Shown here: positions 1 through 38,108 of the stretch, piece after piece
How the letters are laid out: each line of letters begins with the position of its first letter
Position numbering within the stretch: the stretch's first letter is position 1
Assembly (NCBI GenBank): GCA_937949545.1
Contig: CALEDR010000040.1
Span: 1-38,108 of the forward strand
DNA length: 38,108 nt
Direction of reading: 5' to 3'
Origin: an uncultured Phycisphaerae bacterium
GTDB taxonomy: Bacteria > Planctomycetota > Phycisphaerae > Sedimentisphaerales > Anaerohalosphaeraceae
Notes under the pieces: generated by a model
What the model was told of the DNA's origin: nothing
The model's database searches: none
The model's input: only the letters and a program-made list of their open reading frames with translations
Translations under genes and position numbers: made by a program

Positions 1-3000
1 GTCCACCAGCTGCATCGACTGCACCGCATAATTGGTGGTGTACCGAATCCGAAGGGCATACAGCCCCGCCTGCGCCGAACAGGTGTACTCCATCCACTCG
101 CCCGCCGTCATATACACCCCGTACCCAGCCCCGCCGTCCGATATGGACAGAATATCCACATCTACATCCGTCCGATAAACCCCATAGCTGTTGCCGACTG
201 TGGTGTCGTAATACGAAATCCCCTGCCCGCCTACGTCAAAATCCTCAAATTGCAAAATCCCCGGCAGCAAAATCGGATTGCCTGAATACGGCATTCGATT
301 CTGGAAGTCAATCCAGTTCAGACGATACCCCATTCCAACAAACTCCAGTTTGAGCACAGCCAAATTCTTCTCGGGCAGCTCCACTGACGGCACAATCACA
401 TTCTGCCAGGCATCCAGCGAACCGGTGTTTGGTACATTTACCGTCGCCAGCAAATCCTCATCCATCCAAATCCGAATCTGTCCGCCGGACTGAACCGAGG
501 ATAGACGCACATACAAATCCCTCACGGCTGCATTGCTACTGACCGTATAGGTAAGCCATTCTCCGTTTTCAATCGAATCCACCGCATAGCCCGCAGTATT
601 ATCCACAATTGAAACAATATCAACCGACTCATACGTCCGATACGCCCCGCCCGAATTGCCGACCGTCGTATCCGCATAGGCATATCCGGGTCCCCCGAAA
701 TCGAAATTCTCCGCCTCCACGCGACCCGGCAAAACAGCCGCTGTACCGCTCCACGGCGACTGCTGTCGGCGAATCTCCACCCAGTTGACTTCCAGGCCGG
801 CTGACGGAAAGCTCAGCTCCAGCACACGCCAGGCCCCTGCTTCCAGCGGCAAATCATTCAGCATAAAGGTCCCAAACGCATCCAGAGAACCTGTACTGTT
901 CACCAGAACTGTTCCGACAACCGCATTGTCCAGCTTCACGGTCACCGGAATACTGTTCCCAGCCGCAGACGCACGCAGATACAGACAGTACTGTCCGGAT
1001 TCCGTCACATTGACGGTATAGCGGAGCCATTCTCCCGCTGCAATATTCGTCACAGCATATCCGCTGCCGTAATCCGAAATGCTTCGAATATCCACATCCC
1101 CGTCTGTACGGAACGCACCGCCGCTGTTGCCGACTGTTGTATCATAATAAGCCGCTCCCGACTGCCCGAGGTCATATTGCTCGGCCTCAATCCGTCCGGG
1201 GATTACGGCCGGCTGACCGCTGTAGGGCCGGCTGCCGCCGGAGGCGTACAGCGCCGCCGCCTCACTGGTCGTCACCGCATAATCATAAATCCGCACGTCA
1301 TCCAGCAGCCCCTGATAATAGGCATCCGCTGTCCAGTTGCTCCGTCCGATATAATTCGCCGTCCGCGTCGTACTTTGCGGAACGCTCGTCGTCGCTGTCA
1401 GAATCAGCTGACCGTTTTTGTAAATCTTCACATTGTTAGAGGAACGCTTGCTGATGCTCACCACGAAATGCTGCCAGGTATTCAATGCCAGCGCATTGCT
1501 CGCCCGTACAGCCGTCCCGCCTGCGGAACCGTTAAAAACCTGCACAAACAGGTCATTGGTTGTACCGTATCGGCCTACAATAATGTTGTGGGCATTCGGA
1601 CCGCTTCCCAAATCCACAAAGCGGGCATAATTTTTCACCGCCGTTGGATACGCCCAGAAGGCGACGGAAAAACCGTTGTCAAACTCGTAAAAGCCGCTCG
1701 GAAGCTGAATATGGTCATCCATCCCGTCAAACTGAAGGGCCCGGCCTAATACGCCGGCGGTGCCGTTGGCATCAAAAGTCATTCCCCCCATCAAAGTCCC
1801 GCTGCGGCCTTTTCCGGAAAGGTCGCCGGCCGTCGTCCCCGCCTGTTCATCCAGGCGATAATAGCCGATACACTCAAAATTGATGTCCAGAGAATTCGCC
1901 ATCGGCGGCAAATGGTCGCGATACACCACCCCCGCCGGCGTCAGAGCCCCATCCAAAATCAATTCACGATTTGTACACCATTGATAAATCGCATAGCGTT
2001 CTACATAAGGCAGACTGGCCATCCGTGTGGTCAATTCATCAATCTTAGCAGCATTTTCCTCATAGGTCGGGTGCGGAGTCGTCCAGTTGCATCCATTATT
2101 GAATTCCGTAATCCACAGCGGCCTCCCCGTCCGCTGATGAATCCCGCGCAGCCAGCTTTCCAGCTGATCTGCCGTCCAGTTATTCTTGTAATAATGCACG
2201 GCCACAAAATCCACCCGCAGCCCGAGCGCATCCGCCTGGTCAATAAAATCATACAGCCAGCTTAAGCCTCCATCGCTCGGTGCCGGCGAGCCCAGCCGAA
2301 GGCCGGAGGCCGTCAGATTCGGCCACGCATCGATCACCTGCTGAACCGTCATATTCGCCTGGTCAGTCTTGTCCGGCTCATTGAAGGCCAGCACATGCGT
2401 GGAGTTCTGCTTGCTGTTGATATTCGAATAACTGTTCCAGTTGGCATTGTGCCGCATCGGCACATATTCAATATCCAGCGTCGAACTTGCTGCGTTGTCC
2501 CAGTCATAGCGCCAGGTGCAGTTGACCATCGCCGCATCCGCCGCTCCGCCGCACCAGCCCTTCTTGGAAGGCCACCGCCACGGAATCACCCGCACAAATG
2601 ATACATCATTTTCCAAATCCGCCGGCATTGCTCCTATCCAAAGGTCCGCATCCTTGGCGACATACACCCGGCTGGGGCCTGTTCCGTCATCATTGGCCGC
2701 AAACGTCACCATATACCCGCGCTTCAGCCGGAACGAACGGATATTGTTGTTCATCGCCCCCAGCTGTGTCGAACGGTAATACGTATAATTGCCCAGATTC
2801 GCAGAACTCCCCGTAAAGTTCACATTGCTGAATACCTGCAGAGCCTGATAACTGCTCGAATGCGGAATCACCACCGTCCCCGCCTCATACTGGACAATCC
2901 GGATGGTTGTATTCAGAACAGCGGCGGCTCCGTTCACACGAATTTGATTAAGGTAAGCTGATGTATTGACGGCAGAGGGCTTCAGCGAGCGGAAAAACAG

Positions 3001-3990
3001 CCAGGCATCCGCAGAATTCAGATGTACAACGCTGTTGGTCAATGGGCTCGTACCGGTCAGATGCAGCTCGGATGTGCCCGTCATATACACCGTCGCATTG
3101 CTCAGACTGCCGTAGGTCTGAATGCTGTTGTCAATATAAAGCGTCGTTGAGCTCGGAATCACCGTCAGTTTTCCGTTGGACTGGTCAAACTGGTAAACAA
3201 CCCCGTTTGCCTCCTTTTCCCACACCCCGCCGCCCTTGTTTGTAAAACCAACCACCGTAAATGTGGACCCGAAGGTGCGGTTAGACGCGCTGACAATCGT
3301 CCAGCTGTCCCCTGCGCTGGTTCCCGCCCCGCTCAAATCAAAAACAAAATCGCCGTTCAGTCCTGTTTGAGCCCCCGTTCCGGAAATGCTGTTGCAGACT
3401 CCGTTGGCCCCGATTACAAAATTCAGCACGGCATTATCCGCCAGCACAAACCGTCCGTTGTTGACGATGCTTCCTGTAAATGTATTGGCTGACGAATAAA
3501 ACGTCAGCGTCCGTCCGTCGCCGTCCGAGCCCGGGTTGGTAATTTTTGCATTTCCGCTGACGGCCGCATAAACATTAATCGGCCCCTGTTTGGCGTACAT
3601 CATTGAGTCGGCGGCAATATGAATAGTCCCATACAAATTGCAGACATCCGCCGCCCCATTCCGATGGTCAATAATTGTTCCCCCATTGCCGATGAGATTA
3701 TTCACCGTAAGGCTGCCAGTTGAACCGGTCCCCTTATACATCAGAATCCCGCCGCTGTTGATGGTCAGTGAATTGCCGCCGAAAACATAACTGCCCCCGT
3801 CCGGCGGGGTGCGCAGCTGAGCAATGCTCACCACATAATCATTGCCTGCACTCGGCGGCTGGCCGTTGCTCCAGTTCAGCCCGCTGTTAAAAGAAGACTG
3901 CCCAATCGCATCCCCTGCAACCAATGTAATCGTGGCGGAAAAAACGGGGACCGTCCAAAAAACCGCTGCCAGCAAAATGATTTTTTTCAT
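1..3990 (-). CDS. Secreted GH128-like endo-beta-1,3-glucanase with LamG and CBM6-like modules (3' end outside window)
   Basis: An open frame of 1330 codons runs from ATG at 3990 to the left edge without a stop, so the C-terminus is missing. GAGGGG lies 4 nt before the ATG. Residues 1-19 are a signal peptide. Residues about 20-279 are a beta-strand domain paralogous to the neighbouring PEP-CTERM protein, and about 280-450 look beta-helical. The catalytic domain (about 450-690) carries LAFNEPD (Glu538, likely acid/base), then DFVAVHYY, and LWITEFN (Glu629, likely nucleophile), the pattern of the Asl1-like/GH128 clan, whose known members cut beta-1,3-glucan. A LamG fold follows (about 708-910). 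Three CBM6-like modules start near 928, 1084 and 1241, each opening with P-G-R-(I/V)-E-A-E or a variant and sharing Y-x-D-T-T-V-G-N. It is probably exported to digest or bind beta-glucan. Fold and motifs are seen; substrate is inferred from the family. Confidence 0.8.
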   Translation of the reverse strand, partial: MKKIILLAAVFWTVPVFSATITLVAGDAIGQSSFNSGLNWSNGQPPSAGNDYVVSIAQLRTPPDGGSYVFGGNSLTINSGGILMYKGTGSTGSLTVNNLIGNGGTIIDHRNGAADVCNLYGTIHIAADSMMYAKQGPINVYAAVSGNAKITNPGSDGDGRTLTFYSSANTFTGSIVNNGRFVLADNAVLNFVIGANGVCNSISGTGAQTGLNGDFVFDLSGAGTSAGDSWTIVSASNRTFGSTFTVVGFTNKGGGVWEKEANGVVYQFDQSNGKLTVIPSSTTLYIDNSIQTYGSLSNATVYMTGTSELHLTGTSPLTNSVVHLNSADAWLFFRSLKPSAVNTSAYLNQIRVNGAAAVLNTTIRIVQYEAGTVVIPHSSSYQALQVFSNVNFTGSSANLGNYTYYRSTQLGAMNNNIRSFRLKRGYMVTFAANDDGTGPSRVYVAKDADLWIGAMPADLENDVSFVRVIPWRWPSKKGWCGGAADAAMVNCTWRYDWDNAASSTLDIEYVPMRHNANWNSYSNINSKQNSTHVLAFNEPDKTDQANMTVQQVIDAWPNLTASGLRLGSPAPSDGGLSWLYDFIDQADALGLRVDFVAVHYYKNNWTADQLESWLRGIHQRTGRPLWITEFNNGCNWTTPHPTYEENAAKIDELTTRMASLPYVERYAIYQWCTNRELILDGALTPAGVVYRDHLPPMANSLDINFECIGYYRLDEQAGTTAGDLSGKGRSGTLMGGMTFDANGTAGVLGRALQFDGMDDHIQLPSGFYEFDNGFSVAFWAYPTAVKNYARFVDLGSGPNAHNIIVGRYGTTNDLFVQVFNGSAGGTAVRASNALALNTWQHFVVSISKRSSNNVKIYKNGQLILTATTSVPQSTTRTANYIGRSNWTADAYYQGLLDDVRIYDYAVTTSEAAALYASGGSRPYSGQPAVIPGRIEAEQYDLGQSGAAYYDTTVGNSGGAFRTDGDVDIRSISDYGSGYAVTNIAAGEWLRYTVNVTESGQYCLYLRASAAGNSIPVTVKLDNAVVGTVLVNSTGSLDAFGTFMLNDLPLEAGAWRVLELSFPSAGLEVNWVEIRRQQSPWSGTAAVLPGRVEAENFDFGGPGYAYADTTVGNSGGAYRTYESVDIVSIVDNTAGYAVDSIENGEWLTYTVSSNAAVRDLYVRLSSVQSGGQIRIWMDEDLLATVNVPNTGSLDAWQNVIVPSVELPEKNLAVLKLEFVGMGYRLNWIDFQNRMPYSGNPILLPGILQFEDFDVGGQGISYYDTTVGNSYGVYRTDVDVDILSISDGGAGYGVYMTAGEWMEYTCSAQAGLYALRIRYTTNYAVQSMQLVD

Positions 3991-4031
3991 AATTCCCCTC
4001 AAACAAATCCTCTCCTTGGGTTTCATCCGGG

Positions 4032-4062
4032 AAAAAGAGTCTGATTCCCCAAAACCAGACTC
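4032..4062 (-). terminator. Terminator-like hairpin inside the GH128 gene leader (possible attenuator)
   Basis: On the minus strand a perfect 7-bp stem, GAGTCTG / CAGACTC with a 12-nt loop, is followed at once by TTTTT. It lies between the promoter at 4145-4173 and the ATG at 3990, about 41 nt before the start codon, so it would end transcription before the gene unless it is bypassed. Confidence 0.6.
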
Positions 4063-4087
4063 CGCAGTCATGAACCTGTATTTTTCA

Positions 4088-4128
4088 GTAAAGAATTCTT
4101 TTACACCCCCATTTCTTTGACGAAAGAA
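4088..4128 (-). promoter_or_regulatory. Two overlapping-capable inverted repeats in the GH128 leader
   Basis: Two inverted repeats sit upstream of the leader terminator. One (4113-4128) pairs TTCTTT with AAAGAA over a 4-nt loop. The other (4088-4104) is a near-palindrome around GAATTC that contains the same AAAGAA and TTCTTT words. Each TTCTTT can pair with either AAAGAA, so alternative folds are possible, as in attenuators. No known riboswitch consensus was recognised. The function is inferred. Confidence 0.4.
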
Positions 4129-4144
4129 CCAAAAATCATTATTT

Positions 4145-4173
4145 ATTATACTGCTCTTCGCTCGCTTCGGCAA
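4145..4173 (-). promoter_or_regulatory. Sigma-70 promoter of the GH128 gene
   Basis: Minus strand TTGCCG, a 17-nt spacer, then a perfect TATAAT. It implies a leader of roughly 145 nt before the ATG at 3990, and a transcript separate from the upstream LamG/Ig gene, which has its own terminator at 4188-4228. Confidence 0.65.
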
Positions 4174-4187
4174 GCCGCAATTAAGAC

Positions 4188-4228
4188 AAAAAAAGGCAGG
4201 CAGAGCCCATTCTTCGGTCCGCCTGCCC
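4188..4228 (-). terminator. Rho-independent terminator of the LamG/Ig gene
   Basis: On the minus strand, just after the stop at 4241, GGCAGGC pairs with GCCTGCC (stem extended by two pairs past one mismatch). Seven T follow. It separates the LamG/Ig gene from the GH128 promoter downstream. Confidence 0.8.
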
Positions 4229-4240
4229 CTTCATAACTTC

Positions 4241-6481
4241 TTATTGGCAATCCGGATACAGACCGCAGGCCAGCCAGCTTTGGACAAACACGGCAAGGTC
4301 TGCTAAATCCACCCGGCAATACGAATCAATCGTGTTGACAAAATTGTACGAACTGCCGGTAAACGCTGGAGTCAAACAAGGCTTCAGACCTGTTTTATCC
4401 ACATACTCCTGTGCTATCAAGGTACCTGAAACTGGATAGTTATATACCCGGAGGTTGTCGATGGCCCCGCCGAAGAAGCCCGTTAACACAGTCCGGTCTT
4501 CCGCTGTTCGGCTGGCTCCAATCAGCATTCCCCGCTGCCACGGGAGATACTGATCCGGTTTGCCGGCCGTCACAGAAGCCACCTGCTCACCATCCACATA
4601 AATTCGGACAAACTCGCCTTCCTTCCAGCTGGCACCGACGAGATGCCACCGGCCGTCATACAGATTAAATCCGGTCATCCCAGGTCGGCCTTCCGCCGTG
4701 CCGATTTCCTGATATTCCTGCTGGAAACCTTGACCGCGGATATTCAGCCGGGCATTCGGGGCCGTGTTCAGCGAGAACCCAAATCCCGTGGTCGCCCCGT
4801 CGTTGTAGTTCAGCAACACCGTACCGGCCTGTGTGGGCTTCACCCAGCACAAAACCGTGCCCTCCGACATTCCGTTGGCAAAACCGGCTTTCGGATAGGC
4901 TTCCGCCCCCAGGTCCACATACTGACCAAGACCATTGAATACAGCATAGGTCCCGTCAATCGGAGCCGTACTGCCAAATGTCGGTCCTGCCAGAGGATTG
5001 TTTGGATCCGTAAAGTCCTTAGCGACTCCGTGATTGCCGTCAATTGAATCATTCCAGGTATTCTCAAAGTCATACCGGGCCAGCATTCGATTGACAATCA
5101 GAGCGGCCTGCTGACTGGTTGTGCTTCCTTCTGCATTCGTCAAAACGCAATAGTACCAACCCTGATCGTTGATGCCCGGGTTGTTGATTGACAGCGTCGT
5201 ATCTGTATCCGCCCAGGCGATTGAATATTTGCTGCCTGCTGTCAGAACCGTATCGTTTACCCCATCCACATATTTCTTCCAGGTGGGCTGAGCAGCAGAC
5301 AGTTCGCTGCGGAACTTCACCGTAAACACTGCAGGAGGAGGTGTCGGATTCGAGCCGTCTACACGAACCTCACCCGGCTGTTCTTCAATGTACGGAACCG
5401 CCGGAATGGTCTTAAAGCTCCATACGCCGCCTCGAATCGTATTCGGGTCCGTCGGAGAAGAATCCTGAATGCTTTCATCCACACGCCAGTAGTACGTCCT
5501 GTCCGCTTCAATGAACAGCGCCGGCGGCGTGTAAGAAGCCGAAGCTCCTGCAGCAGGAATTGTGATAGGCGTCATCCCCACAAAATTGGGCTCTGAATGA
5601 CGCAGATACAGATAGTGCTTGGTAATATTCGGATTTATCTGTTCCGGATTCGTCGGGTCCATCCCCGTATTCCAGCTGAGCACGACATCCAGCGGAATAT
5701 TCGTGGCCCCGTTGGCCGGAGAAGGATTATAGGCCGAACCGGACACATACACCGACAGATTCTCGCCGGGACTGGTCACAATGTTGTCAAAATGAAGCCG
5801 TGTGCCTGCTGTAATATTGGCACCATAGTTGGCAATCGTATAAAACCGATCCAAATCACCGTCCGTCCCGCTTGTACGAAACGCAAAATCCGTCGCGACA
5901 CGGTCAGCGGCTGTAGCCGGCGAAGGTGTTGTCTTGATATACACCGAATAGGTATTACTGCTATTGTTGACAACAATCCAGAGATAATACCACGTATTGG
6001 CCTGAAACGTCCCCACCGTCTGAGAAGAAGCGCCGTTCCGGACCAGCAGATTTCCGCGTACCAACGCGACCTGACAGTTAAAATTCGCAAATCCGCCGCT
6101 GGTCGGAGCGTCAATCGAAGTCAGTCCAAAGGACTGGTCCAGCGCTGTCGTCGTTACATAAAACTGACAAAACAGGGTCCCAATCGTGTTGTCCTTGATG
6201 GCTTTCTCTGCCGGGATTACTCCATACATTCCGTATTGACCAGTATTATTGGTCTCCAGATAAATCACACGGTTATTGGGATTCGTCGGATCCACAGCAA
6301 TCTGCCGGACCCCCGAATCCGCTCCCGGGTCTGTCCCGGCACCGCCGAAAATGGGCACCCAATTTCCGCCCGTCACTTGAGTAATCACACCCGTCTGATA
6401 ACTCTCAAAATCATCCACCAGAGCCGATTGGACCGAAACAGCCAGTCCGATAAACAATCCCGCCAAAAGCATCCTTTTCAT
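4241..6481 (-). CDS. Secreted LamG/Ig-like domain protein with Phycisphaerae C-terminal tail
   Basis: This 746-residue protein starts with a signal peptide (about 1-19). It then has an N-terminal beta domain opening 'DDFESY' (about 22-245), a fibronectin-III-like stretch beginning 'PSPANGATNIPLD' (about 252-355), an Ig-like domain with the 'GWYYCVLTNAEG' strand (about 365-465), and a LamG/concanavalin-like domain (about 470-690). The last residues, 'CRVDLADLAVFVQSWL' then 'CGLYPDCQ', are a tail I recognise from secreted Phycisphaerae proteins. It resembles half a dockerin repeat, but the full calcium-binding dockerin pattern is absent. AAGGG lies 6 nt before the ATG. No catalytic domain is visible, so a glycan-binding or surface role is an inference. 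It lies between the PEP-CTERM and GH128 genes and ends at a strong terminator. Confidence 0.75.
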   Translation of the reverse strand: MKRMLLAGLFIGLAVSVQSALVDDFESYQTGVITQVTGGNWVPIFGGAGTDPGADSGVRQIAVDPTNPNNRVIYLETNNTGQYGMYGVIPAEKAIKDNTIGTLFCQFYVTTTALDQSFGLTSIDAPTSGGFANFNCQVALVRGNLLVRNGASSQTVGTFQANTWYYLWIVVNNSSNTYSVYIKTTPSPATAADRVATDFAFRTSGTDGDLDRFYTIANYGANITAGTRLHFDNIVTSPGENLSVYVSGSAYNPSPANGATNIPLDVVLSWNTGMDPTNPEQINPNITKHYLYLRHSEPNFVGMTPITIPAAGASASYTPPALFIEADRTYYWRVDESIQDSSPTDPNTIRGGVWSFKTIPAVPYIEEQPGEVRVDGSNPTPPPAVFTVKFRSELSAAQPTWKKYVDGVNDTVLTAGSKYSIAWADTDTTLSINNPGINDQGWYYCVLTNAEGSTTSQQAALIVNRMLARYDFENTWNDSIDGNHGVAKDFTDPNNPLAGPTFGSTAPIDGTYAVFNGLGQYVDLGAEAYPKAGFANGMSEGTVLCWVKPTQAGTVLLNYNDGATTGFGFSLNTAPNARLNIRGQGFQQEYQEIGTAEGRPGMTGFNLYDGRWHLVGASWKEGEFVRIYVDGEQVASVTAGKPDQYLPWQRGMLIGASRTAEDRTVLTGFFGGAIDNLRVYNYPVSGTLIAQEYVDKTGLKPCLTPAFTGSSYNFVNTIDSYCRVDLADLAVFVQSWLACGLYPDCQ

Positions 6482-6574
6482 TCGTTTCCCTTTCTACCAC
6501 CAAAAGTTTTCTGGGTTTAAATGCTTGCCTCCTTTCCTCCCCCAACGCCTGGAATAAAGCACCGCATTTCCAAA

Positions 6575-6614
6575 GGGCGAGCTGTCCTCTTTATTCGGCA
6601 AGAACAGCCCGCCC
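6575..6614 (-). terminator. Long stem-loop between the PEP-CTERM and LamG/Ig genes
   Basis: Thirteen consecutive pairs, two of them G-T, join 6575-6587 with 6602-6614 around a 14-nt loop. On the minus strand the stem follows the PEP-CTERM stop by about 46 nt, but only TTT follows it. It is therefore a weak terminator or an mRNA-stabilising/processing hairpin that would set the ratio of the two genes. Confidence 0.5.
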
Positions 6615-6660
6615 CTAAAGATTCAACATTCAAAAGAACTCCAGCTGGATCATTCCGCTC

Positions 6661-7593
6661 TTACCGCTTGCGGAGAACGGACATCAGCCCACCCAATCCC
6701 AACAGCAGCATCGAAGCCGGCTCTGGAATCACCGTTAACATCCCTGTACTTTCCTGGAACTGATAGAAAACACCATTGGCATTTTTCAGCCAGGTATCCC
6801 CGTCGCCTTTGGGAGTAAATCCGGCGACGGTAAACGTATCCGTATAGTACGTGGAAGCAGCCACTGTATTGACAATCAGCCAGCTGTCCCCAATCCCTGT
6901 GCCGGCAGCGGTCAAGTCAAAAACAAAATCACCGCCAAAGATCGAATGCTGCTGCGTTCCAAGGGTACCGTTCGAAATGCTGTTGTTCACACCGCTTGGG
7001 CCAATTACAAAATTCAGATTGGCACCCGCCGCTACTTCAAGTCGTCCGTTGTTTACGATGTTGCCTGTAAACGTATTGGCAGACGAATGAATCCATATCT
7101 TGTTGCCGGAAACACCGTCCGAGGCCTGAATTGTAATCTGGGCACTGCCGCTGATGGCAGAATAAATACGAATGGGACCTTGCTTTGGATAGAGCGTCGA
7201 ATTGCTTTTGACATAGATATTCCCATACAGATTGCAGATGTCCGTTGAACCGTTGGCATGGGAGATCATTCCGCCGTCCAGGATCAAGTTGGCAATCGTC
7301 AGAGATCCGGCCGAGCCGGTCCCTTTATACATCAGACCGCCATTATACCCATTGGTATTGTTAATCGTCAGTGAATCTCCGCCAAAGACATAACTCCCGC
7401 CGTCCGCCGGAGTCCGAAGTCGATAATCACCGGTGACATAATCATTGCCCGCACTCGGTGGATTCCCATCCATCCAGTTTAGCCCGGTGTTAAACGAAGA
7501 CTGTCCCAGTCCATCCGAAGCTTTCATAGAAATGGTAACAGCAAATGCCGGGCAGACCATTCCTATCAGAAAAAGACAAAAGAACTTTTTCAT
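6661..7593 (-). CDS. PEP-CTERM exported beta-strand repeat protein
   Basis: A 310-residue exported protein. Two ATGs stand side by side at 7596 and 7593. GGAGG is 4 nt from the first and 7 nt from the second, so the second was chosen. Residues 1-20 are a signal peptide. The body is a beta-strand domain with 'SSFNTGLNWMDGNPPSAGNDY' split across strands and an 'NTFTGNIVNNGRL' passenger-type repeat. It ends 'VIPEPASMLLLGLGGLMSVL' plus Arg-Lys-Arg: the PEP motif, hydrophobic helix and basic tail of an exosortase/PEP-CTERM sorting signal (residues about 290-310). The whole body is paralogous to residues 1-279 of the GH128 protein. It is probably anchored in the envelope or released to the extracellular matrix; no enzymatic motif is seen. 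The exosortase gene is not in this window. Confidence 0.82.
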   Translation of the reverse strand: MKKFFCLFLIGMVCPAFAVTISMKASDGLGQSSFNTGLNWMDGNPPSAGNDYVTGDYRLRTPADGGSYVFGGDSLTINNTNGYNGGLMYKGTGSAGSLTIANLILDGGMISHANGSTDICNLYGNIYVKSNSTLYPKQGPIRIYSAISGSAQITIQASDGVSGNKIWIHSSANTFTGNIVNNGRLEVAAGANLNFVIGPSGVNNSISNGTLGTQQHSIFGGDFVFDLTAAGTGIGDSWLIVNTVAASTYYTDTFTVAGFTPKGDGDTWLKNANGVFYQFQESTGMLTVIPEPASMLLLGLGGLMSVLRKR

Positions 7594-7680
7594 CATCTTT
7601 CCTCCATATCTTTTTGAACCCTGCATGTTCCATTTGATCCGCCTTTGCTGCAGGTTTTCAAAGGCCGATTTGTCCACACC

Positions 7681-7708
7681 TTCACACTGCACACAACACA
7701 CTTCACAC
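7681..7708 (-). repeat. Four tandem 7-nt units GTGTGNN
   Basis: On the minus strand four consecutive heptamers read GTGTGAA, GTGTGTT, GTGTGCA, GTGTGAA (7708 down to 7681), and a further GTGTG follows one base out of phase (7675-7679). They lie just after the prepilin-like stop codon and about 90 nt before the PEP-CTERM start. They could be a protein- or RNA-binding array or a chance low-complexity tract. Confidence 0.55.
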
Positions 7709-7714
7709 GTTTTT

Positions 7715-8560
7715 TTATTGGTCTCCCTGAATCGCCCGCAAAATCTTTTCAAATGTCTGGACATCATCGCCGGGGCCGTTCGAATAAACGCCATCGGCAC
7801 GATTTTTATTGTTCCAGGTCTCGGCACTGAAAATATTCCGATCCATACAGAAACTGACATGACCGTCTCCGAACAGTGCTGAGACGCCTTGCGGTGCAGA
7901 ACTGAGACTGCGATTTTGACGATGAGGAATTACCTCCCATTCTTGCAGGTTGTCCACCACCACCGGACGGATCCCCAACTGGCTGTAGAATTTCTTGTCA
8001 TAAATCCAGTAATTATAGGAGGTCCTCACAAAAGCATGCCCGCCATAGGTGGGCACATACGTCCCCCAGGAACCCGCCTGAGTATAGGCCTCATAGTAGT
8101 AAGGATACGGATAATCTGTAATCCGCGGCTGCGCCGGACAATAAAAAGACTTCGGCTCTGTAAAATAATCCAAATCATATAAGACCGCCAAGTGAAACGG
8201 ACGCGGCCGGCCGTTGCTCAAAAGCAGACTGCCCTGATGTGTAATGACTGCATTGTACGGCTGCGGCTTTATATTGGTCACTCCGCCGCTGGTGCCGGAA
8301 ACAGACGGGTCATATCGGTTGCCTGCATAACTGCCCCCCAGGTGATACATCGGAATCAGCTTATCATCAAAACTATGGCTGTAGGTTCGCAGGGCCACAC
8401 CAATCTGTTTGACATTGCTGCTGCAGATAACCCGTTTGGAGATGTCTTTGGCTTTCCCGATGGCCGGAATAATAATCGACAGCAAAAGCCCGATGATCGC
8501 TATCACCACAAGCAGTTCTATCAATGTAAAGCCTCGGCCGGATTTCAACACGTGCTTCAT
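7715..8560 (-). CDS. Type II secretion/prepilin-like protein with N-methylation motif and H-X9-DG-type region
   Basis: A 281-residue protein starting at ATG 8560, with GAGGAAAG just upstream. An in-frame ATG at 8599 would overlap the upstream gene and place 13 residues before the prepilin leader, so it was rejected. The leader 'KSGRGFTLIELLVVIAIIGLL' spans residues about 6-26, with cleavage expected after Gly9. The class III prepilin helix follows. The C-terminal part has a His-rich stretch ending 'ALFGDGHVSF', matching the prepilin-associated H-X9-DG region common in Planctomycetes. Such proteins are processed by a prepilin peptidase and are numerous in this phylum; their job is usually unknown. 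It follows the FecR-LamG gene by 19 nt and so is likely in the sigma factor operon. Confidence 0.82.
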   Translation of the reverse strand: MKHVLKSGRGFTLIELLVVIAIIGLLLSIIIPAIGKAKDISKRVICSSNVKQIGVALRTYSHSFDDKLIPMYHLGGSYAGNRYDPSVSGTSGGVTNIKPQPYNAVITHQGSLLLSNGRPRPFHLAVLYDLDYFTEPKSFYCPAQPRITDYPYPYYYEAYTQAGSWGTYVPTYGGHAFVRTSYNYWIYDKKFYSQLGIRPVVVDNLQEWEVIPHRQNRSLSSAPQGVSALFGDGHVSFCMDRNIFSAETWNNKNRADGVYSNGPGDDVQTFEKILRAIQGDQ

Positions 8561-8579
8561 CTCTCTTTCCTCAGTCAGA

Positions 8580-10292
8580 TTAAGGTTTGCCGTTTTCATA
8601 CAAGTCCCGAATCTCGCCGCCGGACAAACACCGACGGAAAATCATCAGTTCATCCACCACCCCGTCAAAATCCCCTTCCGGGAGAACATAATCCTCGATC
8701 TTCATGGCCCCCAGAAAAATCTCCGCCGGCTCGGTTTTGGCAAGCCCTTCATACGGGGCCGACTGGAACAGACTTCCGTTTACATAAAAACGAAGCTCCT
8801 TGCCGTCATAAACCACCGCGAAGTGATACCAAACCCCGCTTTGGGGAACGAATGTCTGACTGTAAAAGCCCGCTTTTCCCGCCCCGTCATACTGTCGAAA
8901 TTCAAACCGGTTCTTCTGGTAATTGTAAACATACCGGTCATCAAACAAAGAAAACTGATAATTAATCCGATACCCTTGCCGGCAGGAAATCAAATGCCCG
9001 CCCCACTGCTGATTGTCCGGGAAATAGACCCAGGTCGAAATCGTCAGCGGCGATCCAAACGAAAGCCCTGCCTCCGGCCCAATCAAAATCGCCTGGCTTT
9101 TTCCCCGCTCAAATCGGACCGCTTCTTTCTGCGGCCATCGTCCGCTCACCCAGCCCGGCTTGTTCCGCCCGTCTCCTCCAAACAAACCGTCACTGCTGCG
9201 TCCGCCTCCGGCGGCATTGACCAACCGGTCTGGATTGTCCGCATCCCGTTCAAAAAAGTAATGCGCCGCCAAAGAACGGTCCTCCCGATGCAGACGGTAC
9301 ACCCACGACCGCCAGCGGTAATACCCGCCGATTCGGGAGGCCTGTTCGAAAACCTCAACCTGATTCGAACGAACAAAATGATACGGATTCACAAAAGCGG
9401 CTGTCAGCTGGCCTCGTGCGTCCGCCGCCGCTCCCTGTCCGGCATTCAGCAGCAGACTTCGGGTAAACTTCACCGGGTCCGACGAGTCCCGGATCTGAAC
9501 AGAGCCCTCGTAAACATATGCTTCCGTCTGACCGTCTGGTTTGACATAAACCCCAAACTCCGTCCCGTAATCAACCAAACTGGCTGTAGGAGAACGCACG
9601 ACAAAGGCCTGCTTTCCGGACCCGTTCATTGACGCCACCAGACGCCCTTCCTGCAGATAAATCTGCGCCGGGGTTTCCAGACTAAAGGTGGACGGACCTT
9701 CAAAGAGAACAGCCGCCCCCCCTTCCATAACAACTTCCGCCAGCCCCTTCACCAGGTGAATCGGCCCCGGATAGAGTTCAGAGCCCTCCGTCAGAGGACG
9801 GCCGCTCGCATCCTGCCATACGGCATTGACCGTCCGTTGAACCCGGCCGACAGTCAGCCCGTTGTTCCGAGACGGGGACAGGTACGCATAGGCAATCAAA
9901 AAAATCAAGGCCGCTGCAGACAAAAGCAGCGAATAAATGGAAAGTTTGCTGACCGGTGCTCGCACGGCAACGGCTTGGACTGCGGCTTCCGCCGGTGCCG
10001 GTTCCTCCGAAGAACGCTCCACCCACACGGCCTCGGCCGTCTTTTCTTCTTCCGCAAGAATCTTCCAGGCCTGCTCGTTCAGCAACGAATCGGCCGCCGG
10101 GTTTTCCACAAAAAGACTGGCCCCTTTTCGCCGATGCAGGTGAGCATACACCATCAGAAAATCCACATACTCCCGACGAGCCTCCGGATTCGACTCCAGC
10201 AGGGCCGCCAGAGCGGATTCCTGTTCCTCCGTCGCCATCCCGTAAAGGCTGGCGAGCATCCAGTCATAAAAATCATTCGGCAGAGAAGTCAT
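8580..10292 (-). CDS. FecR-domain transmembrane anti-sigma factor fused to LamG
   Basis: A 570-residue protein in three parts. The N-terminal cytoplasmic part (about 1-112) contains 'DFYDWMLASLYG' and resembles anti-sigma domains. One membrane helix spans about 117-137. The FecR domain lies in the periplasm (about 145-300), with 'ASLVDYGTEFGVYV' and 'EAYVYEGSVQI' typical of the family. A LamG jelly-roll follows (about 380-565), with 'DGVVDELMIFRRCLSGGEI' as its last strand. Its ATG overlaps the stop of the ECF sigma gene as ATGA, so the two are translationally coupled. Known FecR proteins hold or activate a partner ECF sigma factor in response to an envelope signal. The LamG domain suggests that the signal is a carbohydrate; that is inference. 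The gene order (sigma, FecR-LamG, prepilin-like) is common in Planctomycetes. Confidence 0.85.
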   Translation of the reverse strand: MTSLPNDFYDWMLASLYGMATEEQESALAALLESNPEARREYVDFLMVYAHLHRRKGASLFVENPAADSLLNEQAWKILAEEEKTAEAVWVERSSEEPAPAEAAVQAVAVRAPVSKLSIYSLLLSAAALIFLIAYAYLSPSRNNGLTVGRVQRTVNAVWQDASGRPLTEGSELYPGPIHLVKGLAEVVMEGGAAVLFEGPSTFSLETPAQIYLQEGRLVASMNGSGKQAFVVRSPTASLVDYGTEFGVYVKPDGQTEAYVYEGSVQIRDSSDPVKFTRSLLLNAGQGAAADARGQLTAAFVNPYHFVRSNQVEVFEQASRIGGYYRWRSWVYRLHREDRSLAAHYFFERDADNPDRLVNAAGGGRSSDGLFGGDGRNKPGWVSGRWPQKEAVRFERGKSQAILIGPEAGLSFGSPLTISTWVYFPDNQQWGGHLISCRQGYRINYQFSLFDDRYVYNYQKNRFEFRQYDGAGKAGFYSQTFVPQSGVWYHFAVVYDGKELRFYVNGSLFQSAPYEGLAKTEPAEIFLGAMKIEDYVLPEGDFDGVVDELMIFRRCLSGGEIRDLYENGKP

Positions 10293-10825
10293 TGTGCCGC
10301 CTCCTCGGCAAGTGTCTGCTTAATGCACTGAAGCAGATTCCGATGAATTCGTACCAGTGCATAATAAGTAGCCCGTGTTGACTTGGAAATATGAGCGCCG
10401 ATATTCTCCAGCGTTAAGTCCTTTTCATAACGAAGTTTCAGAATATACCGATCCATTTGAGCCAGTTTGTCGATACACTGCTTCATGGCCCCCATTCGTC
10501 GGTCCATCTCCGGCAGCGTCCGGACAACCTCCTGTTCGAGCGATTCCGCAAGGGCTTCGCTTAAACAGAGTTTCCTGCTCTTTTTTTTCTTGAAATAGGA
10601 AAGAATCTGATACCGAGCAATTGTTAAAGCCCAAGCCACAAAATCCATACCGGGTATAAAAGAGGAGAATTTTCGCCACATCACCGCAGACGCTTCCTGC
10701 ATAATGTCATCGGCGTCTGCCGCATTCGGGACAAATGAGAGAATGTAAGCGTAAATCCGCTTATCATTCAGCATCAGCAGACGCAAAAACTGTTCCTGGC
10801 TATGTCCTTTTTCCTCCGGCATCAT
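10289..10825 (-). CDS. ECF RNA polymerase sigma factor, Rhodopirellula/Verrucomicrobium type
   Basis: A 178-residue sigma-70 family protein with region 2 only and region 4, as in ECF factors. Region 2 is about 12-80: 'ADADDIMQEASAVMWRKF' is the region 2.2 core-binding helix and 'AWALTIARYQILSYFKKKK' covers region 2.3-2.4. Region 4 is about 105-172: 'LRYEKDLTLENIGAHI' then a recognition helix around 'STRATYYALVRIHRNL'. Two ATGs lie at 10825 and 10822; upstream GGGATAGA is a weak ribosome site. It heads the minus-strand locus and overlaps the FecR-LamG gene by 4 nt, so that protein is probably its regulator. Targets are not visible here, but the downstream secreted genes are obvious candidates. 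The GH128 gene promoter looks sigma-70-like, however. Confidence 0.88.
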   Translation of the reverse strand: MMPEEKGHSQEQFLRLLMLNDKRIYAYILSFVPNAADADDIMQEASAVMWRKFSSFIPGMDFVAWALTIARYQILSYFKKKKSRKLCLSEALAESLEQEVVRTLPEMDRRMGAMKQCIDKLAQMDRYILKLRYEKDLTLENIGAHISKSTRATYYALVRIHRNLLQCIKQTLAEEAAQ

Positions 10826-10991
10826 CTGTATCTATCCCAAACTTCTTATTTTTTACGAAAAAAACATATGAGAAACCTTTTTTCATTTGCAAAACACGGT
10901 CCATCCATGACGGCTCTACAATATCCTGATAATACCTTATAAACACATTCTTTTCGATGATAAAATAGGAAATGATTTACGGTGCGTTGTA

Positions 10992-11020
10992 TTGACTTCC
11001 TTTGCTAATATTGGTAAAAT
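10992..11020 (+). promoter_or_regulatory. Sigma-70 promoter of the pseudo-receiver/diguanylate cyclase pair
   Basis: TTGACT, a 17-nt spacer, then TAAAAT, followed 25 nt later by the ATG at 11045 with GAGGG as ribosome site. The 219-nt divergent region (10826-11044) must also carry the sigma factor gene promoter, but no convincing one was found on the minus strand. Confidence 0.7.
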
Positions 11021-11044
11021 GAAGTCTGGAATTCGAGGGTAAAA

Positions 11045-11515
11045 ATGGAAGGTCAAACGGATATAAAAATCCTGATTCTCGATAGCGCTAATCGGATATC
11101 TAGACCGCTGTCCAGTTTGCTTAAAACAGAACCACAGAATGTCTGCGCCAACATTTATGAGGCGGTTCAGGTTCTTTCCGCCTGCCCTGAAGAAAAACTG
11201 GTCCTGTTTGTTGCTCCGGCAGAAGAATTAGGAAAAGAAAGCGGCTTCTTTCAGGCCTTTCTGCGCCGCCGTCCTCACATTCGCTGTATCGCCGTTCTTT
11301 TCGACAAGCAGGACTGCCCGGTTTCTCTCCAGCAGGCTGTTTGGGAAGGGCTCATTGTGCCCTGTCCGCCGAGTATTCCTGTAACAGAAGCGATCCGCTG
11401 GCTCCTGGAAAAACACCAGAAACTCCTTTCGAATGAAAGCAAAAGGATGCCAACGCAGCCGGATGCCGTTCGAATCAGTCCGGAAGAACTCCAGGCCCTT
11501 TTCAGCCCGGAATAA
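11045..11515 (+). CDS. Pseudo-receiver-like protein of unknown function
   Basis: A 156-residue protein without recognised catalytic residues. Its pattern of strands and helices ('DIKILILDSANRISRPLSSL', 'KLVLFVAPAEELG', 'IRCIAVLFDKQDC') resembles a response regulator receiver. The acidic pocket, the phosphoacceptor Asp and the conserved Lys are not in the expected places, so phosphorylation is unlikely. The last 35 residues are polar and probably disordered. It has a good promoter (10992-11020) and a GAGGG ribosome site. It ends 2 nt before the diguanylate cyclase gene, whose N-terminus is a similarly degenerate receiver, so the two may have arisen by duplication. A role as a partner of the cyclase is an inference from this pairing. 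Confidence 0.6.
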   Translation: MEGQTDIKILILDSANRISRPLSSLLKTEPQNVCANIYEAVQVLSACPEEKLVLFVAPAEELGKESGFFQAFLRRRPHIRCIAVLFDKQDCPVSLQQAVWEGLIVPCPPSIPVTEAIRWLLEKHQKLLSNESKRMPTQPDAVRISPEELQALFSPE

Positions 11516-11517
11516 AC

Positions 11518-12588
11518 ATGGAAAAACGACCGAAAAAAATCCTGTTCATCGCCCCCCCCCAAAAAGCTCTGATCCATCCGGAGCATCTGAATGGAACGAC
11601 CATCTGCGAATCGATTCTGGGGGGAATTGAACAAATGCAGTCCATATCGTTTGATACGATTGCCGTGTTCCTGTCCGAGATTCAGGGACATCCGGAACAG
11701 GCCTTGCGTGCCCTTCGAAAAGGCAGTCCCCACTCGCGCATTCTTCTTCTGGCCCAGATGCTCGAAGAGCCGCTGGCCCGTGAGCTGACGGGACGAAGCG
11801 GACAAATGGAGGCAATCGCGGATGACTATCTGATATGTCCGGTCTTGGCGGAAGAGCTTGTCCGCAGCCTTCAAACCGTGCCTGACGTCCACCCGCTGAC
11901 CAGTGAACGCGAACAGCAGTACCAGGAGCAAATCCGTCAGCTCGAAAAACTGGCGACGGAAGACGATTTAACGGGGCTGAAAAACCGCCGCTACGTCAAT
12001 CAGTTTCTTATTCAGGTTCTGGCGCTGGCCCGGCAGTATCAGTTTCCCGTGACACTGCTGCTGTTCGATATCGACAATTTCAAGCAGTACAATGACCAAT
12101 TCGGCCATGCCGTCGGAGATCAGGTCCTCATTCAGGCCGGCAAACTGATTCGCCGGTGCTGTCGAGCCCACGACGTCGTCGCCCGCATCGGCGGGGATGA
12201 ATTCGCCGTTGTGTTCTGGGACTTGCCGGATCCGAAAAAAAAGACCGACAGCTCCGGCCCTGTCCACGAACGGCGCCACCATTCGGCCAGGCATCCCCGA
12301 CAGCCCCTCTTTATGGCCGAACGGTTTCGCCGAAAAATTTCGTCTTCCCGGCTCCCCATGCTCGGTCCGGACGGACACGGGCAGCTGACCATCAGCGGGG
12401 GACTGGCGTCCTACCCTGATGACGGAAAAACCGCCGACGACCTCCTCAAACGGGCGGACGAAGCACTCCTCGAAGCCAAACGACAGGGAAAAAATCAAAT
12501 TGTTCTCATCGGCAGCAAGAACGAACCCCAGCCTTCTTCGGCGGAACAAAACATGTCCAGACCGCCGCGAAGTCCTCAAACCTTATAA
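11518..12588 (+). CDS. Diguanylate cyclase (GGDEF) with N-terminal pseudo-receiver
   Basis: A 356-residue protein likely to make cyclic di-GMP from two GTP. Residues 1-120 form a receiver-like domain lacking the phosphoacceptor Asp. A short coiled coil follows (about 125-146), then the GGDEF domain (about 147-330): 'DDLTGLKNRR' (149-158), 'FDIDNFKQYND' (183-193), and the active-site GGDEF itself at 225-229. RAHD at 216-219, five residues earlier, is the R-x-x-D inhibitory site, so product inhibition is expected. A basic, His-rich insert of about 30 residues (238-265) follows the active site. A run of nine C (11552-11560) falls at codons 12-15, where a slip would abolish the protein. The gene ends in a 6-nt overlap with the convergent metallophosphatase gene. 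Confidence 0.88.
   Translation: MEKRPKKILFIAPPQKALIHPEHLNGTTICESILGGIEQMQSISFDTIAVFLSEIQGHPEQALRALRKGSPHSRILLLAQMLEEPLARELTGRSGQMEAIADDYLICPVLAEELVRSLQTVPDVHPLTSEREQQYQEQIRQLEKLATEDDLTGLKNRRYVNQFLIQVLALARQYQFPVTLLLFDIDNFKQYNDQFGHAVGDQVLIQAGKLIRRCCRAHDVVARIGGDEFAVVFWDLPDPKKKTDSSGPVHERRHHSARHPRQPLFMAERFRRKISSSRLPMLGPDGHGQLTISGGLASYPDDGKTADDLLKRADEALLEAKRQGKNQIVLIGSKNEPQPSSAEQNMSRPPRSPQTL
11552..11560 (+). repeat. Nine-C homopolymer within the 5' end of the diguanylate cyclase gene
   Basis: Nine C followed by five A at codons 12-17. Tracts like this are prone to replication slippage and polymerase stuttering. Loss or gain of one base would frameshift the cyclase before any domain. It may be a phase-variation site or simply a sequencing hazard; the frame is intact as given. 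Confidence 0.7.
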
Positions 12589-13431
12589 AATAGAAGCCAG
12601 CGGAACCACGGCATCCCGAAGCATCTCAAGATTGTAAAGCCGCCCCAGATCGAAAACAAGCAGACAGCCGTGGCTGTGTTCGGAAGCCAAAATGAGCGTA
12701 TTATCCCCGATGACGCCCCACCCTTCATCCTGCGGCTGATGCCCCAGAACAAACAGCTCCACTTCCAGACGCTCCGCCATCCGCCGAAGGGCCTGCGGAC
12801 TTTGATGCCTGCCCCAGGTCAGCAGATAAACCGAATTGGGCCGGCGTGTATCTTCCATGGTGTACGGGCGATCAAAAATCTCCAAATCGAACGACTCCAC
12901 ATAAGAATCCGCCGGCAGCGAGTGAGAAATCCAGATTTTATTCGGTGTTTTGACTGCAAGCGGCTGGGAAAGCAGATAATGCACCATCGTCTGATGGACA
13001 AGCCCGAAATGGTCCTGGTATTCCCGCTTCATTGCCTCCTGCATCGCCACATTGACCTCCCGCCCGTTTTTCATCACGGTCCCCTGATTGACGACGGCCG
13101 TATCGTGATTGCCCAAAAGAATATGCACCTGCCCCGGATACAGCAGCTTGTAGCGAATCGCATCCTGAAGCAAGCGGTAGGAAAGGCAGCCCCCGTAATC
13201 ATCCTCCGGCCCGCCGTGAAGAATCTCCTGAAAAATCACATGGGTCTCGGGATGATTTTCCAGATCCGCATAGTCAACAATTTTTTCAAAATGTCTCCGA
13301 TGACCATGCAAATCCCCCGAGACAATCACGCGTCCTCTCTCCGGCAGCACGATCAGGTTGCCCCGCCGGAAAGGATCGGTTCGGTTGGCCTCAGCCCCCT
13401 TCAGATACAGCTGGATTGTTTGCTGCGACAT
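12583..13431 (-). CDS. Calcineurin-like metallophosphoesterase (PPP type, variant second motif)
   Basis: A 282-residue two-metal phosphatase. Motifs from ATG 13431: GDLHG (39-43), 'QEILHGGPEDDYGG' (68-81) where the family usually has GDxxDRG, GNHD (107-110), then 'WISHSLP' and 'FVLGHQPQ' carrying the later His ligands. The second motif lacks the canonical Gly-Asp and has His-Gly-Gly instead, a variant I associate with planctomycete members, so a metal ligand may be replaced. A TTG at 13461 would extend the protein by 10 residues; ATG was preferred. The start lies 41 nt inside the upstream kinase gene, so the two are co-transcribed and probably translationally coupled. Removing phosphate from the kinase or its targets is the natural inference; a dinucleotide polyphosphatase activity is the alternative. 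Confidence 0.75.
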   Translation of the reverse strand: MSQQTIQLYLKGAEANRTDPFRRGNLIVLPERGRVIVSGDLHGHRRHFEKIVDYADLENHPETHVIFQEILHGGPEDDYGGCLSYRLLQDAIRYKLLYPGQVHILLGNHDTAVVNQGTVMKNGREVNVAMQEAMKREYQDHFGLVHQTMVHYLLSQPLAVKTPNKIWISHSLPADSYVESFDLEIFDRPYTMEDTRRPNSVYLLTWGRHQSPQALRRMAERLEVELFVLGHQPQDEGWGVIGDNTLILASEHSHGCLLVFDLGRLYNLEMLRDAVVPLASIL

Positions 13432-14281
13432 GGCTTTGCTGGTTCTGCAGACGAGCTCCAAAGATTTCGCGAATCATCACATCCAGACGGGCAATAATTT
13501 CCGACATACTCGACGGGCGGTCTCCCGGACGTTCCTTCACACAGTCCATCACAAGATTGGACAGCGCCACAGGAATCTTTTTGTAGATTTCACTGGGCGA
13601 TTTAAAATCGGCGGTGACCGGCACAGAAAAGCCGTATTCATTCTTTTTGGGAATCAGCGTCGGGACGTTTTTCCCCGTCAGGGCCCAGTACATCGTGGCG
13701 CCCAGATTGAAAATATCCGTTCGGTGGCTCAGATGCTCCCGACGAACCTGTTCGGGGGCGATATAATCCGGCGTTCCCTGAATTCGCTTTTTCACCTCGC
13801 CGATTTTGCAGCTTTGCCCCAAATCGATGATTTTGATGGCCCCTTTTTTGCTGAAAAGGATGTTGTTGGGCTTGATATCGCAGTGCACATATCCCTTCTG
13901 ATGCATCGCATTCAGAGCCGTGGCAACCATTCGAAAAATCAGCAGCACGTCGCCCAGACTGATGCCCGGAAGCTCTTCCAGACTCTGCCCGTCAAAATAT
14001 TCCATCGAAAGCAGCAGTTCCTGCGTTCGGAGAAGTTTTCGCTTCCGAAGAATCTTATAGCATTTTCGAATATAAGGATGGTCAACCTGGCGGCTGACCT
14101 TGTATTCGGTCTCCATCTGCTCAAAAATCCGGAGGTCTTCAGGGGTTTCCATCACCACCCGTTTGAGTGCTACCGTCTGGCCGCTTTCTTCATCAATTGC
14201 CAGGTAAATCAGACTGCGCGCACCGGTGCCGATTCGCTTGATTATCGTAAAACCATCGATGTCGACTTTTTCAATCGGCAT
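13391..14281 (-). CDS. Soluble serine/threonine protein kinase (Hanks type)
   Basis: A 296-residue kinase made almost only of a catalytic domain. Features: glycine loop 'IGTGARSLIYLA' (17-28), 'VALK' with Lys40, catalytic loop 'HCDIKPNN' (133-140, Asp135, Asn140), metal motif DLG at 153-155, and 'GTPDYIAPEQ' (169-178). The catalytic loop reads His-Cys-Asp, not His-Arg-Asp, which places it among non-RD kinases; these often do not need activation-loop phosphorylation. There is no membrane helix and no PASTA or other sensor domain, unlike many planctomycete kinases, so it should be cytoplasmic. A near-consensus promoter (14371-14399) lies about 90 nt upstream. It overlaps the metallophosphatase gene downstream, forming a kinase-phosphatase pair. 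Confidence 0.88.
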   Translation of the reverse strand: MPIEKVDIDGFTIIKRIGTGARSLIYLAIDEESGQTVALKRVVMETPEDLRIFEQMETEYKVSRQVDHPYIRKCYKILRKRKLLRTQELLLSMEYFDGQSLEELPGISLGDVLLIFRMVATALNAMHQKGYVHCDIKPNNILFSKKGAIKIIDLGQSCKIGEVKKRIQGTPDYIAPEQVRREHLSHRTDIFNLGATMYWALTGKNVPTLIPKKNEYGFSVPVTADFKSPSEIYKKIPVALSNLVMDCVKERPGDRPSSMSEIIARLDVMIREIFGARLQNQQSHVAANNPAVSEGG

Positions 14282-14370
14282 TACTGTAAATCCTTTTTCC
14301 CTATATACTTAATTCTATATACCTGAAAAAATACTCCTTCGCCATTGTGGACTTTCTGGAACCCTACCAA

Positions 14371-14399
14371 AGTATATTCGTCCCTAAACGGTTTGTCCA
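14371..14399 (-). promoter_or_regulatory. Sigma-70 promoter of the kinase-phosphatase pair
   Basis: Minus strand TGGACA, a 17-nt spacer, then TATACT, one mismatch in each box. The ATG at 14281 is about 85 nt downstream. An open frame continuing upstream of the kinase start (to 14595) would begin before this promoter and shows no recognisable protein, so it is not annotated. Confidence 0.65.
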
Positions 14400-14494
14400 G
14401 CAAGAGTTTTTTGACAAAAAATGTAAATTTTTTGAAGGAAAGGAGCCATTCTCCCATTTCCCCCAAAGGACATAACCTTCTTGCTTTTTTGTTC

Positions 14495-14523
14495 TTGACC
14501 TGAAAACCCCGATGCAGTATAAT
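14495..14523 (+). promoter_or_regulatory. Consensus sigma-70 promoter of the glycosyltransferase gene
   Basis: TTGACC, a 17-nt spacer, then perfect TATAAT on the plus strand. It is the best promoter in the window. The glycosyltransferase ATG is at 14752, so the leader would be about 220 nt long. Confidence 0.75.
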
Positions 14524-14524
14524 T

Positions 14525-14695
14525 CGTAGAATAAAACTACGGGAGAAAACTCTTTGAGAACGCATAGTCCTTAACAAAAAGGGCTGATTTAGCATAAAGC
14601 CGCAACGAGCGCGTCAGCGCTGTCCGTTGAAATTTCACATTATCTCTTCCCGGACGTCAGTCTATGCTTATTCTCCATTCCCTCGACGGGGAATG
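14525..14695 (+). promoter_or_regulatory. Structured 5' leader of the glycosyltransferase gene
   Basis: This part of the 470-nt gene-free region 14282-14751 holds four hairpins in the transcript from 14495-14523. They are CGTAG/CTACG (14525-14541), GGCT/AGCC (14582-14601), a two-part stem CAACG+AGCGC / GCGCT+CGTTG (14603-14629), and a perfect 7-bp CATTCCC/GGGAATG (14676-14695). None has a T run. No known riboswitch was recognised, including the cyclic di-GMP classes. It could be a cis-regulatory RNA or an independent small RNA. Confidence 0.4.
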
Positions 14696-14751
14696 TGTAT
14701 ATTTAAAACGATTAAAAAGAATATAAACCTTTATTATAGAAAGAGTTAAAT

Positions 14752-16206
14752 ATGAAAACGCTGTCGCTTGCAGCCGGGTTTGTTCCGGGCCGTATGCTCA
14801 CAAAAGACAACCTCTATGATTGGTCGAGCAAGACGATGATTTGTATCGCCATCTCGGCAATCATCCTCGGTGCCTGGGCCCAGCGGGACCAAATCGAAGA
14901 GGTCCTCGATCGGCTTACGTCCCTTCAATGGGGAATCGCCTATCTGGCCGTCGTCCGCAGCCTCTTTGTCATCAATATCGCGGCCCTTCTTTGGCGTTTC
15001 ATCCTCGTGCTCTTCTATAAACCCGCCCGGACCTGTACGGACAGCGAATTGCCCACCTGTACCGTCATCATTCCTGCCTACAACGAAGGCCGCCATGTAG
15101 CCGATACTATCGACAGTGTGGCGGCCAGCAATTATCCGGTCGATAAACTCCAGATTATCGCCGTCGATGACGGCAGTGCCGACGACACATGGGACTGGAC
15201 TCTGCAGGCTGCCGCTCGGCACCCTCATCTTGTCACCCCTCTTCGACTGAAGCGAAACAGCGGCAAGCGAAAAGCTCTCTATGAGGGCTTCATCCGGAGC
15301 CATGCGGATATTCTGGTGACCATCGACAGCGACTCCCTCATTGAGAAAAACACGCTGCGCAATCTCGTCAGCCCCTTTATCACACAATCCAACGTCGGCG
15401 CCGTCGCCGGCAATGTGCGTGTGCTGAACCGTCATCAGGGTCTTATTCCCAAGATGCTCGATGTTTCTTTTGCCTTCAGCTTTGACTTTATCCGAGCCAG
15501 CCAAAGCCAGGTCGATTCCGTCCTCTGTACCCCGGGTGCCTTGTCCGCCTACCGACGAGACCTCGTCATGAAAGTTCTCCACACCTGGATGAATCAGCGA
15601 TTCCTCGGTCAAAAGTCCAACATCGGTGAAGACCGCGCGATGACCAACCTCATTCTCAAACAGGGTTTCGCCGTCAAGTTTCAGTCTAACGCCGTCGTCT
15701 TTACCCAAGTCCCCGTCCGCTACAAAGGACTCTGCAAAATGTTCCTGCGGTGGGCCCGAAGCAATATCCGGGAAACTATCGAAATGGCACGCTTCGTTTT
15801 CAAGCCCTTCCGGACCAACCGCCTCGGAGTCCAGCTGAACTTTCTCCACAGCGTGGTCAATCTCTTCGGGGCAACCTTTATGATTTTCGGTACACTCGGC
15901 TGCATCCTCTGGGAACCCCAGGTCTTTCTGGCCCAGATCCTTTTGGGGGCTGAACTGATGGCGATTATCCCCGGTACATTCTATGCTTTCAAATACCGCT
16001 CCAGCAACGCCCTCTGGGCCTTTGCCTACTCGCTGTTCTGGCTGGCCGGTCTCTTCTGGATCAGCCCCTATGCCCTCTTGACCGTCGGCAACAACAAATG
16101 GCTCACCCGCACCCTGCCCGCCGCCGGCACCGTCACCGCTGCGGCCATCAGGCAACCCGCAAAACCTGCCGGCAGTGCTGTCGGGCGCAGCCTTCTGCCC
16201 GTTTGA
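14752..16206 (+). CDS. Membrane processive glycosyltransferase, family GT2
   Basis: A 484-residue membrane glycosyltransferase of the hyaluronan/chitin/poly-GlcNAc synthase kind. Two membrane helices (about 26-44 and 61-89) precede a cytoplasmic GT-A domain with 'IIPAYNEG' (106-113), DDGS (139-142), DSDS as the D-x-D site (192-195), 'GEDR' (292-295, catalytic Asp) and 'LRWARS' (332-337), the counterpart of the Q-x-x-R-W product-binding motif. The leading Gln is not present. Three further helices (about 363-387, 391-413, 420-445) would form the exit channel. It therefore probably extends and extrudes a beta-linked polysaccharide from a nucleotide sugar; which sugar cannot be told. No PilZ domain is visible. 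The ribosome site (GAAAGAG) is weak. The exporter genes start 334 nt downstream. Confidence 0.82.
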   Translation: MKTLSLAAGFVPGRMLTKDNLYDWSSKTMICIAISAIILGAWAQRDQIEEVLDRLTSLQWGIAYLAVVRSLFVINIAALLWRFILVLFYKPARTCTDSELPTCTVIIPAYNEGRHVADTIDSVAASNYPVDKLQIIAVDDGSADDTWDWTLQAAARHPHLVTPLRLKRNSGKRKALYEGFIRSHADILVTIDSDSLIEKNTLRNLVSPFITQSNVGAVAGNVRVLNRHQGLIPKMLDVSFAFSFDFIRASQSQVDSVLCTPGALSAYRRDLVMKVLHTWMNQRFLGQKSNIGEDRAMTNLILKQGFAVKFQSNAVVFTQVPVRYKGLCKMFLRWARSNIRETIEMARFVFKPFRTNRLGVQLNFLHSVVNLFGATFMIFGTLGCILWEPQVFLAQILLGAELMAIIPGTFYAFKYRSSNALWAFAYSLFWLAGLFWISPYALLTVGNNKWLTRTLPAAGTVTAAAIRQPAKPAGSAVGRSLLPV

Positions 16207-16540
16207 GCAGACAGGATGGAATCTGCTTCAAAAGGCAAGAATCAACAACTCGCTTCCCGGCGCGTTCTCTATACACAGCGTCTGGGCAGCGGAAGAGCTC
16301 CGTCTTAGACATTTCTTTTGGAACATCTGGTTTGGGCTGGGAGATTTGAGAAAGATATTAGGATTCACATCCTTTCCGCTCCAGCACAACCAAGCAAAAC
16401 AGAAAAATCGGCGACGGGACAATTCGTTGCAAAATTCAAGATTTTCTGTAACAATGGCGGGGATTGACCGTCTAAAGGGCGGGTATTTTGTTCTCTGCGG
16501 TGCAAGTCGGCATCTTGAAACCTATAAAGGACTCTCAAAC
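16207..16540 (+). other. Gene-free stretch before the export operon
   Basis: No gene is supported. The MacA-like frame is open upstream through this stretch, but the translation shows no family resemblance. A possible promoter (TTGCAA, 16-nt spacer, TAACAA) starts near 16424. No terminator follows the glycosyltransferase, so read-through into the exporter is possible. Confidence 0.3.
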
Positions 16541-17911
16541 GTGAAAAAGAAACGGAAAGTTATCCTGTTTGTCGGGATTGGCCTGGTTCTTCTGATTTCC
16601 TGCTTCGCCGTTCTTTCTAATCAGATGAAAAAGAAGGCTCTGGCCAAAACGACGCTGAAGGTGCGCACGGAAGTCGTGAAACGGGGCGAACTGGTGGAAA
16701 CAGTGAACGCCCCCGGCGACATTCAGCCCCGAACGAAGGTCGATATCAGCGCCAAGGTGTCAGCCCGCATCACAGAACTGCCCTACAAAGAAGGCGAAAC
16801 CGTCACGGCAGGCAACCCAAACGCTAATCCGCCGATTCCGCCGTCCGTGCTGGTGCGGCTGGATGACCGGGATATGGTCAGCCGACTCAACAGTGCCGAA
16901 GCAACCTACGAGGCCCAAAAGGCCCAGATTGAGGTCGAAAAGGCCCGGATTTTCAGCCAGAAGGCCTCACTGGCGGGACAAAAGAGCCGCCTGGAGCAGG
17001 CCCGTCAGGACTTCGAACGCCAAAAGAAACTCTTCGAAAGTCAGGACATCAGCCAGTCCGCCTATGACCAGGCCCGGACATCTTTTGAAGAGCTGCAGGC
17101 CCAGGTTGAAGCCGCTGAAAAGAACCTGCAGGCCGCCCAGCTGAATCTGGTTGTGATGGAGCACAATCTGCGGGCGGCTCAGGCCCGTGTGGAGGAGGCC
17201 CGAGAAGCTCTCAGCTACACCACGATTACCGCTCCGATAGACGGCGTAATTACCCGCCTGAACGCCGAGGTCGGGGAGGTCGTAATGACCGGCACAATGA
17301 ACAATCCCGGCACGGTGATTCTGACGGTGGCGGATCTATCGCAGATGATTTTGAACGCGCAGGTCGATGAAAGCAACATCGGGCGCGTCAAAGTCGGCCA
17401 GTCCGCCAAAGTTCACGTGCAGGCCTTCTGGGAAGAGGAGTTCAAAGGCACCGTGCATTCCATCGCCCTGACCAGCAGCCGCTCCACCACCACCGGCGCC
17501 AAATATTATGAAACAAAGATTCTGCTGGAAGGAGACGTGGGCAAATTGTACACGGGCCTGACGGCTGATGTGAACATCGAAGTCGCCCGCTATCAGGATG
17601 TGCTGCTGGTGCCCAGCCAGGCGGTGCTCGAACGGCGAATTGACGATTTGCCGGAGGAGGTCCGCAAAAACAATCCCCTGGTGGACCCCAAGAAATCATT
17701 CCTGACAGTCGTCTTCCGCCTGGCAGACGGCAAAACAAAGATTACACCCGTGCGCGTCGGCCCCAGCGACTTGCTCAATACGGTCATCGAAGCAGGGCTG
17801 ACCGAAGGCGACAGGGTCATCGTCGGTCCGTATAAAATCCTTGAAACCCTTCAGAATAATATGCCTGCAGAAGAAATCGCCGAATCGCAAGAGCCGACTC
17901 ATGAGTCCTGA
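16541..17911 (+). CDS. Periplasmic adaptor (membrane fusion) protein, MacA/HlyD type
   Basis: A 456-residue adaptor starting at GTG 16541, with AAAGGA 9 nt upstream; an in-frame ATG at 16453 lacks a good site. One membrane anchor spans about 7-27. The first lipoyl/barrel half is about 60-110, the alpha-hairpin coiled coil about 115-222 (rich in Ala, Gln and Glu, with 'LFESQDISQSAYDQA' at the turn), the second lipoyl half begins 'TTITAPIDGVITRL' (227-240), then beta-barrel and membrane-proximal domains. A Pro/Asn-rich insert (91-102) interrupts the first lipoyl half. It bridges the MacB-like permease and the TolC-like duct encoded downstream. The stop overlaps the ATPase start by 11 nt. Confidence 0.88.
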   Translation: MKKKRKVILFVGIGLVLLISCFAVLSNQMKKKALAKTTLKVRTEVVKRGELVETVNAPGDIQPRTKVDISAKVSARITELPYKEGETVTAGNPNANPPIPPSVLVRLDDRDMVSRLNSAEATYEAQKAQIEVEKARIFSQKASLAGQKSRLEQARQDFERQKKLFESQDISQSAYDQARTSFEELQAQVEAAEKNLQAAQLNLVVMEHNLRAAQARVEEAREALSYTTITAPIDGVITRLNAEVGEVVMTGTMNNPGTVILTVADLSQMILNAQVDESNIGRVKVGQSAKVHVQAFWEEEFKGTVHSIALTSSRSTTTGAKYYETKILLEGDVGKLYTGLTADVNIEVARYQDVLLVPSQAVLERRIDDLPEEVRKNNPLVDPKKSFLTVVFRLADGKTKITPVRVGPSDLLNTVIEAGLTEGDRVIVGPYKILETLQNNMPAEEIAESQEPTHES

Positions 17912-18656
17912 TGACGTTCTGATTTCCCTGAAAAACATTCACCGCCGCTATCGTGTCGGCAGCGAAACGGTACACGCCCTGCGCGGCGTCAGTCTGCAGG
18001 TGCGGCGCAACGAATATGTAGCGATTATGGGCCACAGCGGCTCCGGCAAAAGCACCCTGATGAACATCCTCGGCTGTCTGGACCGGGCGGACGAAGGCAC
18101 CTACGAACTCAACGGCATTCTGACGACGGAAATGAGCGGAGCCCAGCTGGCGCAGATACGAAACGAACAAATTGGATTTGTGTTTCAGTCGTATGAGCTG
18201 CTGCCGCGTCTGAACGCTCTGAAAAATGTGGAGCTGCCTCTGCTGTATTCGAAGATCGGTTTCCGGGCACGCCGGCGGATGGCGCAGGAAGCCCTCGAAC
18301 GTGTGGGGCTGGCCGAACGGATGCACCATCGGCCCAACCAGCTCAGCGGCGGCGAAAAACAGCGCGTGGCCGTCGCCCGGGCGCTGGTCGCCCGCCCCAG
18401 CCTGCTCCTGGCCGACGAGCCAACCGGAAACCTCGACACCCAGACCAGCCAAAGCATCATGGCCCTGTTTGAGACACTCCACCAGCAGGGCCAGACCATC
18501 ATCCTGGTTACACACGAAGCGGATATCGCCTGTCATGCCAAACGCATCGTTCGAATGCGGGACGGGCAAATCATCAGCGACCTGCCGGTCGAGCAGGACC
18601 CGACATGGACCCTGCTGCATCCCAGGGGGGCCGTGTCGAAAAAGGAGGACCAATGA
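17901..18656 (+). CDS. ABC transporter ATPase, MacB/LolD type
   Basis: A 251-residue ATPase that powers the FtsX-like permease encoded next. Walker A 'GHSGSGKS' (44-51), Q-loop Gln96 in '[21 protein letters not shown]', signature 'LSGGEKQR' (148-155), Walker B 'LLLADEP' (168-174) and H-loop His205 are all intact. Start ATG 17901 lies inside the adaptor gene (11-nt overlap); a longer start at 17841 adds 20 unrelated residues and was rejected. The gene ends in an ATGA overlap with the permease. Unlike E. coli MacB, ATPase and permease are separate proteins. Confidence 0.92.
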
Positions 18657-19912
18657 AAACGCTGCTGCTGACCCCGCTGCTTTTTCTGCGTCTGCTGCTC
18701 CAGAGCATCCTGCTGGCCTTAGGACAAATCTGGGTCAACAAAACCCGCGGTCTTCTGACGACGCTGGGCATTATCATCGGCGTGGCCTCCGTGACGGCAG
18801 TTGTGGCCGGTATGAACGGAATGAATGCAATGATTATGGAGAATTTCGAGTTCTTCGGCACCAAAAAAATCTTCCTATGGCCCGAGCGGCCTCGAACCGG
18901 TTCTCAGAAAAATGCCAACTGGTGGGAAATCCGCTTCCGTCCCGAGCAGTTTGAAGGCGTCCTGGAACACTGCCCCTCCGTCGAATATCTGACGCTGATG
19001 AGCCGAGTGGGCAATATGACCGCCCGCTGCAAAGACCACACAGCGGAAAATGTGCAGGTGACCGGCGTCGAAGAAAGCTGGTTTAAGATTGAAAACCGCT
19101 CCATCAGCCGCGGCCGACCCTTTTCCTATCTCGACCAGCGCCAGGCACGCCGGGTCTGCGTCATCCCGCAAAAACTCCAGGAAAAACTGTATCTGGACCG
19201 CGACTGCATCGGACAGACCATCCAGCTGGATTATCATACTTTTCTGATTATCGGAATCGTCGAAGAGCGGCCCCGGGCGTTTTTTGAAGGACAGGGAGAC
19301 CGCATCGAAGTCTTTATCCCCTTCCAGACGGCCCAGTCGATTCGCGAATCCTGGATTGAGGCGATGGCCTCCTGCAAAAGCACAGATTTAGCCGAAGAAG
19401 CCAAGGCAGAACTGACCTTCTTTCTGCGGAAAATGCGGAAGGTTCCGCCGGGAGAACCCGACAACTTCGGCGTTTTCTTTATGGAAAGTGAAGTGGCCAA
19501 GGTACGTTCCATGATGACCATGCTCCGACTGGTTGCGGTAGCCATCGTAAGCATCTCGCTGGTCGTCGGAGGGATCGGGATTATGAATATTATGCTCGTA
19601 TCCGTCTCGGAACGGACAAGGGAAATCGGTCTGCGGAAGGCCGTCGGAGCCAAGGCATCCGCGATTCTGATGCAGTTTCTGGTCGAAGCCGTCGTGCTCT
19701 GCCTGATTGGAGGATTGATTGGGCTTGGGTTGGGGCATCTGCTGGCCAAGATTATCTCGCAGACCGCCGGCTTTCTGGCTAAGGCCCAGGTCCCGGGCTG
19801 GGCAACCCTGCTGGCCGTGGGCTTTTCCACCGCCGTCGGCATCTTTTTTGGAATGTTTCCGGCCGTCAAAGCGGCCCGTCTGAATCCCATTGAGGCCCTG
19901 CGTCATGAATAA
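18653..19912 (+). CDS. ABC transporter permease, MacB/FtsX type
   Basis: A 419-residue permease. ATG 18653 has AGGAGG 6 nt upstream and overlaps the ATPase stop. A first membrane helix near 34-55 ('GLLTTLGIIIGVASVTAVVAG') is followed by a periplasmic MacB core domain (about 60-290) and three C-terminal helices of the FtsX domain (about 296-415). The family motifs 'SERTREIGLRKAVGA' and 'PAVKAARLNPIEALRHE' are present. With the adaptor and the TolC-like protein it forms a tripartite, mechanotransmitting efflux pump; the exported substrate is unknown. It overlaps the TolC-like gene by 8 nt. Confidence 0.92.
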   Translation: MKTLLLTPLLFLRLLLQSILLALGQIWVNKTRGLLTTLGIIIGVASVTAVVAGMNGMNAMIMENFEFFGTKKIFLWPERPRTGSQKNANWWEIRFRPEQFEGVLEHCPSVEYLTLMSRVGNMTARCKDHTAENVQVTGVEESWFKIENRSISRGRPFSYLDQRQARRVCVIPQKLQEKLYLDRDCIGQTIQLDYHTFLIIGIVEERPRAFFEGQGDRIEVFIPFQTAQSIRESWIEAMASCKSTDLAEEAKAELTFFLRKMRKVPPGEPDNFGVFFMESEVAKVRSMMTMLRLVAVAIVSISLVVGGIGIMNIMLVSVSERTREIGLRKAVGAKASAILMQFLVEAVVLCLIGGLIGLGLGHLLAKIISQTAGFLAKAQVPGWATLLAVGFSTAVGIFFGMFPAVKAARLNPIEALRHE

Positions 19913-21521
19913 AAAATACATTCTGCTCGGATGGATTGTCGGACTGCCTCTTGTTTTGCTCGGCTGTGATACAACTCCGGAACCGGTTTCGTTTTATGAA
20001 GCAAAGACCAAACTGGAAAAACTTCGACAAATTGAACCGCTGATTCTTCCGGCGGCTGAACCGAATGAACAGCCCCAGCCCGCGGCTCCGCTGCCGGAGG
20101 AAATCCGGCTGACCCTCGAACAGTGCCGGGCATGGGCGCTGGAAAACAATCTGGGGTTAAAGGCAGAATTGTTGAGCCCAACGATTGCCGCCGAAGCACT
20201 CAGCGCAGAAGAAGCCAAATTTGAGGCTTCATTCTTCACACGCGTCCAATACTCCAAAACAGACCGACCGGTCGGTACTGCTCTCTTTGTCCAGGGATCC
20301 AGTACCGACTCCGGAACAGTAGATTTGGGTGTCCAGATGCCCCTGCAAACGGGCGGCACTCTAACGGTAGACCTAATAGATAACAGAACCCTGACAAACC
20401 AGACCTCCTTTTTCCTGAATCCATCCTATACCAGTGCCTTGTCCTTCTCCATCAGTCAGCCGCTGCTGCGAAACGCCGGGCATCGGGCTTCTATGCATTC
20501 CATTCGGCTCCGCCGGTATGAGCAGCAGATGGCTGAGGCCCGAACAAAGCTGGAGGTCATTTCCGTTCTGGCGGCGGCGGATCGGGCCTATTGGCGTTTG
20601 GCGGCGGCCCGCAAAGAACTGGAGGTCCGGCTTCAGCAGTATGAACTGGCCAAGGCCCAACTGGAGCGGGCTCAGCGGATGGCGGCGGCAGGCCAGACGG
20701 CGGAGGTCGAAGTCCTGCGGGCTCAGGCCGGAATCGCCTCCCAGACCGAGCAAATTATTCTGGCGGAAAACAATCTTCGGGCCCGTCAGCGCGAACTAAA
20801 AAGAATCATCAATCAGCTTAATCTGCCGGTACAATCGGCCGTGCGGCTGATCCCGGCCACCGAACCGGACTTGGTTCGATACGAACTGGATGCAAAAGAT
20901 TTGGTCGCCAAAGCAACCGAGAACCGAATGGAGCTGCTGGAGATGGAACTCCAGATTGCCCGGCAGGTCAGCACCATTGACTACCTGAAAAATCAGGCCC
21001 TGCCGGTCGTCAACCTCGAATATACCTACAATATCAACGGGTTAGGACCCACACGAAGCGATTCCTACGACTTGCTTCAGGAAAACCGTTTTGCCGACCA
21101 CCGGCTGGGACTGACTCTGCTGATTCCGCTGGGCAACGAAGCCGCCAAAAGCACCCTGCGGGCTGCCTTCTATCAGCGGATGCAGCTGCTGGCAACCCAG
21201 GAAAACCGCAAGTCGCTTATTGAGATGGAAGTCCTGAACGCCGTCGACCAGGCCCAGGCCAACTGGCAGCGGATTCTGGCTGCTCGGCAGAATGTCCTGT
21301 TGGAGGCCCGGCTGGTTGAAGCAGAAATCCGCCAGTTCGAAAACGGTCTTCGAACCTCGACCGATGTTCTGGAAGCCCAGGCCCGTTTGGCCAACGCCCA
21401 GAGTGCCGAGATTCGCGCCGTCACGGAATATCAAATCTCCCTGGTGGACCTGGCCTATGCAACCGGCACCCTGATGGGAGCCGCCAAAGTCGATTGGGAG
21501 CCCATTACCGTCCGCCGATAA
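19905..21521 (+). CDS. TolC-family outer membrane efflux lipoprotein
   Basis: A 538-residue outer membrane channel. ATG 19905 starts a lipoprotein signal with lipobox 'VLLGC' (Cys22), so the mature protein is lipidated. Two OEP repeats follow a proline-rich linker: 'LTLEQCRAWALENNLGLKAE' opens the first (near residue 70), and long Ala/Gln/Glu-rich helices in 'AKAQLERAQRMAAAGQ' and 'LEAQARLANAQSAEIRAVTE' form the periplasmic tunnel. Ends with 'EYQISLVDLAYATGTL', typical of the family. It is the duct of the pump encoded just upstream and the last gene before a separate promoter. Confidence 0.9.
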   Translation: MNKKYILLGWIVGLPLVLLGCDTTPEPVSFYEAKTKLEKLRQIEPLILPAAEPNEQPQPAAPLPEEIRLTLEQCRAWALENNLGLKAELLSPTIAAEALSAEEAKFEASFFTRVQYSKTDRPVGTALFVQGSSTDSGTVDLGVQMPLQTGGTLTVDLIDNRTLTNQTSFFLNPSYTSALSFSISQPLLRNAGHRASMHSIRLRRYEQQMAEARTKLEVISVLAAADRAYWRLAAARKELEVRLQQYELAKAQLERAQRMAAAGQTAEVEVLRAQAGIASQTEQIILAENNLRARQRELKRIINQLNLPVQSAVRLIPATEPDLVRYELDAKDLVAKATENRMELLEMELQIARQVSTIDYLKNQALPVVNLEYTYNINGLGPTRSDSYDLLQENRFADHRLGLTLLIPLGNEAAKSTLRAAFYQRMQLLATQENRKSLIEMEVLNAVDQAQANWQRILAARQNVLLEARLVEAEIRQFENGLRTSTDVLEAQARLANAQSAEIRAVTEYQISLVDLAYATGTLMGAAKVDWEPITVRR

Positions 21522-21586
21522 CCATCACAAAACATCGGCTGCTCTGATAATCTGAACAGGTCCCCGGGATATTCTCGCCCTCTTTT

Positions 21587-21614
21587 TTGATCCTTTTCTT
21601 TTAAATCGTAAAAT
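21587..21614 (+). promoter_or_regulatory. Sigma-70 promoter of the TonB-dependent receptor gene
   Basis: TTGATC, a 16-nt spacer, then TAAAAT. Transcription would start near 21621 and give a leader of about 140 nt containing a 6-bp hairpin CTGCTT/AAGCAG (21662-21676). The receptor is therefore probably not only part of the efflux operon. Confidence 0.5.
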
Positions 21615-21761
21615 TATCAGCCCTTGGGAGTGTTCCCTAAAGTATTTCGAAAACGCCTGGTCTGCTTATTAAGCAGGAGCCATTTTCGGCCGATACACAT
21701 ACATCCCAAAGGGCAAACCTCCCCGAACAGATTCCGTAGGCAGTTGAAAGCGGGAAAAAAG

Positions 21762-23759
21762 TTGAAGCAATGGAAAGGTATTTGCAGTTTTCTGTTGAGC
21801 ACAGCGCTGGCTTGTACAGCCGCTGAAGCGGAGGAATCCCTTTCGACCCAGCCGGATCTGTTCGAACTGCCGCTGGAAGCCCTGATGGAAATCGAAATCA
21901 CCTCCTCCGCCCGCCGCCCCCAGTCCATCAGCCGTGCCTCTCGGGCCGTCTATATTATCACCGCCGAAGATATCCGACAGGCCGGCCCGACCCGCATCGA
22001 GGACCTGTTCCGTCTGGTTCCCGGAATGGATGTCTTCCAGACCAAAGGTCTTGTTTCAGCCGTCGGCAGCCGCGGCTATGTCAAATGGAACAATGAACGA
22101 ATGCAGATTCTTCTGGACGGACGGCCCTTGTACGACCCCTATCTGGGCGGAGCCCTGTTCTATCTGCACCCGATTTTCCTGGAGGAAATCGAACGAATTG
22201 AAGTCATTCGCGGGTCCGCCGGCGTGGCCTGGGGCGTCAACGCTATGAACGGCGTTATCAACATCATCACCAAAAAAGCCGCCGACACACAGGGAGGACT
22301 CACCTATGCCGCAGCAGGCAATAATGACCTGATTCACAGTTTCCTCCGATATGGCGGAACATCAGATAATGTTTCCTGGCGGGCCATGCTCGGACATCTG
22401 GCCAATGACGGATTTGCCCGCGAAAACGGACTCCGAGTGCCGGATGACTACCGCTCCTTCCTGAGCACTGGTCGGGCGGAAGTCCGCTTAACCGAAAACT
22501 CGACCCTGATTCTGACAGGGGGACATCAGAACGCCTATTCCAACAACGAAACACTGGATTACTTTAACATTCAGTGGGAAAAACGGCTGGAGGACGGAAG
22601 CGTCTGGCAGATACGCTGGACGGAAAGTTATATCTTCCGCAACGACTGCACGAACTATTACTCCGGCTCAAACAACTGGCTCTACAACCGGACGGACATC
22701 CGTTCCCGAGAAGAAATCGTCGAAATCCAGCATAATTTCCAAACCGGCCGGCACAATATCGTCTGGGGAGCCGACTTTACACGGGATATTTACCGCAGTA
22801 CGCCGCTCAATGACCAGCAAAATACCATTCCGGAGGATTTTGAAAACAATCAGGGCAGCATCTTTCTCGAAGATGAAATCACGCTGGCTGATGATCTGTG
22901 GCTGACAGTCGGCTGGCGGGGACACTACAACCAGCTAACTCACTTTGATTGGGCGGGCAACAGCGCTCTGGTCTGGGAGTTTGCCCCCAAACATTTCCTC
23001 CGCGGAGCTGTCGCCCGTTCCTTCCGCCGACCGACCCTCTGGCAGATGTTCCGCTGCGGACCATTGAAATATGAAGACCGAGTGCGCATTGAGGGCGAAG
23101 GAAATGATTCGCTGGACAACGAAACGATGATTTCTTATGAACTCGGTTACCGCGGCCAGTGGACTGACAACCTGTCCGTTAACATCGAGGGATATCTCAA
23201 TCAGGATAAGGATATGATGGCCCTTCGGAAAGGACTGCTTCAGGAATCTCAGCCGTGGCTGCCGGGCTCCGATTGGGTGGAACAAGACTGGTATGACAAA
23301 TGGGATAACGTGTACAGTGTCACCACCTACGGCATCGAAAGCAGCATTGAATGGCAGCCGACCGCCTGGTGGCTCGTGCGGGGCTTTCATACCTATCTGC
23401 ATCAAACCAGACGCAATGAGCTGACCAACTGGCGAACCGGCGAAACCGGCATTATCTTAAGTCCCAAGCATCGTGTCGGCCTGACAAACCGCTTCAAACT
23501 GGATGAAGTTACCACGCTGAACACCCAGTTGTATTGGACGGATACAGCCACTCCATACCTTGAGTACATTCCAGGTAAGCCCTTCTGGCGGCTGGATGTC
23601 CGCCTGGCCAGACGGCTCTGGAACGATCGGGCGGAAATCGCCGTCGGGGCTATGAACCTGCTGGACCGCAATCACTACGAAGGCGGCTACGACTGGGGCA
23701 CCGGCCGGTATAACGAGGTGCCTCGGCAATTGTACGTGGAATTCTCCTGCCGCTTCTAA
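21762..23759 (+). CDS. TonB-dependent outer membrane receptor
   Basis: A 665-residue receptor. No ATG lies in frame near the signal peptide. TTG 21762 is preferred (GGGA 6 nt upstream) and gives 'KQWKGICSFLLSTALACTAAEA' split as a Sec signal; TTG 21744 is the alternative. The plug domain (about 25-170) opens 'LFELPLEALMEIEITSSARR' and has 'VYIITAEDIRQAG', 'RIEDLFRLVPGMDV' and 'IEVIRGSAGVAWGVNAMNGV'. The beta-barrel fills the rest and ends in Phe ('LYVEFSCRF'), as outer membrane barrels do. The N-terminal wording belongs to a receptor branch often found beside YfiR-type and signalling genes. No TonB/ExbB/ExbD gene is in the window, and the ligand is unknown. Confidence 0.87.
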   Translation: MKQWKGICSFLLSTALACTAAEAEESLSTQPDLFELPLEALMEIEITSSARRPQSISRASRAVYIITAEDIRQAGPTRIEDLFRLVPGMDVFQTKGLVSAVGSRGYVKWNNERMQILLDGRPLYDPYLGGALFYLHPIFLEEIERIEVIRGSAGVAWGVNAMNGVINIITKKAADTQGGLTYAAAGNNDLIHSFLRYGGTSDNVSWRAMLGHLANDGFARENGLRVPDDYRSFLSTGRAEVRLTENSTLILTGGHQNAYSNNETLDYFNIQWEKRLEDGSVWQIRWTESYIFRNDCTNYYSGSNNWLYNRTDIRSREEIVEIQHNFQTGRHNIVWGADFTRDIYRSTPLNDQQNTIPEDFENNQGSIFLEDEITLADDLWLTVGWRGHYNQLTHFDWAGNSALVWEFAPKHFLRGAVARSFRRPTLWQMFRCGPLKYEDRVRIEGEGNDSLDNETMISYELGYRGQWTDNLSVNIEGYLNQDKDMMALRKGLLQESQPWLPGSDWVEQDWYDKWDNVYSVTTYGIESSIEWQPTAWWLVRGFHTYLHQTRRNELTNWRTGETGIILSPKHRVGLTNRFKLDEVTTLNTQLYWTDTATPYLEYIPGKPFWRLDVRLARRLWNDRAEIAVGAMNLLDRNHYEGGYDWGTGRYNEVPRQLYVEFSCRF

Positions 23760-23813
23760 CCGCCTCAACGAAGTCCGCCAAGCGGCTCCTGCCGCAGGAA
23801 AAAACGCCTCGTA

Positions 23814-24770
23814 TCATTCCTTGGACCAGATTCGAGTATTCAGGTTCAGGTCCTCGACAATCCCCACCGCCAGCTGAACATCTCCAAAATATTCCTGGAT
23901 GGTCTGAAAATCCAGCAGACTTCGAAAGAGTTTCGGCTCAAACAAAGACCGGTCGAACCAAACAGCCAGATAGAGTTTGGAATCGACAAAAGACAAAAAG
24001 ATTCGCCGCCCGGTCTTTTGGCGAAATTGAAGAATGCGTTCCATCAGGTTGGGGGAAAGAATATAACGGGCTTCAATCGGGTCCTGCCCATACACGACAA
24101 ACTCTTTTTCAAACCGGGGGTCTTCGAGAGCAATCAGATTTGGACGAGCCGGATTCAGAGATTGGAGGGTTTTGCCGAAGCGTCCCAACAGCTTTTCGGC
24201 TGTATCCGGAAAAACAAAGGTTTGGGTTCGAAAATGCTTGTGAAAATCGGCCATGAAAAAAAGGCCGCGAAAAATCGTGTGAACAGTCGTCGTCTTACCG
24301 CTTCTCCGGATATGCTGGGCCAAAATCTCCGAAAACTCTATCTGGGTCTTGCCGACCCGTCCCCAGACTCGATCATCCCCCTTATAAAGGTTAGACCTTG
24401 TCTGAAACAGCTCAGACCGAAGAAAATCTTCCGGAGCGACTTTTCCTTTGGGATCGTACTGCAGGCCGGGCTCCAGAAACCAGATCAGACGGCGGATAAT
24501 CTGCTCTTTGAAATCTCTTTGATAGCCCCATCCCGAAATCACGAGAAACCCGACGAAAAGAAAGAGCAGCACCAACATCGGCACCATCACGGTCGCCGGC
24601 TCTTTCGTGACGGCCAATAAAGGCCCCGTCAAAAAAAGTCCGCCCCCCAGAAGCACAAGCAAACCGATTCCCAACCCTGCCAAAATCTGCCGACGCTTTT
24701 TCTCCAGAACCTCCAAATCGGGAAGAAGGGTTTGTTCGTAAAAGGTTTTGATTTCCTCAAGGGTTTTCAA
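23814..24770 (-). CDS. DUF3137 membrane protein, LemA partner
   Basis: A 318-residue protein that must start at a non-ATG codon; TTG 24770 fits, overlapping the lemA stop by 14 nt, with a purine-rich GGCGGAAGA upstream. Residues 1-26 are a helix ('TFYEQTLLPDLEVLEKKRR'), two membrane helices lie at about 29-50 and 61-82, and a soluble domain fills the rest, with 'IFRGLFFMADFHKHF' near the centre, typical of DUF3137. Proteins of this family are regularly encoded beside lemA, but no activity is established. It is convergent with the TonB receptor gene; the 54-nt gap has a GC hairpin but no proper terminator. Confidence 0.78.
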   Translation of the reverse strand: MKTLEEIKTFYEQTLLPDLEVLEKKRRQILAGLGIGLLVLLGGGLFLTGPLLAVTKEPATVMVPMLVLLFLFVGFLVISGWGYQRDFKEQIIRRLIWFLEPGLQYDPKGKVAPEDFLRSELFQTRSNLYKGDDRVWGRVGKTQIEFSEILAQHIRRSGKTTTVHTIFRGLFFMADFHKHFRTQTFVFPDTAEKLLGRFGKTLQSLNPARPNLIALEDPRFEKEFVVYGQDPIEARYILSPNLMERILQFRQKTGRRIFLSFVDSKLYLAVWFDRSLFEPKLFRSLLDFQTIQEYFGDVQLAVGIVEDLNLNTRIWSKE

Positions 24771-25343
24771 TCTTCCGCCCCCCTGCTTCTGTCTGACCGA
24801 ATGCGGCCTTCGGAACCCCCCGCTCGGACGCTTCGATTTGAAAGAGTTCCTGAGGCTCAAAACCAAACAGCGCCGCCAGCAGATTCGTTGGAAACATCTG
24901 GACCGCATTGTTGTAATCGGTCACAGCGGCGTTAAACGCCCGCCGTGCCGCCGATATTTGTTCTTCCAGCTCATTGAGCGTCCGCTGCAGATGCAGAAAA
25001 TTCTCAGAGGCCTTCAAGTCCGGATACCGTTCCGCAACACCGCGAACGACACCGACCAGCTGCGTCATCAGGTTGTCGAGGTTTACTTTCTGCTCCATCG
25101 AAAGCCCCCCCTCGCCTGTGCACGCAGTTCGCTGACTTTCTCGAACAGCTGCCATTCGTGCTCAGCGTACCCCTTGACCGCCGCAGCGAGGTTCGGCACG
25201 AGGTCCCACCGCTTTTTGAGCATCGCGTCCATCGTCCCGAAGATATTGCGGATTTGGTTGCGTTTGGAAATCAGAGAATTGTATCCCCCAATTCCAAACA
25301 TCACCAGCAAAAGCACAGGCAGCTCAAAAAGCCACAAACACAT
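24757..25343 (-). pseudogene. lemA: lemA, interrupted by a -1 frameshift at a poly-G tract
   Basis: The two halves of a LemA protein lie in different frames. The first, from ATG 25343 (GGAG 7 nt upstream), has the membrane helix and 'YNSLISKRNQIRNIFGTMD', 'LKKRWDLVPNLAAAVKGYA', and runs into a stop shortly after the break. The second carries 'RYPDLKASENFLHLQRTLNE', 'AARRAFNAAVTDYNNAVQMF' and 'PTNLLAALFGF', the conserved C-terminal half. The frame changes at seven G (plus-strand C, 25105-25111); one more G would restore a full LemA of about 195 residues. This may be a true mutation, a sequencing or assembly error, or slippage that restores the frame in some transcripts. The DUF3137 gene downstream is intact. 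Confidence 0.85.
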
Positions 25344-25377
25344 CAGCAGCTCCTTACTTGTTCTGCAATCTCGAGAA

Positions 25378-25406
25378 ACCATACCGCCTTTTTCTTACTC
25401 CGTCAA
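25378..25406 (-). promoter_or_regulatory. Sigma-70 promoter of lemA-DUF3137
   Basis: Minus strand TTGACG, a 17-nt spacer, then TATGGT, about 35 nt before the lemA ATG. A terminator-like hairpin (25408-25427) abuts the -35 box. Confidence 0.5.
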
Positions 25407-25407
25407 T

Positions 25408-25427
25408 AAAAAGAGGGGATTCCCCTC
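25408..25427 (-). terminator. Hairpin with T run just upstream of the lemA promoter
   Basis: Minus strand GAGGGG, a 3-nt loop and CCCCTC, then TTTTT. It could stop antisense transcription entering from the aconitase side, or act as an operator since it touches the lemA -35 box. Confidence 0.5.
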
Positions 25428-25473
25428 GCGGCTGTTTCAGAAATCTTTTGAATCTTCTTAGCAATTCTGATTC

Positions 25474-25502
25474 TTGTAAAATGCCTTTTTTTATGCTATA
25501 AG
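25474..25502 (+). promoter_or_regulatory. Extended -10 promoter of the aconitase operon
   Basis: TTGTAA, a 17-nt spacer ending TGC, then TATAAG. The TGn just before the -10 box makes it an extended -10 site. The aconitase ATG follows about 55 nt later. It is divergent from the lemA promoter. Confidence 0.65.
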
Positions 25503-25557
25503 TGAAAAAGCATCTGAGCCAACAAAAACATAACTTGCTGAATGACAGGATCTTAGA

Positions 25558-27534
25558 ATGAGTCAGACGCTCACCTACAAAATCTTGCAGCAGCATCTGG
25601 CTGAAGGGAGACTTCAGCCGGGTGAACCCATCGGAATTCGCATCGACCAAACCCTCACGCAGGATGCCACAGGAACGACGGTTTTTCTGCTGTTTGAGTC
25701 AATGGGAATTGCCCGTGTTCGCACAGAGCTGTCCGTCAGTTATGTAGACCACAATATGGCGCAGTTCGGACCGGAAAACCACAACGACCACCTCTATCTG
25801 CAAAGCATCGCCCGCAAGGTTGGGGTCTATCATTCACGTCCCGGCAACGGCATCTGTCATCAGGTCCATCTCGAGCGTTTCGGCAGACCGGGGGCGACCC
25901 TGCTGGGTAGTGATTCCCATACTCCCACCTGCGGCGGACTGGGCATGCTGGCTATCGGTGCCGGCGGGCTGGATGTCGCCTCGGCTATGGGAGGCGGGGC
26001 TTTCTATATGACCTGTCCCAAAGTCATTGGTGTGCACCTGACCGGACGGCTTCACGACTGGGTTTCCAGTAAGGACATTATTCTCCATCTGCTGAGTATT
26101 TTGACTACAAAAGGGAATGTGGACTGCGTGATTGAATATTTCGGGCCGGGCGTGCAGACGCTCACAGTGCCTCAGCGGGCCACAGTCACCAATATGGGCG
26201 CTGAATTGGGAGTAACGACCAGCATCTTCCCCAGCGACGAAATGACCGAACAGTTTCTGGCCGCACAGGACCGGCCGCAGCATTACCAGCCGCTGGCCGC
26301 CGACCCGGATGCCCATTACGACCGCATCATTGAAATTAACCTGTCCAAACTGGTTCCGATGGCAGCCTGCCCCTCCTCGCCGGACAATGTCGTGTCGGTG
26401 GAGGAGATTGCCGGACGAAAAATTCATCAAGTTGTCATCGGCAGCTGCACCAACTCCAGTTATCAGGATTTGATGATTGCCGCCGAAATACTCAAAGGGC
26501 GGAAAATTGACCCATCCGTTGAGTTCGGCATCGCCCCCGGAAGCCGTCAGGTGCTTCAGATGATTGCGCAGAACGGGGCACTGGCTGATCTTTTAGCGGC
26601 TGGCGCCCGCCTGCTCGAAAGTGCCTGCGGCCCCTGCATTGGGCAGGGATTTTCTCCGGGCGATGGAACGGTCACTTTGCGAACATTCAACCGCAACTTT
26701 GCGGGGCGGACTGGAACCAAAGGCGACCAGTGTTATCTGGTGAGTCCTGAAACGGCGGCGGCCTCGGCCATTATGGGTGAAATTACTGACCCGCGGAGTC
26801 TCAAAGAGATGATTGGACTGCGGTATCCGACCATCAAACTGCCGAAAGAATATCTGATTGACGACAGCATGATTGACCCGCCCCTGCCGCCGGAAGAGGC
26901 CGTCTCCGCCGTGGTCACCCGAGGCCCCACAATCGTTGTCCCTGAGTCCCCCAAGCCCCTGCCGGAAACCCTGACCGGACAGGTTCTTCTTAAGTGCGGG
27001 GATAAAATCACCACCGACCACATTATGCCGGCCGGCGCCTTCCTCAAATACCGCTCCAACGTACCGGAATATTCCAAGTATGTCTTCAACAGTTTCAACG
27101 AAGAAGGCAAACCGACCTTTGCGCAGCGCTGTCTGGCACTGAAAAAACAGGGCCTGTCCGGGATTGTCATTGCCGGAGAAAGTTACGGCCAGGGCTCCAG
27201 CCGCGAGCACGCGGCGCTGTGCCCGATGTACCTGGGGCTGCGGGCGGTTTTGGCCAAATCCATCGAACGCATTCACCGGGCCAACCTGATTAATTTTGCT
27301 ATTGTGCCGATTGAGTTTGCCGACCCGGCCGATTATGACAGAATTCAGACGGATGATAGGCTCGAAATCCCCGACCTGATCGGGGCAATCCGCAGCGCCA
27401 ACGAGGTGGAAATCTGCAACCGCACGCAGGGATTTTCCTTCAAAGGCCGTCTGGTTCTCTCTCACCGGGACCGGGAAATCCTGCTGGCCGCGGGCCTGCT
27501 CAATTACGCCAAGAAGAAGGCCATGCCCTCATGA
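25558..27534 (+). CDS. acnA: Aconitate hydratase, monomeric bacterial type
   Basis: A 658-residue aconitase, shorter than E. coli AcnA (about 890) and matching the compact mitochondrial-like/Aquifex-type branch. It interconverts citrate and isocitrate in the cytoplasm. The [4Fe-4S] ligands are Cys297 in 'IGSCTNSS', and Cys357 and Cys360 in 'ESACGPCIGQG'. 'GSDSHTPTCGGLGMLAIGAGGLDVA' (split, from residue 117) is the substrate-binding region, and the swivelling C-terminal domain has 'GESYGQGSSREHAAL'. It is the first gene of a plus-strand operon with its own promoter. The LOG-like gene overlaps its stop as ATGA. Confidence 0.93.
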   Translation: MSQTLTYKILQQHLAEGRLQPGEPIGIRIDQTLTQDATGTTVFLLFESMGIARVRTELSVSYVDHNMAQFGPENHNDHLYLQSIARKVGVYHSRPGNGICHQVHLERFGRPGATLLGSDSHTPTCGGLGMLAIGAGGLDVASAMGGGAFYMTCPKVIGVHLTGRLHDWVSSKDIILHLLSILTTKGNVDCVIEYFGPGVQTLTVPQRATVTNMGAELGVTTSIFPSDEMTEQFLAAQDRPQHYQPLAADPDAHYDRIIEINLSKLVPMAACPSSPDNVVSVEEIAGRKIHQVVIGSCTNSSYQDLMIAAEILKGRKIDPSVEFGIAPGSRQVLQMIAQNGALADLLAAGARLLESACGPCIGQGFSPGDGTVTLRTFNRNFAGRTGTKGDQCYLVSPETAAASAIMGEITDPRSLKEMIGLRYPTIKLPKEYLIDDSMIDPPLPPEEAVSAVVTRGPTIVVPESPKPLPETLTGQVLLKCGDKITTDHIMPAGAFLKYRSNVPEYSKYVFNSFNEEGKPTFAQRCLALKKQGLSGIVIAGESYGQGSSREHAALCPMYLGLRAVLAKSIERIHRANLINFAIVPIEFADPADYDRIQTDDRLEIPDLIGAIRSANEVEICNRTQGFSFKGRLVLSHRDREILLAAGLLNYAKKKAMPS

Positions 27535-28064
27535 ACGAAAAACCGTGTGTCATTACTTTGTTTGGAACCAGCCGTGCCGGTGAGCAGGATGATGTCTTCC
27601 GCTTCGCCGAGCAGATGGGGGCTCTGCTGGCCCACAGCGGGTATGCCGTTGCCAACGGCGGCTACGGCGGCGTGATGCTGGCTTCCGCCCGAGGGGCGGC
27701 CTCCGCCGGCGGCCGAGTCATCGGTGTCACCTGCCGTGCCTTCAAGCGAAACCCGAATCCCTATTTGACCGAGGAAATCCCGACAGATACCCTTACGGAG
27801 CGGCTGGCTTCGCTGATTCGGCTCGGCAGCGCCTATCTGGTCTTTGCCGGCGGGACCGGCACCCTGCTGGAACTGGCGGACGTCTGGGAACACAAAAACA
27901 AAGGGTTTCCGGGAACCGACAAGCCGATCATCCTGATGGGAAACTTCTGGCAGCCGCTGGTGCAGATGATGGCCCAGGCCGACCCGAAAAGCACCCGCTG
28001 CATCCGAACCGCCGAAACCCCTTCAGAAGCCCTGGCCATTCTTCAGCAAGAGGGACTCCGATGA
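27531..28064 (+). CDS. LOG/TIGR00725-like Rossmann-fold protein
   Basis: A 177-residue protein of the SLOG/LOG superfamily. It has an N-terminal 'ITLFGTSRAG' strand-turn, 'GGYGGVMLASARGA' (43-56) and 'FAGGTGTLLELADVWEHKNKG' (split, from 105), the counterpart of the P-G-G-x-G-T-x-x-E motif with Ala in place of Pro. LOG enzymes release free cytokinin-type bases from nucleotide monophosphates, but many bacterial members have other or unknown nucleotide-related roles, so only a nucleotide-binding function is safe. It overlaps its neighbours by 4 nt on both sides. Confidence 0.8.
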   Translation: MNEKPCVITLFGTSRAGEQDDVFRFAEQMGALLAHSGYAVANGGYGGVMLASARGAASAGGRVIGVTCRAFKRNPNPYLTEEIPTDTLTERLASLIRLGSAYLVFAGGTGTLLELADVWEHKNKGFPGTDKPIILMGNFWQPLVQMMAQADPKSTRCIRTAETPSEALAILQQEGLR

Positions 28065-28885
28065 AAAACATACTGATTCTTTTCCTGGCTTTGCCGGCAA
28101 TTGTCCTCGCGCAGGCCGCTGCGGGAGGGGAAAAACCCAAAACCCGCCCCTTGCCGGAAGGACTGGAGCTGCGGCAGGTGGAAGGGGTCGCCCGGCTCAA
28201 CGAGAAGACAAAGGCCTGGCGGTTCAGCCCGCATACAACCCTCACCAACCGCGGCCTGACAATTACCCCGCAAACCGAACTGACTATCCTGCCTTCCAGC
28301 GCACTCGAAAAAATCCTCTCCTACGCCGGAACGGAAAATCAGGTCCAGGTCCGCATCGACGCCGTCGTAACTCAGTATCAAAAGGGAAACTTCCTGTTTA
28401 TCTTTGATGCGGCACCTCTGAAGGACTCCCCCGAAGCCGAAAAACAGCCGGATAGTCCCAAACCCACGGAAGCGGAGATGAAAAATGTCCTGCGGGCGGC
28501 CGCCGATCCCAATGAATCCTCTGTAATTCCGCCGGATATCCTCAAGCGAATGAAGCCGGCCCAGAAAACCGATTTTGCCCGAATGGCCCAGACAGCCCCC
28601 GCCGCCGTCAAAGAAGATACAATGCTCGTCAGCCGAACCGGACGCTTTGTCCGCCTCGGTCCGGCGGGCGAGTTTGTCCTGGACGGCTTCGGAAGAAACG
28701 TATCTGTACAGTCATTCGTTCTGCTGCCCTGCCGGACGCTCGAGCAGGTCGAACAGCAGCACAAGCAGTCGCTGGAGCGGATTCGATTTCGTGTGTCCGG
28801 GGTGCTGACCACCTTTCGCGGACGAACCTTTCTGCTCCTTCAGGGGGCGGCCCGAACCTATACACACGGCAACTTTACTCCGTAA
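28061..28885 (+). CDS. Exported protein of unknown function
   Basis: A 274-residue protein with a Sec signal peptide (about 1-18, 'ILILFLALPAIVLAQA'). Not recognised. The mature part is two beta-rich stretches: residues about 33-115 ('VARLNEKTKAWRFSPHTTLT', a strand-rich segment ending 'YQKGNFLFIFDAAPL') and 195-274 ('ERIRFRVSGVLTTFRGRTFL', 'LLQGAARTYTHGNFTP'). Between them is a polar, Pro/Glu/Lys-rich linker with two predicted helices. The repeated 'GNF' and 'RxFLLLQ' endings suggest two copies of one OB- or barrel-like domain. It overlaps the LOG-like stop as ATGA and precedes hisD by 24 nt. Confidence 0.7.
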   Translation: MKNILILFLALPAIVLAQAAAGGEKPKTRPLPEGLELRQVEGVARLNEKTKAWRFSPHTTLTNRGLTITPQTELTILPSSALEKILSYAGTENQVQVRIDAVVTQYQKGNFLFIFDAAPLKDSPEAEKQPDSPKPTEAEMKNVLRAAADPNESSVIPPDILKRMKPAQKTDFARMAQTAPAAVKEDTMLVSRTGRFVRLGPAGEFVLDGFGRNVSVQSFVLLPCRTLEQVEQQHKQSLERIRFRVSGVLTTFRGRTFLLLQGAARTYTHGNFTP

Positions 28886-28909
28886 TCCTTTTCTGTCAGG
28901 AGCGTTTGT

Positions 28910-30235
28910 GTGAGCGGAACTCTGGAGTCCATTCTGCTGATTGCCGGACAGCCGGACTTTGAAGCCAAAAGCCGACGCCTGCTGGAAGAACACTCCATGC
29001 GGACCTTTCTGGAGGGCAAGCACGGTCTGGCCGAATCGGTTCGTCAGATTGTCGCTGATGTCGGGCGGCGAGGCGATGCAGCCCTGTGCGAATACAGCGA
29101 ACGGTTCGACCGAGTCCGACTGTCCCCGCAGGAGTTTCGCATTTCGTCCAAAGATATCGAAAAGGCGCACAGGCAGCTGTCCCCCGACCTGCTGAAATCC
29201 CTCCGTAAGGCCGTCCGGAATGTCCGCAGGTATCAGTCGGAGATTTTCATCGGCCGAAAAAACCGCCACCCCGGCATTCGCTATCTTCCGCTGGAGCGGG
29301 TTGCCGTCTGCGTACCCGGCGCCAGCGCCCCCCTGCCGAGCACCCTGATTATGACCGCCGTGCCGGCCCAAGTGGCGGGCGTCAAAGAAATCGCCGTCCT
29401 CTCCCCGCCCCGCTGGCAGGGAAGCATCCATCCGGTCATTCTCGGCCTGTGTCGGGAACTGAACATCACGGAGGTTTACCGACTGGGCGGAGCCCACGCC
29501 GTTGCAGCGCTGGCCTTCGGGACCCAAACCATTCGCAAAGCCGACAAAATTGTCGGGCCCGGCCACGACGTCGTCCAGCTGGCCAAAAAGGAGGTCTTCG
29601 GGCTTGTGGACATTGATTCCTTTGCCGGCCCCAGCGATGTGCTGATTGTCGCCAACCGGCAGGCCAACCCGGACTGGGTAGCCGCCGACATGCTCAGTCA
29701 GGCCGAACACAATCCCGGCGCCGGCATTGTTGTGACTGATTCAGCGGATTTGGCCCAAAAGGTCCTGGCGGCCCTCGAAGAGCAGCTGCCTCAGCTGGAC
29801 CGAGCGGAAGGGACACGCCAATGTCTGCTCAAATCCAGCGGCATTCTGGTTTTTCCGTCGCTGGATGCGGCAATTCACTGGGCAAATGACTTTGCCGCCG
29901 AACATGTCCAGGTCCAATGCGGCCGGAAAAGCCGAGCCGTCGCCCGCCGGCTGCAGAACGCCGGCGCAGTGTTTGTCGGTCCCTATTCGCCGGTGGCCGT
30001 TGGCGATTACTGGGCCGGTCCGAGCCATACCCTGCCGACTCGACAGACCAGCCGATATTTCAGCGCCCTGACCAGCAACGATTTTGTCAAATCCATCAGC
30101 TGGATTGAATACACGCAGGAACAGCTGCGCCGCAGTGCGGGGGATATCATCCGGCTGGCTCAGACGGAGGGTCTGGATGCCCATGCCAAAAGCATTCAAA
30201 AACGCCTCCGGAAACAACCGCCAAAGAAAGGATAA
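28910..30235 (+). CDS. hisD: Histidinol dehydrogenase
   Basis: A 441-residue enzyme for the last two oxidations of histidine synthesis (histidinol to histidine, NAD and zinc dependent). GTG 28910 is preceded by AGGAG at 7 nt. Motifs: 'ASAPLPSTLIMTAVPAQVAG' (138-157), 'GGAHAVAALAFGTQTI', 'DIDSFAGPSDVLIVANRQA', 'LSQAEHNPGAG' with Gln264 and His267 as zinc ligands, 'DFAAEHVQV' with the catalytic Glu-His, and 'GDYWAGPSHTLPT' with the last zinc Asp. Variations from the common form: GPGH for GPGN and AGPSD for AGPSE. No other his gene is in the window, so the pathway is scattered. Confidence 0.92.
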   Translation: MSGTLESILLIAGQPDFEAKSRRLLEEHSMRTFLEGKHGLAESVRQIVADVGRRGDAALCEYSERFDRVRLSPQEFRISSKDIEKAHRQLSPDLLKSLRKAVRNVRRYQSEIFIGRKNRHPGIRYLPLERVAVCVPGASAPLPSTLIMTAVPAQVAGVKEIAVLSPPRWQGSIHPVILGLCRELNITEVYRLGGAHAVAALAFGTQTIRKADKIVGPGHDVVQLAKKEVFGLVDIDSFAGPSDVLIVANRQANPDWVAADMLSQAEHNPGAGIVVTDSADLAQKVLAALEEQLPQLDRAEGTRQCLLKSSGILVFPSLDAAIHWANDFAAEHVQVQCGRKSRAVARRLQNAGAVFVGPYSPVAVGDYWAGPSHTLPTRQTSRYFSALTSNDFVKSISWIEYTQEQLRRSAGDIIRLAQTEGLDAHAKSIQKRLRKQPPKKG

Positions 30236-30239
30236 TCTT

Positions 30240-30674
30240 ATGGAACCGGTAGAACAGGCCGTCTGTTTCTTCCAGAAAGGATACAACTGTGCTCAGGCAG
30301 TCTTGGCCGTCTGGTGCGAGCGGTTCGGGCTCCCGCAAGAAACCGCCGTCAAACTGGCCGGCGGGCTGGGCGGCGGCATCGGACGAAACGGCGAAATCTG
30401 CGGTGCCCTGACCGGGGCCGTTCTGGTGCTCGGTTTGCGCTACGGCACAGCCGATCCACAGGATAAGAATACCAAATACGACCTGTACCGCAGGACCCAC
30501 GAGCTGATGCATCGATTCAAAAGCCACGCCGGTTCGCTCTACTGCCGACAGCTGCTCGGTTTCGATATGGCAACTCCGGAAGGGCTGGCCGCCTCGCAGA
30601 AACCGGGCGCCTTTGACGAATGCCCGCAGTTTGTGCGCATCGCTGCGGAATTACTGGATACAATGCTCGAATAA
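30240..30674 (+). CDS. C_GCAxxG_C_C family redox-active protein
   Basis: A 144-residue protein with the four conserved cysteines of this family: Cys17 in 'YNCAQAV', Cys54 in 'GEICGALTGAVLVLG', Cys102 in 'YCRQLLG' and Cys128 in 'ECPQFV'. Gly-rich 'GGLGGGIGRNG' precedes the second. The family is thought to be redox active or metal binding, without a settled reaction. AAGGA lies 8 nt before ATG 30240; an open frame continues upstream inside hisD but is not part of the gene. It is followed by the small ACT-like protein, 14 nt downstream. Confidence 0.85.
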   Translation: MEPVEQAVCFFQKGYNCAQAVLAVWCERFGLPQETAVKLAGGLGGGIGRNGEICGALTGAVLVLGLRYGTADPQDKNTKYDLYRRTHELMHRFKSHAGSLYCRQLLGFDMATPEGLAASQKPGAFDECPQFVRIAAELLDTMLE

Positions 30675-30688
30675 GAAAGGAGCCGAAC

Positions 30689-30955
30689 ATGCCGCTGACA
30701 AAACACATTATCCTGGGTGTGCACATTACAGACCGAATTCATCATGTCGATTCCGTCCAGCATCTTCTGACAGAATACGGCTGCAGCATCCGGACTCGTC
30801 TGGGGCTGCACGAAGCCGAGGCGGGCTTCTGTTCTCCCAATGGACTGATTCTGCTGGAAATGGCCGACGATGAAAAAACAGCCAACGAGCTGGCGTCAAA
30901 ATTGAACGCTGTGGAAGGTGTCGAAGTGAAAAAAATGACTTTCGACCATCCCTAA
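30689..30955 (+). CDS. Small ACT-like protein, TM1266 / iron-only hydrogenase regulator type
   Basis: An 88-residue protein with AAAGGAG 6-7 nt before ATG. It has a beta-alpha-beta pattern 'IILGVHITDRIHHVDSVQHL' then 'SIRTRLGLHEAEAG' and 'NGLILLEMADDEKTANEL', ending 'VEGVEVKKMTF'. This matches the ferredoxin-like/ACT fold of TM1266-type proteins, which lie beside FeFe-hydrogenase genes in other bacteria. No hydrogenase gene is here, so a ligand-binding regulator of redox or amino acid metabolism is the safer reading. Confidence 0.65.
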   Translation: MPLTKHIILGVHITDRIHHVDSVQHLLTEYGCSIRTRLGLHEAEAGFCSPNGLILLEMADDEKTANELASKLNAVEGVEVKKMTFDHP

Positions 30956-30976
30956 AAGGTCCGGGAATCTTCGCAA

Positions 30977-31864
30977 ATGCTCACGGATAATATCCTTGAT
31001 TTGATCGGCCATACGCCGCTGTTGCAGCTGCGCGGGGAGCCCATCTATGCCAAGGCGGAGTTTCTCAACCCGGGCGGCAGCATCAAGGACCGAGTGGCCC
31101 TGGCTATGCTCGAAGGGGCCGAGCGGGACGGGAAACTCAAACCCGATTCGATCATCGTCGAGCCCACCTCCGGCAACACGGGCATTGGGATTGCCTTGGT
31201 TGGACGGCTGAAAGGTTATAAGGTCCGTATTGTGATGCCTGAAAATATGAGCGTCGAACGCAAAAAACTGATCAAAGCACTTGGAGCCGATTTGATTTTG
31301 ACTCCTGCCGAAAAAAGCATCGCCGGAGCCGTCGAAACAGTCGAACAGATGCAGGCCGAAGACGGGCGTGTCTTTGTCCCCCAGCAGTTCAAGAATCCGG
31401 ATAATCCCCGCATCCATTATGAGCAGACGGCCGTCGAACTTTGGCGGCAGATGAGCGGTCAGATTGCCTGTTTCGTAGCCGGAGTCGGCAGCGGCGGCAC
31501 CCTGCAGGGCATCGGACGTTTTTTGCGGGAGCATAAGCCGGACGTGCGAATTGTCGCGGTTGAACCCAAAGATGTCTCGGCCCTGCTGGGCCATGAGCCT
31601 GGCCTTCACCAGATTCAGGGCATCGGCGACGGCTTTATTCCCGATATTCTGGATGTTTCGCTTGTGGATGAAGTTATAGAGGTAACGGATGAGGACGCGA
31701 TCGAAACCACACGGCAGCTGAGTATCCAGTACGGCTTTCTGGTCGGGATTTCTTCCGGTGCCAATGTCTGGGCGGCCCGGCAGATGACGGCTCGAATCCG
31801 AGGCCCTATTGCTACGGTCCTGCCGGACCGGGCGGAACGATATTTCAGTACAGCCCTGCTGTAA
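30977..31864 (+). CDS. cysK: Cysteine synthase family PLP enzyme
   Basis: A 295-residue fold-type II PLP enzyme. Lys37 in 'NPGGSIKDRVAL' binds PLP, 'TSGNTG' (64-69) holds the substrate carboxylate, 'GVGSGGTLQGIG' binds the PLP phosphate, and 'VGISSGAN' is the C-terminal Ser loop. It makes cysteine from O-acetylserine (or O-phosphoserine) and sulfide; CysK and CysM cannot be told apart by eye. It is slightly shorter than usual (about 310). The ribosome site is weak. It follows the ACT-like gene by 21 nt. Confidence 0.9.
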   Translation: MLTDNILDLIGHTPLLQLRGEPIYAKAEFLNPGGSIKDRVALAMLEGAERDGKLKPDSIIVEPTSGNTGIGIALVGRLKGYKVRIVMPENMSVERKKLIKALGADLILTPAEKSIAGAVETVEQMQAEDGRVFVPQQFKNPDNPRIHYEQTAVELWRQMSGQIACFVAGVGSGGTLQGIGRFLREHKPDVRIVAVEPKDVSALLGHEPGLHQIQGIGDGFIPDILDVSLVDEVIEVTDEDAIETTRQLSIQYGFLVGISSGANVWAARQMTARIRGPIATVLPDRAERYFSTALL

Positions 31865-31875
31865 AAGGAAAACCA

Positions 31876-32220
31876 ATGGACTATCAAACCCTGAAAAATC
31901 GGCTGCTCGAATTCCGCCGAAAGCGGGACTGGGAGCAGTTTCACGACCCCAAAAACCTGGCGGAGGGACTGATTATCGAGGCCGGGGAACTGTTGGAAAA
32001 CTTTTTGTGGAAGCCGCCCGCCGACTGCCGAAACTTGACGGAGATAGAACGCAAAAGGGTCGAGGAAGAAATCGGCGACATCTTTGCTTTTTTGATTTAT
32101 TTGTGCTGCGAACTGAATATTGACCCGTTTGAAGCCGCCCACCGAAAGATTCGTATTAACGAACAAAAATATCCGGTCGAAAAATCCAAAGGAAAGAGCA
32201 CCAAGTACAAATACTTATAA
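31876..32220 (+). CDS. MazG-like nucleotide pyrophosphohydrolase
   Basis: A 114-residue all-alpha protein, one MazG/RS21-C6-type domain. The metal site is 'EAGELLE' (35-41; Glu35, Glu38) and 'EEEIGDIFAFLIYL' (63-76; Glu65, Asp68). The tail 'KYPVEKSKGKSTKYKYL' is typical of the short housekeeping branch. It hydrolyses non-canonical or excess NTPs to NMP and pyrophosphate; the exact nucleotide is unknown. AAGGA is 6 nt before ATG. It is the last gene of the operon. Confidence 0.88.
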   Translation: MDYQTLKNRLLEFRRKRDWEQFHDPKNLAEGLIIEAGELLENFLWKPPADCRNLTEIERKRVEEEIGDIFAFLIYLCCELNIDPFEAAHRKIRINEQKYPVEKSKGKSTKYKYL

Positions 32221-32271
32221 GCACATCGGCTTTTCTGTGCCGGGCGTTCTTTCGAAGCGTCCGAGTCAAGG

Positions 32272-32303
32272 AAAGCCGAATACGGTTTGTTTTTTGGCTT
32301 TTT
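32272..32303 (+). terminator. Possible terminator after the aconitase-mazG operon
   Basis: AAAGCC pairs with GGCTTT around an 18-nt T-rich loop, and five T end the stem (32299-32303). It is in the convergent gap between the mazG-like gene and the receiver gene. The wide loop makes it weak. Confidence 0.4.
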
Positions 32304-32306
32304 CCA

Positions 32307-32738
32307 TCAGGAGGACGTACCGGATGAAGTTCCGGCCGAAGCCGGTTCTTCTGGATTTTTGGTGTCATAATATTTCAGGGCCTCGCGAACCATCGGTTTA
32401 AATTCTTCTTCGAGCTTCCACGGCTTGGTAATGAACTTGTAGATGTGCCCTTCATTAATTGCCGTCAGCAAGGTTGTAATCTGCGTATAGCCGCTGAGAA
32501 CCATACGAACTATATCCGGATACAGCTCCCGGACCTTTCGGAGGAGCTCCAAACCGTTCATCTCCGGCATCCGCATATCGGTTACGACTACATGGACTTT
32601 GTTTTTACTAAGGATCTCGAGGGCTTCCGCCCCACTGTTGGCAAACAGGCAACGATAGGGTTCATCCATCAGACCTCGCCGCAGTGACTGCAAAAGCCGC
32701 ACTTCATCATCGACAAATAACACCGTTGGATTTTCCAT
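32307..32738 (-). CDS. Single-domain response regulator
   Basis: A 143-residue receiver protein without an output domain. Acidic pair Asp10-Asp11, phosphoacceptor Asp54 in 'VVTDMRMPEMNG', Ser82 in 'LSGY' and Lys105 in 'ITKPW' are intact, so it should accept phosphate. The 'GYTQITTLLTAINEGHIYKF' segment resembles receivers of RpfG-type regulators, whose HD-GYP part is absent here. The last 20 residues are Ser/Thr/Gly-rich. AGGTGAG precedes ATG, and it lies 8 nt after the histidine kinase gene. Likely the output or shuttle of the operon. Confidence 0.88.
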   Translation of the reverse strand: MENPTVLFVDDEVRLLQSLRRGLMDEPYRCLFANSGAEALEILSKNKVHVVVTDMRMPEMNGLELLRKVRELYPDIVRMVLSGYTQITTLLTAINEGHIYKFITKPWKLEEEFKPMVREALKYYDTKNPEEPASAGTSSGTSS

Positions 32739-32746
32739 ATCTCACC

Positions 32747-33649
32747 TCATATTTCAACGTCATGGATTACTGATTTTGATACTCGATCGGTATTGAATTG
32801 TTTCTCGAAAACCTGTTTGGTTGGAATTTTCGGAGCTTCTTTGGGCAGTTTGATGATAAATTTCGTGCCTTTTCCGACTTCGCTGTCCACCAGGATTTGC
32901 CCCCGATGCTTATGGACGACAATATCATAAGAGACGCTCAAGCCCAAGCCGGTGCCTTTTCCCGCCGGTTTGGTTGTAAAGAACGGGTCAAAAATCTTGG
33001 ACTGAATCTCCGGCGGGATACCGGGGCCGTCATCTTCAATTTCACAGATCACTAACTCGGATTCCTGCCGGGTCCGAATCCAGATATGGCCGGGACCCTG
33101 ACGATTCTGCGAACGAATGGCCTGCGCCGCATTGACCAGAATATTCAGAAAGACCTGATTAAGCTGGCCGGGATGGCAATGGATTTGGGGGAGTGTACCC
33201 AGTTCCGTCACAACCTCCACATCATACTTGATTTCATTGCGGGCGACCACCAGGGTGCTGCGAATGCCTTCATTCAGGTCATAATCGCACATTTCTGTGC
33301 ACTGGTCAATTCGGGAGAAATCCCGCAGACTCTGAATAATAGTCGTCACCCGCTGAAGCCCTTCCTGCGACTCTGCGAAGAGATCCTGAATGTCTGTCAG
33401 GATAAAATCGATTTTCTTTTCCTGACGATAATGCCGGATTTCCAGCAGTTTTTCCAGCACTGCCGGCTGCGGATTTTTTTCGAGGATTTGGCCTAACTGT
33501 TCATACAGATCCAACAGGCCTTTCAGTTTCGCCAGATAGGTTTGAAGGGTCTCGAAATTGCTGGCCACAAATCCGACGGGCGTATTCATCTCGTGAGCAA
33601 CGCCGGCAGCCAAATGGCCGATGGAAGCCATCTTCTCCGTCTGGACCAT
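32747..33649 (-). CDS. Histidine kinase catalytic portion, in frame with the upstream receiver
   Basis: A 300-residue piece starting at ATG 33649 with no real ribosome site. HisKA box 'ASIGHLAAGVAHEMNTP' has His19; a long helical segment with many charged residues (about 50-100) sits within the dimerisation region; the ATPase has 'LNQVFLNILVNAAQAI' (N box), 'DDGPGIP' (G1) and 'GKGTGLGLSVSYDIV' (G2). The frame continues upstream past the ATG through 'KALEELAKAHKQRQQAQAQ', a coiled coil normal for such kinases, to a TAG at 33713-33715, beyond which the receiver is in the same frame. The natural reading is a receiver-kinase fusion split by this TAG. Confidence 0.82.
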   Translation of the reverse strand: MVQTEKMASIGHLAAGVAHEMNTPVGFVASNFETLQTYLAKLKGLLDLYEQLGQILEKNPQPAVLEKLLEIRHYRQEKKIDFILTDIQDLFAESQEGLQRVTTIIQSLRDFSRIDQCTEMCDYDLNEGIRSTLVVARNEIKYDVEVVTELGTLPQIHCHPGQLNQVFLNILVNAAQAIRSQNRQGPGHIWIRTRQESELVICEIEDDGPGIPPEIQSKIFDPFFTTKPAGKGTGLGLSVSYDIVVHKHRGQILVDSEVGKGTKFIIKLPKEAPKIPTKQVFEKQFNTDRVSKSVIHDVEI

Positions 33650-33712
33650 CTGAGCCTGTGCCTGCTGGCGCTGTTTGTGGGCTTTGGCCAGTTCTTCGAG
33701 GGCTTTTTGCGT

Positions 33713-33715
33713 CTA
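33713..33715 (-). other. In-frame TAG separating receiver and kinase
   Basis: The TAG stands between 'ALERKKNHL' and 'TQKALEELAK' with both sides in one frame. A single C-to-T change from CAG (Gln) would create it. It is the only TAG among 31 gene ends examined in the window (18 TAA, 12 TGA). Confidence 0.8.
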
Positions 33716-34174
33716 CAGATGATTCTTCTTCCGCTCGAGAGCAAAATAAATCGACTTGGTCAGAAAGGCCTGGTTGAATTCTCCTTTGGTCAGATAATCC
33801 TGGGCTCCGTAGGACATCGCCGTCAAATCTGCGGCTTTTTCATTCTCGCCGGTAATGACAATGATGGCCGTTGCCGGATACTGCCGATTGACCTGATCCA
33901 CCATCTCCAGGCCATCCCCATCCGGCAGATGGAGGTCCAGGAGCAGCACGTGAAACGGATGCTGAGCCAATTGTTCGAGCATAGCCTGTTTGGTTCCGAC
34001 ACAGACCATGCGGTCATTTGCCCGTCTCAATCGGCTTTTTTCGAGCATTTTCTTCAAAAGGGTCCGGCAGGTCGGATCATCATCGACAATCAGAACAGAA
34101 AGACAGCGGGTCTGTGGATTGGCCGAAGAATTATCGGCCAGATTGCTCCGCTGCGGAGTACTTCTCTGTTCCAT
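33713..34174 (-). CDS. Response regulator receiver, likely N-terminal part of a receiver-kinase
   Basis: A 153-residue receiver with AAGGAG 10 nt before ATG 34174. Acidic cluster 'VDDD' (30-33), phosphoacceptor Asp80 in 'LLLDLHLPDGDGLE', Thr108 in 'VITGENEKAADLT' and Lys130 in 'DYLTKGEF' are present. A 26-residue polar N-terminus precedes the domain. The end 'AFLTKSIYFALERKKNHL' is the start of the linker helix that in related proteins leads straight into a HisKA domain. The gene begins 14 nt after the hybrid kinase gene. The kinase follows in frame after the TAG. Confidence 0.85.
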   Translation of the reverse strand: MEQRSTPQRSNLADNSSANPQTRCLSVLIVDDDPTCRTLLKKMLEKSRLRRANDRMVCVGTKQAMLEQLAQHPFHVLLLDLHLPDGDGLEMVDQVNRQYPATAIIVITGENEKAADLTAMSYGAQDYLTKGEFNQAFLTKSIYFALERKKNHL

Positions 34175-34188
34175 GGGGTGTTTTCTCC

Positions 34189-36754
<2,566 letters not shown>

Positions 36755-36765
<11 letters not shown>

Positions 36766-37546
36766 TGGATGCTTTCTCCTGAATTACTCGACGAGCCAAC
36801 TTCAGCAATTGCGAACTGATTTTCAGACCCTGTTTTTCGGCCTGAGTCAGATGAATTTCAAATCGAACCTTGTTCTCTTCCTTCACAAAGACAATGATGC
36901 CTTTGGCGTTAAGAAACCCCTCCGCTTCTCCCACCGTCAGGATAGGAAGCGATTGGACCTGCTGCAGATGTTCCGCCAGCCAGTTCTTTTCGGAATTGCA
37001 GTAAAACAGAACGTGACAGCCGCGAATTGTCTCCCCCTGTTCATGCCAATACTGCTCGACAGCCGTCTGTTTGTCGGAAACCTTTTTGACATAAGCCGCC
37101 ATTCCGGGGACAAAAATCAATTTCAGAGGGCGGTCTTTGATTTTCTTGTCCATCAGCGGCTCAAAGGCCTTTCCGAACGGATTCTCTCCGACAATGCCGA
37201 TTTGCATCGGCGGTGGAGACGAATCATTCCCTCCTCCATTCTCCATCTTTTCCGGAGGCCATTCGGTAAACTTCATAAAATTGTAAATAAAAGCCGCTTT
37301 CACCTGATACTCCACTTCCTCCGGCGACTTGCCCGATTCTGTCATCGCCTGGCTTAATAAAATCCCTCCCGGCAAGCCCACCGGCACATCTGCTGGAACC
37401 CACGTCCCTTGCAACAGCCCGAATAAGAAAATCCCCCCCCAAACTATCCCAGATTGCCTTCGCGCAGCGGCAAAAGCCGCTGCGGAAACACCGTCTGTCC
37501 TTGGGTGTTGGTTCCAGTCAGGTTTTAAGCATCGCTTTGACGGCAT
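36755..37546 (-). CDS. yfiR: YfiR-family (DUF4154) periplasmic protein
   Basis: A 263-residue protein with a YfiR/HmsC-like domain (about 78-255): 'YQVKAAFIYNFMKFTEWP' opens it, 'GFLNAKGIIVFVKEENKVRF' then 'EIHLTQAEKQGLKISSQLLK' closes it. A hydrophobic segment (about 33-50) is the signal or anchor; the first 30 residues are unusually long and basic. Eight G on the coding strand (plus-strand C, 37433-37440) encode Trp-Gly-Gly inside that segment. In Pseudomonas, YfiR binds the periplasmic CHASE8 part of YfiN and restrains cyclic di-GMP synthesis. Here the overlapping downstream gene is a CHASE8-like histidine kinase, so it probably controls a phosphorelay. That pairing is inference. Confidence 0.85.
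37433..37440 (-). repeat. Eight-base homopolymer within the signal segment of the YfiR-like gene
   Basis: Eight C on the plus strand (G on the coding strand) at codons 36-38. A slip would frameshift the gene ahead of its functional domain. The frame is intact as given. Confidence 0.65.
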
Positions 37547-37858
37547 TCGATGCTTGACCCTTTCAGAAATTCCTTCTTTTAACCTTTCACGGATTCAACT
37601 CCGGCTCCCCTCGACTGTCTTGTAAGTCCGTAAACAGAATTCACACCAACACATTTTCCAACATCTTTGGTCATTTCGACATCCTCATTTATCAACTTAA
37701 TGTTAATGTGCAAATCCGCCGGCAAAAATTTCTTCAAAAAAAGACATAAGCGATATAAGTCTTTATGAATAGGAAAGTTAAGACAAACCAGATCCCGCAA
37801 ATACTTTCGGACGTTTTTCGTAGACTTTTATCGGACGTATCCAACTGCCCAGGACAGT
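37547..37858 (-). other. Upstream region of the YfiR operon; weak terminator and promoter
   Basis: No gene is supported in these 312 nt. On the minus strand a 6-bp hairpin AAAGAC/GTCTTT with a run of T (37736-37764) could end the gene entering from the right. A possible promoter (TTAACT, 18-nt spacer, TATATC; 37752-37781) overlaps it and could serve the YfiR operon. Both are weak. A short TTG-initiated frame of 73 codons (37579-37800) was not judged real. Confidence 0.3.
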
Positions 37859-38108
37859 TCAGTCTGGACGCCCGGAAAGAACTTTTGAGGTTCGACTGAG
37901 ATGATTCAGATGGAGTTGGTGAAATTGATTATTTTTATCCAGAAGATTGCACAGCAGCCGCATCTGCGAGAAAAACAGTTCCATCAGGGCAAGATTGGCC
38001 TGTGCCGTCGCACGGGTATAACCTGGCAGAATGACAAACAGATACCCGACCGGAAAACGTTCCGTATACAGCTCACTTCCTATTAGACAGCCGCCATCCA
38101 TCGAACCG
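37859..38108 (-). CDS. C-terminal part of an unidentified protein (5' end outside window)
   Basis: The frame is open from the right edge to TGA at 37859, giving at least 83 residues. It is not recognised with certainty. The composition looks real: a beta stretch 'GSELYTERFPVGYLFVILPG' followed by a long amphipathic helix 'ATAQANLALMELFFSQMRLL' and 'CNLLDKNNQFHQLHLNHLS'. This would suit the end of a signalling or dimerisation domain in which a sensor fold leads into a helix. An ATG at 38099 could be an internal Met. The strand is the same as the YfiR operon, about 310 nt upstream of it. Confidence 0.45.
   Translation of the reverse strand, partial: GSMDGGCLIGSELYTERFPVGYLFVILPGYTRATAQANLALMELFFSQMRLLCNLLDKNNQFHQLHLNHLSRTSKVLSGRPD

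Follow-up and report, generated by a model that had tools for sequence, protein, structure and literature searches.

The receiver-kinase gene of the window, the term used here for the whole analysed stretch of 38,108 nucleotides (contig C40, one of 52 contigs in a 2.84 Mb assembly), is interrupted by an in-frame TAG in the linker between its two halves. The relatives have CAG here, and the TAG probably marks a nonsense allele, recent in origin, of an accessory receiver-kinase fusion. Rather than a new reading of the genetic code, the most likely explanation is an ordinary nonsense mutation that arose recently in a dispensable gene.

The gene cluster is located on the minus strand (Table 1). 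Receiver and kinase occupy one frame between positions 34174 and 32747, and the TAG at 33713-33715 is the single stop between them, so that the earlier note's claim of a same-frame pair split by TAG alone was borne out. Pfam profiles place Response_reg before the TAG and HisKA and HATPase_c after it; the three domains share one frame, yet the TAG prevents an uninterrupted ORF. The linker is conserved in relatives. Five kinase motifs are intact in the window copy as well as in its two orthologues G003 and G004. Past the ATPase domain, the C-terminal end (32747-32800) of the kinase is unlike that of G003 and G004 and differs in about the last 10 residues.

Table 1 Features of the interrupted receiver-kinase locus in the window
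Feature	Position	Strand	Basis
YfiR/HmsC-like (DUF4154) gene, head of the cluster	36755..37546	-	Pfam/domain scan, gene order in relatives
Membrane hybrid kinase CHASE8-HAMP-HisKA-HATPase_c-REC-Hpt, upstream of the receiver	34189..36765	-	Domain scan
Receiver half, 153 codons, start ATG at 34174	33716..34174	-	Response_reg, E 4e-22
TAG within the linker, in frame; sense codon CAG in both orthologues (G003, G004)	33713..33715	-	Sequence, alignment
Kinase half, 321 codons, HisKA and HATPase_c, stop TGA at 32747-32749	32750..33712	-	Pfam
ORF from the first ATG past the TAG, 300 codons, sole obvious candidate for a separate kinase	32747..33649	-	3-base Shine-Dalgarno match
Stand-alone (second) receiver gene	32307..32738	-	Domain scan; gene order in congeners

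A search with the receiver as query against 98 genomes, the window's own included, gave matches at E 1e-12 or better in 62 of them. Close orthologues were found only in G003 and G004, both from the same genus as the window genome, with receiver identities of 79% and 78%, respectively, and a kinase half that is 86% identical to the window copy in each case. The orthologous open frames comprise 475 codons in G003 and 474 codons in G004. Both of the same-genus orthologues found (2/2) have CAG at the TAG site, and each is a single receiver-kinase ORF of 465 residues. Response_reg, HisKA and HATPase_c were all detected in the G003 protein, and the sequence of the G003 locus is contained identically in locus L038 of a Planctomycetota metagenome assembly record.

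Distant homologues show the same arrangement. Receiver and HisKA lie in one frame in all ten scanned, and HATPase_c was found in nine; the ten were chosen from 27 such loci, and the tenth frame runs to the end of its locus. Since all ten are fused, the fused receiver-kinase is regarded as the usual state in the order. Among those scanned, the closest by linker and kinase is found in G077, with a kinase identity of 55%. Some distant homologues were flagged with a stop inside the receiver match, e.g. TAA in G061 and TGA in G056. The comparison of the codon in close relatives, suggested in the earlier note, hence returned a sense codon, CAG, and the possibility raised there of a CAG-to-TAG change breaking a fused gene is supported by this codon, by the one long ORF in both orthologues and by the fusion in 10/10 homologues. 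Relatives with two separate genes, which the same note had named as the contrary case, were not seen among those compared.

In the genomes G001 and G002, the YfiR-like gene and the hybrid kinase gene are found in the same place, and the next conserved gene follows directly after the hybrid kinase. Genome-wide, neither gave a hit to the receiver at the threshold of E 1e-12, and about 9 kb at the syntenic site yielded no match to the receiver or the second receiver at E 1e-8. Because of this absence at the same site, the module of receiver-kinase and second receiver is considered accessory. Between congeners, gain or loss affects both genes jointly, at a conserved position behind the YfiR-like/CHASE8 hybrid kinase pair (32307-34174 in the window; compared with loci L123 and L124). 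G005 also lacks a receiver match; its contig ends inside the YfiR-like gene, and it is therefore uninformative on the module site.

Stop codon use was determined with a simple codon-usage gene caller in the window and 20 further stretches of 20 kb each (438 kb in total). The 252 sampled genes end in TAA (118), TGA (95) and TAG (39); outside the window, TAG ends 38 of 233. murF and tig are among the genes terminated by TAG, and the hybrid kinase of the cluster itself terminates with TAG in G001, G002 and G003. Release factor RF1 is complete, with 363 residues and a profile score over the cut-off. A TAA reported inside the RF1 match was rejected as a sign of a broken gene, since the match merely extends into the stop of the full-length ORF. 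Among 46 tRNA genes found with the Rfam tRNA model and ARAGORN, none has a CTA anticodon, although an unusual tRNA outside the model would escape this search; the earlier note's idea of an amber suppressor tRNA thus found no support among these genes. The best match to PylS of the pyrrolysine system reached 26 bits against a cut-off of 178. Taken together, TAG stop use, the intact RF1, the tRNA content and the low PylS score rule out genome-wide recoding of TAG, and the codon is a normal stop in this genome.

The earlier note had described the linker codon as the only TAG among the gene ends of the window. This is correct for the called genes, as 18 of the 18 others (19 genes called) end in TAA or TGA. 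It does not hold for 13 additional ORFs picked by hand, which include a doubtful one terminated by TAG besides 12 with TAA or TGA; the former figure of 30 other gene ends was not obtained again. The doubtful ORF (24748-25461, plus strand, 237 codons) was rejected by the gene caller. At the outside rate of 38/233, finding no TAG among 18 other genes has a chance of about 4%, or 0.5% for 30 genes. TAG is scarce locally and is no special codon.

An open coding frame past the stop was found for 36 of the sampled genes (17 TAA, 10 TGA and 9 TAG). The share is higher for TAG (9/39) than for TAA (17/118) and TGA (10/95), which leans towards TAG splits. Among these 36 genes, the window case has the top coding score between the stop and the next ATG (4.4). 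In the three other TAG cases with the farthest next ATG, the upstream genes code for MurF, trigger factor and DctM, which are separate families, and the downstream frames in two of the three are MraY and ClpP, likewise separate genes. The remaining five of the nine TAG cases were inspected as short strings only.

The kinase half yielded omega values of 0.079 against G003 and 0.070 against G004, compared to 0.058 between G003 and G004, with overlapping bootstrap limits (95% limits of 0.044-0.118 for the values of 0.07-0.08). For the receiver, values of 0.076 and 0.102 against G003 and G004 and of 0.128 between the two were obtained. Relaxed selection past the TAG, which is expected only for an old loss, was not seen in the kinase half against G003 and G004, nor was a second stop or a frameshift found up to the domain end. 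A loss, whatever its age, should by now have left initial traces; the intact state of the kinase half hence points to a stop of recent origin, to continued production of the kinase or to a wrong base. Synonymous divergence from G003 and G004 was higher in the kinase half (1.06 and 1.23) than in the receiver (0.69 and 0.64).

The first ATG past the TAG follows 21 codons downstream and has a best Shine-Dalgarno match of 3 bases, compared to 5 bases upstream of the receiver ATG (AAGGAG region). The first ATG of 155 sampled genes is preceded by a match of at least 4 bases in 93 cases and of at most 3 bases in 62, while 1377 internal ATGs have at least 4 bases in 225, 3 bases in 604 and 0 bases in 548 cases. 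By this measure the kinase ATG looks like an internal ATG. A weak site is nevertheless compatible with translation of the kinase, because 62 of the 155 genes also have a match of 3 bases or fewer. The earlier note stated that the kinase lacks a ribosome site of its own, and a strong one was indeed not found.

Three other readings have to be weighed against a recent nonsense allele. Programmed or regulated read-through or recoding of the TAG, with a short receiver and a complete receiver-kinase as its two products, as the earlier note had proposed, is very improbable. The open frame and the conserved kinase half agree with it, and nothing further speaks in its favour. TAG is an ordinary stop in 39/252 sampled genes including murF and tig, the three other TAG cases examined have upstream genes of separate families, and RF1, tRNA and PylS results all point the same way. 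The stop is not conserved in the two orthologues, and the 100 bases after it fold like shuffled sequences (z -0.11), giving no sign of a stimulating RNA fold. For E. coli reporters, PMC11126739 gives a mean TAG read-through of 0.03% at 37 °C, and values as high as 0.80% at 25 °C in rich medium. Literature on in-frame stops in Planctomycetes assemblies was not found in a search too narrow to gauge novelty. An error in base calling or in the consensus of the metagenome assembly, with an intact gene in the population, is unlikely and at the same time clearly more plausible than read-through. The window is one of 52 metagenomic contigs, and the full conservation of the kinase half would fit such an error. 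In addition, contig C42 of the same bin begins with a second copy of the 3' end of prfA and of the gene after it, which matches C35 at 85% identity over 902 bases, and this second copy indicates that a related genome was present in the sample or bin. C42 itself (C42:1-900, locus L109, compared with the end of C35, locus L110) is probably a mis-binned contig of that related genome. The difference at the TAG site is however a single clean substitution without frameshift, the adjacent codons also diverge from the relatives as normal divergence would give, and the assembled sequence bears no sign of a chimaera at this site.

On a par with an assembly error, and likewise doubtful, is a working split gene, in which the receiver would end at the TAG and the kinase would be translated separately from the ATG 21 codons downstream, by restart or internal initiation. 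A kinase starting there would keep its DHp and ATPase domains whole. That ATG stands in frame shortly before the conserved kinase core and is also present in G003 and G004; the kinase half is under purifying selection, and weak or missing Shine-Dalgarno matches at first ATGs are common in the sample. On the other hand, the 3-base match is typical of internal ATGs, the stretch before the ATG still reads as the conserved linker-coding sequence of the fusion, and no compared relative has two separate genes. The broader proposal that the fused receiver-kinase has turned into a working two-protein system, with a lone receiver and a kinase made alone or by slight read-through, is given the same small likelihood.

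Under the preferred reading of a recent nonsense allele, the TAG would be real in the cells and recent in origin. Ribosomes would make the 153-residue receiver, presumably stable on its own, and then stop at the TAG; the full receiver-kinase would no longer be produced in useful amounts, with most likely little or no kinase. The affected gene would belong to a two-gene accessory module, receiver-kinase plus receiver, placed behind the conserved pair of YfiR-like gene and CHASE8 hybrid kinase. Judging from gene order and domains, the receiver-kinase of intact relatives probably acts under the control of the membrane hybrid kinase, whose Hpt domain, encoded upstream, could donate phosphate to the receiver half; the kinase half could signal to the downstream receiver, a possible output partner. 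The loss appears to be tolerated in the genus, since the whole module is absent in two congeners.

If the gene indeed carries an ordinary nonsense allele, this matters mainly for annotation, in which the gene is best entered as an interrupted receiver-kinase. Should kinase production continue, the locus would represent the fission of a signalling gene just after the event, with the fused ancestral form alive in sister species. A functioning two-protein system would mean control of the kinase by the receiver in trans and at an altered ratio, i.e. gene fission at its first step.

Compared to known systems, the locus is closest to cytoplasmic receiver-HisKA-HATPase_c fusions with an N-terminal receiver, as in G003 and G004, with which it shares domains, order and neighbourhood at 78-86% identity per half. 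In contrast to these fusion kinases, the linker of the window copy contains a TAG, and ordinary translation of this copy cannot yield a single joined protein. Pseudogenes with a single nonsense codon likewise have one in-frame stop at a sense codon of the orthologues in an accessory gene; the window gene differs in lacking further visible decay, so it would be a very young example, with a stop read from the assembled sequence. Genes with programmed read-through also keep one frame open on either side of a single stop, whereas the stop in the window is not conserved, no stimulating fold was seen after it and no suppressor tRNA was found.
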